From Marinilabiliaceae bacterium (GTDB lineage Bacteria; Bacteroidota; Bacteroidia; Bacteroidales; Marinilabiliaceae): a stretch of 64,000 nt of DNA. A program made the translations under genes and the position numbers. Location of the stretch: assembly GCA_016933045.1 (NCBI GenBank), contig JAFGBR010000008.1, positions 1-64,000 of the forward strand. Reading direction: 5' to 3'. The notes beneath the pieces are model-generated. The model was not told the origin of the DNA and searched no databases. It worked only from the letters and a program-made list of their open reading frames with translations. This document shows, piece by piece, positions 1 to 64,000 of the stretch (positions are counted from its first letter, which is position 1; the number at the start of each line of letters is the position of its first letter).

Positions 1-519
1 TATGTTATTACATGGACATTTGCCGATGGAAACGGAAACAGTTCAACTGCCACTCAAAATGTGGTTGTGGATGACGTGACTGCCCCTGTAGCTCCAACAT
101 TAACAGATGCAACAGGCGAGTGTTCGGTAACGGTTACAGCCCCTACAGCTGAGGATAATTGCGCTGGAACTGTAACAGGTACAACCACCGATCCGCTGAC
201 TTACACCACACAAGGCTCGTATGTTATTACATGGACATTTGCGGATGGAAACGGAAACAGTTCAACTGCCACTCAAAATGTGGTTGTGGATGACGTGACT
301 GCCCCAGTAGCTCCAACATTAACAGATGCAACAGGTGAGTGTACGGTAACAGTTACTGCTCCTACAGCTGAGGATAACTGCGCTGGAACTGTAACAGGTA
401 CAACCACCGATCCGCTGACTTACACCACACAAGGCTCGTATGTTATTACATGGACATTTACCGATGGTAACGGAAACAGTTCAACTGCCACTCAAAATGT
501 GGTTGTGGATGATGTGACT
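1..519 (+). repeat. Tandem 219-bp near-identical HYR-coding repeats
   Basis: The segment starting TATGTTATTACATGG occurs at 1, 220 and 439, exactly 219 bp (73 codons) apart. Copies differ by only a few, mostly synonymous, bases; for example the Cys codon context reads tgttcggtaacg in one copy and tgtacggtaaca in the next. The array continues to the left of the window. Confidence 0.95.
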
Positions 520-1038
520 GCCCCAACATTTGAAATATCCGAGGATAAAGAGATTCTTATAACAACCGGACAAACTGAATACATTATCCAGGGTGATGAA
601 TTTGATCCTAAAAATGTGATCGATAATTGTACTAACTATACGGTATCAAACAATCTATTTGAAGGTACAACCCTAGAAGGTAAAGCGCTTTCTGTTGGCC
701 AACATACAATTATCTGGACGGTTACAGATGCAGGAGAGAATGCAATCTCACACAGTTTTATCGTCACTATTACAACTGGTACAGGATGTGAAGATATTAG
801 CAGAAATAATATTATAGTATATCCAAACCCTGTTACCGGAAGTGAAATAAACATTGATTTGGGGTCTCTTAATGGTTCTGTTATTGAAATAATCAGTGTT
901 ACCGGAAACATGATAAAAGCTGTTGAACAAACAGGAGTAATTAACACCGTTGATGTTGGTGAACTTTCAATCGGAACCTATTTCGTACGTGTAAGAAATA
1001 ATGCTAAAGTTTATACTTTGAAATTCATCAAAAAGTAA
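1..1038 (+). CDS. HYR-repeat surface protein with T9SS type A sorting domain (5' truncated)
   Basis: The reading frame is open from base 1, so the start lies outside the window; 345 residues are visible. The first part consists of tandem 73-residue modules, each with a VVDDVTAP segment, a conserved Cys pair (GEC and DNC) and a WTFxDGNGNSS segment. This is the pattern of HYR (hyalin) Ig-like repeats. They are followed by one diverged module (about residues 175-260) and a last domain of about 75 residues that starts NNIIVYPNPV and ends in basic residues, as T9SS type A sorting domains do. The protein is therefore probably exported across the outer membrane by the T9SS and anchored or released at the surface, with the repeats as a stalk or adhesive region. 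The ligand is unknown. A strong terminator follows. The domain assignment is solid; the function is not known. Confidence 0.85.
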   Translation, partial: YVITWTFADGNGNSSTATQNVVVDDVTAPVAPTLTDATGECSVTVTAPTAEDNCAGTVTGTTTDPLTYTTQGSYVITWTFADGNGNSSTATQNVVVDDVTAPVAPTLTDATGECTVTVTAPTAEDNCAGTVTGTTTDPLTYTTQGSYVITWTFTDGNGNSSTATQNVVVDDVTAPTFEISEDKEILITTGQTEYIIQGDEFDPKNVIDNCTNYTVSNNLFEGTTLEGKALSVGQHTIIWTVTDAGENAISHSFIVTITTGTGCEDISRNNIIVYPNPVTGSEINIDLGSLNGSVIEIISVTGNMIKAVEQTGVINTVDVGELSIGTYFVRVRNNAKVYTLKFIKK

Positions 1039-1063
1039 TCAAATGAAATAGTAAATATAAAAA

Positions 1064-1091
1064 GGGCTGATTGATATAATCAGCCCTTTTT
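1064..1091 (+). terminator. Rho-independent terminator after the HYR gene
   Basis: A 9-bp perfect stem, GGGCTGATT (1064-1072) with AATCAGCCC (1078-1086), encloses a 5-nt loop and is followed by five T. It lies 26 bp after the stop codon. Confidence 0.9.
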
Positions 1092-1471
1092 CATATTTTT
1101 TTTAATCACAAACCATTCTTTGAGATATTTTCAATATATCAGAATCATTATTAATCTAATGTCATGTTAAACACATTTTATCTGGTTTGAAGAGCTGTTT
1201 GTGTTTTTTTTCGGAATTATTCCATCATCTTTTTAATAAGTCCAATCTTGAAAGTCCAATTTTTAGCAACGTGCAATTAGGTGGACTTTTAGGGTTATTC
1301 TAATACGTTTTGGATTTATGCAGTGTTGTTTAATCACATGTAATCAGTCGGTTAGAGGTGATCGATGAAGTAATTTATGAACCTACAATAATTAAATATA
1401 TATAATTTAACTATGATACTTAAACAATAAGTTCTAAATTGTATCTGTATTTTAATCACTTAACCTAACCA
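1092..1471. other. Gene-free AT-rich intergenic region
   Basis: I see no convincing coding frame or RNA gene here. The only local structure noted is a direct repeat AAGTCCAAT at 1238-1246 and 1252-1260. The region presumably carries the promoter of the following three-gene cluster, but no clear -33/-7 pair stands out. Confidence 0.5.
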
Positions 1472-3148
1472 ATGAAATACAGATGGACCTGCCTTTTATT
1501 AATAAAATTGCTATGTATAGATAGCAATAGTTATGGTCAGGATATTGCTGGTCTAAAAAATGAAAAATTCTTTAATATTTCTGGACAATTAGGTGCCTCT
1601 ATGGTATCATACCATGTTGATGGGCGGGAAACCACAAGACCCGATTTTTCATGGATGATTGTAGGTAATCCTGTCATTAGCCTTTATGGCATCACCTTCC
1701 CGTTTTCGATGACCATAAGTGACCAGCATCGTAGTTTTAGTCAGCCATTTAATAAAATTGGGGTGAGCCCTTATTATAAATGGGCAAAATTACATCTGGG
1801 ATACCGCAATCCGTTTTTTTCGCAGTACACACTTGGCGGGCATACCATACTGGGCGCTGGTGGTGAGTTTACTCCCGGAAAATTTAAAATTGGGATCATG
1901 CATGGGCGGCTGTACAAGCAAGTAAACTCCGACCCTCTTTTGCTTTCAAATCCTGACAAATACCAAGTGCCATATTACAAACGCAACGGTACCGGGTTAA
2001 TGTTAGGCTATGGCAGTGGAACTAATTCAGTCAACATTTCGTTTTTTCATGGTTTAGATGTTGTTTCTTCGGTAAACAGTCAAACCCAAACACTAATAAA
2101 ACCTGCCGAAAATGCCGTTATTTCCATCAGTACCAAACAAAAAATAGCTAAAAAATATGAATTTGGGCTCGAATTCGCTAAAAGTGCCTATACCAGCGAT
2201 ACTCAAAATGATTCATTAAAAAATGGATCTTCATTTTTTTCCAGCCTAATAAAATACAATGCCACCACCACCGAGAGCAATGTGATTGACATTCATTTTG
2301 GGTATAATACCGAGATGGTTGGGTTAAACCTCCGCCTTAAACAAATTGACCCGGGGTTTCGCTCAATGGGAACCTACTATATACAAAATGATTACCGTAA
2401 CATCACCATCGAACCGCGCTATAGTTTTTGCAATAAAAAATACAGCCTAAACGGTAGTCTTGGATTTCAAAAAGATAATATTAAAAAAACAACTCCATAC
2501 CAAACAAACAGAACTATTGGTTCTTTAAGTTTTTCGGCAATGCCATGGAACTGGTATAAAGCCGATATTACCATATCGAATTACAACACTTTAATGAAAC
2601 GTGGCTTATCGGAGATAGATACCTTAATGAAGGTATCTCAAACGACCCGATCGTTCAACATGAATCAGAACTTTAACTTCACCAAAGAAATTTTTGCGCA
2701 TAATTTTTTTGTAGTATTTAATAATCAGAAACTTAAAGATAACAACCAAAATTCAGCATCATATAACAATTATAGCTCAAACATGTTTTCCGGCTCCTAT
2801 TTTTTGAGTTATATCCCTAAAGCAATGAATGTTAGTGTAACCTATAATTTATCATCGTTTGATTTAGCAAGCATCAACACACACGTAAGAGGCCCTGTAA
2901 TAGCTTATTCGGCAGCATTTTTTAAAAACAAGCTGAATTTTTCGGTAAGCAATTCGTTTTATAAAACAATTGTAAATTCAGTCGATGATAATCAATTGGG
3001 TATAATCTCGATAAACAGCTCTTATCGAATTGCAAAACAACACAGGTTTCGATTATCGTATTATAACCATAAAAGCAAAAGTTTAAATGGTTCATCAACA
3101 AATTTTACAGAGAATAAGGGTGAAATCGGATACTCATATACATTTTAA
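1472..3148 (+). CDS. Probable outer-membrane beta-barrel protein of unknown function
   Basis: 558 residues starting with a hydrophobic export signal (about residues 5-22, ending SYGQD). The mature part is rich in alternating aromatic and polar residues and Gly/Asn/Ser turns and ends in YSYTF; a terminal aromatic is typical of outer-membrane barrels. No known enzyme motif was seen. It is not the short PorP/SprF type, being much longer and lacking the usual start of that family. It lies 3 bp upstream of the giant TANFOR-like gene, so the two are almost certainly co-transcribed and co-translated. A possible role is an outer-membrane pore or anchor for the two exported proteins that follow. The barrel call is a judgement from composition and the C-terminus; the role is inferred from context only. 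Confidence 0.6.
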   Translation: MKYRWTCLLLIKLLCIDSNSYGQDIAGLKNEKFFNISGQLGASMVSYHVDGRETTRPDFSWMIVGNPVISLYGITFPFSMTISDQHRSFSQPFNKIGVSPYYKWAKLHLGYRNPFFSQYTLGGHTILGAGGEFTPGKFKIGIMHGRLYKQVNSDPLLLSNPDKYQVPYYKRNGTGLMLGYGSGTNSVNISFFHGLDVVSSVNSQTQTLIKPAENAVISISTKQKIAKKYEFGLEFAKSAYTSDTQNDSLKNGSSFFSSLIKYNATTTESNVIDIHFGYNTEMVGLNLRLKQIDPGFRSMGTYYIQNDYRNITIEPRYSFCNKKYSLNGSLGFQKDNIKKTTPYQTNRTIGSLSFSAMPWNWYKADITISNYNTLMKRGLSEIDTLMKVSQTTRSFNMNQNFNFTKEIFAHNFFVVFNNQKLKDNNQNSASYNNYSSNMFSGSYFLSYIPKAMNVSVTYNLSSFDLASINTHVRGPVIAYSAAFFKNKLNFSVSNSFYKTIVNSVDDNQLGIISINSSYRIAKQHRFRLSYYNHKSKSLNGSSTNFTENKGEIGYSYTF

Positions 3149-3151
3149 ACT

Positions 3152-6100
3152 ATGATTGGTAATCAAAATAAAAACCGCATAAAAAGATTATTGTGTGGGA
3201 TGTTGCTTTTTGCAGGAACATGTTTATCTGCAAGCGGACAGGGAATTTTTGTCAATACCATAGTTACCCCGCCTTATGGTAGCGATGTTGAGTCGTATGC
3301 CGACAAAACAAGAATTATCATAACAGCATCTCTTGCTGACATAAATAACGTAGAGTGTTATCTACACATAAAAATAATTGGTAACAATGGCATTGTTCTT
3401 CAGTCATTACCCGATAGAGAATACCCAACCTTTAACCTTACCAATGGAGCACCAATAATACTTACCGGGCATGATTTATTCGATTATTTCCGACTTGCAA
3501 ACTTATCCGTTTCAGGAATTGGACTTCATGAGTTGCAAAGCCAGGGACTGCCCGAAGGCGATTACCAGATCTGCGCACGTGTTTTTCATCTGGGAAACCC
3601 ATGGTCAGATGAAGCTCCTTCGGGATGTAGTAATTTCTTTCAAATCTCTTATGTCAATCCTCCAACAATCATATCCCCGGTAAATCAGAGTGTTATTGAT
3701 TCCAAAATAATGCAAAACATAATTTTCAATTGGATACCATCACCGGGCTCTCCACCATGGACTTCGTATCAGTTAAAGATTTTTGAATTGCGCGATTCCA
3801 CACAATCGCCCGGAGATGCAGTTTTATCGGGTATCCCTTTTTTCGAAACCACTATTTTACAAACTTCATTTTTATATGGTCCCGCTCAACCACTTCTGGA
3901 GCCCGGATTACGTTATGCGTTCCAGGTTAAGGCATTGGATTCTGAAACAGGACAAAAATATAAAAATGATGGTAACAGTGAAGTGTTCTGGTTTAAATTC
4001 AATGAACCAAACATAGGTGTTATTCAAACAACCTACACTGATGATGAAAGCCCTGTGCTTGACAACATTCTTGAAGATTTTAAAAAAGAATTTGAGTTAA
4101 TTCCTTCAACACAAATTAGCGGTCGTATTTTTTCAAAGTTTCCGGACAATACGATCAATTATCTTCTGGATGGTATGCCTTTCGAAAACAATGAAAAAAT
4201 TACCATGCCCGATCAACCAATAGGTAGTATTGATATTTCAAAACGTTACGGGCCATCGGTGAAAAATGACTCGCAAAAATCGTTACCCGAAAATAATACG
4301 CTGCCACAGGAGGTAAAACAATTTAGCTATTCTGATATTGTAAATGTAAGCGATATTGTCGTTTCCAATGCCGGTAACATTAGTATAAATGCCGGTTCTG
4401 GCTTTTCGAAAACACAAATAAGTGAGAAAAGTGAAGCCTCACTTAACAATATTTCCACAGGAACTACAAATAATTCCGACTTTTTAACCAGCATTAAAAA
4501 AGCACCTTTTTATTATTTTGGCAACACCGAGCAAATTGAAAATGTAAAGCCACTTGCAAATCAACGGGTAAAACTGGTGGGTCGGTATGCCATTCTTCCT
4601 GAAGGCGATTTGGTGGGGGGTGTCAATTTTCCAAAATACGGAAATGTGGGTGAAGCTGGTAATTATTATAAATTCTACGATCTTTTTGAGAAAAACAGAA
4701 CTGATGTTTATAAAATTGCAGATGTGGTACTTGCTGTAACCGAAACAGATGAAAATGGTAATTTCACCTTCGATTTTACTTCTGATTTTTTTACAGGTCA
4801 TTTCTATTTCGACGAACTCACGCCCCCTTCTTTAGATAAAGATATGTTGATGCAAAACCCCCGTGATAAGTTAGGTTGGGTTATGGAAAATGTGTTTCCT
4901 GGGGCCGATAATTTTAATGTAAATAATATCCAGGCATTTGACAATAGTATTGCCATACAAAACAATAGTGCTGCAGGATTAAACAATAATACTGTGAATG
5001 AAAACATTCAAGCTCCACAGCAGCAAAAAGTGATGAGCGGAACAAATACCAATTTTTTGTTTGATAGAGGCGGATATATCTGTTTAAAAATAGAAGTTGA
5101 AAACCCAAAATTTTGCAGTCCCGATATTGACATTTTTGTAATGCCCGGCGATAATTTAGCCATACCCGATCAGGTAGCAAAAGTTAAAACGTATGATTTA
5201 ATAGTAAGAGGGATTGCTTCTGACGAAGATAATCAAATTGCCGAACGCAACAAACCCATGGATAATGTTAACGTACAGGTATTTCGTGATTATTCAGACT
5301 CGCAGGACGAAATAGAAATACTGCGTCGTTACGAAGGGCAAAAACTAAATTCAAAAACCACTAATAATTATGGAGAGTTTAAAGATGTAGCCAAAGGTAT
5401 TTCGGGAGCAGCTCCTAACGATTTGGTTTATCTCAAAAACCTCATTAAACATGCCGGTTTTAACCCCCAATATTATGTATCCCTCTCGGTTAGAGATGTT
5501 ACAGTTTCAAGCAGCGAATACGAAAATACAAAGTATAATTACAAATCGGTTTTTATTCCCATACCCGATAATAAAATTACTTCGGCAACCCAGCGACCTG
5601 AGTTTATGTCCGGGGGCAATAGTTATCCAGGGGCGTTTGTTACTTATAATCATTTATACAAAGACTCGGAAATTTTTGAACTTGATTGCACTTTGTACCC
5701 CGAAAACCCTGAAATAAAAGGCAGGGTTATGGCTCAAACCAATATACAAAATCTGGGAATGAGCGATGTTGGTGTTAAACTGTATAAAAAAGACGATCCG
5801 GGAGGATATTATTCCCTAAGTAGTTTTATGATGCAAGCATCTTTACCAGTTTCTTCAACATCAATAGAGGCTGAGCAGTCCACAAACGATGTAGGTATTT
5901 TCAGATTCCAAAACTTACCTATTGCCATTAAAAACAATTATATACACGGCCCATACAGGAGTATTTACATTTCACACCCTGGTTATAAAAGAGTGCTATT
6001 GCCAAAACCGGGTTTCGATCTCTTAAACATTAAAAAAGGGACGTTAATTGATTTTAAAGACATTAACCTGGAGCGAGCCGACTCATTAAAAGGCCTTGTA

Positions 6101-9100
6101 AAAGATGAAGATGGAAATCCTGTTGTTTCGTATGTTAAAACTGAGTATTCGCCGTTTTATAAAACTTATAATAAAATATTTTTGGGTAAACAATACGAGT
6201 TTTTTTCAATCCCTTTTTACGATGAAGACCCGAAAATTAGTGTTGAACCAAAATCGAGTGCCTATTTCGGATGCGATACCACGCTTACTCAACTGCCAAC
6301 AAAACCTTTGGAAATAATTGTTTACAAAAAATTGTACCGTCCCGAAATTTTGGTTAAAAATTCAAAAGGCGAACCTATTACAAATGCTGAAGTTACCATC
6401 AACGATATTATAGTAAAAACCACATCGCAGGGAATTGCGCGTTTCAAATTTGCTTCGCCAGGCAACCAGTTTGTTGTTAAAATTATACCACCCGATGATT
6501 ATTCACCAATTCAGCAAATTATAGAGTTAGAGGTAACTCCCGGCTGGAAACGGCATGTATTTGTTGTTAAAAACGGCAAATCGATAAGCGGACATGTAAC
6601 TAATAAAAAAACCAAGTTCTTAGTGAGCGGAGTGAAAATATTTTCAGAGTTGAGTTATGAAAATGGGTTAAGACTCTATATCGAAACGGAAACTGATGCT
6701 AATGGCTCTTATTGGCTAAAAGGCGTTCCATCAGATGCCACTTCTATTAAAGTACATATTGTAAAACCGGGCAACAACCCAACCTATACGGGTAAAACTG
6801 CAACAGTTAATTTTCCGCAGGGTCAATTTTATGTGAATGTGAATTTCGAAATTGAACCACTTGAGGGATGGGATATGGCAGACATATGGGGATATCCGGT
6901 GGCTATCGAGAAATTTGAACTGAACATAACTAATCCCGACAGGGCGAAAATAAGTGGTTATTTTTATAATCTTCCAAGTGTAAAAGGAGTAGAAATCCAA
7001 CAACCCAATCTAAAAATACCCTTTAATAATTTAGATATTAAAAAACTATCGAACGCTAAGGGAGTACCACTTACCGATAAAATTATCTTAACGGCCAATT
7101 CTATTCCCTTCATCATTAACGGAACATTTAAGGGAGAACTTAAAAACATGAAAAAATATGGCTCAAACACAATTTTAAACAAGTCGTTGGAAATTAATAA
7201 AGAAGGAGATTTTGCGGTTATTAAAGGAATGGCAGGATTAGACCTAAATTCGTTTAACGTTTCTACTTCCTTTAACGGTAGCTTTTTTCTGGGCGATAAT
7301 TTACAAAGCAATAAAACAACCATGTTTTCAACAAACATTGCCTCGGTACAGAATGCGATAAACAGCGTTATGCAACAAAGCACAATGCAGAATGCATCAA
7401 ATAACGTTAAACAAGCTACCAACATAAAGAACATAAATACGGAAAACACAAATACCTTAAACGTTACAGGTGCAAACTATTCAAATAATACTATTTCAAC
7501 TGCTTATGCCGAGTTCAATGTTTTTAGTCTTGACGACAACCTGCAGCCAATACCATTTAAGAACTATATGGTATATAATTTTAGGGCAAGTTCAATTTTA
7601 AACGAAAAATCAAAATTGGTGAACGATAAAATTCTCATTCCAACAATTTTGCATACCGATATTCCCACATCAATTAATTCAGAAAATCTCGACTTAAAAA
7701 TTAATGTTGGAGATATAATTGTAACAAATTCAGAAGTAACACTCAACGAAATGCCTTATTCCGATTTTAGCTTCGATCTGGAAAAGTGGAAATTGTATGG
7801 AAAAGACGATTGGTATTTCGATAAAAACGAAGAAGCTATTGTACTTAAAAAAGTACTGGTTAACACAGGCGTAGGACTTGATGTGACACTTAAAAATATG
7901 CATATTGGCCCCAACTATATTGGCGAAACAGAGGTGGATATTGAAGGAGGAATTAATTTGGGTGGTATTAAAAAAATCACACTCAATCCAGGTTTAAAAC
8001 CCATATTCAATTACGACAATATTGGTCATTATCGTATTAGTGTTGTAGGATCTTTGTCAGAGGGTACTCCGGCAGGTTATATCAGTGGCTTGCCCGAAAT
8101 GAAATCAAGTGATCGGATTGAGTTTAACTCTATTGGCATACTTAGTAATCAAACCGAGGCTTTATCGATAAACGGAGCTTTTACGTTTTTTGATATTATC
8201 AACGTGGAAGTCAATCGAATTGTTACCGGCAATGGATATTTTGATTTGGTTGGGCAGCCTAGTACCGGAATTCCGGCGTTTTTCCCAACTGAAACAACCA
8301 TGCGATATAAACTTGATAAAGGGAAAATTATTGGTGAAATGCAGTTTTTAGACGGACAAATAGACTGTCCCGGCAATGTTACTTTTTCACTTGACAAAAA
8401 CAATACCTCACAAACATTTTCAACAGGAAAATACACTTCGTATGGAACGTTTACAATAGCCGGAGGTAATGGTGCCAATAGTGAATCGTTTACTTTACGC
8501 GGGTTTTTAACCAAAACCAAAACCAGTTGTGATATTAAGGTTATTAAGGTTGATAATAATAAATTATATGAGGGGGCTGACTTCCAAAAGGTTGTGATTG
8601 GTAGTAATAGTGTTGATGTTTTTGAGGGTTTAATTAACACCTCTGATAACAATTGGGGGATTTTGAGTTACAATGGATATACCCAATCAATCAATGGACT
8701 TGAGGACAAAAATAATGTACTGGAATTTAAAGTAAATGGAGCCATTGATGTTTCGAGCAGCAATGTTAAAGTTACAAATATTGATGTTGGAATGGGTAGT
8801 ATGACGATGGTTTACGACATCAACTCGGGCAGTATGACGGGAACCTTAAATATTAACATGCTTCCATTGGGGTATGCAACAATAAAACAAGGGTTAATGA
8901 AAATGTGCTTTGACAGCCATGGATATTATTTTGCCGTTAACAGTCAATTAATAATAGGAGTTAACGATGGATGGAAAGGTGGCTTTGTGATTGGCAATAC
9001 CAACTATATTAATCCAACAGATTTAACTCAAATAAAAAAAGCATTTAAAGAAGGATATTTACCACCATTCTTTAAAGGCGGTTCTTTAACCGGATTTTAC

Positions 9101-9520
9101 ACCATAGGTGAAAAACAGCTTCTTGACAAATCATACGATCTCATTTTTGTTGATGCTTCATTAAAAGCCGGTTTAGGTGCATTTGTCAATGGAGATTTCG
9201 GATCTGACCCTGAATTTTTAATTGGAGGTTATGCATATGCAAGCTTGCATGGAGAGGCTGGTTTAAGCAAATTATGCCGTGTTGGAGTTGGCATTGATGT
9301 CCATGGCATAGTATCAGGTGGTTATGATAACGGTTCTTTTTCGTTCAGCAATTGTTTGTCGATTGCCGGAAAAGGTTGGTCTGATGGTTATTGCACAGCA
9401 CCTCTTAAAGCATTAGGAGTTCCAACCAGCCTTAGGTTTTCATTAAAAGCTGATTGCATTTACAATAATGGATTTAATTTTAATATTAGTGAGGGCTCAT
9501 GTTCAGGTCCGTCTAAATAA
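3152..9520 (+). CDS. Giant (2122 aa) exported TANFOR-like multi-domain protein
   Basis: A signal peptide (residues 1-29, basic start then LLCGMLLFAGTCLSASGQ) is followed by GIFVNTIVTPPYGSDVESY, which resembles the N-terminus of the TANFOR family described from Tannerella and relatives. An FnIII-like region (about 165-280, PPTIISPVNQSVI) follows. Several carboxypeptidase-regulatory-like beta domains lie at about 850-1230, with motifs such as IKGRVMAQ, LKGLVKDEDGNPV and ISGHVTNKKT. The long C-terminal half is Asn/Gly-rich, probably beta-structured and not recognised. The tail (about 1850-2122) is Gly-rich with four or more Cys. No T9SS sorting domain is visible at the end, so if it reaches the surface it may use another route, perhaps the upstream barrel. 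Family naming is by memory of motifs. The function is unknown. Confidence 0.65.
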   Translation: MIGNQNKNRIKRLLCGMLLFAGTCLSASGQGIFVNTIVTPPYGSDVESYADKTRIIITASLADINNVECYLHIKIIGNNGIVLQSLPDREYPTFNLTNGAPIILTGHDLFDYFRLANLSVSGIGLHELQSQGLPEGDYQICARVFHLGNPWSDEAPSGCSNFFQISYVNPPTIISPVNQSVIDSKIMQNIIFNWIPSPGSPPWTSYQLKIFELRDSTQSPGDAVLSGIPFFETTILQTSFLYGPAQPLLEPGLRYAFQVKALDSETGQKYKNDGNSEVFWFKFNEPNIGVIQTTYTDDESPVLDNILEDFKKEFELIPSTQISGRIFSKFPDNTINYLLDGMPFENNEKITMPDQPIGSIDISKRYGPSVKNDSQKSLPENNTLPQEVKQFSYSDIVNVSDIVVSNAGNISINAGSGFSKTQISEKSEASLNNISTGTTNNSDFLTSIKKAPFYYFGNTEQIENVKPLANQRVKLVGRYAILPEGDLVGGVNFPKYGNVGEAGNYYKFYDLFEKNRTDVYKIADVVLAVTETDENGNFTFDFTSDFFTGHFYFDELTPPSLDKDMLMQNPRDKLGWVMENVFPGADNFNVNNIQAFDNSIAIQNNSAAGLNNNTVNENIQAPQQQKVMSGTNTNFLFDRGGYICLKIEVENPKFCSPDIDIFVMPGDNLAIPDQVAKVKTYDLIVRGIASDEDNQIAERNKPMDNVNVQVFRDYSDSQDEIEILRRYEGQKLNSKTTNNYGEFKDVAKGISGAAPNDLVYLKNLIKHAGFNPQYYVSLSVRDVTVSSSEYENTKYNYKSVFIPIPDNKITSATQRPEFMSGGNSYPGAFVTYNHLYKDSEIFELDCTLYPENPEIKGRVMAQTNIQNLGMSDVGVKLYKKDDPGGYYSLSSFMMQASLPVSSTSIEAEQSTNDVGIFRFQNLPIAIKNNYIHGPYRSIYISHPGYKRVLLPKPGFDLLNIKKGTLIDFKDINLERADSLKGLVKDEDGNPVVSYVKTEYSPFYKTYNKIFLGKQYEFFSIPFYDEDPKISVEPKSSAYFGCDTTLTQLPTKPLEIIVYKKLYRPEILVKNSKGEPITNAEVTINDIIVKTTSQGIARFKFASPGNQFVVKIIPPDDYSPIQQIIELEVTPGWKRHVFVVKNGKSISGHVTNKKTKFLVSGVKIFSELSYENGLRLYIETETDANGSYWLKGVPSDATSIKVHIVKPGNNPTYTGKTATVNFPQGQFYVNVNFEIEPLEGWDMADIWGYPVAIEKFELNITNPDRAKISGYFYNLPSVKGVEIQQPNLKIPFNNLDIKKLSNAKGVPLTDKIILTANSIPFIINGTFKGELKNMKKYGSNTILNKSLEINKEGDFAVIKGMAGLDLNSFNVSTSFNGSFFLGDNLQSNKTTMFSTNIASVQNAINSVMQQSTMQNASNNVKQATNIKNINTENTNTLNVTGANYSNNTISTAYAEFNVFSLDDNLQPIPFKNYMVYNFRASSILNEKSKLVNDKILIPTILHTDIPTSINSENLDLKINVGDIIVTNSEVTLNEMPYSDFSFDLEKWKLYGKDDWYFDKNEEAIVLKKVLVNTGVGLDVTLKNMHIGPNYIGETEVDIEGGINLGGIKKITLNPGLKPIFNYDNIGHYRISVVGSLSEGTPAGYISGLPEMKSSDRIEFNSIGILSNQTEALSINGAFTFFDIINVEVNRIVTGNGYFDLVGQPSTGIPAFFPTETTMRYKLDKGKIIGEMQFLDGQIDCPGNVTFSLDKNNTSQTFSTGKYTSYGTFTIAGGNGANSESFTLRGFLTKTKTSCDIKVIKVDNNKLYEGADFQKVVIGSNSVDVFEGLINTSDNNWGILSYNGYTQSINGLEDKNNVLEFKVNGAIDVSSSNVKVTNIDVGMGSMTMVYDINSGSMTGTLNINMLPLGYATIKQGLMKMCFDSHGYYFAVNSQLIIGVNDGWKGGFVIGNTNYINPTDLTQIKKAFKEGYLPPFFKGGSLTGFYTIGEKQLLDKSYDLIFVDASLKAGLGAFVNGDFGSDPEFLIGGYAYASLHGEAGLSKLCRVGVGIDVHGIVSGGYDNGSFSFSNCLSIAGKGWSDGYCTAPLKALGVPTSLRFSLKADCIYNNGFNFNISEGSCSGPSK

Positions 9521-9579
9521 AATTAACTAAATCTATTAGAATAAATATGAGATTTATTTCATTATAAAATAACATTTGA

Positions 9580-11094
9580 ATGAAATCATTAATTATAATT
9601 ATCGGGTTGTTAATCAGCATTAATACTCTTCTCTTGTCACAGCAGGTTAAGGGCATACAATCTGTAAACAGGGGCAACCACCCCGAAATGAAATGGGTTA
9701 CTCAAGATTCTTTACGTGAGGATAGTATTAGCGTTTGGCGCACCAATATCAAAGCCGAAAAGTTTCGAAAAATTGAAACTATTGTTATTTCCAATAGCCG
9801 AAATGATTCTGTTTTTTACACAGTTATTGATACAACCTTAACTGAAAAAGGCATCTATAAATACTATTTACTTCTGCATTTTAAAAATGATACTGTATTA
9901 ATGTCCGATAAAATGTACGGTCATAACATGGGCGATATACCAGCTCCTGCAATTGTTTCGGTATATGCAAAATCTCTTACCAACCGCAAAGCCATTGAAC
10001 TTAACTGGAAGCTTAATTATAATTTTACAGTTAATGCGCTGTCTTTATTCCGAAGCACTAATTATGATAATGGCTACGAGTTAATTGCTCATCTCCCCGG
10101 TAATGCCGTAAAATATATCGATGCTGTGGATATATCAAACGAAGCCTACTATTATTTTATTCAAATTCGCGATTTTTTTGGCTATCAGTTCCCGTCAGTA
10201 AGGTTTCATGGCATCTGCACGTTTGCCGAAAAATGTTTGGCACCAATTAATTTTGAAGCCGGAATGGAAAATGGAAAAGTTAAACTCAAATGGGAAGTCA
10301 TGGGAAATAATGCTTTATACTCAAGAATATATCGCAAAGCAGGTGCAAAAGGTAGTTTTATGCCTCTTCATCAGCATGGTGTAAAAAATGGAGAAAAATG
10401 CTCGTTTACCGACGAAAAATTAGGTACTTTTATAGGTGATGATGTAAGTTATTACATAGTAAATATTAGCGATGGCTTTATAAATAGCTTATCAACAGAT
10501 ACGGTTACATTCAGGTTGCATCAAGAGAGACCCATTCCGGCACCCAAGGAGTTGAATTACATCATCGACTCACTTCAAAGTGTTAGATTAATATGGACAT
10601 CATTGTCCAACAACGTTAATGTTGGCGGATACAATATTTATCGTACCGACGAAAATAAAAAACAGCAAAAACTTAATAACGAACTAATTCCGATTGAAGT
10701 GAATTACTTTGTTGATAAAACCACTGAATTGGGTAACAGCTACACCTACGAAGTTGAGGCGGTAAGTTCAACTGGTGTTCCTGGTATTGTGCGAACAAAA
10801 GTTAATGTTAGTACCATCATGCCTGAAATCGAAATGTTAATATCAATCAAACATCTTGAAAAAGGATTTCGATTAAGCTGGATTCCTCCCAAAAATATAA
10901 CTATTAAGGAGATACATATTTATCGGCAAAATGGTGAAAATAATGCGGTTCTGGTAAAAAAAGTACCCGTAACCCAAACACAGCTTGTTGATAATAACTT
11001 ATCATCCGGAGAATACCTGTATTACGCCATTGCCAAAACTGTAGATGGATCAGAAATTATTGTTAATAAGGGGATTTTAACCAAAATAGACTGA
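9580..11094 (+). CDS. Exported protein with several fibronectin type III domains
   Basis: 504 residues; the signal peptide is residues 1-20 (IIIIGLLISINTLLLSQ). The mature protein is made of consecutive modules of about 90-110 residues with FnIII hallmarks: a Trp in strand B (IELNWKLNYN, VKLKWEVMG, VRLIWTSLS, FRLSWIPPK) and a Tyr-rich later strand (YYYFIQ, YTYEVEAV, YLYYAIAK). No catalytic motif or T9SS sorting domain is visible, so it may be periplasmic or attached to a partner. It is the last gene of the three-gene island and follows the giant gene by 59 bp. The domain call is good; a role as a binding partner of the two upstream proteins is inferred. Confidence 0.7.
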   Translation: MKSLIIIIGLLISINTLLLSQQVKGIQSVNRGNHPEMKWVTQDSLREDSISVWRTNIKAEKFRKIETIVISNSRNDSVFYTVIDTTLTEKGIYKYYLLLHFKNDTVLMSDKMYGHNMGDIPAPAIVSVYAKSLTNRKAIELNWKLNYNFTVNALSLFRSTNYDNGYELIAHLPGNAVKYIDAVDISNEAYYYFIQIRDFFGYQFPSVRFHGICTFAEKCLAPINFEAGMENGKVKLKWEVMGNNALYSRIYRKAGAKGSFMPLHQHGVKNGEKCSFTDEKLGTFIGDDVSYYIVNISDGFINSLSTDTVTFRLHQERPIPAPKELNYIIDSLQSVRLIWTSLSNNVNVGGYNIYRTDENKKQQKLNNELIPIEVNYFVDKTTELGNSYTYEVEAVSSTGVPGIVRTKVNVSTIMPEIEMLISIKHLEKGFRLSWIPPKNITIKEIHIYRQNGENNAVLVKKVPVTQTQLVDNNLSSGEYLYYAIAKTVDGSEIIVNKGILTKID

Positions 11095-11196
11095 TGGATT
11101 CAAATAAATAATTTTTTTATTCTATTAAATGGTGACTTGATAGAATATCTTTAGTGAAATTATTAAATTGTTATCTTTACGGCAAATGATTTGTTA

Positions 11197-11817
11197 ATGT
11201 CAGTACTGCATTTCCCATCACGGTTGCTAGAAGCATCAGTTAATGAATTTTCGAAATTGCCTGGAATAGGTAAGAAAACTGCATTACGACTTGTTTTGCA
11301 CTTGTTAAGGCAAGATAAAACAGATGTATTTCAGTTTTCCGATACAATAAGGCTAATGAGAGAAGATGTAAAATATTGTAGAGAGTGTAATAATATTTCC
11401 GATTCTGAGATTTGTGATATTTGCACAAATGTGCATCGCGATCATCGTATTGTATGTGTTGTTGAATCTGTGAAAGATGTTATGGTAATTGAAAATACTC
11501 AGCAATACTCGGGTGTTTATCATGTGCTTGGAGGTGTTATTTCGCCTATGGATGGCATTGGCCCGGGAGATTTATTTATCGATTCATTGGAAAAGAAGAT
11601 TGAGAATGATCAAATTGATGAGATAATTTTTGCTTTGCCTACAACGATGGAAGGTGATACAACAAACTTTTATTTGTACAAGAAATTTGAAAAAAAACCG
11701 GTAAAAATTACCACAATAGCCAGGGGAGTGAGCATTGGTGATGAACTTGAATTTATTGATGAAGTTACATTAGGACGATCGTTAATTAATAGACAATTGT
11801 TTGAATCTACTTTGTAA
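11197..11817 (+). CDS. recR: Recombination protein RecR
   Basis: 206 residues. RecR works with RecO/RecF in loading RecA at single-strand gaps. The N-terminal helix-hairpin-helix ([20 protein letters not shown]) is followed by a four-Cys zinc finger (CRECNN...CDIC) and a Toprim domain ([14 protein letters not shown], then [12 protein letters not shown]). Length matches the family. An in-frame TTG exists at 11191, but the ATG at 11197 gives [12 protein letters not shown], the normal RecR start, and is preferred. A TATCTTTA sequence about 25 bp upstream resembles a -7 element. It heads a short same-strand run with the two small genes that follow. Confidence 0.95.
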
Positions 11818-11826
11818 TATTATAAT

Positions 11827-12300
11827 ATGAATGTAAAAAATGAATTGAGGATTATACGTGTAATCTTTTTTGCTGTATCAGTTGGCTTGTTTGTGCTTTT
11901 TCTTATTTCATATTTTCTGGTTAAGCAAAAGGGCGCATTAGTACTTTTTACTCCGGTTCAGTTGCAGTATTTTGAGTCAGTTATAATTTTGTTGTCTTTG
12001 GCTGGCATTCCGGCAAGCTATTATTATCATAAAAAAAGAATGAAACACTTGTCGCTCGAAATGAAACCTGTTGATTTATTAAAAAGTTTTAAGTCGAGTT
12101 TTTTTATAAAATTATTTTTAACAGAAGGATTAGGAGTACTCTCTTTGGTTGGTTTTATGCTGTCGGCTAATGGAACTTTTCTTGTTATTTTTGCCATTTT
12201 TATGGTTGTTATTATTATAAATTACCCATCATATTCCCGAATTGCCGATGATATGCAAATTTCGGAGAGTGAGTTGTTTAATACGAAAAGATTAGATTAA
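11827..12300 (+). CDS. Small multi-pass membrane protein, unknown
   Basis: 157 residues with about four hydrophobic segments (about 14-34, 48-65, 92-110, 113-131) joined by short polar loops; the C-terminal 20 residues are soluble and acidic. No family was recognised. It starts 9 bp after recR, and its stop codon shares one base with the start of the next gene, so the three are likely one transcript. No function can be given. Confidence 0.6.
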   Translation: MNVKNELRIIRVIFFAVSVGLFVLFLISYFLVKQKGALVLFTPVQLQYFESVIILLSLAGIPASYYYHKKRMKHLSLEMKPVDLLKSFKSSFFIKLFLTEGLGVLSLVGFMLSANGTFLVIFAIFMVVIIINYPSYSRIADDMQISESELFNTKRLD

Positions 12301-12743
12301 TGATTATTGCTGTTGATTTTGATGGTACCATAGTTGAACATAAATATCCTGCCATAGGAAAGGAACGTACTTTTGCTTTTGAAACGCTAAAATCACTTCA
12401 GAAAAAAGGACATCAATTAATATTATGGACTTATCGTAACGGAAAAGAACTTGATGATGCTGTTGAGTATTGTCGTAAAAACGGGGTTGAGTTTTATGCT
12501 GTTAACAGTAATTTTCCCGAAGAGGAATTTAATGAGTCGATTAGTCGTAAAATATTGGCTGATGTATATATTGACGATAGAAATATAGGTGGTTTTATGG
12601 GATGGGGTGAAATTTGGCATATCTTAAATCAGGATGCGTCTGCTGATGACATTTTAAATTATAAAAATCAATATCGAAAGGCAAAACGAAAAACTTTATG
12701 TGGTTTTATTCAATCATTATTTTGTAAAGAAGATGAGTTTTGA
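12300..12743 (+). CDS. HAD-superfamily phosphatase (BT0820-like)
   Basis: 147 residues. The N-terminal VDFDGTIVEH provides the nucleophile and general acid Asp pair (D6, D8) of HAD phosphatases, with a Thr-containing motif II region (LILWTYRNG) and an acidic motif IV (DVYIDDRNIGG). The protein is short and has almost no cap, as in the small Bacteroides hydrolases typified by BT0820. The substrate is unknown; small phosphosugars are likely. The ATG overlaps the upstream stop codon (TAATG), indicating translational coupling. Confidence 0.8.
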   Translation: MIIAVDFDGTIVEHKYPAIGKERTFAFETLKSLQKKGHQLILWTYRNGKELDDAVEYCRKNGVEFYAVNSNFPEEEFNESISRKILADVYIDDRNIGGFMGWGEIWHILNQDASADDILNYKNQYRKAKRKTLCGFIQSLFCKEDEF

Positions 12744-12901
12744 CGGATGTTTTTGATTTAGAAAATTATGTATGTAATTAAATGTGTTTTTTATTGAATA
12801 AAAAACATAATTAATGAACCATTCAAAAAAGATAATTTATTAATTTAACACAATTAAATATTTTGCATAGTTTAGTAAATAAAAGCATTAAATCATATCT
12901 A

Positions 12902-14515
12902 ATGAAACGTTTATATTTTAAAGGATTATCATTGGTCGTTTTGTTGTTTGTATGTATTACATTAACAGGACAGAAAAACGACATTAAAAAAATTAAAAGT
13001 AATGTCCAGGGACTTATAGAAAGAGAAGATTTTGAAAATGCATCTGTTCAATTAAATGATGCAATAAAAAACAACCCCAACGATAAAGAGTTAAATCTGT
13101 TGCTGGGAATAACTCTTTTAAGTATGGATGGGCACGAGAAGGAAGCTGTTGAACAGTTAGAAATAGCTCGTGATGCTTTTAAGATGAAACAAAAGAAAAA
13201 TGATAATGCTATTAAAGCCAGATTTTATTTGGGGCAGGCTTATCATTTAAATTATCAGTTTGATGAAGCCAATAAAATTTTGGAGAAATTAAAGTCTGAT
13301 GTGCCATCAAAGCAAAACGAATTGCTTTTTCAAATTGAGAAAGAATTGCGTTACAATAATAATGCTATTGAATTGAAAAAAAATCCGGTAAAATTTAAAA
13401 TTACAAACCTGGGTTCAACAATTAATACACCTTACGATGAGCACAGCCCGGTTGTTTCAGCCGATGAAGAGATGCTGGTATTTACATCTAATCGCGAAGG
13501 AACCGGTGATACTAAAACTCCCGATGGATTGTTTTACGAAGATATTTATGTATCTCATTATAGATCAAAAAGCTGGACTCCGGCTCAAAATGTAGGTAGT
13601 TATATTAATACAGAGGGAAATAACGCAACAATTAGCATTAGTGCCGATGGTAAAACGTTGTTTGTTTATATGCACGATGGGGTATCAGGCGATATCTATA
13701 AAAGTGAGATGACTTTTGATGGATGGACTGTTCCTGAAAAGTTTCCTAAACCTATTAACTCGCAATATAGTGAAACTCATGCTTCTATTACATTGGATGA
13801 ATCTATCATATTTTTTTCAAGTGACAGGCCTGGTGGTTTTGGAGGTAAAGATATATACATGTCCCGGAAATTGCCTAACGGCGAGTGGGGTAAAGAGATT
13901 AACCTGGGATCTGAAATAAATACAGAAGGCGATGAAGAGAGTCCGTTTATTCATTTAGATGGTAAAACTTTATATTTTTGTTCTACTGAACATAACTCTA
14001 TGGGTGGATACGATATATTCAAAACTGAGTTAACTGATAGTGCTACATGGAGTAATCCTGTTAATATTGGCTATCCGATAAATACTCCTGATGATGATTT
14101 ATTTTACATTCCTACTGCAAACGAACAAAGGGTTTATTTTGCCAGCAGACGAGCTGGTGGCGAAGGTCGATCTGATATATATCTTATTGAGTTTGATGAA
14201 AGCGACCCTCGTTCGCTTGGTGTTGTGGCTGGATATATTTTTGATGAAAATAAAAAGCCTTATGGAAATGTAACTATTACCTTAACTGATAATAGAACGG
14301 GCGAACTGTTAGGTTATTACAGACCAAATCCTGTAACCGGTAAATATGTTATGATTATTCCTGCTGGTAATAGTTATGAAGCAAAATACCAAATAACCTA
14401 TAAAACAACAGATGAAACTATTGTTAAAACTTTCGATTTGTCAGGAAGAGGAAGTTATGGGAGTGGAAACTGGGCTACTTATTTAGATGCAATAGTTATT
14501 GGGGCTGATAATTAA
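12902..14515 (+). CDS. Exported TPR + PD40 beta-propeller protein (paralogue 1)
   Basis: 537 residues from the ATG at 12902; a TTG 39 bp upstream is in frame, but the ATG begins a clean signal peptide (MKRLYFKGLSLVVLLFVCITLTG). After it come TPR-like helices (about 30-150), then a WD40-like PD40 propeller (about 175-440) with repeats such as DEHSPVVSADEEMLVFTSNR and FSSDRPGGFGGKDIYMS, then a short carboxypeptidase-regulatory-like domain (about 450-530). This is the front part of the PorE/PG1058 architecture, but the OmpA-like peptidoglycan-binding domain usually at the end is missing. A role at the cell envelope, possibly T9SS-associated, is inferred from architecture. A paralogue follows 155 bp downstream. 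Confidence 0.75.
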   Translation: MKRLYFKGLSLVVLLFVCITLTGQKNDIKKIKSNVQGLIEREDFENASVQLNDAIKNNPNDKELNLLLGITLLSMDGHEKEAVEQLEIARDAFKMKQKKNDNAIKARFYLGQAYHLNYQFDEANKILEKLKSDVPSKQNELLFQIEKELRYNNNAIELKKNPVKFKITNLGSTINTPYDEHSPVVSADEEMLVFTSNREGTGDTKTPDGLFYEDIYVSHYRSKSWTPAQNVGSYINTEGNNATISISADGKTLFVYMHDGVSGDIYKSEMTFDGWTVPEKFPKPINSQYSETHASITLDESIIFFSSDRPGGFGGKDIYMSRKLPNGEWGKEINLGSEINTEGDEESPFIHLDGKTLYFCSTEHNSMGGYDIFKTELTDSATWSNPVNIGYPINTPDDDLFYIPTANEQRVYFASRRAGGEGRSDIYLIEFDESDPRSLGVVAGYIFDENKKPYGNVTITLTDNRTGELLGYYRPNPVTGKYVMIIPAGNSYEAKYQITYKTTDETIVKTFDLSGRGSYGSGNWATYLDAIVIGADN

Positions 14516-14670
14516 TAATTGGGTTTAGATTTTTCGCATGGATAATAATATTTAAACAGTTGTAAAATAATACCATAACTTTTAAACTAAGTTGCAAATT
14601 GATCATTTTTTTAAGTAATTTGTTTAAAGCAATTTTGTTTTAATGTACTTTATATAAATCCTTACCTAAA

Positions 14671-16614
14671 ATGAAGAAAACTGTTTTTTTTGCATGCGTG
14701 TTTATATATATAATTATACAAACCACAGTCTATTCTCAGTCTAATAAAAAAGAATTATCGAAAATTTATTCAGAAGCAGTGGCTTATGCAGAAGATAAGA
14801 ATTATCATGAAGCTATAAGTCTTTTAAAACGGTTGGTTTCAGAAGATCCGGAAAGACCTGAGGTTTTATACTACCTTGGTTATTGTTATTTGAATTGCAC
14901 CAATGGAGCCGATTCGGCTGTGATTTTTTTTCAAAGAGGATTGATGGTTTTACCTGAAGCAGATCGAAATAGTAGTTTAGGTGTTGATTTACAATATTCC
15001 GTTGCAAAATCATATCATTTACAAATGAAATTTGATCAGGCAATTGATGAGTTTGAAAAACTATTGTTAATCATTCCGGATGAAGATGTGGAGATGCAAG
15101 ATCGTATAAAACGCGAAATAGAAACATGTAGTAATGGAAAGGAATTGGTTAATAAACCTGTTAAACTTGAAGTCGTTAATCTTGGCGACGCAATAAATTC
15201 GGGTGATGATGATCATAGCCCTCTTATCTCGGCCGATGGAGAATTGATATTTTATACAACCCGTCGTGAATCTGAATATAATGAGTTATTGCCCGATGGT
15301 CAGTATAGTGAAAAAATATTCTATTCGAAAAAAACAGGTGATAAGTGGACGAAAGGTGATATTATTAGTAAGCTGTTTCGTAAGGATGGGCACGAATCGT
15401 GTGTTGCGTTGTCGGCCGATGGACAGGAATTGTATTTGTACCGTAATGATATTGAAGGTCGTAATTTATACGTTTGCTTATATGATGGATCTAGCTGGTC
15501 GGAACCAACTAAATTACCTAAACCAATCAACTCAATTTACGATGAAACTCATGTTACTTTAAGTCCCGATAAATCTGTAATGTATTTTACAAGCAGCAGA
15601 CCCGGAGGTTATGGCGGATTGGATATTTACGAAGTTCGTCGTTTGCCAGATGGAAAGTGGGCTTCTCCTAAAAACTTAGGGTCTGAGGTTAATACAAAAT
15701 ATGATGAAGAGACTCCAATGTTACATCCCGATGGAAGAACTCTTTATTTTGCATCTGAAGGGCATAACTGCATGGGTGGTTTTGATATTTTTATTAGTCG
15801 TATTCAACCCGATAGTATATGGAGTAAACCAGTAAATATGGGATATCCGATTAATACTCCCGATGATGATTTCTTTTTTGTCCCAACTGTTTCATATAAT
15901 CAGGCTTATTATGCTTCGTCGCGTTTTGAAGATAATCATGGAGGCATGGATATTTATTTGGTACAGTACGAAGAACCAGTGGAAAATAGATTGGCTGTTT
16001 TAAAAGGAACAATACAAAGTGAAAATGATGCGCCAATTGAAACAGTACGTGTTTTTGTGTTCGAAAAAGAGAGTGGTGATTTAGTTGGTCAGTATTGTCC
16101 ACATGCAGGAACCGGAAAATATGTGATGATTTTAGAAGCTGAAAAGATTTATGAATTAAAATATTCCGGAGAAGGGTTTGAAGATTATGTGGCTAATTTG
16201 CCTGTTACCCGAAACATGACTTATTCTAATCTTCAGGCAGCAAAAAAAGTTGATGATGTAACAATGGCTTCTATTGTTAAAGAAGAGCCAAAGCAAACAA
16301 CTGATGTTGCAGTTAGTGATGTTAAACCATTAGATGCAAATGATGATATACCTTATTATACCGTACAGATTTTGACTTTAAATAAGCCGGTTATTTCGTG
16401 GGAAGATGCATTCAAGGGTTTAGATACAACATTGGTTAAAGAATACAAGTGCAAAAATAGTATGTATCGTTATGCTTATGGCCTTTTTAAAGGGTATAAA
16501 GCTACTTTAAAGGTCAAAGAGGAGGTGTTAAAGGTGTCTCCGTTTTCAGATTCATTTATTCGTGATGTTAAACAATATGACGATTTGATAGAAACTGCCG
16601 ATGATAAAAAATGA
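14671..16614 (+). CDS. Exported TPR + PD40 beta-propeller protein (paralogue 2) with SPOR-like C-terminus
   Basis: 647 residues with the same order as its upstream neighbour: signal peptide (1-22), TPR helices (about 30-150), PD40 propeller (about 170-430, for example TSSRPGGYGGLDIYEVR) and a regulatory-like beta domain (about 445-520). It adds a C-terminal domain (about 560-640): YYTVQILTLNKPV, then YRYAYGLFKGYKAT, then FIRDV. That pattern resembles SPOR-type peptidoglycan-binding domains. The order is shared with PorE-type proteins except that SPOR would replace OmpA as wall anchor. It arose by duplication with the preceding gene. The last 14 bp overlap the start of the acetyltransferase gene. 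Domain calls are good except the SPOR call, which is moderate. Confidence 0.72.
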   Translation: MKKTVFFACVFIYIIIQTTVYSQSNKKELSKIYSEAVAYAEDKNYHEAISLLKRLVSEDPERPEVLYYLGYCYLNCTNGADSAVIFFQRGLMVLPEADRNSSLGVDLQYSVAKSYHLQMKFDQAIDEFEKLLLIIPDEDVEMQDRIKREIETCSNGKELVNKPVKLEVVNLGDAINSGDDDHSPLISADGELIFYTTRRESEYNELLPDGQYSEKIFYSKKTGDKWTKGDIISKLFRKDGHESCVALSADGQELYLYRNDIEGRNLYVCLYDGSSWSEPTKLPKPINSIYDETHVTLSPDKSVMYFTSSRPGGYGGLDIYEVRRLPDGKWASPKNLGSEVNTKYDEETPMLHPDGRTLYFASEGHNCMGGFDIFISRIQPDSIWSKPVNMGYPINTPDDDFFFVPTVSYNQAYYASSRFEDNHGGMDIYLVQYEEPVENRLAVLKGTIQSENDAPIETVRVFVFEKESGDLVGQYCPHAGTGKYVMILEAEKIYELKYSGEGFEDYVANLPVTRNMTYSNLQAAKKVDDVTMASIVKEEPKQTTDVAVSDVKPLDANDDIPYYTVQILTLNKPVISWEDAFKGLDTTLVKEYKCKNSMYRYAYGLFKGYKATLKVKEEVLKVSPFSDSFIRDVKQYDDLIETADDKK

Positions 16615-17128
16615 TGGTGTTATTCTTCGTGCTGTTGAACCTGCTGATATAGATCTGTTATATCTGTGGGAAAACCAGATGGAGATATGGATTGTGAGTA
16701 ATACCATTACCCCTTTTTCTAAGCATCAACTTGAGAGATATGTTAAACTAAGTGCATTGGATGTGTTTCAGTCGAAACAGCTTAGGTTGATGATTGATTA
16801 TAAAGAATCAACAACAGGGAGTGAAACTGTTGGAATGATTGATCTTTACGATTTTGATCCATATCATCAACGCGCTGGTGTGGGTATTATGATTCATCAA
16901 AAATACAGGCAAAGGGGAATAGCTGTTGTTGCGTTAAGGTGTTTTGTCGATTATTGTTTTAATACGTTGAGTCTTCATCAGCTTTATTGTTCAATTTCTT
17001 CCGATAATAAAATCAGTCAAAAGCTTTTTGAAAATGCTGGTTTTAAATTAATTGGTATCCGTAAGGAGTGGTTAAAAACAGCATTGGGATTTGTTGATGA
17101 ATACCATTATCAATTATTAAAAGTATAG
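16601..17128 (+). CDS. GNAT-family N-acetyltransferase
   Basis: 175 residues. The central acetyl-CoA-binding region reads AGVGIMIHQKYRQRGIAVVAL, matching the R/Q-x-x-G-x-G/A loop of GNAT enzymes, followed by LYCSISSDNKISQKLFENAGFKLIG, the usual motif B of RimJ/RimL-type members. The substrate is not predictable: a protein N-terminus, polyamine or small amine are all possible. The start lies inside the end of the upstream gene (14-bp overlap), which implies co-translation. Confidence 0.85.
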   Translation: MIKNDGVILRAVEPADIDLLYLWENQMEIWIVSNTITPFSKHQLERYVKLSALDVFQSKQLRLMIDYKESTTGSETVGMIDLYDFDPYHQRAGVGIMIHQKYRQRGIAVVALRCFVDYCFNTLSLHQLYCSISSDNKISQKLFENAGFKLIGIRKEWLKTALGFVDEYHYQLLKV

Positions 17129-17139
17129 TTTAATAAGTA

Positions 17140-17592
17140 TCACTCTAACATTTTAAATTCCGGTATCTCTGGTATAAATGAATAAGAGTTGTTTTTATAA
17201 TCAATTATGGCGCAATAGTGGTTAACCCCATTTGTGAGCAGGAAGTAGTTAGCATTTAATGACATGTTGTATCTGGCTGCCTGATCAAATACTTTTTGGT
17301 CGATTGTTACAGACGGAGCTTTACATTCAATTATCATTTTGGGTATTCCTGTTTTTGAATAAATAACTATGTCGGCACGTTGACTAAGTCTGTTAACTTT
17401 TACTGATGCCTCAACAGCCATCAAGGAAACAGGATATAATTTTTTTTCGTTTAAGTATTTAATAACATGTTGTCGAACCCATTCTTCGGGGGTTAATGCA
17501 ATATATTTTTTACGAACGATATCGAAAATGAGATCTCGGTTTGTATTATGCTTTATGCGAAACTGATATTTTGGAAAATTGAGTTCAACCAT
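17140..17592 (-). CDS. Stand-alone HsdR-N-like (PD-(D/E)xK) protein
   Basis: 150 residues from the ATG at 17592; a longer reading to 17685 would overlap the divergent gene and starts with residues unlike the family. The sequence matches the type I restriction enzyme R-subunit N-terminal domain family HSDR_N_2: PEEWVRQHVIKYL near the start, then RADIVIY and MIIECKAP, which supply the Asp and the Glu-x-Lys of a PD-(D/E)xK nuclease core. There is no helicase domain, and no hsdM or hsdS nearby. Such single-domain proteins are common in Bacteroidota and their job is unknown; a DNA-repair or defence nuclease is possible. It converges on the acetyltransferase gene. Confidence 0.8.
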   Translation of the reverse strand: MVELNFPKYQFRIKHNTNRDLIFDIVRKKYIALTPEEWVRQHVIKYLNEKKLYPVSLMAVEASVKVNRLSQRADIVIYSKTGIPKMIIECKAPSVTIDQKVFDQAARYNMSLNANYFLLTNGVNHYCAIIDYKNNSYSFIPEIPEFKMLE

Positions 17593-17675
17593 GTGAGCAA
17601 ATAAACTTATTTTTATGGTAAAAGTTCTCTCAGAACCTATATTTTTATCAAAAAAAATAACTAAAATATATTCTC

Positions 17676-18452
17676 GTGAAAACAAAAGAAGAAATTGTTG
17701 AGAATTGGTTGCCTAGATATACAGGGAGAGAGTTAAATAAATTTACACGCCATGTATTATTGACAAACTTTACCCATTATGTTGAAATGTTTGCCCAAAA
17801 GTACAATGTACCTATTTTAGGGCTTGATAAGAATATGCCTAATGCATCGGCCGATGGTATAACTATAATAAATTTCGGAATGGGAAGTCCTAATGCTGCT
17901 ACTGTGATGGATTTATTAAGTGCGATAAAACCCGAAGCGGTTTTGTTTTTAGGTAAGTGCGGTGGATTAAAAGAAAAAAATAAATTAGGCGATTTAATTT
18001 TACCTATTGCCGCCATTAGAAGTGATGGTACATCGAACGACTATTTGCCTCCCGAAGTACCTGCACTGCCTGCGTTTAGCTTGCAACGTGCTGTTTCATC
18101 GTGTATTGTTGACCGTGGGCTTGATTACTGGACAGGAACAGTTTTAACAACTAATAAAAGGGTTTGGGAGTACGACGAGCGTTTTAAAAAGTATCTTCGT
18201 AAAACAAGAGCTATGGCAATCGATATGGAAACGGCTACAATTTTTTGCGTTGGCTTTTACAATTCAATTCCTTCGGGTGCTTTATTGTTGGTTTCCGATC
18301 AGCCTATGATTTCAACCGGAATAAAAACTGATATTAGCGATAAAAAAGTAACCGAAAAGTTTGTGGATACCCATTTGAATGTAGGTATTGAATCGATGAA
18401 AGAGTTAATTAATAAAGGAGAATCAGTTCGTCACCTGCGGTTTAATAGTTAG
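17676..18452 (+). CDS. amn: AMP nucleosidase (short form)
   Basis: 258 residues. It hydrolyses AMP to adenine and ribose 5-phosphate. It shows the nucleoside phosphorylase fold motifs: FGMGSPNAATVMDLL for phosphate binding, LFLGKCGGL, and AIDMETATIF, the Met-Glu purine/ribose-binding element. It is the compact Bacteroidetes form without the long N-terminal domain of the E. coli enzyme. The start codon is GTG at 17676, chosen because MKTKEEIVENWLPRYTG is the conserved N-terminus and no ATG is available before it. It is divergent from the HsdR-N-like gene with an 83-bp promoter gap and is followed by holA at 19 bp. Confidence 0.88.
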   Translation: MKTKEEIVENWLPRYTGRELNKFTRHVLLTNFTHYVEMFAQKYNVPILGLDKNMPNASADGITIINFGMGSPNAATVMDLLSAIKPEAVLFLGKCGGLKEKNKLGDLILPIAAIRSDGTSNDYLPPEVPALPAFSLQRAVSSCIVDRGLDYWTGTVLTTNKRVWEYDERFKKYLRKTRAMAIDMETATIFCVGFYNSIPSGALLLVSDQPMISTGIKTDISDKKVTEKFVDTHLNVGIESMKELINKGESVRHLRFNS

Positions 18453-18471
18453 TAATTTTGGATATAGAAAT

Positions 18472-19473
18472 ATGACTTTTGAGCAGATTATAACATCGAT
18501 AAAAAATAAAGATTACAAACCAATATATTTTTTAATGGGAGAGGAGGCTTGGTATATCGATGAAATATCAAATCTCATTGCCCGTTCGGTTTTAACCGAA
18601 GAAGAAAAAGGTTTTAATCAAACAATAATGTATGGTAAAGATACAACAACTACTGATGTTATTATGGCGGCACGACGTTATCCTATGATGTCGCAATATC
18701 AGGTTGTTATTGTTAAAGAGGCTCAGAATTTATCGGATATTGATAAACTTGAACTGTATGCCGATAAACCTTTGAAATCAACTATCCTGGTTTTGTGCTA
18801 TAAATATAAAACACTTGATAAGCGAAAAAAAGCGTATAAAATGCTTGAGCAAAATGGAATTATGTTTCATGCAAAAAAATTGTATGATAATCAGGTTCCA
18901 TCGTGGATAAACAGTTATTTGAAGGGAAAAGGGATGACTATCGATCCAAAAGCAAGTGTCTTAATTAGTGACTTTTTGGGTAGTGAGTTATCAAAAATAT
19001 CCCATGAACTCGACAAGTTATCTATTGCTTTAGGATCGGGTGTAAAGCATATATTGCCCGAACATGTTGAGAATAATATTGGAATCAGTAAAGATTATAA
19101 CAACTTTGAGCTTCAAAAAGCTGTTATGACTAAAGATCATAATAAAGCTAACAGTATTATTTTTGCTTTTGGTAAAAATTCTAAAGCAAATCCTATTCAG
19201 GTTACCATATCAACGTTGTTTGGGTTTTTCATCAAACTTTTGATGTTTCATTATTTGCCTGATAAATCGCAAGCTAATGTTGCCAAAGTTTTAAAAATAA
19301 ACCCTTATTTTGTGCAGGATTACACTTTGGGAGTTCGTAATTATAATGCTCGTAAGGTAGTTGATGCAATTTCTTTACTTCGCGAATACGATATGAAAAG
19401 TAAGGGGTTTAATTCGCCAACAACTGATGTTGAGCAGCTGTTGAAAGAACTAATATTTAAATTGATGCACTAG
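18472..19473 (+). CDS. holA: DNA polymerase III subunit delta
   Basis: 333 residues, the normal length for HolA, the clamp-loader subunit that opens the beta clamp. YKPIYFLMGEEAWYIDEI near the N-terminus is the standard start of the family. It is followed by an AAA+-like domain without a functional Walker A, PLKSTILVLCYKYKTLDKRKK, a central linker (SELSKISHELDKL) and an all-helical C-terminal domain. The next gene starts directly after its stop codon, so the two are in one operon. Confidence 0.92.
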   Translation: MTFEQIITSIKNKDYKPIYFLMGEEAWYIDEISNLIARSVLTEEEKGFNQTIMYGKDTTTTDVIMAARRYPMMSQYQVVIVKEAQNLSDIDKLELYADKPLKSTILVLCYKYKTLDKRKKAYKMLEQNGIMFHAKKLYDNQVPSWINSYLKGKGMTIDPKASVLISDFLGSELSKISHELDKLSIALGSGVKHILPEHVENNIGISKDYNNFELQKAVMTKDHNKANSIIFAFGKNSKANPIQVTISTLFGFFIKLLMFHYLPDKSQANVAKVLKINPYFVQDYTLGVRNYNARKVVDAISLLREYDMKSKGFNSPTTDVEQLLKELIFKLMH

Positions 19474-20085
19474 ATGGGAATTCATATTATTTTAATAATT
19501 GTTATTGGAGCAATTAGCGTTTACGGGTTTTCGAATCAACAATTAGTAGAGCAATTACAGTTTAATGCATGGAAAATTGTTCATCAAAAACAGTATTACC
19601 GACTTATAACGCATGCGTTTGTGCATGGTGGCTGGACTCATTTGTTGGTAAATATGTTTGTCCTCTATAGTTTTGGAAATGGAACAATACTTTTATTTAA
19701 TTATGTATTGGAAATAAACGGAGAGCTTTGGTTTTTTATTTTATTCGTCTCATCAATAGTGATATCGAGCATATATTCATTAGTGAAGGAAAAAGACAAT
19801 TTTTACTATAATGCATTAGGTGCTTCGGGTGGTGTGATGGCTATTGTATTTACAACAATTGTGTTTGAACCTTATAACCTGATTTATGTTTACTTTTTGC
19901 CTGTGCCGGCAATTGTTTTTGGGGTGGTTTATCTTGTGTATTCTAAAATAATGTCGAAGAAAAACATTGATAATATTGGTCATGATGCTCATTTTTGGGG
20001 TGCATTATATGGTTTTTTATTCCCCATAGCTCTTAACTCTGATTTAGCTATTTTGTTTTTTTATAAATTGATTTCTATACTGTAA
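19474..20085 (+). CDS. Rhomboid-family intramembrane serine protease
   Basis: 203 residues with about six membrane segments. The catalytic dyad is visible: Ser118 in NALGASGGVMA (GxSG motif) and His173 in GHDAHFWGALYG. The loop-1 region HAFVHGGWTHLLVNMF carries the usual H and N residues of the oxyanion site. The protein cleaves membrane-spanning substrates; its targets are unknown. It abuts holA with no gap and precedes the HAD phosphatase by 6 bp. Confidence 0.9.
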   Translation: MGIHIILIIVIGAISVYGFSNQQLVEQLQFNAWKIVHQKQYYRLITHAFVHGGWTHLLVNMFVLYSFGNGTILLFNYVLEINGELWFFILFVSSIVISSIYSLVKEKDNFYYNALGASGGVMAIVFTTIVFEPYNLIYVYFLPVPAIVFGVVYLVYSKIMSKKNIDNIGHDAHFWGALYGFLFPIALNSDLAILFFYKLISIL

Positions 20086-20091
20086 ATTAAT

Positions 20092-20586
20092 ATGAATAAG
20101 GCGGTTTTTATTGATAGAGATGGAGTGATAAATAACGATACAGGGCATTATTACATATACAAGGTTGACGATTTTAGAATTAATAAAGGAATTTATGAAG
20201 GATTGAAAATACTATCTGATGCAGGGTTTAAGCTAATACTTGTTACAAATCAGGCCGGCATAGCTAAAGGGGAATATACTCACGAAGATGTTTTTAAAGT
20301 ACATTCTTACCTGAAAGATGAATTGAAAAGGCATAATATATATTTAACTGATATTTTTTATTGTCCTCATCACGATTCAGTTTCGGTTTGCAATTGTCGA
20401 AAACCGAAGCCTGGAATGATTTTGGAAGCCTTAAAAAAATATGATATTGATCCTAGTCAGTCGTTTTTAATAGGTGATTCTTTAAGAGATATTGAAGCCG
20501 GAAATAGTGCCGGGTTGAAACAATGTTTTAAAATTGATTCCAACTCATCAATTGTTAATATTTGTCGCCAAATTTCTAAAATGTAG
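20092..20586 (+). CDS. HAD-IIIA phosphatase, GmhB-like (heptose bisphosphate phosphatase)
   Basis: 164 residues. FIDRDGVIN gives the catalytic Asp pair (D8, D10), LVTNQAGIAKG is motif II, CPHHDSVSVCNCRKPKPGM carries the Cys/His cluster that binds zinc in GmhB, and IGDSLRDIEAG is motif IV. GmhB removes the 7-phosphate from D-glycero-D-manno-heptose 1,7-bisphosphate in LPS-core heptose synthesis. No other heptose genes are adjacent, so a related histidinol- or other sugar-phosphate specificity cannot be excluded. It lies in a tight run with the rhomboid and aminotransferase genes. Confidence 0.82.
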   Translation: MNKAVFIDRDGVINNDTGHYYIYKVDDFRINKGIYEGLKILSDAGFKLILVTNQAGIAKGEYTHEDVFKVHSYLKDELKRHNIYLTDIFYCPHHDSVSVCNCRKPKPGMILEALKKYDIDPSQSFLIGDSLRDIEAGNSAGLKQCFKIDSNSSIVNICRQISKM

Positions 20587-20589
20587 TGA

Positions 20590-21444
20590 ATGAAGTCAAG
20601 GGACTATATTTGTTTTAACGGGGAAATTTTAACCGTTTCAGAACTTCATTTGAGTATAGAAAACCGATCGTTTCGATATGGCGATGGCGTGTTTGAAACT
20701 ATAAGGTGTTTTGGTAATCAACCCATGTTTTTCGATTTACATTATAATAGGCTTTTCAGGGCTTTGGCAATTCTCGAAATTAATATTAAGAGTATTCCGT
20801 CTCGCGAAGTCTTGTTAAAAAGAATTGAATCTCTTATTAATAAGAACAAAATATTTATATCATCAAGGGTTCGTTTAACCCTGTTTCGTAACGATGGAGG
20901 TTTGTACACTCCACAATCGAACGATTGTAATTATTTAATTGAGGTATCTCCGCTTAACGATAATAAATATATACTTAACGATAAGGGACTTGTTGCTGTT
21001 GTTTACAATGGGATGAAAAAAAGCCCCGGTATTATTTCTCCATTTAAAACTGCAAATAGTTTGTTATTTGTATTGGCCGGACTATATAAAAAAAGGATGG
21101 GGGTAAGTGAGGTTTTTATTCTAAATGCTGATAATCAGATAATAGAGGCTTTGGCCTCTAACTTGTTTTGGTTTAAGGGTGATTATTTGTTAACACCTTC
21201 TGTTTCTTCGGGGTGTGTTGACGGTGTAATGCGAAGAGTTATAATTGAGTTAGCCAATAAAAAAGGTATAAGAGTAATGGAAGTGCCCGGAGTATCTATC
21301 GATGAAATTATGGATGCTGATGAGTTGTTTATAACAAATGCAATTCAGGGTGTTAACTGGATTGTTGGAATTGATAATAAGCGGTTTTACAGTTCTAAAA
21401 CTATTAATATCCACAGGGAGCTGAATTGTTATATATATAACTAA
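20590..21444 (+). CDS. PLP-dependent aminotransferase class IV
   Basis: 284 residues. FRYGDGVFETIRCFG is the class IV N-terminal signature shared by branched-chain aminotransferase, D-amino acid aminotransferase and 4-amino-4-deoxychorismate lyase. SPFKTANSLLFVLAG contains the Lys expected to hold PLP, and later motifs are EALASNLFWF and DELFITNAIQGVNWI. Length and sequence do not separate PabC-like lyase from aminotransferase. It is the last gene of the amn-holA run and ends at a bidirectional terminator. Confidence 0.85.
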   Translation: MKSRDYICFNGEILTVSELHLSIENRSFRYGDGVFETIRCFGNQPMFFDLHYNRLFRALAILEINIKSIPSREVLLKRIESLINKNKIFISSRVRLTLFRNDGGLYTPQSNDCNYLIEVSPLNDNKYILNDKGLVAVVYNGMKKSPGIISPFKTANSLLFVLAGLYKKRMGVSEVFILNADNQIIEALASNLFWFKGDYLLTPSVSSGCVDGVMRRVIIELANKKGIRVMEVPGVSIDEIMDADELFITNAIQGVNWIVGIDNKRFYSSKTINIHRELNCYIYN

Positions 21445-21467
21445 AGGACGGTTTATTGCCGTCCTTT
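21443..21467. terminator. Bidirectional terminator between converging genes
   Basis: The stem AAAGGACGG/CCGTCCTTT has a 7-nt loop (GGACGG 21446-21451, CCGTCC 21459-21464), with flanking A and T runs. It sits between the aminotransferase and the minus-strand pectinesterase. Confidence 0.8.
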
Positions 21468-21487
21468 ATAATTATTATATAAGTGTA

Positions 21488-24208
21488 TTAGTTGATAATA
21501 AGTTTTGTAGCCTGATGTTTATTTGTTGTTATAAGGTAGATTCCGTTTGGTAAATTAATGTTTATTGATTTAGAATCAATATTTTTCGTCATTATTTTAG
21601 AACCATTAATAGATGTTATTTCTAACGTAGTTATAGCCGTATTAAAATTTAATATCCCATTTTTATAAATAACATTAAATTCGGGTTGCTGTAAATTATT
21701 TATTCCAGTCGATAATATTGTTATTGTTCCTATTCCGTCAATATAATCGGGATGAGATGTTGCTGTGAATGTCCCATTGGTATATTTGATACCTCCAAGA
21801 GTTAATGAACCAATAGAAATATTAGTGTTAACAATTGCTTTTGAACCCGTTGACAGTATAACGCTGTTGTTTGATGAAACACTTTCTGCGTGATCAAACT
21901 GAACGAAATTATCTGAGCCTACTGTTATTAACCCTGTTCCAAAAGCATTTGCACTCGCACCTGTAATTCCAACTGTTCCACCCGCATCAGTAGCATGAGT
22001 TGTAATATCCCATACTCCGTTAAAATTACTATTATCACCATTAAGCCAAACAGTTCCTTTGGTTGCCATTCCACTTTTTGTGTTTTTTGCTATAATTTTT
22101 GATGAACCTGTTATTGTCCCGGTAAGTGTCATTGAACTACTGCCACTATTAGTACCACCATTCATTTCTAAATTGATATCGGCATTAAAAACTATTGGAG
22201 CATTTAATGTAAAGCCATCGCCGCTTGTAGCATAGCTAATTCTGCTACCTGCATTAAAAGTTAATGTGCCTGTTGATGTGTGAGTTCCTCTTAAACGAAG
22301 TTTGCCTTTTGATGCTACGAAAATAATGTTTGCCTGATTTATAGTAGATGATGTTTCCATTTCTCCTTCGCAATATACAGTTTCTCCGGTTTCCGGTAAT
22401 AATGCCGGTGTATAGCTGGCAATATTATCCCAGGTGCCACCGGAAAAAGTGAATGAACTTGGTCGGCCTACAATAATAGATCCGGTTCCTGTAATTAGTT
22501 CGGGATTAGTTGTTGCATTGTAAGTGCCAACAGTTTGCAAATCATTATTGATATAAAATTCGCTTAAGGTAACTGTGCTATTTAAATTTAGTATTGCACC
22601 ATTAACTACTTTTAATGACGATTCGGGAAAGAATGCAGCATCATTGTTTACAATTAACGATGCCCCGCTTTTAACATCTACATCTGCATTGCCTAATGAA
22701 CCGGCAGTACTGGCATTTATTGTTCCTTCAACGACAGTGAATATGCCGGAATAATTAGTGTTATTGTTGGTTAATATAACTGTTCCAGTGTCGGTTTTAA
22801 TGATATTATGTATGCCATAAATTTCACCAGCAATTGTTAGGTTTGCACTTACCGACATTGTTATTGTGTCTTTAGTTGCAATTTTACCGTTTAATGTTAC
22901 ATCCGTTGATGCAGAAATTGTTGCTTTTTCGCAAATTAAATATGCTACTGTGCTATTTGATATAACATTTAAAGTAGCTCCTTCTTTTAAGTTAATATCA
23001 GCCGCAAAAGTTCCTCCATTGGCTTCTATGCTTATGTTTCCAATAACGTTTGCTACCTCAGAAGATGCAGGTATTCCATCAGGATCCCAGTTTTCTGAGG
23101 TTAACCAGTCGGCATTGGAGCCACCTCCATCCCAGTTATATGTAGCCACTAATGGCGGTTCCTCGTATGGAGCCCAACCGTCAGTGCCATTTAATACTTT
23201 TGCAGGAGTGTATTCAGCTGCTTCTGTTTCGTTTAATGCTTTTATTCCAGCCCAGTTAGCTCTTCCACTCATGTCGGCACCGGCGCCGGTATTGTTGTAT
23301 TCATATAGATGTAAATCAGTACTGGTAGCTGCATAGTCCATATTCCAGGTGTCGCCCCAGCCTTCGGGATGAATCATCTCTGTCATGTTGCAATTTAACC
23401 ATGTAACTTTTGGATATTCGTGCCATGGCCGGCCAAACCTAACTAAAGCTCCATCGTCTCCATTTCGTGGGCTGCCGGTTGCATAGGTTACATCGCAATT
23501 GTTAAAAACGTATCCATATTTTTGTGTTTGCGGAGTTGAAGGAGCGGTGATCCAACCACCACCATAACTTCTTATCTCGCATGATTCGAAAAAACCGATA
23601 CCTGCTCCATAAATATAATCGGTTCTTCCTAAAACCAGGCATCCTTCAAAATAGCTTCTTTTGCCGGCTGTCCATAAGTAAATAGTATCCTGATATCCTA
23701 AAATATCGCAGTTAATAAATGTTGTTTTATCGGCCTGAACTGTAATTGCCAATGCTTGACCAACGGGGCCGGCTGTATTTCTAATTGTTATGTTTTCGGC
23801 ACGGAAACCTTCACCCATAATGGTTAGTGTTGCAGATGTTCTGATGTTGTCGCCAGTCCACAATATAGCATCTTCGGCTGGACATTTATTACCTGATTCG
23901 GGACTGCTACAGTCATAAATATGATACGATATGATAGTTTGATCGCGACTTTCGCCAATAATTGTTACATTTTGTTTATCTGTGGGAACAATTAGTTTTT
24001 CGGTATTGTATAACCCCGATTTTATAAAAATAATTGTACGCCGGTCGGTTTGATTAGAAGGTACTGCATTAATTGCATCCTGAATTTTTGTAAAATTACC
24101 TGTTCCATCGGTTGCTACAATAATATCGGGGGTAATGCTAAACGACAACTGGTAAATACCAGACAGAAAAAATAATAATGTAGCAATTAGTATAGTTTTT
24201 AGTTTCAT
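21488..24208 (-). CDS. T9SS-exported pectinesterase with long beta-rich passenger region
   Basis: 906 residues. Signal peptide (1-25), then a pectin methylesterase domain (about 28-340) of the CE8 right-handed beta-helix type. Motifs are IVATDGTGNFTKIQDAINA, ALAITVQADKTTFINCDILG, GYQDTIYLW and GRTDYIYGAG (the two catalytic Asp) and RFGRPW (Arg). It removes methyl esters from homogalacturonan. Residues about 350-820 are Gly/Asn/Thr-rich, with autotransporter-like motifs (LTNNNTNYSGIFTVVEGTI, WDNIASYTPALLPETGETVYC), probably a stacked-beta carbohydrate-contacting stalk. The last 70 residues form a T9SS type A sorting domain (ITSINGSKIMT, LPNGIYLITT). It stands alone on the minus strand. Confidence 0.9.
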   Translation of the reverse strand: MKLKTILIATLLFFLSGIYQLSFSITPDIIVATDGTGNFTKIQDAINAVPSNQTDRRTIIFIKSGLYNTEKLIVPTDKQNVTIIGESRDQTIISYHIYDCSSPESGNKCPAEDAILWTGDNIRTSATLTIMGEGFRAENITIRNTAGPVGQALAITVQADKTTFINCDILGYQDTIYLWTAGKRSYFEGCLVLGRTDYIYGAGIGFFESCEIRSYGGGWITAPSTPQTQKYGYVFNNCDVTYATGSPRNGDDGALVRFGRPWHEYPKVTWLNCNMTEMIHPEGWGDTWNMDYAATSTDLHLYEYNNTGAGADMSGRANWAGIKALNETEAAEYTPAKVLNGTDGWAPYEEPPLVATYNWDGGGSNADWLTSENWDPDGIPASSEVANVIGNISIEANGGTFAADINLKEGATLNVISNSTVAYLICEKATISASTDVTLNGKIATKDTITMSVSANLTIAGEIYGIHNIIKTDTGTVILTNNNTNYSGIFTVVEGTINASTAGSLGNADVDVKSGASLIVNNDAAFFPESSLKVVNGAILNLNSTVTLSEFYINNDLQTVGTYNATTNPELITGTGSIIVGRPSSFTFSGGTWDNIASYTPALLPETGETVYCEGEMETSSTINQANIIFVASKGKLRLRGTHTSTGTLTFNAGSRISYATSGDGFTLNAPIVFNADINLEMNGGTNSGSSSMTLTGTITGSSKIIAKNTKSGMATKGTVWLNGDNSNFNGVWDITTHATDAGGTVGITGASANAFGTGLITVGSDNFVQFDHAESVSSNNSVILSTGSKAIVNTNISIGSLTLGGIKYTNGTFTATSHPDYIDGIGTITILSTGINNLQQPEFNVIYKNGILNFNTAITTLEITSINGSKIMTKNIDSKSININLPNGIYLITTNKHQATKLIIN

Positions 24209-24315
24209 ATTGATATTTATTTGATTAAAAAACTACAATTATAGTGTTTGCAGGTGGTTTTGATGGTTAAAAATTGGTGATAATGGTGGCTGAATTGATA
24301 ATTAACAGTTGGGTG

Positions 24316-24909
24316 TTAATTAAATGTGGGATTATTGGGGAAATTAGACCATGTTTTGTAAACATCTCCCATTTTTTCCATGCTTTCTTTCCAAATATTA
24401 TCGATGTTGTTAGACATTATCATCTCCACATCTAAGTTGGTAACAATCCAACTATTTTCAGCAATTTCACGCTCTAGTTGGCCGGGTTCCCAACCCGAAT
24501 ATCCGGCAAAAAATTTTATTGATGATTCGTCAATTTCACCTTTATTGATCAGGTCTTTGATATTATCAAAATTGCCACCCCAGAAAAGGTTTTTAGTGAC
24601 ACGAATTGCACCGGGAATTGTGTCGCCAAGTGTATGTAAAAAATGGAGTGTATTAGAAGATACCGGACCTCCGATAAATAATTCTCCTTTAAAATTTAAT
24701 AAGTCTTCAATTACTTCATCGGGATATAGTTCTGAAGATTTGTTTAATACAAACCCAACAGATCCGTTTTTGTTGTGTTCTGTTAGAATAATTATTGATC
24801 GGTTAAAGTAGGGACCCTGTAAAAAAGGTTCAGCTATTAAAACCCTTCCTTTTGCAGGTTTTATTTTAGGCTTTGTTGCTTCAAATATGTTAAAGTCCAA
24901 ACTTTTCAT
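24316..24909 (-). CDS. YqgE/AlgH family protein
   Basis: 197 residues from the ATG at 24909; a TTG one codon earlier is less likely. Typical motifs are GRVLIAEPFLQGPYFNRSII, GSVGFVLNKSS, LFIGGPVSSNTLHFLH, FFAGYSGWEPGQLEREI and NSWIV. The family is widespread and its biochemical role is still unclear; AlgH was first linked to alginate regulation in Pseudomonas. No operon partner is evident: about 107 bp separates it from the pectinesterase and about 150 bp from the gene upstream. Confidence 0.93.
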   Translation of the reverse strand: MKSLDFNIFEATKPKIKPAKGRVLIAEPFLQGPYFNRSIIILTEHNKNGSVGFVLNKSSELYPDEVIEDLLNFKGELFIGGPVSSNTLHFLHTLGDTIPGAIRVTKNLFWGGNFDNIKDLINKGEIDESSIKFFAGYSGWEPGQLEREIAENSWIVTNLDVEMIMSNNIDNIWKESMEKMGDVYKTWSNFPNNPTFN

Positions 24910-25056
24910 CAATTTACCAATGTAAAAAACAGTTTTTTATAACAAATTAGTAAATCTTTAGTATGATTCAAAAATATTTGACTTTCTTTTTTGTTTTTTT
25001 AAGTGATCAGTTTATTGTTTTTAATTTGTTGTATGTAAGAAGTTTTTTTTTAATGA

Positions 25057-26163
25057 TTAATGTTTTGTTACCGGAATAAGTTCTGTTACAGAAATATTTC
25101 GAGAAAGAATAGCCCTTGCCTCTTTCGAAAAATCCCAAAGTCGTCCCCAACCATTATTATTGGATATTAATCCATTTTCGACATCTGCAACAGGAACCAC
25201 TATAAAGTCTCTTTTTTTATTAATTATTGGATAATGTACATAGGTTAAAATGTAGTTAACTTTGCTAATGAGCGTTTTAGTGGTGTCTTTCGTGAGCTCT
25301 ATTTTAACCATTGCTGCTCCATCGCGTGGTGCTGTACGTTGTGCGCTGATGAAATTTCCAAGTGAGTAAATTGTGGCTTGGTTTTGAATAGTATCGTATT
25401 CCATTGGTTGAAGAACGTGAGGATGAGATCCTATGACTAGTTGAACACCTTTTTTATGCAATATATCTGCAAGTTCAATTTGTGACTTATTGGGCGAGGT
25501 TTGATACTCTAATCCCCAATGCATAAAGGCAATGACGATGTCGGGGTTAAGGTTTTTTGCCTTTAAAATATCTATTTCAATTTGTTTTTTTTCAATCAGG
25601 TTTACTATACGTCCTTTGGGTACCGGGATTCCATTTGTGCCATAAGTATAATTTAAAAGTGCAATTCTGAACCCTTTTTTTTCAATAAGTAGAGGGTGGT
25701 TATTGTTTTTATCTGCCGAATCTATAAATGTACCTGTACGGTAAAAGTCTAGTGAATCTAATATGGCAATAGTTCGGTCAATGCCTTTTCGTCCCCTGTC
25801 GCACGAGTGGTTATTGGCAGTTACTGTTACATCAATTCCACATTCTTTCATGTTTATAGCAAGTTCTTTAGGTGATGAGAAGCTAGGATAGCCTTTAAAA
25901 GGTTTGCAGTCGAGGGTAACTTCCAGGTTTGCAAATGTTATATCGGCTGAGGATATTATTGGTGCAACATATTGAAAACTACTTGAATAGTTATAGGTTT
26001 TGTTATTGGGGTTATATGCTGCTGCAATTTGCGAGTCATGCCCCATAATATCGCCTAAAAATAGCAGAGATAGTGTTGATGAGTCATTAATTGATTGCGA
26101 ATGGATAACCTGTTGATTAACACTAATTAAAAGTGTTATTGCAAAAAAGACTATTTTTCTCAT
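25057..26163 (-). CDS. CapA-family metallophosphatase-like protein
   Basis: 368 residues with a signal peptide (1-22, MRKIVFFAITLLISVNQQVIHS). Motifs of the CapA/PgsA calcineurin-like fold are LLFLGDIMGHDSQI, VTVTANNHSCDRGRKGID, VIAFMHWGLEY, IGSHPHVLQPME and YSLGNFISAQ. CapA proteins take part in poly-gamma-glutamate capsule synthesis or transfer in some Gram-positives; in Bacteroidota the family is common without capB/capC nearby, as here, so the real substrate is unknown. It is flanked by untranscribed AT-rich gaps of about 147 and 231 bp. Confidence 0.85.
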   Translation of the reverse strand: MRKIVFFAITLLISVNQQVIHSQSINDSSTLSLLFLGDIMGHDSQIAAAYNPNNKTYNYSSSFQYVAPIISSADITFANLEVTLDCKPFKGYPSFSSPKELAINMKECGIDVTVTANNHSCDRGRKGIDRTIAILDSLDFYRTGTFIDSADKNNNHPLLIEKKGFRIALLNYTYGTNGIPVPKGRIVNLIEKKQIEIDILKAKNLNPDIVIAFMHWGLEYQTSPNKSQIELADILHKKGVQLVIGSHPHVLQPMEYDTIQNQATIYSLGNFISAQRTAPRDGAAMVKIELTKDTTKTLISKVNYILTYVHYPIINKKRDFIVVPVADVENGLISNNNGWGRLWDFSKEARAILSRNISVTELIPVTKH

Positions 26164-26394
26164 GTAATATTTTATTTATTTTTAAGGGGGTACATACAAT
26201 AATTGTACATAACAGATACGAATTACATATTGCTTGGTTGCAAATATGTTTCAGATTGTATTTTGTTAAGTAAAAAAAATTACAGATTAAAAAGAAGATT
26301 GTAAGGTTTTGATATTCTTTGTGCTAACTCATCTAAACTTATATTTCTGCTGTATCTGTAATACTCTTTACTTTCGAAGAAAATAGCAATTCAT

Positions 26395-26877
26395 CTATTT
26401 TTTATAAATAAGTACTGATGCATAAGCCGAGATGCCTTCTTCTTTTCCAACAAAGCCAAGCTTTTCTGTTGTAGTAGCTTTTATTGAAATGTCTTCAGCC
26501 TCGATTTTCATAACTGAGGCTAATACGTTTACCATAGTTGGAATGTGATCTTTCAATTTTGGGCGTTGCAGGCATATAACTGAATCAATATTTCCAATTT
26601 CAAAACCTTTTGATCGTATAATACCTACAGTTTTATTCAGTAATATTTTACTGTCAATACCTTTTAAAGAAGGATCATTGTCGGGGAAATGAAAACCAAT
26701 ATCTCTTAGTGAAGCAGCTCCAAGCAAGGCATCGCAGATGGCATGTATTAATACATCGCCATCTGAATGTCCAATGCTGCCTTTTTCGTGTTTTATTTTA
26801 ATGCCGCCAATCCACAACTCTTCTTCAGAGCCTAACTGATGAACATCGTAACCAATTCCTGTTCTGAATTTAAACAT
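26395..26877 (-). CDS. ispF: 2-C-methyl-D-erythritol 2,4-cyclodiphosphate synthase
   Basis: 160 residues, full length. IspF performs the cyclisation step of the MEP isoprenoid pathway, as a trimer with zinc. FRTGIGYDVHQLG holds the Asp-x-His zinc ligands, SIGHSDGDVLIHAICDALLGAA the third His, and IKATTTEKLGFVGKEEGISAYA the CDP-binding end. It lies 11 bp downstream of porV, an order also found in Porphyromonas, so it is probably transcribed with the T9SS genes. Confidence 0.96.
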   Translation of the reverse strand: MFKFRTGIGYDVHQLGSEEELWIGGIKIKHEKGSIGHSDGDVLIHAICDALLGAASLRDIGFHFPDNDPSLKGIDSKILLNKTVGIIRSKGFEIGNIDSVICLQRPKLKDHIPTMVNVLASVMKIEAEDISIKATTTEKLGFVGKEEGISAYASVLIYKK

Positions 26878-26888
26878 TTTAATGTTTA

Positions 26889-28046
26889 TTACATATCGGA
26901 GAAATTGTAGGCCAGACTAAATCTGATGGTATTTGCCAGCGGATTGTTTTGAGCCACAGCAATAATGTATGATGCATCGATAGTAAATACATTGAACTTT
27001 AAACCGATACCGGCAGTCATGTATTTTCTGTTACCTTTTGTTTCGTGCTCGTGAAAATAACCGCCACGAATAGCAAATTGCTTGTTGTACCAATATTCAA
27101 GGCCTGCTGAAATTTTTATTTCATTTAACTCTTCTTCGAATCCACCGGGTGCGTCAGTAAATGAATTAATCATACCGGTTATTGTTGATGCGTTTCCGTA
27201 TGCTTCAATAAATGTGGTTGATGAATCGACTATGTTAGGTGTTGGAACTAGAAGTTTGTTAAAATCAAGGGTGAACATAATTGAATTATATTTATCAATG
27301 TCGGTTGATAAAGCACCGCCTAATCGTAGGTTTGTTGGAATAAATTGCTTTGTATTTCCTCCGTCGTATGATATTTTGTTACCTATGTTTGATATATTAA
27401 CACCTAAGGCTAAATTTGATTTTTGTCGGCCTAGTTTTATTTTGGGATTGTTGTAAAAAAATGAAACATCAGCTGCAAAAGAATTACCGGCTTGCATATC
27501 ATCACTTTTTCCACCTGATAAGTCCGATCGTATATAACGAAATGCAACCGATCCGCTAATTTTGTCCGATAAAAGTCTGGAGTAAGCTGCATCAATAGCA
27601 AATTCGTTTGGTTTAACAGGATAACCTGCATCCTCCAGAGATTCTCTAAAGGTTATTGTTCCTAACGAAAAGTATCTTAAGGAGGTACTAATAGTTTGCA
27701 TTTTGTCAATGCGGTAAAATCCGGCTAAATAGTATAGGTTAATGTCATCAACCAAATCTGGCAACCAAGGTGTAACAGAGGCAGCGACAGCTAAGTCAGC
27801 ATCTAAAAAGGCATATTTTGCTGGGTTGTAAGCTTGGCTGTTTAGGTCAGGGGTTGTTGCTGCACCAGCATCACCCATGCCTGCTGCCCTACTGTCGGGC
27901 GAAATGCCAAGAAAAGGTATTGCGGTTGGTATAATGTTTTGTTGTCCACTTAATTTATCGTAGGTGTCATCTTGTGAATATAGCTTATTTGATATTGTAA
28001 ATATTGCTACAATTACAAGGATTTTACTAAAAGTTATTCCCCTCAT
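26889..28046 (-). CDS. porV: T9SS outer-membrane protein PorV (LptO)
   Basis: About 385 residues from the ATG at 28046, which gives a signal peptide (MRGITFSKILVIVAIFTISNKLYSQ); an in-frame start 36 bp upstream is less likely. The mature N-terminus has the family motif TAIPFLGISPDSRAAGMGDAG, followed by NPAKYAF and a FadL-like beta barrel ending ANTIRFSLAYNF. PorV shuttles T9SS cargo from the translocon to the attachment complex with PorU. It sits between porU and ispF, the conserved order. Confidence 0.94.
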   Translation of the reverse strand: MRGITFSKILVIVAIFTISNKLYSQDDTYDKLSGQQNIIPTAIPFLGISPDSRAAGMGDAGAATTPDLNSQAYNPAKYAFLDADLAVAASVTPWLPDLVDDINLYYLAGFYRIDKMQTISTSLRYFSLGTITFRESLEDAGYPVKPNEFAIDAAYSRLLSDKISGSVAFRYIRSDLSGGKSDDMQAGNSFAADVSFFYNNPKIKLGRQKSNLALGVNISNIGNKISYDGGNTKQFIPTNLRLGGALSTDIDKYNSIMFTLDFNKLLVPTPNIVDSSTTFIEAYGNASTITGMINSFTDAPGGFEEELNEIKISAGLEYWYNKQFAIRGGYFHEHETKGNRKYMTAGIGLKFNVFTIDASYIIAVAQNNPLANTIRFSLAYNFSDM

Positions 28047-28109
28047 GTTCGAGTATGTTTTTGTTATACGTTTTAAATACATTTTAGAAAACGCAAAAAT
28101 TATAAAATA

Positions 28110-31100
28110 TTATTTAATAACGACAATTTTTTGACAAATAGTTCCATTTTTCCCCGATTCGGTATTTAATAATATATGTATCATATAAATTCCGGGTAGG
28201 AAAAACCGGGTATCGTCAATTTCAATTAAAGCAGATGCAGTTTCCGATGCTATTTTTTCTTCTTCTGAATATACCAGTGATCCATTTATCGAGTAAATGT
28301 TTATTGTTGTGTGTATTTTTGTATTTGGCGCATCGTGGTTAAATGTTAGGTAAATTGTTTCACCTCGCAATAATGGATTTGGATACATTGAAACATTGGT
28401 GACCGATAGGTTATCGGACGATGATACATTAAACGAAATGGTTGATTCGCTGGAGTTATTGTAGGTATCCCATGCTTTTAATGTTAAAGTATGTTTGCCG
28501 GTTGTTAATTCGGGTAATTGAAAATAGATAGAGCCATTTTTATAATCGTCTTTTTTCGATTCAAAATAACTGTTTAGATTATGTTTTACAGATCCGTCAT
28601 CGAGCGTTAATACTAAATCATGACCAATTCCACTACCCGAGGCATTTATTCCATTTTCGTCGCTTAAATTGGCAATAAGTAATGGTGTTGTATTGACTGT
28701 TTGACCGTTTTTAAAAGCCTCCGAGTTTAACAACATTTCAATATCCGGCCCCTGATTATCTCCTGTTCCGGTATCTGTACCGCCTATGGTAATGTTATAT
28801 GAACCAAATGCTTCATTGCCTTGGGTAGATGAAGCATAAAAACTAAACCGACCTTTTCCGTAATTGTAGTTAATATCTTTAGGTATAACAAATATATTTG
28901 TCATATTGCCATTTTCAACGGCCGATGATCCTTTGAAAAGGATGTTTTGGTATGTATTATAAGTGAATTGTTTGTTGCCGGCATTGCCTAATGTGGTTAT
29001 AGTAACAGGTTTGTCGTAGAGAGTAGTTTTTGCATCACCGTTAAAGTCTGTCAATATAAAGTCATCAACAATTGCTTCATTTCTGTTCTCGTATGGAATT
29101 GTTTTGCTTGTAATTGTGTTTATAGATAGAGCTTTAAGTGTGTCGGATGATGATATGTTATTATTGTTTAAAATAACCGGTTTTATAGCATTATCGGGAT
29201 AGCATAGCTGTAATGCAGGATCGCCAAGTAGAGTGAAATTAAGCTTGTTTATTGTAGCTCCCGATTTATTTTTTGTTTTTTTTAATATGTCACCCAAGCG
29301 GAGTTTGTTGTTGTTTTCGTCGCGAACAAAAGCAAAATCGTAAAAGTTATCATTAAGTGTTTTATTTTGCGAACTGTAAACGATTCTGGATGTTGTTAAT
29401 AGTGCAATGGCACCACCATCGGGGTTTAAAAACACCTCTTCGCCAGCCGAGGTAAACAGTTTGTCGTCGTATCGGCTAAATTCGCATGTAGCGGTTAAGA
29501 ATAAGGGTAGACGGGTTAAATTCGACCATGCTCTTATTCGTTCGATGGTAACAATTTGTTCATGTGCTAATCCTTTTTCTCCACCGTGTCCCGAGTAATT
29601 AAAAATAAGAATTCCTTCGTTTACGGCTTTATCAATAGCTTTTTCAACATCGGGGTATCTGCTTCCGTTTGATAATACTTTTTTTGGATAGGCATCGAGA
29701 TATATTTTTTGAATTTCGAATTCCGGATTGTTTGTTTCAATTTTTTGGGCTGCATAATCGGCGGCTGACATGTGGATAACACCATCGCCATCATCACCTA
29801 TAAAAGCAATTTTTGTTTTCCAAGGCGATTGTTGCTGCGATGTTAAATACATTCGTACTTTATTAACTGCATTAATTGCTTCATTTTCGTTTTTAATTGG
29901 GAAACGTCCAATTCCAATATCGAGCGATGCCGCACTTAAATTATCTCCTTCAGAGTCATCTAATATGCCATAAAAATCATCGGCTGTATATGATTGTATG
30001 TAATGTATCGAGTTGTCACTCTGGTAGGTTAATATTAAATTAGTATTGTTAACTGTCGATTTATTGTCGTACGAACCATCTCCAAACAACAGAATATATT
30101 TTGGTTTTAAAGCTTCATTACCATTGGCTCTTTTGTAAAACATTCGAGCAAACGATCGTATGGCAACAATGTCGGGTTGTCCCGAAGAAAATTCGTTAAA
30201 TATTTGTTTTTGGGTAACCACAGCAGTAGTTAAATTGTTGTAATCCTGATGTAGTTGAGCAAGAATATTGGCCTGAGCTTTTATTTTGTCATCATCGGGT
30301 GTTATTATTAAATAGTCAATTTGAGGTAATCCATGTAAGTTTTGGTTTGAAATATTTTCGGCAAATTCGGGTGAAGGTAAATTCTCATTTAGTGAAAAAG
30401 CAACAAATTCTTTTAGTTCAGGTGTGCAGTAATTAAAACTTACAGTTGAAGATGCTTTATTCGTGTTAACCACTTTTGGGTTTTGAGCCTCGGTTACATC
30501 CCATATTTGTATGCTTGGGTCGGTTGATGAAATGGTAAAATTTGTAATATTCTCTGATCCTATTGAACTGTAATCGCGAAATGAGAATTGTGTTCCATTG
30601 TATTTTAATAAGCGTTTGCCTTGAATATTTATTTTATCCAGATACCCTTTCGAATCTTCGGATGAGGCATTATATTTTAGTTTTACCGTAATATTCTCCG
30701 AGTCGGGAATGAAGTTGCCTGTACATGTACCCGATTGAGCATAAAAAGAGTCAGTTTTATATATATTAACTGCTGCTATTGACATAGATGCAATAGGATT
30801 TAGGTGGTTATTAATATAAGTATTGTATGAAGTGGCTAAGTTAGATCGAGAAATAGCATCAACAGCAACTCTTACGTTTGAGCTTAATTCTAAATCGGGT
30901 ATGTTAAATTGAAATGATTGAGTGTTTAATATGTCGCGTGTGAATATCTCTCCATACCACGTTCTTCCTGACTTTATTAAAAGTGTTTTGTTTGTTTCGT
31001 GATAAGTATAGTAATCGTATGCTGTTATTGTATTGTTAGGTGTGAGATTAAAGTTTTCGGCGTTTTCAATTTCGGCATTTTCATCTTGTTCCGAAAGGAA

Positions 31101-31925
31101 ATAGTATGCCTCATCGGTGTAATGATGGATTGTATGAACAAACATATTTTTAGATGAATTGAATTTCCACTGAACAGGCCCTGATGCATAAAAATAGATG
31201 GCATTATTTGTGTGTAATGATCTGTTTAGTATCATGTCATCACCTCTTTCAACACTATTGTTTTCGGGCAACATTTTTCCACCCATACCATATACTTTAA
31301 CTTTGGCAGGATTGGAAAACCCCCATTCTGATAATAAAGAATAAGGTATTTTATGCACGCCTGTTTTTGTGATTTTTATTTTTACCCATTTCCCATTTGC
31401 GAGTAGTGAGTTGTTTGCGTAATTTGATGATATCTGTTTTAAATTGCTGTTTTTAATGTGAGTATGTGCAATTTTTAGTTGTATAAAATTAATTTTCTTA
31501 TAATAGTTTCGGGTTGTGTCAATAATAAATGGAAAGATTGTGACTCTTAAATGGGGTTTCCCACTAATAAAAGTAATATCGTGAGATATAATGTTTTTTT
31601 TGACGTTTTTTTTTTGAAGAAAATTATTTTCTAAAGGTGTAACAAATATATTATCAGAATGTGATATTGATATTGAGATGCTATCAGAGAGTGGATTCCA
31701 CGAATCTAAAGGCATTAACTCTTCGTGTGCCGGTAAATGGTATAAATCTTCGCGTAACGAATAATCGTTAAACGAGAAACTAAAAACATTCAATGCATCA
31801 GGGGTAATATTAGAGTTATCATCCCATATGAAATATTTAGAAACATTACTAACAGATGTGATTTGGGCAATTGTTTTCTGGATATGCGCGAGAATGAATA
31901 ATGATAATAGAAAAAATATTTTCAT
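28110..31925 (-). CDS. porU: T9SS sortase PorU
   Basis: About 1271 residues from the ATG at 31925, which starts a normal signal peptide (MKIFFLLSLFILAHIQKTIAQ); a 34-residue longer reading is less likely. The central C25 gingipain-type peptidase region shows the His (ILIFNYSGHGGEKGLAHEQ) and Cys (PLFLTATCEFSRYDD) of the catalytic dyad. A beta-rich region follows, and the C-terminus is itself a T9SS-type sorting domain (MYPNPLLRGETIYL, FFLPGIYMIHI), as known for PorU. PorU removes sorting domains from cargo at the cell surface and joins the protein to lipid or glycan. It is operonic with porV and divergent from gldJ. Confidence 0.95.
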   Translation of the reverse strand: MKIFFLLSLFILAHIQKTIAQITSVSNVSKYFIWDDNSNITPDALNVFSFSFNDYSLREDLYHLPAHEELMPLDSWNPLSDSISISISHSDNIFVTPLENNFLQKKNVKKNIISHDITFISGKPHLRVTIFPFIIDTTRNYYKKINFIQLKIAHTHIKNSNLKQISSNYANNSLLANGKWVKIKITKTGVHKIPYSLLSEWGFSNPAKVKVYGMGGKMLPENNSVERGDDMILNRSLHTNNAIYFYASGPVQWKFNSSKNMFVHTIHHYTDEAYYFLSEQDENAEIENAENFNLTPNNTITAYDYYTYHETNKTLLIKSGRTWYGEIFTRDILNTQSFQFNIPDLELSSNVRVAVDAISRSNLATSYNTYINNHLNPIASMSIAAVNIYKTDSFYAQSGTCTGNFIPDSENITVKLKYNASSEDSKGYLDKINIQGKRLLKYNGTQFSFRDYSSIGSENITNFTISSTDPSIQIWDVTEAQNPKVVNTNKASSTVSFNYCTPELKEFVAFSLNENLPSPEFAENISNQNLHGLPQIDYLIITPDDDKIKAQANILAQLHQDYNNLTTAVVTQKQIFNEFSSGQPDIVAIRSFARMFYKRANGNEALKPKYILLFGDGSYDNKSTVNNTNLILTYQSDNSIHYIQSYTADDFYGILDDSEGDNLSAASLDIGIGRFPIKNENEAINAVNKVRMYLTSQQQSPWKTKIAFIGDDGDGVIHMSAADYAAQKIETNNPEFEIQKIYLDAYPKKVLSNGSRYPDVEKAIDKAVNEGILIFNYSGHGGEKGLAHEQIVTIERIRAWSNLTRLPLFLTATCEFSRYDDKLFTSAGEEVFLNPDGGAIALLTTSRIVYSSQNKTLNDNFYDFAFVRDENNNKLRLGDILKKTKNKSGATINKLNFTLLGDPALQLCYPDNAIKPVILNNNNISSSDTLKALSINTITSKTIPYENRNEAIVDDFILTDFNGDAKTTLYDKPVTITTLGNAGNKQFTYNTYQNILFKGSSAVENGNMTNIFVIPKDINYNYGKGRFSFYASSTQGNEAFGSYNITIGGTDTGTGDNQGPDIEMLLNSEAFKNGQTVNTTPLLIANLSDENGINASGSGIGHDLVLTLDDGSVKHNLNSYFESKKDDYKNGSIYFQLPELTTGKHTLTLKAWDTYNNSSESTISFNVSSSDNLSVTNVSMYPNPLLRGETIYLTFNHDAPNTKIHTTINIYSINGSLVYSEEEKIASETASALIEIDDTRFFLPGIYMIHILLNTESGKNGTICQKIVVIK

Positions 31926-32062
31926 CCGTGTTTCCCAATATATTGGGAAAAGTAGTGTTTTTAACGAACATGCTCGTTTCATATTAATTTTTTGAAATGT
32001 GTTTTCCATTAAAGAAATAATAAACAAAAGTAATACAAATTAGAAATAGAAATGTTTTAAGT

Positions 32063-32164
32063 ATGAAACGATATACTATTGCTTTTATTATAAGTGTAAT
32101 TTTAAATTGTTTAATGTTTTTTAGTGAAAAAAAAGTATTTGTTACAGATATGCCAAAAGACTAA
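32063..32164 (+). CDS. Possible 33-aa membrane peptide (uncertain)
   Basis: A short frame between the divergent porU and gldJ genes reads a basic start (MKRY), a hydrophobic stretch (TIAFIISVILNCLMFF) and a charged tail (EKKVFVTDMPKD). It has the shape of a small inner-membrane peptide, but AT-rich DNA gives such frames by chance. It may be part of the gldJ leader. Confidence 0.2.
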   Translation: MKRYTIAFIISVILNCLMFFSEKKVFVTDMPKD

Positions 32165-32350
32165 ATAGTTACAAATAATTTTTTGTGATTATAAAAATAT
32201 ATAAAGGTTGTGTTTTTTGAAAAAACAAAAAAAAATAAGAATATAGTATAAGAAATTTCTATCTTTAACGTTAATAATTTTCGAACAAGGATATGGTTTG
32301 TGCCTGTTTGAAAAAAAAAGGAAATATTTAAAAATGATATAACCTTTTTT

Positions 32351-32358
32351 TATTTTTG
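32351..32358 (+). promoter_or_regulatory. Bacteroidetes -7 promoter motif upstream of gldJ
   Basis: TATTTTTG matches TAnnTTTG, the -7 element of the major Bacteroidota sigma factor, 77 bp before the gldJ ATG. A clear -33 TTTG at the right distance was not found. Confidence 0.5.
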
Positions 32359-32434
32359 CAGTATAACGTGCAAGAGTGGCCTTAAATCAAGCCCTTAACT
32401 ATAATTAATTGAAAGCTTAAAAGAAGATAAAGCT

Positions 32435-33919
32435 ATGAAATTTATAACCAGTATTTTCTTTGCTGTTATAGCATTAGGTATTATTACCTCCTGTTCAAAT
32501 AAAGGAGGAGGAATGGTTTCGTCAACTACCGGTTGGAAATATAATGAGCCGGAAAATGGAGGATTTGAATACAATTATGGCTACGAACAGGAAACCGGGC
32601 CTGGATTGGTATTTGTTGAAGGTGGTACATTTATTATGGGTCGCGTTGAACAGGATGTGATGTTTGATTGGAATAATAAGCCTCGCAGGGTCACTGTTCC
32701 TTCGTTTTATATGGATGAAACAGAGATTCGTAATGTTGATTACCTTGAGTATCTTTTTTGGATAAGACGAGTGTTTTCGGAATATCCTGATGTTTATAGA
32801 AAAGCGTTGCCAGATACGTTGGTTTGGAGACGTTCATTGGCCTATAATGAACCATATATTGAAAACTATCTGCGTCATCCGGCTTACAGCGAATATCCGG
32901 TAGTTGGGGTAAACTGGTTGCAAGCTAATGATTATTGTGCATGGCGAACTGATCGTGTAAATGAAATGATATTAGTTGCTAACGGACGTTTGGAATTGGA
33001 TGTAAATCAGGCCGGTGAAAATAACTTTAATACCGAAGCTTATTTATTGGGTCAATACGATGGTATTGAGGGTAATAAACCTAAGGAAGACTTAAATCCT
33101 AATAACGATTATAGAAAAGTACGTTGGGAAGATGGAGAGTTGTTGCCAAAATACCGACTTCCAACAGAAGCTGAGTGGGAATATGCTGCTTCTGCTCTTA
33201 TTGGAAATACATGGGATGAACGAATGACTGATCGTCGTATATATCCATGGAACGGACATATAGTTCGTAATGCTGATAAAAAGGAGAGAGGCCGAATGAT
33301 GGCTAACTTTGTTAGAGGAAATGGAGATATGATGGGTACAGCAGGTGCCTTAAATGACGAAGGTGACATAACTGTTCCTGTTAAGTCGTATTATCCGAAC
33401 GATTATGGATTATATTGTATGGCTGGTAATGTTAATGAATGGGTAGCTGATGTTTATCGGCCATTGAGTTTTGATGATGTAGATGAATTTAGCCCATACA
33501 GAGGTAATGTGTTTAAGACAAAAGAACTAGACGAAGAAGGATTCCCTGTTGAGAAAGATAGTTTAGGACGAATAAGGTATAGAACAGAAACAGATAAAGA
33601 TATTTTGGAACGAAAAAATTATCGTACTGCTGATAATATTAATATTCATGACGGAGATAACAGATCAAATTTGGTTAAGGGTGATAGTTGGTTGGATACT
33701 GAGTCTAACACAAAAACTATGTATGGTGGAGCTGAGAATTCGGTAATGAGTAGTACTGTTACAGATAGAACAAGAGTTTATAAAGGAGGCTCATGGCGTG
33801 ATAGAGCAATCTGGTTATCACCTGGAGCAAGACGTTATCTTGATGAAAGAGAAAGTCGTGATGATTTAGGTTTTCGATGTGCAATGATTAGAGTTGGCAG
33901 ACCGGTTCAGGCAAGATAA
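32435..33919 (+). CDS. gldJ: GldJ-like T9SS/gliding lipoprotein (SUMF1 fold)
   Basis: 494 residues. The lipoprotein signal ends in LGIITSC, giving a lipidated Cys20. The rest is an FGE-sulfatase (SUMF1)-like domain: GLVFVEGGTFIMGRVEQDV, FYMDETEIRNVDYLEYLFW, YPVVGVNWLQANDYCAWR, YRLPTEAEWEYAA, then GNVNEWVADVYRP and YKGGSWRDRA. GldJ and its relatives GldK/PorK are outer-membrane lipoproteins of the T9SS periplasmic ring and are not known to be enzymes. The insert TTGWKYNEPENGGFEYN and the position next to porU and murF favour GldJ, as in Flavobacterium. A terminator follows. Confidence 0.85.
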   Translation: MKFITSIFFAVIALGIITSCSNKGGGMVSSTTGWKYNEPENGGFEYNYGYEQETGPGLVFVEGGTFIMGRVEQDVMFDWNNKPRRVTVPSFYMDETEIRNVDYLEYLFWIRRVFSEYPDVYRKALPDTLVWRRSLAYNEPYIENYLRHPAYSEYPVVGVNWLQANDYCAWRTDRVNEMILVANGRLELDVNQAGENNFNTEAYLLGQYDGIEGNKPKEDLNPNNDYRKVRWEDGELLPKYRLPTEAEWEYAASALIGNTWDERMTDRRIYPWNGHIVRNADKKERGRMMANFVRGNGDMMGTAGALNDEGDITVPVKSYYPNDYGLYCMAGNVNEWVADVYRPLSFDDVDEFSPYRGNVFKTKELDEEGFPVEKDSLGRIRYRTETDKDILERKNYRTADNINIHDGDNRSNLVKGDSWLDTESNTKTMYGGAENSVMSSTVTDRTRVYKGGSWRDRAIWLSPGARRYLDERESRDDLGFRCAMIRVGRPVQAR

Positions 33920-33942
33920 AAAAATAAATTTCATAATAAATA

Positions 33943-33972
33943 AGAGGTTGGTAGTTGTATCAGCCTCTTTTT
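33943..33972 (+). terminator. Terminator after gldJ
   Basis: The stem AGAGGTTG (33943-33950) and CAGCCTCT (33961-33968) has one G-U pair and is followed by a short T run, 23 bp after the stop codon. murF starts 19 bp later, so read-through may also supply murF. Confidence 0.65.
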
Positions 33973-33990
33973 ATGTAATAAGGTGTTCTA

Positions 33991-35289
33991 ATGAGTGTGG
34001 AAATATTATACGAGCTTTTTTTGAGTAGTAGTGGAATTATTACCGATAGCAGAAATTGTATAAAGAATAGTATATTTTTTGCATTAAAAGGCGATCGGTT
34101 TAATGGAAATATTTATGCAGACGAAGCAATCGTAAAAGGTTGTGCATACGCAGTAGTCGATGAAAAACCCGAAGTAATTAACGATCGATTTATTATGGTT
34201 GATGATGTATTAACAACTTTACAACAATTGGCCACTTATCATCGCAAAAAACTTGGCATTCCAATTTTGGCAATAACCGGAACAAATGGAAAAACAACCA
34301 CAAAGGAACTGGTTACTGCTGTTTTAAGGAAAAAGTTTAATGTTAGCTCAACTGTTGGTAATTTGAATAATCATATAGGAGTTCCATTGACTTTATTATC
34401 AATGACTAAAGACACAGAGTTTGGCGTTGTTGAGATGGGAGCTAATCATATAGGCGAGATAAAAATGTTGTGTGATATAGCTTGTCCTGACTATGGAATA
34501 ATAACTAATATAGGAAAGGCTCACATTGAAGGTTTTGGATCCTTTGAGGGTGTATTAAAAACAAAAAAGGAGTTGTATGATTACATTGAATCATTTGGAT
34601 CGTTAATTTTTTATAATGCTAATGATAGTGTTTTAAAAAGTATTTTGCCAGATATTGAAAAGGTATCTTATTCAATTGATTCTAACATATATTCGGATTA
34701 TGTAATGTCATCGATGATTCAGAAACCGGAAGTTGATATTGAGTGGTTTAATACTAACAAAAAAAAATATAGAATATGTACAAAGATTATTGGAGGATAT
34801 AATGCTCCAAATATTATGGCAGCTATTTCTGTTGGATGTTACTTTGGGGTTTCTGCGGAGAGCGTTAATTATGCTATAACGAGTTATGTGTCTGATAATA
34901 ACAGATCACAACTTATCACGACAGATAATAATACCTTATTGTTAGATGCTTATAATGCTAATCCATCAAGTATGAAAGCATCTTTGGAAAATTTTGATTT
35001 AATAGAGCATAGCAATAAAGTGGTTATAATTGGTGGCATGAAGGAACTTGGTGATGTGTCGCTTGAAGAGCACCAGAAGCTATGTGACTATTTAAGTATA
35101 ATTAATTTAAAATGTGTATTAATTGTTGGAGCCGAGTTTAATGAAGTTAAAGGGATTGAACGATTTCGTTATTATAGTACTACCAATGTTTTGTGTGAAT
35201 TTTTATTAGAAAATCCAATACAGCAAGCTTTGATATTGATAAAAGGATCGAGAGGAAATGCATTGGAAAAGGTAGTGCCATATCTTTAA
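33991..35289 (+). CDS. murF: UDP-N-acetylmuramoyl-tripeptide--D-alanyl-D-alanine ligase
   Basis: 432 residues. It adds D-Ala-D-Ala to the UDP-MurNAc-tripeptide in the last cytoplasmic step of peptidoglycan precursor synthesis. The N-terminal substrate domain (GIITDSRNCIKNSIFFALKGDRFNG) is followed by the Mur ATP loop ITGTNGKTTTKELV and by GVVEMGANHIGEIKML and LLDAYNANPSSMKASLENF. The length is normal. The last 4 bp overlap the convergent glycosyltransferase gene. murF beside gldJ is a conserved pairing in Bacteroidota. Confidence 0.95.
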   Translation: MSVEILYELFLSSSGIITDSRNCIKNSIFFALKGDRFNGNIYADEAIVKGCAYAVVDEKPEVINDRFIMVDDVLTTLQQLATYHRKKLGIPILAITGTNGKTTTKELVTAVLRKKFNVSSTVGNLNNHIGVPLTLLSMTKDTEFGVVEMGANHIGEIKMLCDIACPDYGIITNIGKAHIEGFGSFEGVLKTKKELYDYIESFGSLIFYNANDSVLKSILPDIEKVSYSIDSNIYSDYVMSSMIQKPEVDIEWFNTNKKKYRICTKIIGGYNAPNIMAAISVGCYFGVSAESVNYAITSYVSDNNRSQLITTDNNTLLLDAYNANPSSMKASLENFDLIEHSNKVVIIGGMKELGDVSLEEHQKLCDYLSIINLKCVLIVGAEFNEVKGIERFRYYSTTNVLCEFLLENPIQQALILIKGSRGNALEKVVPYL

Positions 35290-36347
35290 TTCATAAAATT
35301 GAGTTGTGAAAATTTTTGTTTTTTCCTGATAAAATAGTCGAAAACTATACTTTTATTATACATTTCGTTGTGTTTGTTTTCTGTTATTTCATGTAATAAA
35401 AGTCTGCGTTTTTTCAGAAAATAAAGGAGCCTTTTGTAGAAAGATAAGTGAGCTTTTATAACAGCTAAAGAATAACTGGGTTCAAAAGAGGTTAGGAATT
35501 TAACAGTAGCTATGTTATCTAGTAATAATCTGGTTATTAATAAAGATATAAATCCATTAGATGGTGCGTTTTTTACCAGAAGATAAAGGTTGTTTCTAAA
35601 ATTCAGGTATGTTTTGTAAGGGTGTGATTGGTTTAAAGAGGCACCTCCAACGTGAAAAACAACGCTTGTAGGGATGTACATAATAGAGTGGCCTTTGTTT
35701 TTTAATCGCCAGCAGAGGTCAATTTCTTCCATGTGAGCAAAAAAAGCTTCATCGAGACCGTGCTCTTCAAAAAAACGTTCTGATTTAATAAGGAATGCAG
35801 CACCACTTGCCCAAAAAATTTCACTACTATTATTATACTGGTTGTTATCAAATTCTGTTTTGTCAAATATTCGACCACGGCAAAATGGGAATCCGTATTT
35901 ATCGATAAAACCACCTGCAGCCCCGGCATATTCGAATTTATCGGGTTCTTTGAAACTTTTTATTTTAGGCATAAAAATAGCGGTTGCCGGATAGTTTAAT
36001 GTTGCTTTATGTAATTCGTCGATCCATCCTTTTTCAGGCAGAACATCGGAGTTTAGAAGAAGAAAATAGTCTGCATCTATTTGTTGTAATGCTCTGTTAT
36101 AACCACCGGCAAATCCGTAGTTTTTGTCAAGTAATATTGTTTCAATAAATGGGAATTCTGTTTTTAGCAATTGTATACTGTTATCGGTAGATGCGTTGTC
36201 GGCAACAATAACTCTTGTATATTCATGTTTTGAGTTTTCAATAACGTGAGGAAGGAATTGTTTTAATAATTTTTCTCCATTCCAATTTAATATAACAATG
36301 GCAATTGTATTCAAGATGTTTGTATTTTTTCGACTGATGAAGTTCAA
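35286..36347 (-). CDS. Glycosyltransferase family 2
   Basis: 353 residues. A GT-A fold is indicated by IAIVILNWNGEKLL, VIVADNASTDNS, ADYFLLLNSDVLPEKGW (the DxD-like metal site), WASGAAFLIKSERFFEE and HMEEIDLCWRLKNKG. This is the rhamnosyl/galactosyl-transferase-like subgroup used in surface polysaccharide assembly; a hydrophobic segment near residues 260-275 may associate with the membrane. The acceptor is unknown. No ATG precedes the conserved start. The reading begins at TTG 36347, and a second TTG at 36314 would give MNTIAIVILNWNG, the more usual family start, so the true start is undecided. Confidence 0.88.
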   Translation of the reverse strand: MNFISRKNTNILNTIAIVILNWNGEKLLKQFLPHVIENSKHEYTRVIVADNASTDNSIQLLKTEFPFIETILLDKNYGFAGGYNRALQQIDADYFLLLNSDVLPEKGWIDELHKATLNYPATAIFMPKIKSFKEPDKFEYAGAAGGFIDKYGFPFCRGRIFDKTEFDNNQYNNSSEIFWASGAAFLIKSERFFEEHGLDEAFFAHMEEIDLCWRLKNKGHSIMYIPTSVVFHVGGASLNQSHPYKTYLNFRNNLYLLVKNAPSNGFISLLITRLLLDNIATVKFLTSFEPSYSLAVIKAHLSFYKRLLYFLKKRRLLLHEITENKHNEMYNKSIVFDYFIRKKQKFSQLNFMN

Positions 36348-36414
36348 ACACTTCAGATGTCAGGTTAAAAAAAGTTGGCTTTAAATATTTGGGTTACAAT
36401 AAAACAATTGTTTT

Positions 36415-37215
36415 TTATGATTCGCACATAATTTTGTTAATATCAGACAGGAATTCGTCAAAAACAATTGTATTTGAGGCAACGAGTTCTTTTCCGAAAA
36501 TATAATTATTACTGCCATAGAAATCGGATACTTTTCCGCCGGCTTGCTGAACCAGGAATGCACCAGCCGCAACATCCCATGCATTAAGGTTATATTCGTA
36601 AAAGCCATCGAAACGACCGCATGCAACGTAAGCCAAGTCAGTAGCGGCAGAGCCAAGTCGTCTGATTCCGTGACTTTTGTGCATAAAATGTTCCAGTGTT
36701 TTCATGAATGGTTTTATTCTTTCGTATTGAGTATAAGGGAAGCCGGTTGCAATAAGGCTGTCGGCAATTGTTTTGTTTGTCGAAACCGATATTTTTTTAC
36801 CATTTAAAAATGCATTACCCCCTTTGTAAGAGTAAAAGCATTCGTCAAGGCCAAGCTCGTAAATAACACCAATAACAATTTCATCGTTTTGCATAAGAGC
36901 AATACTAATAGCATGAGGCGATAATCCATGTATAAAATTAGTAGTGCCATCGATGGGGTCAATAATCCAATTGAATATTTCTCCTTTATTTGATTTTGTA
37001 TTTTCTTCGGCAATAAAACCCGATTGAGGGAGAAAAGATTGTAAGCCTTCAATTATGAGTTTTTCTGATAATTTATCGATGTGAGTAACAAAATCGTTTT
37101 TCCCTTTGGATTCGATGTTGAGTGTTGAATTATTCCTTTCGTTTTTTATGATTTGACCGGTTTTTCTTGCCAGATCAACAACTTTGTCGCAAAGCTCTTT
37201 TAATTGAAGTGTCAT
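36415..37215 (-). CDS. Inositol monophosphatase family protein (SuhB-like)
   Basis: 266 residues. Metal-binding signatures are FIAEENTKSN (Glu pair), WIIDPIDGTTNFIHG (motif 1) and LNAWDVAAGAFLVQQAGGKV (motif 2). It is a Mg-dependent, Li-sensitive phosphatase; in bacteria the substrates may be inositol phosphate, fructose bisphosphate or PAP. All key residues are intact. It is followed by the glycosyltransferase on the same strand after 67 bp. Confidence 0.92.
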   Translation of the reverse strand: MTLQLKELCDKVVDLARKTGQIIKNERNNSTLNIESKGKNDFVTHIDKLSEKLIIEGLQSFLPQSGFIAEENTKSNKGEIFNWIIDPIDGTTNFIHGLSPHAISIALMQNDEIVIGVIYELGLDECFYSYKGGNAFLNGKKISVSTNKTIADSLIATGFPYTQYERIKPFMKTLEHFMHKSHGIRRLGSAATDLAYVACGRFDGFYEYNLNAWDVAAGAFLVQQAGGKVSDFYGSNNYIFGKELVASNTIVFDEFLSDINKIMCES

Positions 37216-37264
37216 TATATATTATATTAATTAATTTGGTAAATATATGAAACGGAATTGTTTA

Positions 37265-37302
37265 AAATAAAAAAAAGGATATCCTTTTGTGATATCCTTT
37301 TT
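37265..37302 (-). terminator. Terminator after the tRNA-Val pair
   Basis: A 12-bp stem (AAAAAGGATATC with GATATCCTTTTT, 7-nt loop) is followed, in the minus direction, by a long U run. It lies about 40 bp beyond the second tRNA and before the phosphatase gene. Confidence 0.8.
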
Positions 37303-37340
37303 AAATGATGGAGAACGAATGATACAGTATTCGTACTTAG

Positions 37341-37415
37341 TGGGCGATGAGGGATTCGAACCCCCGACCCTCTGGGTGTAAACCAGATGCTCTGAACCAA
37401 CTGAGCTAATCGCCC
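37341..37415 (-). tRNA. tRNA-Val (anticodon TAC)
   Basis: 75 nt on the minus strand. The acceptor stem GGGCGAT/ATCGCCC, a D-arm with AGCTCAGTTGGT, anticodon loop TTTACAC (anticodon TAC, Val) and T-loop TTCGAAT all fold correctly. The discriminator is A; CCA is not encoded. Confidence 0.97.
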
Positions 37416-37439
37416 CAATAAAATATGCTTAAACAAGAG

Positions 37440-37514
37440 TGGGCGATGAGGGATTCGAACCCCCGACCCTCTGGGTGTAAACCAGATGCTCTGAACCAAC
37501 TGAGCTAATCGCCC
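37440..37514 (-). tRNA. tRNA-Val (anticodon TAC), second copy
   Basis: Identical in sequence to the copy 24 bp downstream of it; together they form a tandem pair, transcribed first from this copy. CCA is not encoded. Confidence 0.97.
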
Positions 37515-37575
37515 TTGTTTTTTAAGCGATGCAAAGATAGGAGTCTTTTTTATTCTTGCAAAAAAAAAATGCATT

Positions 37576-38877
37576 TCAGATAGCTTCAGCGACAACAAAA
37601 GTGCTTCCTCCAATGAAAATCAAATCGTTAGGCGATGAATTTTTTTTTGCATTGACTATAGCATCGTGTACGTTTGGATAATTGGAACCCGATAATTGGT
37701 GTTTTAAAGCGGCATTTTTAAGTTCTTTTTCGTTAAGACTTCTTGGAATATTTGCGCGGGTGAAGTAGTATGTAGCATTTTTTGGAAGAAGGGTTAATAT
37801 TTCATCGATGTTTTTATCTTGTACAAAACCAATAACAAAATGGAGGTTTTGGTATGGTGTTTCATTTAATTGAGCGACAATTTCTTTAATTCCATCGTAG
37901 TTGTGAGCAATATCGCAGATAGTAAGAGGATTGTAGCCAAGTATGTGCCATCGTCCCATTAGGTTTGTGTTTTTTTTTGTGTTGGCAATTCCATTGTAAA
38001 TAGCTTCAGTTGAGATTTTTAATCCATTTTCTGTTAAAATGTCAATGGAAGTCAATACGGTGCAGGTGTTTTTTCGTTGATAAATGCCGAGTAAATCAGT
38101 TTTTAAGTTTGGAAATAAAAGTTTATCATTATTGTATACCTGAAAAATTTGTTTGTTATCGATTGATTGTGTTGAGTAGGGAATTTGGTATTTTTTTTCG
38201 GCTTCTATAAGTTTGCTATGTTTGGTTGAGGCAATTTTTTCAAATATTGTATGTGTTTCGTTGTTTGAAGATCCAACTACAACCGGGATGTCAGGTTTTA
38301 TTATGCCTCCTTTTTCGGCTGCAATAAGAGATAGTGAGTTGCCCAGGAATTGAGTGTGATCGAGCCCTATATTGGTAATAACCGATAGAAGCGGAGTAAT
38401 AATGTTTGTTGAGTCTAAACGACCTCCCATTCCAACTTCAATAACAGCAATGTCGACTTTTTCTTTAGCAAAATGGTCGAAAGCCATAGCAACTGTTATT
38501 TCGAAAAATGAAGGATTTAATTGTTCAATAATTGAATGGTTTTGATTAATAAAATCAGTTACATGTTGGGTGCTTATTTTTATTCCGTTAACCTGAATAC
38601 GCTCTCTGAAATCGATAAGATGAGGTGATGTGTATAACCCTACTTTGTATCCATTTTCATATAGAACCGAGGCAAGCATGTGTGAAACAGATCCTTTGCC
38701 ATTGGTGCCGGCAATATGAATTGATTTAAAGTTTTTATGAGGATGATTAAAATATTCATCTAGTTTAATTGTGTTAATTAAATTAGCTTTATAGGCCGAA
38801 CTTCCAATTCTCTGATACATGGGGAGTTGAGTAAACAGGAAGTTAATTGCGTCTTTATATGTATTGTATTTTTTCAT
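37576..38877 (-). CDS. folC: Bifunctional folylpolyglutamate synthase/dihydrofolate synthase
   Basis: 433 residues. It joins glutamate to dihydropteroate and folates. The Mur-ligase-like ATP loop HIAGTNGKGSVSHMLASVL, GLYTSPHLIDFRERI, VIEVGMGGRLDSTNII and ITNIGLDHTQFLG are all present, with a C-terminal glutamate-binding domain (ICDIAHNYDGIKEIVAQL). The tRNA-Val pair follows after 61 bp on the same strand and may share its transcript. Confidence 0.95.
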   Translation of the reverse strand: MKKYNTYKDAINFLFTQLPMYQRIGSSAYKANLINTIKLDEYFNHPHKNFKSIHIAGTNGKGSVSHMLASVLYENGYKVGLYTSPHLIDFRERIQVNGIKISTQHVTDFINQNHSIIEQLNPSFFEITVAMAFDHFAKEKVDIAVIEVGMGGRLDSTNIITPLLSVITNIGLDHTQFLGNSLSLIAAEKGGIIKPDIPVVVGSSNNETHTIFEKIASTKHSKLIEAEKKYQIPYSTQSIDNKQIFQVYNNDKLLFPNLKTDLLGIYQRKNTCTVLTSIDILTENGLKISTEAIYNGIANTKKNTNLMGRWHILGYNPLTICDIAHNYDGIKEIVAQLNETPYQNLHFVIGFVQDKNIDEILTLLPKNATYYFTRANIPRSLNEKELKNAALKHQLSGSNYPNVHDAIVNAKKNSSPNDLIFIGGSTFVVAEAI

Positions 38878-38940
38878 TTTGCTGTAAAATTAAATCCAAA
38901 AATGGATATATTTAGGTTATAATCATAATAGAAATAAGAT

Positions 38941-40263
38941 ATGGCTGAAAAAAAAATCTTTATACTTGATACAAATGTGTTGTTACATGATCACAAGTGT
39001 ATATACAATTTCCAGGATAACGATGTAATTATTCCAATTGTAGTTCTCGAAGAGCTTGATCAATTTAAAAAAGGGAATGATTTAATAAATTTTCAGGCAC
39101 GTGAGTTTGCTCGCGAGCTTGATCGAATAGCAGGAGAAAATCTTTTTACTAAGGGTATTTCATTGGGTAAAAAAATGGGAAAGCTATTTGTTGCAACGGG
39201 GAAACCTTTCCCACAGATAATGCACGATTCGTTTCAGGAACGTACACCCGACCATCGAATACTTGCTATAACCCTACACATTAAAGATGAATTTTCGGGA
39301 CGACAATGTGTATTAATAACTAAGGATATAAATCTTAGGATGAAAGCTAAATCGTTAGGACTTTTATCGCAGGATTATGAGAATGATAAGGTTAAGGATC
39401 CGGAATTGTTGGATAAAGGGGTTGAAATATATGAAGATTTTAATATTGGGGTAATAGAAATGCTTTATGAAAGAAAAGCAATAGAGCGATCAAAGGCCGA
39501 ATTAAAAAAAGAGTTACCATCAAATCAATATTTTATTCTACGAAATGGGAATCATAGCGTATTAGCATATTTTGATCCATTCAACGATATGATAATGCGC
39601 ATAGATAAACATGGCGCATTTGGCATTGAGCCACGTAATGCAGAGCAAACATTTTCGCTTCATGCATTGATGAATCCCGAGATAAAACTTATTTCGTTAA
39701 CCGGAAAAGCAGGAACCGGGAAAACACTGTTAGCATTGGCAGCTGCATTACAGCAGAGTAAGCAGTATAACCAGATATTGCTTGCCCGTCCAATAGTTCC
39801 ATTATCGAATAAGGATATAGGCTTTTTGCCTGGAGATATAAAAGAAAAAATAGGGCCATACATGCAACCTTTGTTTGATAATTTGGGAGTTATTAAGAGT
39901 AAGTATTCTCAACAGAGCAGGGAAAATCAGCAGATAGAAGAGATGTTAAAGACCGAAAAACTAATAATAACTCCATTGGCATATATAAGAGGACGAAGTT
40001 TATCTGATGCTTTTTTTATTGTTGATGAAGCTCAGAATCTAACACCACATGAAGTTAAAACAATTATTACACGAGCAGGAGAAGGCACGAAATTGGTTTT
40101 TACCGGAGATATTAATCAAATAGATACCCCCTATTTGGATATGCAATCAAATGGTTTGGCTTATTTAACTGACAAGATGCGAGGTCAGAGTCTTTTTGCT
40201 CATGTTAATTTGGTTAAAGGGGAGCGAAGTGAGTTGGCAGAATTAGCATCTGACTTATTGTAA
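38941..40263 (+). CDS. PhoH-like protein with N-terminal PIN domain
   Basis: 440 residues. The PIN-type RNase domain (about 1-150) starts FILDTNVLLHDH and carries acidic residues including VLEELDQFKKG and CVLITKDINLRMKA. The PhoH ATPase domain (about 230-440) has LTGKAGTGKTLLALAAAL (Walker A), LARPIVPL, FIVDEAQNLTPHEVKTI (Walker B) and KLVFTGDINQID. This PIN-PhoH fusion is known as PhoH2 and in mycobacteria is an RNA helicase/ribonuclease. The cellular role here is unproved. It is monocistronic, with its own terminator. Confidence 0.9.
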   Translation: MAEKKIFILDTNVLLHDHKCIYNFQDNDVIIPIVVLEELDQFKKGNDLINFQAREFARELDRIAGENLFTKGISLGKKMGKLFVATGKPFPQIMHDSFQERTPDHRILAITLHIKDEFSGRQCVLITKDINLRMKAKSLGLLSQDYENDKVKDPELLDKGVEIYEDFNIGVIEMLYERKAIERSKAELKKELPSNQYFILRNGNHSVLAYFDPFNDMIMRIDKHGAFGIEPRNAEQTFSLHALMNPEIKLISLTGKAGTGKTLLALAAALQQSKQYNQILLARPIVPLSNKDIGFLPGDIKEKIGPYMQPLFDNLGVIKSKYSQQSRENQQIEEMLKTEKLIITPLAYIRGRSLSDAFFIVDEAQNLTPHEVKTIITRAGEGTKLVFTGDINQIDTPYLDMQSNGLAYLTDKMRGQSLFAHVNLVKGERSELAELASDLL

Positions 40264-40278
40264 ACATATTAATGATTA

Positions 40279-40319
40279 AAACAATGATGAGAATATTTTT
40301 CTTGTCATTGTTTTTTTTT
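40279..40319 (+). terminator. Terminator after the PhoH gene
   Basis: The stem AAACAATGA (40279-40287) with TCATTGTTT (40305-40313) has a 17-nt loop and runs into a 9-T tract, 16 bp after the stop codon. Confidence 0.75.
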
Positions 40320-40359
40320 AAGCGGAATAAAGAAAATTTTCAGTATTGTAAAAGTTATT

Positions 40360-40367
40360 TAAATTTG
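40360..40367 (+). promoter_or_regulatory. Bacteroidetes -7 promoter motif upstream of rex
   Basis: TAAATTTG fits TAnnTTTG exactly and lies 22 bp before the rex ATG, giving a very short leader. Confidence 0.5.
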
Positions 40368-40389
40368 TGAGTAATTATAAGTAATAAAA

Positions 40390-41046
40390 ATGGGCGATTT
40401 AAAAAAACAAGAAAATAGGATAGTTCCTGAGCCTGCATTACGAAGAATGCCGTGTTATTTATCTTATTTAAAGTTAGCCCGTAAAGCCGGTCAGAAAGTA
40501 ATATCATCAACCAATATAGCTCGCGATATGGGTATTGATCCAACCCAGGTGACAAAAGATTTGTCGTATACAAGTATTGTTGGAAAAACAAGAGTAGGTT
40601 ATGAAGTTGATTTGTTAATAGAAGTATTGGAGGAGTTCTTGGGTTTTAAGGTTTTGGATGAGGCATTTCTATTTGGAGCCGGAAGTCTTGGAATTGCATT
40701 GTTGCACGATTTAGGGCTGCGACAGTATGGACTTAAAATAACAGCGGCTTTTGATATTAATCCACAGGTAGTGGGAAAAGAGATTGAGGGAGTAAAAATA
40801 TATCACGTAAATGAGTATGCAAGGATGCAGGATAGTGGGATAAGAATAGGAATATTAACAGTGCCATTAGATTGTGCCCAAAAAACAGCAGAGTTGATGG
40901 TAAACGGTGGAATTAAAGCAATATGGAATTTTACACCAGTAGTAATAAAATTACCTAATGAAATAGTTGTACAGAATACTTCGTTATATGCGCATTTGGC
41001 TGTTATGTTTAATCGTTTGCATAGTAATGATGCTGAATTAAAATGA
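40390..41046 (+). CDS. rex: Redox-sensing transcriptional repressor Rex
   Basis: 218 residues. The winged-helix DNA-binding domain (about 10-90) has ALRRMPCYLSYLKLARKAG, SSTNIARDMGIDPTQVTKDLSY. The Rossmann domain binds NADH/NAD through LFGAGSLGIALL, then TAAFDINPQVVGKEI, and a C-terminal swapped helix (SLYAHLAVMFNRLH). Rex represses fermentation and respiratory genes when the NADH/NAD ratio is low. No Rex operator was found with certainty nearby. Single gene; secDF follows after 195 bp. Confidence 0.95.
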   Translation: MGDLKKQENRIVPEPALRRMPCYLSYLKLARKAGQKVISSTNIARDMGIDPTQVTKDLSYTSIVGKTRVGYEVDLLIEVLEEFLGFKVLDEAFLFGAGSLGIALLHDLGLRQYGLKITAAFDINPQVVGKEIEGVKIYHVNEYARMQDSGIRIGILTVPLDCAQKTAELMVNGGIKAIWNFTPVVIKLPNEIVVQNTSLYAHLAVMFNRLHSNDAELK

Positions 41047-41178
41047 TGATTTGTATTTTCTGTTTTATAATGTCTTTTATGCAATTTGGAAAAGCCTGTT
41101 ATTAAAGGATTAAAGAAATAACGTAAAAAAGTGTTAAAACACAGATTGTGATAAACTATGATTTATAAAAAAAATCAA

Positions 41179-41186
41179 TATATTTG
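41179..41186 (+). promoter_or_regulatory. Bacteroidetes -7 promoter motif upstream of secDF
   Basis: TATATTTG matches TAnnTTTG, 55 bp before the secDF ATG. A convincing -33 element was not seen. Confidence 0.5.
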
Positions 41187-41241
41187 CGCGATTAAGAAGT
41201 AGAGAGTATTTAAAATACATAGAAATTAAAATAGTTAACAA

Positions 41242-44226
41242 ATGCAAAACAAAGGAGCGATTAGGCTATTTGCCATTTTGCTGGCTGTCGTTAGTTTATA
41301 TCAACTTATTTTTACTTACGGAGCGAAGCAAGTAGAAAAGGAGGCTGCGATATATGCAAAATCTGTATCAAACGGCGATTTAGGCCTGGAACAAATTAAA
41401 GAAGCACAGTATTTAGATTCAATGTCGAGTGAAGTGGCTTTGAGTCTTGGTTTAGTAGATTTCACTTATAAAGAATGTAAGGAAAAAGAAATCAATTTTG
41501 GTCTTGACCTTAAAGGAGGTATGAACCTTATTCTTGAAGTTAAGGTGTCAGATGTACTGTTGGCATTATCAAATTATAATAGTGATGCAACATTTCACAA
41601 AGCATTAAAAGCGGCTGATGTAAGAGAGCGAAACAGTACAAAAGATTATGTTGATTTGTTTGGAGAGGAATTTGAAAAACTAGATCCCAATGCTCAGTTG
41701 GCAGCTATTTTTGCAACACCCGAATTGAAAGGTGTTATAGATTATAAGATGTCGAATGGTGAGGTTCTTGATATAATTAAAAAGGAATCGGATGATGCCA
41801 TAAGTAATGCATTTAACATATTAAGGACTCGTATCGACCGCTTTGGAGTTACTCAGCCAAATATTCAAAAGCTCGAAAAAGCAGGACGTGTATTGGTTGA
41901 ATTGCCTGGAGTAAAAGATCCGAAACGAGTACGAAAATTATTGCAGGGAACAGCCAGTCTTGAGTTTTGGGAAACTTACGATAACCAGGAGGTTTATCAG
42001 GTAATAGGTCAGGCAAATGTTATTACTCGTCAGATTGCAGCAGCTGAAAAACGATCGGAAGAAAAAACAGATGGAGTTATATCGGATACTGCTAAAAAAG
42101 TATCTGAAGAAGGAATGGATTTACTAGCTGCTATTCAAGGCGATTCAACATCTGTTGATAGTTTGCATGATGCAAGCCTTAAATCGTTATACGATTATTT
42201 AATACCCAGTCAGTATCCTGGAGCTGTTGTAGGAAAAGCAATGGCTCGTGATACATCAAAAGTAAATGCATATTTTCAGCTTGATCCTGTAAAAAACATT
42301 CTTCCTGCCGATATGAAATTGTTATGGTCAATAAAACCAGTTGACAATAACTCAGAAGAAGGGTCAGAAGAAGCATATTACGAATTAGTAGCCATAAGAG
42401 TAACATCATTAGATGGTCGTCCGCGTTTAGAAGGTGATGTGATTACATCGGCACGGGCACAATCAACGGCCCAGGGCGATTTTGATGTTAGCATGTCGAT
42501 GAATGCAGAAGGTGCAGCTGAGTGGGCTCGTATAACAGGGGCTAATGTAGGCAAAAGCATTGCAGTAGTATTGGATGGATATGTTTATAGTCATCCACGT
42601 GTAAATGAGAAAATATCAGGTGGTAGTACATCAATTACCGGAGGTTTTACGGTACAAGAAGCAAAAGATTTAGCAAACATTCTTAAGTCGGGTAAGTTAC
42701 CTGCTCCGGCGCGAGTTGTTGAAGATACAGTAGTAGGTCCATCATTGGGAGCAGAGGCGGTAAATGCCGGATTATTTTCGTTTATAGCTGCTTTTATACT
42801 GGTATTGATTTATATGATATTTTATTATCATAGAGCAGGATTGGTAGCTAATGTGGCTCTTGTTACAAACGTATTTTTCCTGTTTGGTGTTTTAGCTTCA
42901 TTTGGTGCAGTACTTACCTTACCGGGATTGGCAGGTATTACCTTAACGTTGGGTATGGCCGTTGATGCGAACGTGATTATTTACGAACGTATTCGGGAAG
43001 AGTTAAGAGCTGGTAAAGGACTTAGTTTAGCAATTACGGATGGTTATAAGAATGCCTATTCGGCAATTTTCGATGGAAACATTACCACTTTCTTAACAGC
43101 TGTAATCTTATTTATTTTTGGAACAGGCCCAATTCAGGGTTTTGCAACAACTCTAATGATAGGTATTGCAACATCTTTGTTTTCGGCAATTTTCATTACT
43201 CGTTTGATTTTTGAGAGAATGTTGAGTAAGAAAAAAAATGTAAAATTTGCATCAAAGATTACAGAGAATATATTGGTAAATTCGAAATTCAACTTTATTG
43301 GAGTAAGAAAAGTAACATACGTAATTTCTGGAATTATAATATTAGCCGGTATTGTATCAATGCTTACAAGAGGTTTTAATTATGGTGTTGATTTTTCCGG
43401 TGGACGAAACTTTGTATTACAATTCGATGATAAAGTAAATACAGTTGAGCTTCAAAAGACATTGGTTGGGTTGTTTGAAAATCAGAATACCGAAGTTAAA
43501 ACAATAGGTTCTGAACATAGGGTTAAGATAACAACAAAATATCTGATTGATGTTGATGAAACTGAAGTTTATGCTGATAGTATTATTATGGCTAAATTAT
43601 TTGAAGGTACACAGCCATTGTTAAAGGATGGACTGACATTTGATGATTTTAGTACCCAAACAATACTTAGTTCTCAAAAGGTAGGACCAACCATATCGGA
43701 TGATATAAAACTGGAGGCTTTACTTGCAATTGTATTTGCGTTATTAGGTATCTTCTTATATATTGTTTTTAGGTTTAAAAAGGTTGGATATGGCCTAGGA
43801 AGTGTATTGTCTTTAGCTCACGATGCTTTAATAGTACTGGGATTATATTCATTGTTGAAAGATTTTATGCCATTTGCAATGGATATTGATTCAGCATTTA
43901 TAGCTGCAATATTAACGGTTATTGGATATTCAATAAACGATACTGTAATTATTTATGACCGTATAAGAGAGTGGGGAGTTGTGCATCCTAAGTGGACTTT
44001 GGAAGAGCGTTTTAATGGTGCTTTAAATAGTACATTAGGGCGTACGTTAAATACATCATTAACAACATTTGTAGTTCTTTTAATCATTTTTATTTTTGGT
44101 GGTGATGTGATTAGGGGATTTGTATTTGCATTATTAATAGGTATTGGAGTAGGAACATATTCATCGTTATTTACAGCTGCTCCAATTGTGTACGATGCAT
44201 TGATTAGAAAAAATAAGAAAAAGTAA
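41242..44226 (+). CDS. secDF: Fused protein translocase subunit SecDF
   Basis: 994 residues, the fused form usual in Bacteroidota. The SecD half has TM1 near residues 7-25, LGLDLKGGMNLILEV (D1 motif), a large periplasmic P1 domain and the TM block with GLAGITLTLGMAVDANVIIYERIREEL. The SecF half has NYGVDFSGGRNFVLQF, then SINDTVIIYDRIRE (D4 motif). SecDF uses proton flow to pull proteins across the inner membrane after SecA/SecYEG, so it supplies the T9SS cargo of this locus. Ends at a strong terminator. Confidence 0.96.
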   Translation: MQNKGAIRLFAILLAVVSLYQLIFTYGAKQVEKEAAIYAKSVSNGDLGLEQIKEAQYLDSMSSEVALSLGLVDFTYKECKEKEINFGLDLKGGMNLILEVKVSDVLLALSNYNSDATFHKALKAADVRERNSTKDYVDLFGEEFEKLDPNAQLAAIFATPELKGVIDYKMSNGEVLDIIKKESDDAISNAFNILRTRIDRFGVTQPNIQKLEKAGRVLVELPGVKDPKRVRKLLQGTASLEFWETYDNQEVYQVIGQANVITRQIAAAEKRSEEKTDGVISDTAKKVSEEGMDLLAAIQGDSTSVDSLHDASLKSLYDYLIPSQYPGAVVGKAMARDTSKVNAYFQLDPVKNILPADMKLLWSIKPVDNNSEEGSEEAYYELVAIRVTSLDGRPRLEGDVITSARAQSTAQGDFDVSMSMNAEGAAEWARITGANVGKSIAVVLDGYVYSHPRVNEKISGGSTSITGGFTVQEAKDLANILKSGKLPAPARVVEDTVVGPSLGAEAVNAGLFSFIAAFILVLIYMIFYYHRAGLVANVALVTNVFFLFGVLASFGAVLTLPGLAGITLTLGMAVDANVIIYERIREELRAGKGLSLAITDGYKNAYSAIFDGNITTFLTAVILFIFGTGPIQGFATTLMIGIATSLFSAIFITRLIFERMLSKKKNVKFASKITENILVNSKFNFIGVRKVTYVISGIIILAGIVSMLTRGFNYGVDFSGGRNFVLQFDDKVNTVELQKTLVGLFENQNTEVKTIGSEHRVKITTKYLIDVDETEVYADSIIMAKLFEGTQPLLKDGLTFDDFSTQTILSSQKVGPTISDDIKLEALLAIVFALLGIFLYIVFRFKKVGYGLGSVLSLAHDALIVLGLYSLLKDFMPFAMDIDSAFIAAILTVIGYSINDTVIIYDRIREWGVVHPKWTLEERFNGALNSTLGRTLNTSLTTFVVLLIIFIFGGDVIRGFVFALLIGIGVGTYSSLFTAAPIVYDALIRKNKKK

Positions 44227-44250
44227 TTATTATAATAGTATAATAATGGA

Positions 44251-44280
44251 GGGGAGTTTTGATAACTCCCCTTTCTTTTT
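44251..44280 (+). terminator. Terminator after secDF
   Basis: A perfect 8-bp stem, GGGGAGTT (44251-44258) and AACTCCCC (44264-44271), with a 5-nt loop, followed by a T-rich tract. Confidence 0.9.
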
Positions 44281-44353
44281 TTTAAAAACTCAGATATATG
44301 CCATCTGTTTCAATTACTTTTAATTATTATCTTTAAGTCGTTAAATAACAGGT

Positions 44354-44668
44354 ATGGTGATCTTTTTATTTGGTTTATCGGGAGGCGAAATATTAGTCAT
44401 TTTTTTAGTGATATTAATTCTTTTTGGGTCGGATAAATTGCCTGGATTGGCAAGGACTATTGGAAAAGGTATGAATGAATTTAAGAAAGCCTCTGAAGAT
44501 ATTAAGCGTGAAATAAGAACCAGTGCCAGTGAAATGAAGGAAGATATAATAGAAGCACGTAGGACGGTTCGGGAAGATGTTAATAAAAAAAATGATAATA
44601 TTGATGATGTTTTGGATAATGATCCTTATGGTTTGAATGAAGAAGAAAAAGAGAATAATGATGTATAA
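44354..44668 (+). CDS. tatA: Twin-arginine translocase subunit TatA
   Basis: 104 residues. A single N-terminal membrane helix (LSGGEILVIFLVILILF) is followed by the FGSDKLPGLARTIGKGM hinge, an amphipathic helix (NEFKKASEDIKREIR) and an acidic, low-complexity tail. This is the TatA/E pattern; TatA forms the pore for folded proteins with the RR signal. No tatC is adjacent. A TATCTTTA promoter-like sequence lies about 25 bp upstream. Confidence 0.9.
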   Translation: MVIFLFGLSGGEILVIFLVILILFGSDKLPGLARTIGKGMNEFKKASEDIKREIRTSASEMKEDIIEARRTVREDVNKKNDNIDDVLDNDPYGLNEEEKENNDV

Positions 44669-44751
44669 AAATTATTTAAAGTAATAAAGGTATTATTTAT
44701 AAGGATTAGAATAGAGAACTATTCAACAGGTAATAAAAAATAAGGATTGGT

Positions 44752-45678
44752 ATGATGGATTATTTATTTCTAGCAATAGGGTTGGGGCTTTTGTTTTTAA
44801 GCGGGAACTGGCTTGTTACGGGAAGTGTTCAGGTAGCTCGTTACTTTAAAGTATCTTCATTGGTTGTTGGGTTAACAGTAGTAGCTTTTGGAACATCAGC
44901 TCCTGAACTTTTTGTGAGTTTAAAGGCTGCATATAAAGGAGCTCCTGATATTTCACTTGGTAATGTGGTAGGTTCAAATATTTCAAATATTGGTATTGTT
45001 TTAGGGCTTGTTGCGCTAATTTTCCCGATAAAAGTTGAAGAGCGTAATATTTTGAAAGATTGGGTTGTTATGCTCATTGCTTCGTTATTATTAGTGGTGT
45101 TTAGTATAGATTTGAAATTAGGTTTTTTTGATGGAGTAATATTATTTTCGGGACTTGTTGCTTATGTACTGTGGACAGTTCGTAATGCGAGGAAAAATAG
45201 TAATAGAGTGGTGGTTAATAAACCAACCATGAATCGCATTAAGGCTTTAGGATATATAGCTATATCAATTACAGGTTTGTATTTTGGATCAGATCTTTTA
45301 ATTGATTCGTCAAGAGCTATTGCGTTAGAATTTGGATTAAGTGAGCGGGTTATTGGAGTTACTATTGTTGCATTTGGAACAAGTGTTCCAGAATTAATAA
45401 CATCATTAATGGCAGTATTACGAAAAGAGAATGAGATATCGATAGGAAATATTGTTGGCTCAAATATATTTAATATACTGTCGATAATAGGAATAACCGC
45501 AATGGTACATCCAATTTCGGTGAATAGTTCTATATTAACTTTCGATTATTCATGGATGATTGGTTTTGCTGTTTTGTTATTATTAGTTATGATTCCGCTA
45601 AGAAGAGGAATCATAAACAGATATGAAGGATTAGCACTAATGGCAATATATGGTTTTTATGTTTTCTGGCTTTTTTGA
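44752..45678 (+). CDS. Calcium/sodium antiporter (CaCA family, YrbG-like)
   Basis: 308 residues with about ten membrane helices and two inverted alpha-repeats: [18 protein letters not shown] with [13 protein letters not shown], and [17 protein letters not shown] with [12 protein letters not shown]. These GTSxPE and GNxxGSNxxN motifs form the ion sites of K-independent Ca2+/Na+ or H+ exchangers. It heads a tight run: the ATPase gene begins 2 bp after its stop codon. Ion specificity cannot be read from the sequence. Confidence 0.92.
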
Positions 45679-45680
45679 TT

Positions 45681-46337
45681 ATGATAAAATGTAGCGAAAT
45701 AACACGTCAGTTTGGTGAACTTAAGGTTCTGAAAGGTATTGATTTAAATATTAAAGAAGGAGAAATAGTTAGTATTGTAGGTGCAAGTGGTGCGGGAAAA
45801 ACGACGTTACTTCAGATATTAGGATCGTTAGATAAACCTACAAATGGAAAAGTATTTATTAATAATGTAGATATTAATAAACTTTCTGAAAACCAACTAG
45901 CACGTTTTCGGAATGAGAATATTGGTTTTGTTTTTCAGTTTCATCAGTTATTGCCCGAGTTCACAGCCGTTGAAAATGTAATAATTCCTGCCTTAATTAA
46001 GGGAGATAGTAAAGTAAAAGCTCTTGAAAAAGCAAATGAATTACTGGCTTTTTTGAAATTAGAAAACCGAAAGGAACATAAACCCTCTCAATTAAGTGGT
46101 GGCGAAAAACAACGAGTTGCAGTTGCACGAGCATTAATAAATGAACCAGCTGTTGTTTTTGCCGATGAACCCACCGGAAATTTAGACTCAAAGAATCAAG
46201 AGGAGCTGCAGTTGTTATTTAAATCACTTCGTGAGAAATATAAAGCAACATTTATTATAGTTACACACGATGAACATTTAGCTGCAATGTCAGATCGTGT
46301 TATTCACATGAAAGACGGAGTGATTGTTAATGAATGA
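45681..46337 (+). CDS. LolD-type ABC transporter ATP-binding protein
   Basis: 218 residues from the ATG at 45681; an earlier TTG overlaps the previous stop and is unlikely. Walker [11 protein letters not shown]-loop [17 protein letters not shown], signature [15 protein letters not shown], Walker [14 protein letters not shown] and the H-loop VTHDEH are complete. [16 protein letters not shown] is the LolD/MacB subgroup hallmark, so it probably powers lipoprotein release to the outer membrane with LolCE encoded elsewhere. No permease is adjacent. It overlaps the next gene by 8 bp. Confidence 0.88.
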
Positions 46338-47091
46338 TATTGCCGAAATAACAGAATTTCTTAACGAAAAGGCAGATCAATATAACAGAATTGGATTTAT
46401 TGAAACAGATCCGGTGTCAATTCCACATAGGTTTTCATTAAAAGAAGATATTGAAATATCAGGTTTTTTAAGTGCAGCTCTTGCATGGGGAAACCGAAAG
46501 GCAATTATTAAGTCGGCAAATCAACTTATGGAAATGATGGATGAATCGCCATTGGATTTCGTTGTTAATTCATCGGAATATGAAATTAATAGACTAGGTA
46601 AATTTGTTTATCGTACATTTAATGGTTTTGACATTCAATTTTTTATTCGATCGTTAAAAAAAATATATCAATATCATGGTGGATTAGAGTCAGTATTTAT
46701 GCATGATTATAAAGGTGATTTGAAAGATTCACTAATATATTTTCGTAAAGTATTTATGGGAGATGCAATTGTAAGAACCGGAAAACATGTTGCTGATGTT
46801 CAGAAGGGATCTACGGGAAAAAGATTAAATATGTACTTGCGGTGGATGGTGCGAAATGATAATAGGGGAGTTGATTTTGGACTTTGGAAAGATATTAATC
46901 CAGGTCACTTATATTTGCCATTAGATCTGCATACCGGAAATGTAGGTCGCAAGTTGGGTTTGCTAAAACGGAAGCAAAACGACTGGAAAGCTGTTGATGA
47001 TATTACTTCAGTATTACGTAAAATAGATAGCCTTGATCCGATAAAATATGATTTTGCACTATTTGGGTTAGGAGTTTTTGAAAAGTTTTGA
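46330..47091 (+). CDS. TIGR02757 (DUF2400) family protein
   Basis: 253 residues from the ATG at 46330. Recognised from [29 protein letters not shown] near the start and from [23 protein letters not shown] with [20 protein letters not shown] towards the end. It resembles the helix-hairpin-helix DNA glycosylase fold, and the family is found in Bacteroidota and some proteobacteria. No reaction has been established. It overlaps the lolD-like gene by 8 bp and abuts the methyltransferase gene. Confidence 0.88.
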
Positions 47092-47092
47092 T

Positions 47093-47809
47093 ATGGCAAA
47101 AAGCTTGTTTCGGTTTAAACAATTTACCATTAACCAGGAGGGGGCTTATATGAAAGTTGGAACCGATGGTGTTTTGTTGGGAGCCTGGTGCAAATCGAAT
47201 AATGCCAAAACAATTTTAGATATTGGAACAGGCACCGGTTTATTGTCGCTGATGTTAGCTCAACGAAACAGCTATGCAATAATTGATGCGGTAGAAATTG
47301 AACCCCAAGCAGCAAAACAAGCACAAGAAAATTTTGATAATTCGTCATGGAGTAGTAGGTTGAGGCTGTTCAATTGTTCGGTTCAGGATTATAAGCAAAT
47401 AACAGATATAAAATATGATTTAATAGTTTGTAATCCTCCATTTTTTGTTAATTCGATGAAGGCTGATAGTATAGAACGTACATTGGCTCGCCATACTGAC
47501 GAATTAACTTTTAAGGAGCTATCGGATGCCGTTAATGAGTTGTTAAATAATGAAGGACTGTTTTCTGTAATTTTACCTTCAGAAACAGAAAATGAGATGA
47601 GAGATTTAATGTATAGGTATGGTTTTTCATTAGTTCGGAAGGTGAATGTTATTCCAGTTCCAGGTAAGTTACCTAAACGTGTTTTGTTAGAGTTTTCGAA
47701 GATATATAATGAGTGTGAGTTTTCGGAATTGATTATTGAAGAGTTTGGCCGCCATAAATACTCGGAAGCTTATAAAACCTTAACCCGCGATTTTTATCTA
47801 TCTATTTAA
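47093..47809 (+). CDS. trmN6: tRNA1(Val) (adenine(37)-N6)-methyltransferase
   Basis: 238 residues from the ATG at 47093. Class I SAM-binding motif ILDIGTGTGLLSLMLAQR, acidic loop AVEIEPQAAKQA and catalytic DLIVCNPPFFVNSMK (NPPF, typical for N6-adenine methylation). The start FRFKQFTINQEGAYMKVGTDGVLLGAW is the TrmN6/YfiC family hallmark. It modifies A37 next to the anticodon of tRNA-Val, and the window also carries two tRNA-Val(TAC) genes, though not linked. It starts 1 bp after the upstream stop codon. Confidence 0.9.
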   Translation: MAKSLFRFKQFTINQEGAYMKVGTDGVLLGAWCKSNNAKTILDIGTGTGLLSLMLAQRNSYAIIDAVEIEPQAAKQAQENFDNSSWSSRLRLFNCSVQDYKQITDIKYDLIVCNPPFFVNSMKADSIERTLARHTDELTFKELSDAVNELLNNEGLFSVILPSETENEMRDLMYRYGFSLVRKVNVIPVPGKLPKRVLLEFSKIYNECEFSELIIEEFGRHKYSEAYKTLTRDFYLSI

Positions 47810-47821
47810 AAATTTAATAAG

Positions 47822-48535
47822 ATGTATGTTGATATAATGAGTTCAGCAAGGGAGATTGACCCGGTTAAGTTGAATGGAGCTGTGGCTGTTGTAATAGATG
47901 TTTTAAGAGCTACTTCGGTAATGATTACAGCTTTTCGAAATGGAGTTAAGGAGATTATTCCTGTTTCTTCGCCACAAGAGGCGTTTGAGCTTAAGAAAGA
48001 ATATCCTAATTATATTTTGGGAGGAGAGCAGAATGCTGATTTTATAAAGGGTTTCGACTTAGATAATTCACCATTTAATTATACTACCGACAAGATAGCA
48101 GGAAGAACTTTGGTCATGAGTACATCAAACGGAACCAGAGCTATTAATGGAGCTTTAGAAGCAAAAAAGCTTGTTGTTGGTAGCTTTATAAATGCACAGG
48201 CAGTGGTTGATTATCTCGAAGGAGAGGATAAGGTTATTTTTGTTTGTTCGGGAAGTAATAATGCCTTTACAATTGAAGATGCTTTATGTGCCGGTTTTAT
48301 GGCTTCACTTATGCGAAATAAGTATTTGTGTAATGTTAGTGATTATGCTGTTGCAATGATTGAACTGTATTCTGTTCATCGAAATAATATTAAACAGTTA
48401 GCATCGCAGGGTAGCCACTATAAAATACTTGAAGAAAAAGGTAGTTTGCGCGATTTAGATTACTGTTTTACCCCTAGTATTTTCAGTTTAGTGCCTATTA
48501 TGAAAGATGGTAGGTTAATTGTTGAAAATTGTTAG
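47822..48535 (+). CDS. comB: 2-phosphosulfolactate phosphatase (ComB family)
   Basis: 237 residues. Family motifs are AVAVVIDVLRATSVMITAFRNG, YILGGEQNADFIKGFDLDNSP, LVMSTSNGTRAINGA and VIFVCSGSNNAFTIEDALCAGF. ComB removes phosphate from (R)-2-phospho-3-sulfolactate, known from coenzyme M synthesis. Bacteroidota carry comB without the remaining coenzyme M genes, so sulfolactate metabolism or another substrate is likely. It is the last gene of a run that starts at the antiporter. Confidence 0.9.
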   Translation: MYVDIMSSAREIDPVKLNGAVAVVIDVLRATSVMITAFRNGVKEIIPVSSPQEAFELKKEYPNYILGGEQNADFIKGFDLDNSPFNYTTDKIAGRTLVMSTSNGTRAINGALEAKKLVVGSFINAQAVVDYLEGEDKVIFVCSGSNNAFTIEDALCAGFMASLMRNKYLCNVSDYAVAMIELYSVHRNNIKQLASQGSHYKILEEKGSLRDLDYCFTPSIFSLVPIMKDGRLIVENC

Positions 48536-48769
48536 GTGCTTTAATTGATATTTCGCCTAATAGTCGTATTTAATTGAGTTTTTATGAGATGATAAAAATG
48601 ACAGTTTATATTTTTAAAATATCATCAGATCAATATTTACCATATATATACTAAAAAGTATACGTTCTTTATTTTCTAACTAACTATTTTAGTTTTGAAA
48701 TGAACAGTCATGAAAATAATCTGGTTGTTCTGTTATTACTTAATGTTAGTTTAACCAATTTATATGATT

Positions 48770-51700
48770 ATGAAGAAACGATTTTACTCGTTAGTATTAT
48801 GTGTAATTTTGGGTTTGTTTTTTCTGCCAGGAATAAAAGCTCAAAGTGTGAATACAACAACCACAATAACCTGGCCTTTCGACCTTGGTATTGCAGGACA
48901 GGTTGCTACTTATTCTGATGCAACAGGCGATTATTTTAAGCCTGATCATGTTGGAAATGGTAGCAAGATAAATTATGTTGATATAAATACAACATTTGGA
49001 GTTACTTATACCCGTTTTCAGCCGACAGAACAGCTTGGATCAGCCGATGCTGCCGGAATGATAAGTTTTAATGTTTGGCCAAAAACAGGACTGTCATTTA
49101 CGCCATCAGCTATTTCGTTTGATTGCATGCGTTTCGGAACCGATGGCGGCTTTGTTGATGTGGTTTGGAAATCTTCCGATGGGACTTCAACAACATTGCA
49201 AGCCGGATTAAAACCAAATAGAAATAATGATGTTAGTGGTACAGGTACGCATGCTACCTACGATCTTTCGGGTTTGTCAATTCCGGCTTCAGACGGAGAA
49301 TGTTCTCTTGAATTATATGTTTATGGATTTGCAAACACTAAGCAGGTGGGATTTGCAAATATTGTTTTTACAGGTAGTATTGAAGGAACTGTAGTGAATA
49401 TACCTACTTATACTATTACAACTTCGGTTAGTCCCGAAAATTCTGGTACTATTGTATCAAGTCCTGTTGGAAATGAATTTGATGAAGGAACAGAAATAAT
49501 ATTGACAGCAAACCGAAATTTTGGTTATAATTTTTCGCATTGGGCGAATGAGTTGAATGAAATTGTTTCAACAGAAAATCCCGATACTTTTACATTGATG
49601 GCCAACACTACATTAAAAGCAGTTTTTAGTGTATTAAATACCTATTCGTTAGAAATAAACGTTGATGGTGGTGCGGCCGATTATATGGTAACTCCTTTAC
49701 CAGCCGGAACATTTGTTGAGGGTGTTAGAATGTATGAAGAGGGTACTAATGTTACCTTAACAGCTGGAAATAACCCAATTCTTAATTTTACTAACTGGGG
49801 AACAGGTGAAACCAGCTCTGATTTGGTTGTGTCTATGGATGCAAACAAAGAGGTGACTGCTAACTATAGTGCAGTAGATTACATTGTAGGATGGGATTTT
49901 TACAGAACAGGTTCGAGTGGACGTGTTGCCGACTTTTTTTCAACCACTGATAATGAATCAGCCGCTTTGATAATGCGCGATTCGAGCGGAACTGCAAAGG
50001 GGTGGCTTGATAAGTCACAACTGGCAGCAGGTGGTTACGAAGGAAGAGCTGCTGCAGTAAATTGGCAGCCATTGGTTAATAAATATTATTATCAGATAAG
50101 TTTTGTTGCTACCGATTTCACCGATATAAAAATTAGTGCAGCCATGTTGTATAATTACAATGCATATTCTATTCAGCAGTGCGAATATTCGTTGGACGGC
50201 ACTAACTTTATTCAATTGGGTACTTATAATATGTCGGCAGCAAAAGTATGGTACGACCAAATATTTAATCTTCCAATGGAAGCCGACCATGCCGCAAAGG
50301 TATATATTCGTTGGATACCAGACTATACATCGGCAATTGTGGGAACAACTTCTTCGAACGATGGGACAGCTATTTCAGGTATATATGTAACAGCTACAGC
50401 TACCATTTTTAATGACGGTGTGGCTCCTGTGTTACAAAGTTCAGTACCTGCTGAAGGAGCAACGGGGGCTTCTGCTACGGGAAAAATTGTGTTATCATTT
50501 GATGAGAAGGTTAAGATTGCAGAAGGAACAACAGTTACGTTAGGTGAAAAAGTTTTAGAACCTTTAGTATCAGGTAAAACAATAACTTTCGCATATACCG
50601 GTTTGGAATATAATACAGGTTATACTTTTGCATTGTCAGGAAATACTGTTTCTGACTTGGCTGATAACACTCTTACTGATGCAATCAGCATTAACTTTAC
50701 AACAATGAATCGCCCCACAGTAACAAAGAAACTGTTCGATTTTGTTGTGGGTGTAGATGGTGATTTTAAAGCTGCGTTGGCGGCTGCTCAAACAGCATCG
50801 TCGAGTGGAAACAGGTTTTATGTTTTCTTTCCTGATGGAGAATACAATATTGGTTCAAATACAGGCGATGCCAATGAGATGACTACCGTATCGATACCTA
50901 ATGTTTCGTACATTGGAGAAAGTTCTCATGGTGTAATCTTATATAATCAGAATACGACCGAAGGAATTGGTAGTACGGCCACGTTAAAGTTTACTAATAC
51001 CTCAAGTAATTTATATTTACAGGATCTGACACTTCGAAATAAAGATTTTAGAAGCGGAACTGCATCGCTAGGTCGTTGTGTGGCATTACAGGATAATGGA
51101 GATAAAAATATTTATAAGAATGTAAAAATTCAGAGTAACCAGGATACTTATTATACAGGTGGCTCGCGTACATACTTAGAGAATTGCGATATTCATGGAA
51201 CTGTTGATTACATTTGTGGCGGTGGCGATTTGTTTTTTAACGAGTGTTTGTTATACCTTGAAGATCGTTCGGGTAATTGCTTAACAGCACCTGCAACCAG
51301 TTCTCAATGGGGTTATGTGTTTAATAATTGCACTATTGATGGTTTTGCCGTTAATAGCGGATCATATAGGTTAGGACGATCATGGAGTAATGCCCCAAAA
51401 GCGGTGTATATTAATACCATCATGAAGGTTCTTCCAACGGCCGAGGCATGGGGAGATCCTATGAATGTAGTTCCTTCTGTTTTTGCTGAGTATAACAGTA
51501 TGACATCAAGTGGTGCTACAGTTGATTTGAGCAGTCGTCGTACCACCTATACAAAAGATTTAACAACAGTTGTTCTTGAACCTGTATTAAGTGATGCACA
51601 AGCAGCGACTTATACCGTTGAGAATGTTTTGGGCGGATCAGACACCTGGCAGCCAAGACTTTATACCGAACAAGCAGAAGCTCCGGTAATTGAGGGTAAT

Positions 51701-52069
51701 GCTAGTGCAATTACATGGGACGACAGTAATTATGTTCTTTGTTGGGCTGTTTGTAAGGATGGTGCTTTTGTTGAATTTACTACCACCAATAGTTATGTTA
51801 TTCCTGAAGGAACACTGAATGGGTCGGTTTATACCGTTCGTGCAGCAAATGAGATGGGAGGTTTAGGTGCGGTTTCAAATCAATATGTTTATCTAACATC
51901 CGGGGTTGATAATGTTAATTTCACACCACAGGTTGTTGATAATCAGTTTTATACCATTGATGGCAAACGTTTAATTACTATTGAGCATTATGTTGGAATT
52001 GTTATTGTTCATACAGTTTATTCCAATGGCCGTGTGGAAATTAGTAAAGAACTGAAAAAGGGTTATTAA
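48770..52069 (+). CDS. Large multi-domain pectinesterase
   Basis: About 1099 residues; ATGs at 48764 and 48770 are in frame, and the second gives the cleaner signal peptide (MKKRFYSLVLCVILGLFFLPGIKA). In order: an unknown beta-sandwich (about 25-205), two InlB-B-like repeats (about 210-365; YTITTSVSPENSGTI and YSLEINVDGGAADY), another beta domain (about 370-550), a Big_5 Ig domain (about 555-650; FDEKVKIAEGTTVTL), then the CE8 domain (about 660-985) with SNQDTYYTGGSRTYLENC and GTVDYICGGG for the two Asp and RLGRSW for the Arg. The end (VDNQFYTIDGKRL, YSNGRVEISKELKK) resembles a degenerate sorting tail. It likely de-esterifies pectin at the surface or in the periplasm. Confidence 0.88.
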   Translation: MKKRFYSLVLCVILGLFFLPGIKAQSVNTTTTITWPFDLGIAGQVATYSDATGDYFKPDHVGNGSKINYVDINTTFGVTYTRFQPTEQLGSADAAGMISFNVWPKTGLSFTPSAISFDCMRFGTDGGFVDVVWKSSDGTSTTLQAGLKPNRNNDVSGTGTHATYDLSGLSIPASDGECSLELYVYGFANTKQVGFANIVFTGSIEGTVVNIPTYTITTSVSPENSGTIVSSPVGNEFDEGTEIILTANRNFGYNFSHWANELNEIVSTENPDTFTLMANTTLKAVFSVLNTYSLEINVDGGAADYMVTPLPAGTFVEGVRMYEEGTNVTLTAGNNPILNFTNWGTGETSSDLVVSMDANKEVTANYSAVDYIVGWDFYRTGSSGRVADFFSTTDNESAALIMRDSSGTAKGWLDKSQLAAGGYEGRAAAVNWQPLVNKYYYQISFVATDFTDIKISAAMLYNYNAYSIQQCEYSLDGTNFIQLGTYNMSAAKVWYDQIFNLPMEADHAAKVYIRWIPDYTSAIVGTTSSNDGTAISGIYVTATATIFNDGVAPVLQSSVPAEGATGASATGKIVLSFDEKVKIAEGTTVTLGEKVLEPLVSGKTITFAYTGLEYNTGYTFALSGNTVSDLADNTLTDAISINFTTMNRPTVTKKLFDFVVGVDGDFKAALAAAQTASSSGNRFYVFFPDGEYNIGSNTGDANEMTTVSIPNVSYIGESSHGVILYNQNTTEGIGSTATLKFTNTSSNLYLQDLTLRNKDFRSGTASLGRCVALQDNGDKNIYKNVKIQSNQDTYYTGGSRTYLENCDIHGTVDYICGGGDLFFNECLLYLEDRSGNCLTAPATSSQWGYVFNNCTIDGFAVNSGSYRLGRSWSNAPKAVYINTIMKVLPTAEAWGDPMNVVPSVFAEYNSMTSSGATVDLSSRRTTYTKDLTTVVLEPVLSDAQAATYTVENVLGGSDTWQPRLYTEQAEAPVIEGNASAITWDDSNYVLCWAVCKDGAFVEFTTTNSYVIPEGTLNGSVYTVRAANEMGGLGAVSNQYVYLTSGVDNVNFTPQVVDNQFYTIDGKRLITIEHYVGIVIVHTVYSNGRVEISKELKKGY

Positions 52070-52085
52070 TTTTTGTTAAAAAAAA

Positions 52086-52116
52086 GCCACCTGTTATATT
52101 TATCAGGTGGCTTTTT
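52086..52116. terminator. Bidirectional terminator between converging genes
   Basis: A perfect 8-bp stem, GCCACCTG (52086-52093) and CAGGTGGC (52104-52111), with A run before and T run after. Confidence 0.9.
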
Positions 52117-52130
52117 AATAGTTGTATTTT

Positions 52131-52696
52131 TTATTCGTTTTGTGTTTTTATTTTTTCTCCTTGTTTAATTTTATTTTCTAAATCGTCAATGCTTCGTTTT
52201 GCTTTTTCAATTTTTATCTTTTTTTCGTCATACTCTTTTGAGTTTATTTGACCCTCTCTTTTTTGTTTTTCTATTTCTTCCTCTTTAATTCTTATTTCAT
52301 CTCTTGATTTTGAAATCTGTTCTTTTCCTTTATTTATTTTATCATCTAATTCGGTTGTTTTTTCTCCTTTATTTAGTTTAGCCTGTTTAGCTCGTTCTTC
52401 TCCAAATTCTTTTCCAGTTAATTCACCTTTGTTTTTTCCAAATGCATTTCTTTCTTTTTCTTTATCATTGTTGTAATTGGGGTTTTCTTTTTTATTTAGT
52501 TTTTCCCTGTTTTTTTCTTTTTTTCTTGTCGATTATCATTTTCGTTTTTGGAAAGTTCCTCGTCGGTTTGTTTATCTGACGATTCAGATAACTCCTTCTT
52601 AGTTTCTTTTTTCTCTTTTCCTTTTCCTTTTCCTTGTTGGGCAAATGCCGGGTTTATAGATAATCCTACAATTAATAATAATATTGATATTTTCAT
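52131..52696 (-). CDS. Exported coiled-coil protein interrupted by a -1 frameshift at A AAA AAG
   Basis: The first frame (52496-52696) encodes a signal peptide (MKISILLLIVGLSINPAFAQQ) and a Lys/Glu-rich stretch, then stops after KKKKTGKN. From the same place the -1 frame continues open to a TAA at 52131-52133, adding about 125 residues that match in character: very charged, heptad-like (KINKGKEQISKSRDEIRIKE, KRSIDDLENKIKQGE) and with the segment FGKNKGELTGKEFGEERA. Just before the shift lies A AAA AAG (52523 down to 52517), the exact slippery heptamer of dnaX-type frameshifting and in the correct phase, followed by another 7-A run. So either a programmed -1 shift gives a protein of about 188 residues, or one A has been lost from a homopolymer by mutation or sequencing error. 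Function unknown. It follows the small lipoprotein gene by 2 bp. Confidence 0.65.
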
Positions 52697-52698
52697 TG

Positions 52699-52917
52699 TT
52701 ATATGTTTTTTAGTAATGATTCTACTTCGCTTGATATTGAGTCAATCTCTTCGTTTATTTTATTGATTTCATTGATTATGGAATCCGATTTTATTATTTC
52801 TTTTTTCAAGTCGGGTTCATTGTTTTGTCCCTCGTTAGTTTTATTCTCTTTCGGGTTGTTACAGCTCAATAATACAATTGAACATGCCATAGTTAATAAA
52901 GTGCAAATTTTTCTCAT
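52699..52917 (-). CDS. Small lipoprotein, unknown
   Basis: 72 residues. Lipoprotein signal MRKICTLLTMACSIVLLSC with the lipidated Cys at about 19; the mature part is polar, Glu/Asn/Lys-rich, with a heptad-like helix (IINEINKINEEIDSISSEVESLL). It ends 2 bp before the coiled-coil gene, so the two are one operon and may interact through their helices. No family recognised. Confidence 0.6.
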   Translation of the reverse strand: MRKICTLLTMACSIVLLSCNNPKENKTNEGQNNEPDLKKEIIKSDSIINEINKINEEIDSISSEVESLLKNI

Positions 52918-53058
52918 AATTATTGGTTTTTAAAATATTTAATGAATGATAAGTTACTAAGTAAAATATTAACATACAATTTATTTGTTGGTTAATAAAT
53001 CTAATATACCTTTTGGGATGATTACTTTTTTAAGATCAATTTTTTCGATTTATTTCGT

Positions 53059-53086
53059 TTTGCGTTTCGTCTCTTTTGTATATTTG
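53059..53086 (+). promoter_or_regulatory. Probable promoter of the DeoR-kinase cluster
   Basis: TTTG (53059-53062) and TATATTTG (53079-53086) are separated by 16 bp, close to the Bacteroidota -33/-7 arrangement, 84 bp before the regulator start. Confidence 0.5.
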
Positions 53087-53169
53087 GATGGTTTTTCTTT
53101 ATCTGGCATTTTGATTATGTACTGATTTGGAATAATTAAATGAGCGTAATTTTATAAAATTTAAGACTT

Positions 53170-53931
53170 ATGTTGCCCAATCAACGACGTGAAAAAATTC
53201 TGGAAATGATCCGTGAAGACGGTCATGCCAAGGTACTTCAACTGAGCAAGATGTTTAAAGTGAGCGAAGTAACCATTCGTCAGGATTTGGAAAAGCTCGA
53301 AACGGATGGTTTTGTGGAGAGGGAGCACGGTGGGGCTTTTTTAAAAGATATTGGTTTAAACGTCAAAAATATTGCTCTTCAGAATCAGGAGCATCTGGTG
53401 CAAAAAGCTGCCATTGCCCGAAAGGCCATTGAAATGATTAATGATGGTGATACTATTATCCTTGATTCGGGTTCCACAACTACCGAAATTGCCAAATTAA
53501 TAAGCGGCTATAAAAATCTGACTGTCATTACCAACTCGCTTAATATTGCACTTATATTGGGTGCCGATCCTGAAATAAACCTGGTGTTGACCGGTGGAGA
53601 GTTTAAAGCCCCTACGTTATCGTTAACCGGACAAAAAGCGGCCGATTTTTTTAACGACCTTCATGTTGATAAATTGTTTTTGGCTACGGCAGGTATTACT
53701 CTTAAATCAGGACTTACCTACCCAAGCATCAGCGATATTGTAGTCAAGCGCTCCATGATTGAATCTGCTAATCTTACTTATCTCGTAGCCGATTCAAGTA
53801 AGGTGGGTAAGAGTTCGTTTGCAAGCCTTGGAGCACTCTCATTAATTGATTATTTGATTACCGATTCCAATATAAAATCAGATGACATTGAGATGTTTAA
53901 GCGCCATGATGTTAAAATGATTATTGCCTGA
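53170..53931 (+). CDS. DeoR-family transcriptional regulator
   Basis: 253 residues. The N-terminal winged helix MLPNQRREKILEMIREDGHAKVLQLSKMFKVSEVTIRQDLEKLE is typical of DeoR/GlpR proteins. The C-terminal sugar-phosphate-sensing domain has DGDTIILDSGSTTTEIAKLI, LTVITNSLNIALIL, LVLTGGEFK and VADSSKVGKSSFASLG. Members sense a phosphorylated intermediate of the pathway they control. It precedes the sugar kinase by 94 bp on the same strand and presumably represses the cluster until the kinase product appears. Confidence 0.92.
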   Translation: MLPNQRREKILEMIREDGHAKVLQLSKMFKVSEVTIRQDLEKLETDGFVEREHGGAFLKDIGLNVKNIALQNQEHLVQKAAIARKAIEMINDGDTIILDSGSTTTEIAKLISGYKNLTVITNSLNIALILGADPEINLVLTGGEFKAPTLSLTGQKAADFFNDLHVDKLFLATAGITLKSGLTYPSISDIVVKRSMIESANLTYLVADSSKVGKSSFASLGALSLIDYLITDSNIKSDDIEMFKRHDVKMIIA

Positions 53932-54025
53932 TATTTTCATTCGAATGATATTGTAATTTCGAATACTTTCATATAATTTTAAAAACGAAAATAAACAAAA
54001 GTATTTTATTCTTTTAAGTATTGAA

Positions 54026-55519
54026 ATGAATACCTCCAAACAGTATATTCTTGCTATTGATCAAAGCACATCGGCAACAAAAGTTATTCTTTTTAACAGA
54101 TTAGGGAAAGTTGATGCACGAAAAACGATTGAACACAAACAATATTACCCTCAGACGGGATTTGTTGAACACGATGGAGTAGAGATTTTCGAAAACATAG
54201 TTAAAGGCATCAAAGCTTTACTGTTAAAGCAGAAGGTTTCAGAAGAAGCTATTCAGTGTATTTCGATTACAAATCAGCGCGAAACAGTAATTATTTGGGA
54301 TAAGACAACGGGCAAGCCAGTTTCGAATGCAGCAGTTTGGCAGTGTCAGCGAGGTACGCTTTATTGTAAAGAATTACAGGAAAAAGGTTATAGTGAAAAG
54401 ATTCGTTCAAAAACAGGTTTGATCATCGATCCCTATTTTTCGGCAAGTAAGTTGCATTGGTTCATGAACAATTTGGATGGCTTGAAAGAAAAAGCTCAAA
54501 AAGGTGAATTACTTTTAGGAACTATGGATTCATGGGTTTTGTGGAAGTTAACTAATGGTAAAGTTCATGCTACCGATTATTCCAATGCGTGTCGAACCAT
54601 GTTGTTCAATATTCATACATTGCAATGGGATGACGAATTGATTGAGCTATTTGGGTTACACAAAAACATGTTTCCTGAGGTGAAATTTAGTGATGAGGTT
54701 TATGGATATTCCGGTCCCAATATTGTGATGAATAAACCAATTCCAATTGCCGGATTGTTGGGTGATTCACATGGGGCACTTTTCGGACAGAACTGTTTTA
54801 AGTCTGGAATGGCAAAGGCAACTTACGGAACCGGATCATCCATTATGATGAATATTGGAGAACGTCAATTAGACTCACCAACCGGTTTGGTAACATCTAT
54901 TGGTTACGGATGCAATAAAACCATTCATTATGTTTTCGAAGGTAATATTCATTGTACCGGTGATGCCATAAACTGGTTGAAGAATGAAGTGCAACTGATT
55001 AGCGAAGCTTCAGAAACCGAACCATTGGCAAGATCGGTCGATGACAATAACGGAGTTTATCTGGTTCCTGCGTTTGTAGGTTTGGGAGCTCCTTATTGGG
55101 ATAATAATGCAAGAGCATGTTTGTCGGGCATGCCACGAAATACTACAAAAGCTCATATTGTAAGAGCTGCACTTGAAAGTATTGCATACCAGGTGAAAGA
55201 TCTCATATTATTAATGGAAGAAAAAGGAGGTATTCAGTTGGCAGAATTAAGGGCAGATGGTGGTCCAACCCGAAATGACTTTTTAATGCAGTTCCAAGCC
55301 GATATGTTGGACCGGAATGTTGCCCGATCTGAGGTTGAAGAGGTTTCAGCATTGGGAGCAACCTTTATGGCCGGTTTGGCCACCGGATTCTGGAAAGATT
55401 TGGGTGAGATTGAATCGCTTCGTCAGCAAGGTCAGTTGTTCGAATCGAAGATGGATGAGCATAAAAGAACTGATCTATACAAAGGCTGGAAGAAAGCTGT
55501 GGAAAGAGCAAGATTATAA
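54026..55519 (+). CDS. FGGY carbohydrate kinase, glycerol-kinase-like but with altered pocket
   Basis: 497 residues, aligning with GlpK along its length: AIDQSTSATKVILF for phosphate, ITNQRETVIIWDK, VWQCQR, DPYFSASKLHW, GLLGDSHGALFGQ, ATYGTGSSIMMNIG and YLVPAFVGLGAPYW. Glycerol contacts of E. coli GlpK kept here are Arg83 (R85), Glu84 (E86), Trp103 (W105), Tyr135 (Y137) and Asp245 (D247). Two are changed: Gln246 to Ser248 and Phe270 to Ser272. The catalytic Asp is intact, so it is an active kinase probably for a larger polyol or ketose. Its neighbours (isomerase-like enzyme, transketolase pair) argue for a ketopentose such as D-apulose or erythrulose rather than glycerol; there is no glpF or glpD. 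Confidence 0.8.
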   Translation: MNTSKQYILAIDQSTSATKVILFNRLGKVDARKTIEHKQYYPQTGFVEHDGVEIFENIVKGIKALLLKQKVSEEAIQCISITNQRETVIIWDKTTGKPVSNAAVWQCQRGTLYCKELQEKGYSEKIRSKTGLIIDPYFSASKLHWFMNNLDGLKEKAQKGELLLGTMDSWVLWKLTNGKVHATDYSNACRTMLFNIHTLQWDDELIELFGLHKNMFPEVKFSDEVYGYSGPNIVMNKPIPIAGLLGDSHGALFGQNCFKSGMAKATYGTGSSIMMNIGERQLDSPTGLVTSIGYGCNKTIHYVFEGNIHCTGDAINWLKNEVQLISEASETEPLARSVDDNNGVYLVPAFVGLGAPYWDNNARACLSGMPRNTTKAHIVRAALESIAYQVKDLILLMEEKGGIQLAELRADGGPTRNDFLMQFQADMLDRNVARSEVEEVSALGATFMAGLATGFWKDLGEIESLRQQGQLFESKMDEHKRTDLYKGWKKAVERARL

Positions 55520-55556
55520 TTACAAACAATAAAGAAAGAAATAAATACATAAAGTC

Positions 55557-56972
55557 ATGAATACAAGAAAGCAAACTTTTGGAGTTATCATCACCACTCG
55601 TAACATATTCAACTTTCAGTTGGCAGTTGATGCGCGTAAAAAGGTGTTGGCGAAATTGGATATGATGGGATTTAATACAATCATCCTTCCAGAGAGTGAA
55701 ACGCCAACCGGAAATATTGAAGGTTATGCCGATGCTGTGAAATGTGCTAAACTTTTCAAAGAAAATAGCGATATTATTGATGGTATTGTAGTTGTGTTAC
55801 CAAACTTTGGTGATGAGTTGGGCGTTGTTAACTCAATCAAGATGTCAGGTTTGAATGTGCCGGTATTGGTTCAGGCCTGCGATGATGAGAATGATAAGGT
55901 TGATGTAAAAAGCCGTCGCGATGCATTCTGTGGCAAGCTTTCAGTTTGTAATAACTTTTATCAGTATGGTATTAAATATACTGATACTATTTATCACACT
56001 TATAGTTTGGATAGTGAAGAGTTTACAAAAGATTTGATAAAATTTGCCGGAATCTGTCGCGTGGTAAAAGGATTGAGCGGATTGCGTGTTGGGTCTATTG
56101 GTACTCGTCCTATGGGTTTTCAAACCATGCGTTACAGCGAAAAACTGTTGCAAAAATATGGCATTACTGTAGTGCCTGTTGATATGTCAGAAATTATAGC
56201 AGCCGCCGAAAAGATTGATATTAATGATAGTGCAGTACAGGAAAAAGCTGAAGCCATTCAGGCTTATGGTACGTGTTCCATTGCATCAAAAAGTAAAGTA
56301 GCACATCAGGCTCGCTTTGGCTTGGCTGTTGAAAACTGGATCAATGAGAATAATATTGATATTTCAGCACTGCAATGTTGGGATTCAATTGAGAAAAATT
56401 ACGGTTGTGCAGCTTGTGTTACCATGAGTATGATGGGTGAGAAGTTGATGCCATCGGCCTGTGAAGTTGACGTAGCAGGTACTATTGCTATGTATGCTTT
56501 GGCATTGGCAGCGCAGACACCTTCGGCAATTCTTGACTGGAACAATAACTTTGCCCAAAATCGAGATAAAGTGGTATGTACTCATTGCAGTAATTATCCA
56601 AAATCGTTCTTCGACAACGAAATAGAGATTGGCAGCCTTGATGTACTTGGAACAGTTTTAGGGAGCGAAGATACCTTTGGTGCTGTAAAAGGCAAGGTAG
56701 CTCCAGGAAAAATGACTTATTTTCGAATCTCAACCGATGACAATAAAGGGATAATTAAGTCATATTTGGGCGAAGGAATGATGACCGATGATCATTACGG
56801 AATGGATGGTGGTATCGCCGTTTGTGAAATTCCTAATCTTCAAAAGCTGATGAAGTTTATGTGTAAAAACGGTTTTGAACATCATGTAGCAATGGTTCGT
56901 GGTCATGTGTCTGAAATCCTTGAAGAGGCCATTGGAAACTACCTAGGCTGGGACTTATACAAGCATGAGTAG
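55557..56972 (+). CDS. L-fucose/L-arabinose isomerase-family protein
   Basis: 471 residues. The N-terminal Rossmann-like domains (FGVIITTRNIFNFQLAVDARK, GIVVVLPNFGDELGVVNSI, VPVLVQACDD) and the later CWDSIEKNYGCAACVTMSMMGE, CEVDVAGTIAMYALALA and THCSNYPKSF segments fit the L-fucose isomerase superfamily, which uses Mn2+ to interconvert aldoses and ketoses. It is shorter than FucI (about 590 residues). The substrate is not known; here it would make the ketose that the adjacent kinase phosphorylates. It starts 37 bp after the kinase gene. Confidence 0.78.
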   Translation: MNTRKQTFGVIITTRNIFNFQLAVDARKKVLAKLDMMGFNTIILPESETPTGNIEGYADAVKCAKLFKENSDIIDGIVVVLPNFGDELGVVNSIKMSGLNVPVLVQACDDENDKVDVKSRRDAFCGKLSVCNNFYQYGIKYTDTIYHTYSLDSEEFTKDLIKFAGICRVVKGLSGLRVGSIGTRPMGFQTMRYSEKLLQKYGITVVPVDMSEIIAAAEKIDINDSAVQEKAEAIQAYGTCSIASKSKVAHQARFGLAVENWINENNIDISALQCWDSIEKNYGCAACVTMSMMGEKLMPSACEVDVAGTIAMYALALAAQTPSAILDWNNNFAQNRDKVVCTHCSNYPKSFFDNEIEIGSLDVLGTVLGSEDTFGAVKGKVAPGKMTYFRISTDDNKGIIKSYLGEGMMTDDHYGMDGGIAVCEIPNLQKLMKFMCKNGFEHHVAMVRGHVSEILEEAIGNYLGWDLYKHE

Positions 56973-56986
56973 TTATTGTTTACTTC

Positions 56987-57045
56987 ATCCCTGACTTGAT
57001 CAGGGATCTGTTAGTTCAACAAGAGATTCCTGCCTGCGCAGGAAT
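56987..57045 (+). repeat. Pair of intergenic palindromes
   Basis: Two perfect 8-bp hairpins stand close together: ATCCCTGA/TCAGGGAT (56987-57007, 5-nt loop) and ATTCCTGC/GCAGGAAT (57026-57045, 4-nt loop). The second resembles the short inverted repeat elements (ATTCC-N10-GGAAT) spread through many bacterial intergenic regions, such as Neisseria dRS3. They lie between the isomerase and transketolase genes and could also modulate the transcript. Confidence 0.75.
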
Positions 57046-57072
57046 GAATCATATTTTAAGTAACAGAAGATT

Positions 57073-57921
57073 ATGCAAAAATATACCGATCTGGAACTCC
57101 AGATCAAATCAGTAAAATATCGGTTGGCACTGTTGAAATACATCAAAATGGCCAATGCAGGCCATACAGGAGGAAGCTTGTCGTGCACCGACATTTTAAA
57201 TGTGCTGTATAATGATGTATTGCAAGTGACTCCTGATACATTTCACGATGCTCATCGTAATAGATACATTCAAAGCAAAGGCCATTCGGTGGAAGCCCTT
57301 TATGTTGTTTTAGCCGATATGGGCTTTTTTCCTGAAAGTGATTTGGAAACGCTATGTAAATACAAATCGAAATATGTTGGACATCCAACCCGGAAGGTAA
57401 ACGGGATAGAGTTCAATACCGGAGCTTTGGGACATGGAATGCCAATAAGTGCAGGTATTGCATTGGCAGCCAAGAAAGACAAAGCCGATTATAAAGTATT
57501 TACATTAATTGGTGATGGAGAATTAGCAGAAGGTTCGAACTGGGAAGCTGCTATGATGGCTGCCCATTATAAACTCGATAATTTTATAACAATCCTCGAT
57601 CATAACACTCTGCAAATTACCGGACATAATGTTGATGTGTGCAGTCCTCATCCAATTGATGAAAAGATGAAAGCGTTTGGTTGGCACGTGGTTTCTATCG
57701 ATGGAAATAACATTGTTCAGTTACGCGAAACTTTCAGTCATATCCCTGAGGTGAAAGACAAACCGACATTTGTGATTGCAAACACCGTCAAAGGAAAAGG
57801 AGTGAGTTATATGGAAGGCGTTAAAAAATGGCATCATGGTGTTCCTACCGATGAGCAATACAATCAGGCTGTTGAAGAGTTGAATGTGGAGCTGTTTCGC
57901 TTAAGGTCGTTGATCAATTAA
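57073..57921 (+). CDS. Transketolase, N-terminal (TPP pyrophosphate-binding) subunit
   Basis: 282 residues, equal to the first domain of transketolase. HTGGSLSCTDILNVLYNDVL, SKGHSVEALYVVLADMGFF, GALGHGMPISAGIALAAK and the ThDP/Mg motif IGDGELAEGSNWEAAMMAAH with ITILDHN. It needs the partner subunit encoded next. In this context it probably splits the phosphorylated ketose made by the kinase, transferring a two-carbon unit. Full-length transketolase for the pentose phosphate pathway is expected elsewhere. Confidence 0.9.
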   Translation: MQKYTDLELQIKSVKYRLALLKYIKMANAGHTGGSLSCTDILNVLYNDVLQVTPDTFHDAHRNRYIQSKGHSVEALYVVLADMGFFPESDLETLCKYKSKYVGHPTRKVNGIEFNTGALGHGMPISAGIALAAKKDKADYKVFTLIGDGELAEGSNWEAAMMAAHYKLDNFITILDHNTLQITGHNVDVCSPHPIDEKMKAFGWHVVSIDGNNIVQLRETFSHIPEVKDKPTFVIANTVKGKGVSYMEGVKKWHHGVPTDEQYNQAVEELNVELFRLRSLIN

Positions 57922-57922
57922 A

Positions 57923-58882
57923 ATGCAGAAGATGATATTAAATAAATTAGAAATGGGAAAAGCGAATCTGGATGTCTATTCCGAAACGCTTATTGAATTG
58001 GCATCTGCAGATAAAAACATATTAGCTGTAACCAGCGATTCGAGAGGGTCTGGTAAATTGGTTCCTTTTGCCGATATGTTTCCAGATCAGATAATCGAAG
58101 TGGGAATTGCGGAACAAAACTTAGTTGGCGTTGCTGCCGGATTAGCATCTGCCGGAAAATGTGTGTTCGCAACATCGCCTGCATGTTTTTTGGCAACTCG
58201 CTCATTGGAACAAATCAAAAATGATGTTGCATATTCCAATCAACCGGTTACATTGGTAGGTATCAGTGCCGGGGTGAGTTATGGTGCTTTGGGTTCGACA
58301 CATCATTCATTACACGATGTGGCTGTTTTGCGAGCCATCAATAACATAGATGTGGTTGTGCCTGCCGATAATTTTGAGGCATGCGAAGCTGTTAAGGCTG
58401 CTGCGAAATCGAGTAAACCAGTGTTTATAAAATTTGGTAAAAAGATCATGCCACATTTACCTCGTTTGGAGCAGACTTATGAAATAGGAAAAGCATCCAT
58501 TATTTGTGAGGGTACAGATGTTGTATTTATAGCATGTGGAGAAACTGTAGCTCCAGCATATGAAGCAGCAATGTTACTTGAGGAAAAAGGGATAAGTGTT
58601 GAAGTTATTAGTATGCATACTGTTAATCCTTTGGATAAAACGGCGGTGCTAAATGCAGCTAAAAAATGTAAAGCAGTTATAACCGTTGAGGAGCATTCGG
58701 TTAATGGAGGATTGGGTGAAGCATGTGCAAGTTTATTAATGCAATCGGGTGTTTTTATACCATTCAAAATTGTAGGTATTCCTGATGAAGAGACGGTTGC
58801 CGGATCGCAGAATGAGATTTTTGGCCATTATGGGATTACTGGTGAAGGATTATTCCAATCTGCAATTATTTTGCTTGAATGA
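57923..58882 (+). CDS. Transketolase, C-terminal subunit
   Basis: 319 residues covering the pyrimidine-binding domain (IIEVGIAEQNLVGVAAGLASAG, with the conserved Glu) and the C-terminal domain (GTDVVFIACGETVAPAYEAAMLLEEKGI, VITVEEHSVNGGLGEA). It starts 1 bp after the stop codon of the N-terminal subunit, so the two are made together. Family members include apulose-4-phosphate transketolase and other split enzymes; sequence alone does not decide between them. Confidence 0.9.
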   Translation: MQKMILNKLEMGKANLDVYSETLIELASADKNILAVTSDSRGSGKLVPFADMFPDQIIEVGIAEQNLVGVAAGLASAGKCVFATSPACFLATRSLEQIKNDVAYSNQPVTLVGISAGVSYGALGSTHHSLHDVAVLRAINNIDVVVPADNFEACEAVKAAAKSSKPVFIKFGKKIMPHLPRLEQTYEIGKASIICEGTDVVFIACGETVAPAYEAAMLLEEKGISVEVISMHTVNPLDKTAVLNAAKKCKAVITVEEHSVNGGLGEACASLLMQSGVFIPFKIVGIPDEETVAGSQNEIFGHYGITGEGLFQSAIILLE

Positions 58883-59040
58883 TTTTAAACGGCTAGCAAT
58901 GAATTAAATTATTAATGGTTTAAAATGATATTATTTGCTTATTATGTAATGTTCAGCGAGGATAAATGTTATATACCACAAATATACTATTACTAATAAT
59001 AGGTTAATATATGTTTTCTATTCTGAATAGGGATATAAAA

Positions 59041-59973
59041 TTACTCACAAAAGAGGTTTGAAATTTGACTTAGATAATCATTCATTTTATTTACGCCACT
59101 GGTGTTCATGTGGTTGGCATTGTAAAAACTTGAAGTATCTGTTCTTATTGAACGGATATTGGCATCAATAAAGGAGATATTAAGTGTGTCACAAATATTT
59201 TTTGTAATTCGAAATGCCTCTTTATCGTAAATATTTTCAAAAACGGGGGTTTGAATACAAATAAGTTTTATTCTATTATTGCAGCATAACTTGTCTATTT
59301 TTGTTAATGCTTCTTTAATTGCACTAATTTCTGATGTATCAAAGAATTTACTTTTTAAATTTGAAACTAATTGAAATATATTTGTATTCCATGATTCATC
59401 ATGCCTATCATACCCATATTTTGTAAAACTTGAATTGTTATTTGGGAAAAGGCAATTAGCAAGTTGATCATATTTGAATATTGCATATAGTGGAAAATAT
59501 TTTTCAAGAGTGTTAAAATTAAACTGTTTTATTGTTTGCCAATCTTTATTAATGGGTCTAAATGCATATCTGGAAAAACTATTTTTATGAACAATATTCT
59601 CAGAAGTGCCTTCAAAGGAACCTGCTCTTATAAATGGATCAAAGCTAAGTACAGCATATTTTGGATTATCATTTCCCTTTAAATAATCAACTAATCTTGA
59701 ATATGCCATTGAGAGTTCAGTGTGGCCGTCAACTCCAATGTTAATGGTTTTTAGGTTAAATTTCTCATTAAAAAATGAAGGGTTAAAATGAACCCAACAT
59801 CTTGAACTCCCTATGAAAACAACATCAGCATTAACATTAATAGTTTGTTCCAGGTTATCGTGATCGGCAGTAATATTATTGTTGACGCGTAATAATAAAA
59901 GGTAATTAATGAGAAATAGTACTCCAAATGAGAGGATTGAGTATAGGATTAGTTTTTTGATAAACAGATTCAT
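59041..59973 (-). CDS. SGNH-like protein paired with MBOAT acyltransferase
   Basis: 310 residues, one N-terminal membrane helix (about 8-27) and the rest periplasmic. VVFIGSSRCWVHF has the GSS/GDS-like nucleophile position of SGNH hydrolases, NIGVDGHTEL the Gly/Asn block, and ANHMNTSGVNKMNDYL near the end an Asx-x-x-His-like element. It resembles the AlgJ/AlgX or DUF1574-type partner that receives an acyl group from an MBOAT protein and moves it to a polysaccharide. It starts 3 bp after the MBOAT gene. The substrate is unknown. Call is by motif and context. Confidence 0.65.
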   Translation of the reverse strand: MNLFIKKLILYSILSFGVLFLINYLLLLRVNNNITADHDNLEQTINVNADVVFIGSSRCWVHFNPSFFNEKFNLKTINIGVDGHTELSMAYSRLVDYLKGNDNPKYAVLSFDPFIRAGSFEGTSENIVHKNSFSRYAFRPINKDWQTIKQFNFNTLEKYFPLYAIFKYDQLANCLFPNNNSSFTKYGYDRHDESWNTNIFQLVSNLKSKFFDTSEISAIKEALTKIDKLCCNNRIKLICIQTPVFENIYDKEAFRITKNICDTLNISFIDANIRSIRTDTSSFYNANHMNTSGVNKMNDYLSQISNLFCE

Positions 59974-59976
59974 TTT

Positions 59977-61431
59977 TTAGAATTGAAAATATATAAATTG
60001 GTTAATGTTTGTCTTTGTTGAATAATAATATATAGTTAAGAATAGCACGAAATATACTAGTTGTTTTAAAGGAGCTTTCAGTTTGCTTAGGTTTGTATCT
60101 ATTGCAAATAAATTTTCTCGTCCAAACCACTCAACAATTAGAAGGAGGGAAATGAATAATAAAGTGATCAATGCGTCAGTCATCCCTTTAAAATTTGGTA
60201 TTGATAATGCTGACGGAGATAGGATGTTTGATAAATAACTTATTGCATGATTAACATTTTCTGCCCTAAAAAATATCCATGCAAACGCGATTAGAGTAAA
60301 AGTCAGTGTCATTGAAATAAACTCTTTAACAGAGGGGAAGATTTTACCTTTCGCAACAATACTGATATTGGTTCGGTTTTTCTTGATTAATAATAATGGC
60401 ATGAAATATATTGCATTTAAAGCACCCCAAATAATAAAAGTCCAGTTTGCTCCATGCCAAAAGCCACTAACAATAAAAATAATAAGAGTATTTCTTATTC
60501 TCATCCAGGTCGATCCACGACTTCCTCCTAATGGAATGTAAAGGTAATCTCTAAACCAGGTTGATAATGAAATGTGCCATCTTCTCCAGAATTCAGCAAT
60601 GTCCCTTGAGAAGTATGGAAAAGCAAAGTTTTGCATTAAATTAAACCCAAATAATCTAGAGGTTCCTATTGCAATGTCAGAATAACCTGAAAAGTCACCA
60701 TAAATTTGAAAGGTAAAAAAAATGGCACCTAATATTAGAGTGCTCCCTGTATAGTCTGTGTGATTATTAAAAATTAGATTTGCAAATGTGGCGCAATTAT
60801 CAGCAATCACAATTTTTTTAAATAGTCCCCATAGGATTTGGCGTATTCCACTTGTTGCATTAGAATAATCGAAGGTTCTTTTTTTGTAGAATTGTGGAAG
60901 TAAGTTAGTGGCTCTTTCAATCGGTCCTGCTACCAATTGAGGAAAAAAACTTACAAAAGCCGAAAAGGCAATAAAGTCTTTTGTTGGATTCAATTTTTTT
61001 TTATAAACGTCAATGGAATAACTCATGGTTTGAAATGTGTAAAAGCTGATTCCAACAGGTAGGATGATATTTAATGATTCAGATTTTATTTCAGCTCCAA
61101 AGAGAGTAAAAGCAGAGTTGAAATTGTCAATGAAAAAATTGTAATACTTGAAAAAACCCAGTAATCCCAAATTCACTATGATACTAGCCCAAAGAAGGAG
61201 TTGTCTTTTGTGTTTTTTTTCTTCATTTTCTAATCCCAGTCCGACTAAAAAATCTACAATAGAACTAAACAATATCAGAGATAAAAATCTCCAATCCCAC
61301 CAGCCATAAAATATATAACTCGAAGTGGATATTAGTAGATTTTGTAATTTTAAGTTTTTATTAAAAACGAACCAATAAAGAACAAATACGATTGGAAGAA
61401 AAATTGCAAATTCAAGAGAATTAAACAGCAT
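59977..61431 (-). CDS. MBOAT-family membrane O-acyltransferase (AlgI/DltB-like)
   Basis: 484 residues with about ten membrane segments. MLFNSLEFAIFLPIVFVLYW at the start is characteristic. WRRWHISLSTWFRDYLYIPL and SGFWHGANWTFIIWGALNA hold the conserved MBOAT Trp/His residues, with the catalytic His in FWHG. It would move an acyl (usually acetyl) group across the membrane for polysaccharide modification together with the SGNH-like protein. The nearby T9SS deacetylase may act on the same or another glycan. Confidence 0.93.
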   Translation of the reverse strand: MLFNSLEFAIFLPIVFVLYWFVFNKNLKLQNLLISTSSYIFYGWWDWRFLSLILFSSIVDFLVGLGLENEEKKHKRQLLLWASIIVNLGLLGFFKYYNFFIDNFNSAFTLFGAEIKSESLNIILPVGISFYTFQTMSYSIDVYKKKLNPTKDFIAFSAFVSFFPQLVAGPIERATNLLPQFYKKRTFDYSNATSGIRQILWGLFKKIVIADNCATFANLIFNNHTDYTGSTLILGAIFFTFQIYGDFSGYSDIAIGTSRLFGFNLMQNFAFPYFSRDIAEFWRRWHISLSTWFRDYLYIPLGGSRGSTWMRIRNTLIIFIVSGFWHGANWTFIIWGALNAIYFMPLLLIKKNRTNISIVAKGKIFPSVKEFISMTLTFTLIAFAWIFFRAENVNHAISYLSNILSPSALSIPNFKGMTDALITLLFISLLLIVEWFGRENLFAIDTNLSKLKAPLKQLVYFVLFLTIYYYSTKTNINQFIYFQF

Positions 61432-61702
61432 TCTAAAGTTTTATTATAAAGGATTTGTTTTGTATTATTTTAAAAATTAAAAGTATATTATATATCAAAG
61501 GCACTGTCGAAGAATTTCGTGAAGTCGTGTTTTTTTTTGATAAAAGGCTTAAATTTAAAGCACTTTAAAAAAGAATGAGTTTATGTGCAATATTGAATAA
61601 GTAGTATTGATGCAATATTGTATTATCATTTGGAAATAATGAAGATAGAAGAGTTTTTGGAGGGATGTGTATCAGATGATAGATAAGAAGCTTTTTGTAG
61701 TT
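61432..61702. other. AT-rich gap between MBOAT and deacetylase genes
   Basis: 271 bp without a convincing gene, terminator or repeat; presumably the MBOAT promoter region. Confidence 0.4.
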
Positions 61703-62950
61703 TTAGTTCAGAACAATTTTTTTTGTTATACAGGAATTATCATCTGCTTGCAATTTGAATAAATATAAGCCTTTGTTTAAGTCTGAAACATTGAGCGAGA
61801 ATTTATTTGGGGGGCAAAAAAAATTAATGTTTCTGATTTCTCTACCAGTAATGTCAAATATTTTTATTTGAATATAGCTTGTTGAAAAGTTATATTCGAA
61901 ATTAAGAATGTTTTGTACAGGTATGATTTGAATATTAAGATTATTATTACGTGAATACAAAGGTTTAGATGTAGCTATTCCGGTAAGAGTTATGTAGCCC
62001 GCATCGGGAATTGCTTTAAACATTATTGAATCGTTGTAAACAGAATCAATTGGTATATCTACATTGTTTTGGGTTATATGATTATAATAAATACCATTTG
62101 TTTTTAGTTTAATGCTCAATGGCTGATTGTATAAGTCATTATTCGATAAAGTATCTGTCAGTTCAATTATTCTTTTATTTCCATCAAAAGCTAAAATTTC
62201 ATTGATTTTAGAGCAACGAGCTTCCTGATGGTATTTTATAGCTTTTTCTAAAGTAGTTAACCAAATGCTGTTTTTTTCAGAATTAATAATATCCAGTTGT
62301 TTTTCTGCTTCGGGTGATGTGACTATGTGTTCAAAAAGTATTAGTAATCCACCACTGTTTTTTATATGATTAATATTATTTGCGATATTAGCACTTGAGA
62401 AACTGGAAGTTTTTAGTTTGTAATAATCCTTTGCTTTGGTTGCAAAGTTGTATGTGTAATCAATTGTAGTATAGGGTTCTACGGTTCTTGAAGATAAATA
62501 TCCAACATTAATTACAGAATCAATAACAACATCATTATAATTTCCATTTGGGTAAGCATATGAAATAATTTTTTGAGAGGTGTTAGTTTCAACTTGATTT
62601 TTGAATTTTCTTAATTGATCAGATAATTCAGATGCACTTAGAGATGTTAAACTGTTAAACCCATGACCTCCTATTTCATTTCCATTTTTAATCGTTTCTT
62701 CCAGATTGGACCAGGGCTTAAAATTCCAGTCGACGGGAAAGAACGTTGCAACCATATTTCGTTCAAGTAGTGCAGGTACTAAAATTGTGTAGTGATCAGA
62801 TGTCCAGTCATCAAACGTAAGCACAATTGTAGCCTTTTTATCATCGAGCCATTTGCAAACTATACCAGTTTGAGAATGTGAGCTATTGAAAAAAAATAGA
62901 CTTAATAATAGGGTTATGAATGATTTGTTTTTTAGGTAAGTGAAATGCAT
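61703..62950 (-). CDS. T9SS-exported NodB-like polysaccharide deacetylase
   Basis: 415 residues. Signal peptide (1-26), NodB domain (about 30-240): ATIVLTFDDWTSDHY (catalytic and metal Asp47/Asp48), NEIGGHGFNSLTSLS, then ISYAYPNGNYND and GGLLILFEHIV. The usual His-x3-His metal pair has His96 but Ser100 in place of the second His, so activity is uncertain. A linker follows, and the last 70 residues (LNFEYNFSTSYIQIKIFDITGREI to DLNKGLYLFKL and KKIVLN) form a T9SS type A sorting domain. It lies upstream of the MBOAT gene on the same strand, 271 bp apart. Confidence 0.8.
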   Translation of the reverse strand: MHFTYLKNKSFITLLLSLFFFNSSHSQTGIVCKWLDDKKATIVLTFDDWTSDHYTILVPALLERNMVATFFPVDWNFKPWSNLEETIKNGNEIGGHGFNSLTSLSASELSDQLRKFKNQVETNTSQKIISYAYPNGNYNDVVIDSVINVGYLSSRTVEPYTTIDYTYNFATKAKDYYKLKTSSFSSANIANNINHIKNSGGLLILFEHIVTSPEAEKQLDIINSEKNSIWLTTLEKAIKYHQEARCSKINEILAFDGNKRIIELTDTLSNNDLYNQPLSIKLKTNGIYYNHITQNNVDIPIDSVYNDSIMFKAIPDAGYITLTGIATSKPLYSRNNNLNIQIIPVQNILNFEYNFSTSYIQIKIFDITGREIRNINFFCPPNKFSLNVSDLNKGLYLFKLQADDNSCITKKIVLN

Positions 62951-63233
62951 ATTGAAAGTATTACAGTTGACTAATTAAATTAAACACTTTTTTTGGGTAT
63001 AAGTTTAATGTAAATATAAAATAGTGTTGTTATGTGTCGAGAATAAATTTGTTTCGGATAGAATTGAATCGTTATATAACCCAAATAATTGGTTGTTTTT
63101 TTGAAGTGCTAAAATTGTACGATGCAATCAATGGAATAAAAAAGTTGCTAAGAGTAATTTTTTCATGATGATGCGAATTTAATTTGCCAAATTTGAAAGG
63201 AGATACTATTTGTAAATTAGATAAAAAACAGAT

Positions 63234-64000
63234 ATGAAAGTTATAGCATTAACCGGGATACGAAAAATGGGAGAGATGGAGCAAAATCGTCCCTCCATTT
63301 CAAATAGTAATGATGTATTAATAGAAGTAAAGTCGATTGGAGTTTGTGGTTCGGATATGCATTATTACAAAGAAGGAAATATTGGCGACCAGGTGGTTCA
63401 GTTTCCTTTTGTGGTTGGTCACGAATTTTCGGGTGTAATTGCCTGTACAGGAGTTAATGTTTCAAATTTGAAGGAGGGTGATCGGGTTGCTGTTGATCCG
63501 AATATCTATTGTGGAGAATGCGACCAGTGTAAATCCGGGCGGCCTCATACATGCAGAAATCAAAGATTTATGGGTTGCCCGGGGCAGATGGAAGGTTGCA
63601 ATAAGCCATTTGTTGTTATGCCGGCTAAAAACTGTTTTGTGTTGCCCGAAAATATGAGTTTTGATGATGGAATGCTTATCGAACCTCTGTCAATTGGCGT
63701 TTACGCTGCAAAGCAGGCTGGCGATGTAAAAGGCCTTGATATTGCCATTTGGGGTTATGGACCTATTGGCATGTGTGTGCATGAGTCGCTTAAAATGAAT
63801 GGGGTCAAATCAGTTATGGTGTCAGATAATTTAGAATGGCGATGTGCAATAGCTAAAAAGCATGGAGCAGAATTGGTTGTTAATGCAAGTGAAAATGATG
63901 CACAGTTTCATTTTTTAAAACATCGCCCGGAGCAGGTTGATATAGCTTTCGAATGTTGTGGAAACCAGGAAGCTTTGAATGAAGCTCTTCATTGTATTAA
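63234..64000 (+). CDS. Zinc-dependent polyol/threonine-type dehydrogenase (3' truncated)
   Basis: 255 complete codons are visible before the window ends. GVCGSDMHYYKEG (catalytic Zn Cys), FVVGHEFSGVI (His-Glu), DPNIYCGECDQCKSG with RPHTC (structural Zn Cys4) and WGYGPIGMCVHESLK (NAD-binding Gly motif) place it in the medium-chain dehydrogenase family near sorbitol/xylitol dehydrogenases. LIEPLSIGVYAA is also typical. The substrate is unknown. It may serve the same polyol or sugar use as the kinase cluster, but it is separate and divergent from the deacetylase. Confidence 0.88.
   Translation, partial: MKVIALTGIRKMGEMEQNRPSISNSNDVLIEVKSIGVCGSDMHYYKEGNIGDQVVQFPFVVGHEFSGVIACTGVNVSNLKEGDRVAVDPNIYCGECDQCKSGRPHTCRNQRFMGCPGQMEGCNKPFVVMPAKNCFVLPENMSFDDGMLIEPLSIGVYAAKQAGDVKGLDIAIWGYGPIGMCVHESLKMNGVKSVMVSDNLEWRCAIAKKHGAELVVNASENDAQFHFLKHRPEQVDIAFECCGNQEALNEALHCI

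What the first reader, a model, noticed from the sequence alone, without database searches (positions are those of the whole stretch)
1472..11094. Three-gene island: barrel protein, 2122-aa TANFOR-like giant and FnIII protein
Three signal-peptide proteins are encoded with gaps of 3 and 59 bp. The first looks like an outer-membrane barrel, the second is a giant with regulatory-like beta domains and no visible T9SS sorting domain, and the third is an FnIII array. Together they look like a self-contained surface assembly whose export route is not explained by the T9SS found elsewhere in the window. No function is established to my knowledge.
Basis: partly seen in the sequence, partly recalled or inferred. 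Interest (0 to 1): 0.6.

Follow-up and report, generated by a model that had tools for sequence, protein, structure and literature searches.

The report
Barrel-TANFOR-FnIII surface trio without toxin
Three neighbouring genes that recur together across Bacteroidota encode a large outer-membrane barrel, a giant protein and a helper; they look like the toxin-free form of a known bacterial toxin system, and the barrel is that system's previously unreported, apparently obligatory partner.

Summary
The three genes are real and at the stated coordinates. They form a conserved unit: 16 loci in 15 other Bacteroidia genomes carry the same giant, always with the barrel before it and the FnIII gene after it wherever the contig continues. 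The giant is a TANFOR protein, a family described in 2020 as polymorphic toxins. Here it lacks the metalloprotease-like domain and variable toxin tail of those proteins; its C-terminus is conserved instead, so it is probably a structural or adhesive surface protein. The barrel (AlphaFold pLDDT 87, about 24-26 strands) is the main result. In a 296-genome phylum sample all 70 genomes with a TANFOR domain have it, and only one other genome does. It usually lies just upstream of the TANFOR gene, and in six genomes the two are fused. The 2020 paper does not mention it. I propose that the barrel docks the TANFOR head and exports or anchors the giant, with the FnIII protein as accessory. T9SS independence is not shown: T9SS co-occurs in all the other TANFOR genomes, but the giant has no recognisable T9SS sorting domain. 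Partnership is strongly supported; the export step is inferred.

The parts
1059..1091 (.). Perfect hairpin terminator between the upstream T9SS-sorted HYR protein gene and the trio; marks the 5' border of the unit
   Evidence: Terminator scan, 15-bp stem followed by T run on both strands
1472..3148 (+). Outer-membrane beta-barrel, 558 aa, about 24-26 strands; partner of the TANFOR protein
   Evidence: ORF; AlphaFold pLDDT 86.8; Foldseek to large barrels; co-occurrence with TANFOR
3152..9520 (+). Toxin-free TANFOR giant, 2122 aa
   Evidence: ORF; TIGR02542; aligned with 12 full-length relatives
3152..4081 (+). Signal-peptide-like stretch and TANFOR head of the giant (residues 1-310): two FnIII-like beta-sandwiches
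   Evidence: AlphaFold pLDDT 87.6; Foldseek to cytokine-receptor/FnIII folds; alignment A3
6581..6790 (+). CarboxypepD_reg domain of the giant (residues 1144-1213)
   Evidence: PF13620, 32.4 bits against cut-off 32.3
8618..9517 (+). Conserved C-terminal 300 residues of the giant; in the toxin type of TANFOR protein this end is variable
   Evidence: Leave-one-out profile E 1e-34 for the window, 13 of 13 giants found
9580..11094 (+). FnIII-array protein, 504 aa; third gene of the unit
   Evidence: ORF; weak fn3; family profile A6

Best explanation
The trio is a toxin-free TANFOR surface module. All three proteins enter the periplasm by Sec. The TANFOR head of the giant (two FnIII-like sandwiches at its N-terminus) docks on or in its dedicated outer-membrane barrel, which exports it and/or holds it at the cell surface; the remaining 1,800 residues are a conserved structural or adhesive body; the FnIII protein is a scaffold or accessory of the assembly. 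Related barrels serve TANFOR polymorphic toxins at other loci, including a second locus of this genome. Shown: the conserved unit, the barrel and TANFOR folds (predicted), the near-obligate barrel-TANFOR partnership, the natural fusions, and the absence of a variable toxin tail. Inferred: docking, export or anchoring, surface location and the role of the FnIII protein. T9SS may still be needed.
For: Barrel fold. All 70 TANFOR genomes of 296 have the barrel, one barrel genome lacks TANFOR, Fisher p 6e-68. In 80 named loci 72 barrels have TANFOR within 10 kb and 59 are followed by it with no ORF of 150 aa or more between. TANFOR-barrel fusions in six genomes. Trio order conserved in 16 loci with barrel-giant spacing of a few bp. 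FnIII family in 51 of 70 TANFOR genomes against 10 of 226 others. The only barrel-less TANFOR relative has a gene without its first 80 residues. The giant has a conserved C-terminus and no HExxH.
Against: No experiment or complex model shows that barrel and TANFOR touch or that the giant is outside the cell. T9SS is present in essentially all these genomes, so the barrel need not be the exporter. Co-occurrence is counted on related genomes, with thresholds set after looking. The barrel's nearest folds are large barrels in general. Signal peptides were judged by eye.
Confidence: 0.55

Rival explanations
1. The giant is a T9SS substrate with an unrecognised signal, exported through SprA/Sov; the barrel is a dedicated surface anchor or shuttle, as PorP/SprF-like proteins are for type B cargo.
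For: SprA occurs in all 69 other TANFOR genomes and SprA_N in the barrel-positive relatives; over 95% in PMC7073777, whose authors propose T9SS export. T9SS-sorted proteins lie near the trio here and in several other trio loci.
Against: No type A or B sorting domain on the giant. T9SS is common in the phylum (228 of 296), so co-occurrence is weak evidence. The barrel matches no PorP/SprF or PorV model.
Confidence: 0.3
2. The trio is an envelope structure that does not export anything: barrel with a giant held on its periplasmic side, for instance a tether or an uptake device.
For: No surface evidence exists. A remote OMP plus TANFOR-like pair sits beside a FecR-domain protein and a CHASE2-adenylate cyclase, which suggests that such pairs can serve sensing.
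Against: TANFOR proteins of the toxin type carry nuclease and ADP-ribosyltransferase tails that make no sense in their own periplasm, and they use the same barrel family.
Confidence: 0.1
3. The giant is itself a polymorphic toxin with an unrecognised toxin tail.
For: It carries a TANFOR head, as the toxins do.
Against: C-terminus conserved in 13 giants, no zincin or HExxH, and no small immunity-like gene downstream (the FnIII gene, then recR).
Confidence: 0.04

Closest known systems
TANFOR polymorphic toxins of Bacteroidetes (Jana, Salomon and Bosis 2020, PMC7073777)
   Same: N-terminal TANFOR domain, signal-peptide-like start, FnIII and T9SS-related genes as neighbours
   Different: No variable toxin tail, no zincin domain, no immunity gene; fixed barrel-giant-FnIII order; that paper does not mention the barrel
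T9SS surface cargo with PorP/SprF-like anchors (SprB system)
   Same: Large Sec-exported surface protein paired with an outer-membrane protein in Bacteroidota; SprB-repeat proteins sit in sister loci
   Different: No sorting domain on the giant; barrel is larger and matches no PorP/SprF model
Two-partner secretion (type Vb, TpsA/TpsB)
   Same: Works like it in outline: a dedicated barrel gene just upstream of a giant with a conserved N-terminal domain
   Different: No POTRA, TpsB or TPS-domain match; about 24-26 strands rather than 16; partner head is FnIII-like, not a beta-helix
Chaperone-usher barrels (FimD, PapC) and the Mtr complex barrel
   Same: Size class of the barrel (Foldseek E 9.2e-7 for FimD, 5.7e-10 for Mtr complex chain B)
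   Different: About 10% identity, TM-scores up to 0.53; no usher domains; the likeness is to large barrels in general

Membership tests
TANFOR polymorphic toxins | N-terminal TANFOR domain | tested here: met
   TIGR02542 E 6.6e-6 (below the curated cut-off); leave-one-out profile E 2.8e-34
TANFOR polymorphic toxins | Variable C-terminal toxin domain | tested here: not met
   Last 300 residues alike in 59 of 78 pairs and 13 of 13 leave-one-out tests, against 23 of 1830 pairs for toxin-type tails; no toxin domain in Pfam
TANFOR polymorphic toxins | Adjacent immunity gene | tested here: not met
   Downstream genes are the FnIII protein and recR
TANFOR polymorphic toxins | Sec signal peptide | tested here: inconclusive
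   Hydrophobic N-terminal helix in the model and by eye; SignalP not available
T9SS substrate | C-terminal type A or type B sorting domain | tested here: not met
   No PF18962, TIGR04183 or other sorting-domain match in the giant
T9SS substrate | Surface export depends on the T9SS | not testable with these tools
   Needs sprA or porV deletion; co-occurrence only
Two-partner secretion (type Vb) | TpsB barrel with POTRA domains and a TPS domain in the partner | tested here: not met
   No such Pfam or NCBIfam match
Chaperone-usher system | Usher family sequence and a PapD-like chaperone | tested here: not met
   No usher or chaperone match in the three proteins; only a weak fold resemblance

The most novel reading that the evidence does not exclude
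The barrel and the TANFOR head form a phylum-wide two-partner export system that is distinct from the known secretion systems and needs no T9SS sorting domain; it delivers polymorphic toxins at some loci and builds a toxin-free surface structure, this trio, at others.
Probability: 0.25. Interest if true: 0.85.

Novelty: new variant of a known kind. Interest (0 to 1): 0.62.

Why it matters
How TANFOR toxins leave the cell has been open since 2020. A barrel present with every TANFOR protein in the sample, usually next to it and sometimes fused to it, gives that question a single testable gene. The toxin-free trio separates delivery from killing: whatever barrel, TANFOR head and FnIII protein do, they do it here without a toxin, so the trio is a clean model for the mechanism.

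Tried and rejected
Barrel profile against PDB sequences: no match at E 1. The barrel alignment of 16 rows was too diverse for the collection scan; a tighter set was used, and only the best 80 of 412 relatives were kept, so those loci lean to the set's own kind. Homology between the giant's C-terminus and the other toxin-free giant type (GA): only 51 columns, E about 1e-4, probability about 50%, left open. TIGR04189 misses Bacteroidales SprA/Sov, so PF14349 was used for relatives. Toxin reading of the giant rejected on its conserved C-terminus. Papers: only PMC7073777 treats TANFOR in the held library. No Bacteroidota promoter consensus was found upstream of the barrel.

Full report
Observation. 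The three ORFs are as described. The window is C14:1-64000 of a 3.9-Mb, 95%-complete assembly. Upstream lies the end of a HYR-domain protein with a T9SS sorting domain, cut off from the trio by a perfect hairpin terminator at 1059-1091. Downstream is recR. PorU and PorV lie at 27-32 kb.

Barrel. No family model or PDB sequence matches it. AlphaFold with 37 relatives gives a confident barrel, pLDDT 86.8, about 25 long strands. Foldseek places it among large barrels: Mtr complex chain B, SlpA, FimD/PapC, LptD. This tells the size class, not the function.

Giant. It has a TANFOR head, predicted as two FnIII/cytokine-receptor-like sandwiches (pLDDT 87.6), one CarboxypepD_reg domain and no T9SS sorting domain. 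Searching with residues 1001-2122 found relatives in 14 other genomes of the class; a further one (G041, L070) came from the first searches. Neighbourhoods: barrel, giant, FnIII in that order in L201, L203, L204, L206 and L208-L213; L202 is the same with the giant split in two ORFs; L198, L200 and L070, and L199, L205 and L207, show the part that their contigs hold. No locus lacks a partner where the contig continues, and no TANFOR-toxin (zincin) gene or SprB-repeat protein was seen beside these trios. Barrel-giant spacing is a few bp, with a slight overlap in L070. The 13 full giants are about 19-25% identical to the window and align over nearly the whole length apart from linkers.

Other forms of the same system. 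This genome has a second locus (C50, L058): another giant (GA type, cut), FnIII, a 2508-aa SprB-repeat protein with a marginal T9SS sorting domain, barrel, and a 1526-aa TANFOR protein with a zincin-like domain and a small gene after it. Across 80 named loci from Bacteroidales, Cytophagales, Flavobacteria, Sphingobacteria and Chitinophaga, 72 barrels have a TANFOR gene within about 10 kb and 59 are followed by it with no ORF of 150 aa or more between. Most of those TANFOR proteins carry a region with HExxHGxxxxxH (70 of 74 proteins that match the zincin profile). In 61 tested TANFOR-zincin proteins this region is alike in all 1830 pairs, whereas the last 250 residues are alike in 23 of 1830, the mark of polymorphic toxins; recognised tails include Peptidase_C39_2, Endonuclea_NS_2 and ADPrib_exo_Tox. 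The window-type giant is the opposite: its last 300 residues are alike in 59 of 78 pairs and found in 13 of 13 leave-one-out tests.

Partnership. In 296 genomes across the phylum, TANFOR (E <= 1e-15) occurs in 70 and the barrel (E <= 1e-20) in 71; all 70 have both (Fisher p 6e-68). The thresholds were set after looking; stricter ones give 65/0/2 and 58/0/9 (both / barrel only / TANFOR only), the misses being weaker barrel matches. Looser barrel matches (129 genomes in all) are mostly 800-930-aa outer-membrane proteins. The genomes are related, so the p-value overstates the independent evidence. In six genomes the TANFOR head and the barrel are one ORF of 871-1016 aa (L158-L163), four of them with FnIII and/or giant genes beside it. 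In the relatives, the only TANFOR genome without a barrel (G001) has a TANFOR gene that lacks its first 80 residues. Barrel and TANFOR trees correlate at r 0.96 in 91 pairs, but vertical descent contributes to this and was not removed. The FnIII family occurs in 51 of 70 TANFOR genomes and 10 of 226 others (p 4e-31).

T9SS. SprA is found in all 69 other TANFOR genomes of the sample and SprA_N in all other barrel-positive relatives, in agreement with the figure of over 95% in PMC7073777. SprA_N was not found in this assembly, although PorU, PorV and 96 sorting-domain matches are present, so an assembly gap is likely. The data fit T9SS dependence as well as independence.

Mechanism. Adjacency, co-occurrence and fusions say that TANFOR head and barrel act together; the fold says that the barrel is a large outer-membrane protein; TANFOR proteins of the toxin type must leave the cell to act. 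The simplest account is that the barrel exports or anchors whatever carries a TANFOR head, and that here the carried body is a conserved surface structure. Every step after the partnership is inference. The main rival is that T9SS exports the giant and the barrel only anchors it.

Known or new. TANFOR toxins are known (PMC7073777). That paper does not mention a barrel, a porin or a protease, and no other paper held here treats TANFOR domains as a subject; preprints and most subscription journals could not be searched. The toxin-free trio and the barrel partner are therefore new as far as I could check. The trio fails the defining toxin features of the TANFOR toxin class, so it is filed as a new variant of a known kind, not as a toxin.

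Noticed in passing
L058 (G000:C50:18400-38388): Second, toxin-type TANFOR locus in the same genome: GA giant, FnIII, SprB-repeat giant, barrel, TANFOR-zincin protein with a small gene behind it.
   Followed up: yes
L058:14761-19338 and about 70 related proteins: TANFOR toxins share a metalloprotease-like domain (HExxHGxxxxxH) just before the variable tail; PMC7073777 does not mention a protease. It could release the toxin tail.
   Followed up: partly
L167-L173 (for example L169:1314-7886, L173:2975-9665): Remote kin of the pair: a TANFOR-like protein of about 370 aa and an outer-membrane protein of about 800 aa; in L169 and L173 next to a FecR-domain protein or small secreted protein, a CHASE2-adenylate cyclase, and dxr/rseP-like genes; possibly a sensory system.
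   Followed up: partly
L062:2085-18349 (G055:C62): Array of TANFOR-derived cassettes with four to five copies of a small, immunity-like gene between them.
   Followed up: no
L110, L117-L156 barrels (for example L119:9914-12439): Flavobacterial barrels carry an extra C-terminal domain of about 240 aa after the barrel, probably periplasmic.
   Followed up: no
L201:14053-15108, L205:4890-6065, L208:4359-5456 and 15681-16751, L211:13044-14021, L213:13685-14656: A family of T9SS-sorted proteins of about 320-390 aa lies beside several toxin-free trios (not beside the window trio).
   Followed up: partly
G000 whole assembly: No SprA_N match although PorU, PorV and 96 T9SS sorting-domain matches are present; probably an assembly gap.
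   Followed up: partly
L176:8566-13464 (G001): TANFOR-zincin gene without its first 80 residues in a genome without the barrel; looks like a decaying copy.
   Followed up: yes
window 12863-16614: Two adjacent PorE / CHU_0125-like proteins (TPR plus PD40), both well below the model cut-offs.
   Followed up: no
window 21491-24208: 906-aa protein with a pectinesterase-like N-terminal half.
   Followed up: no
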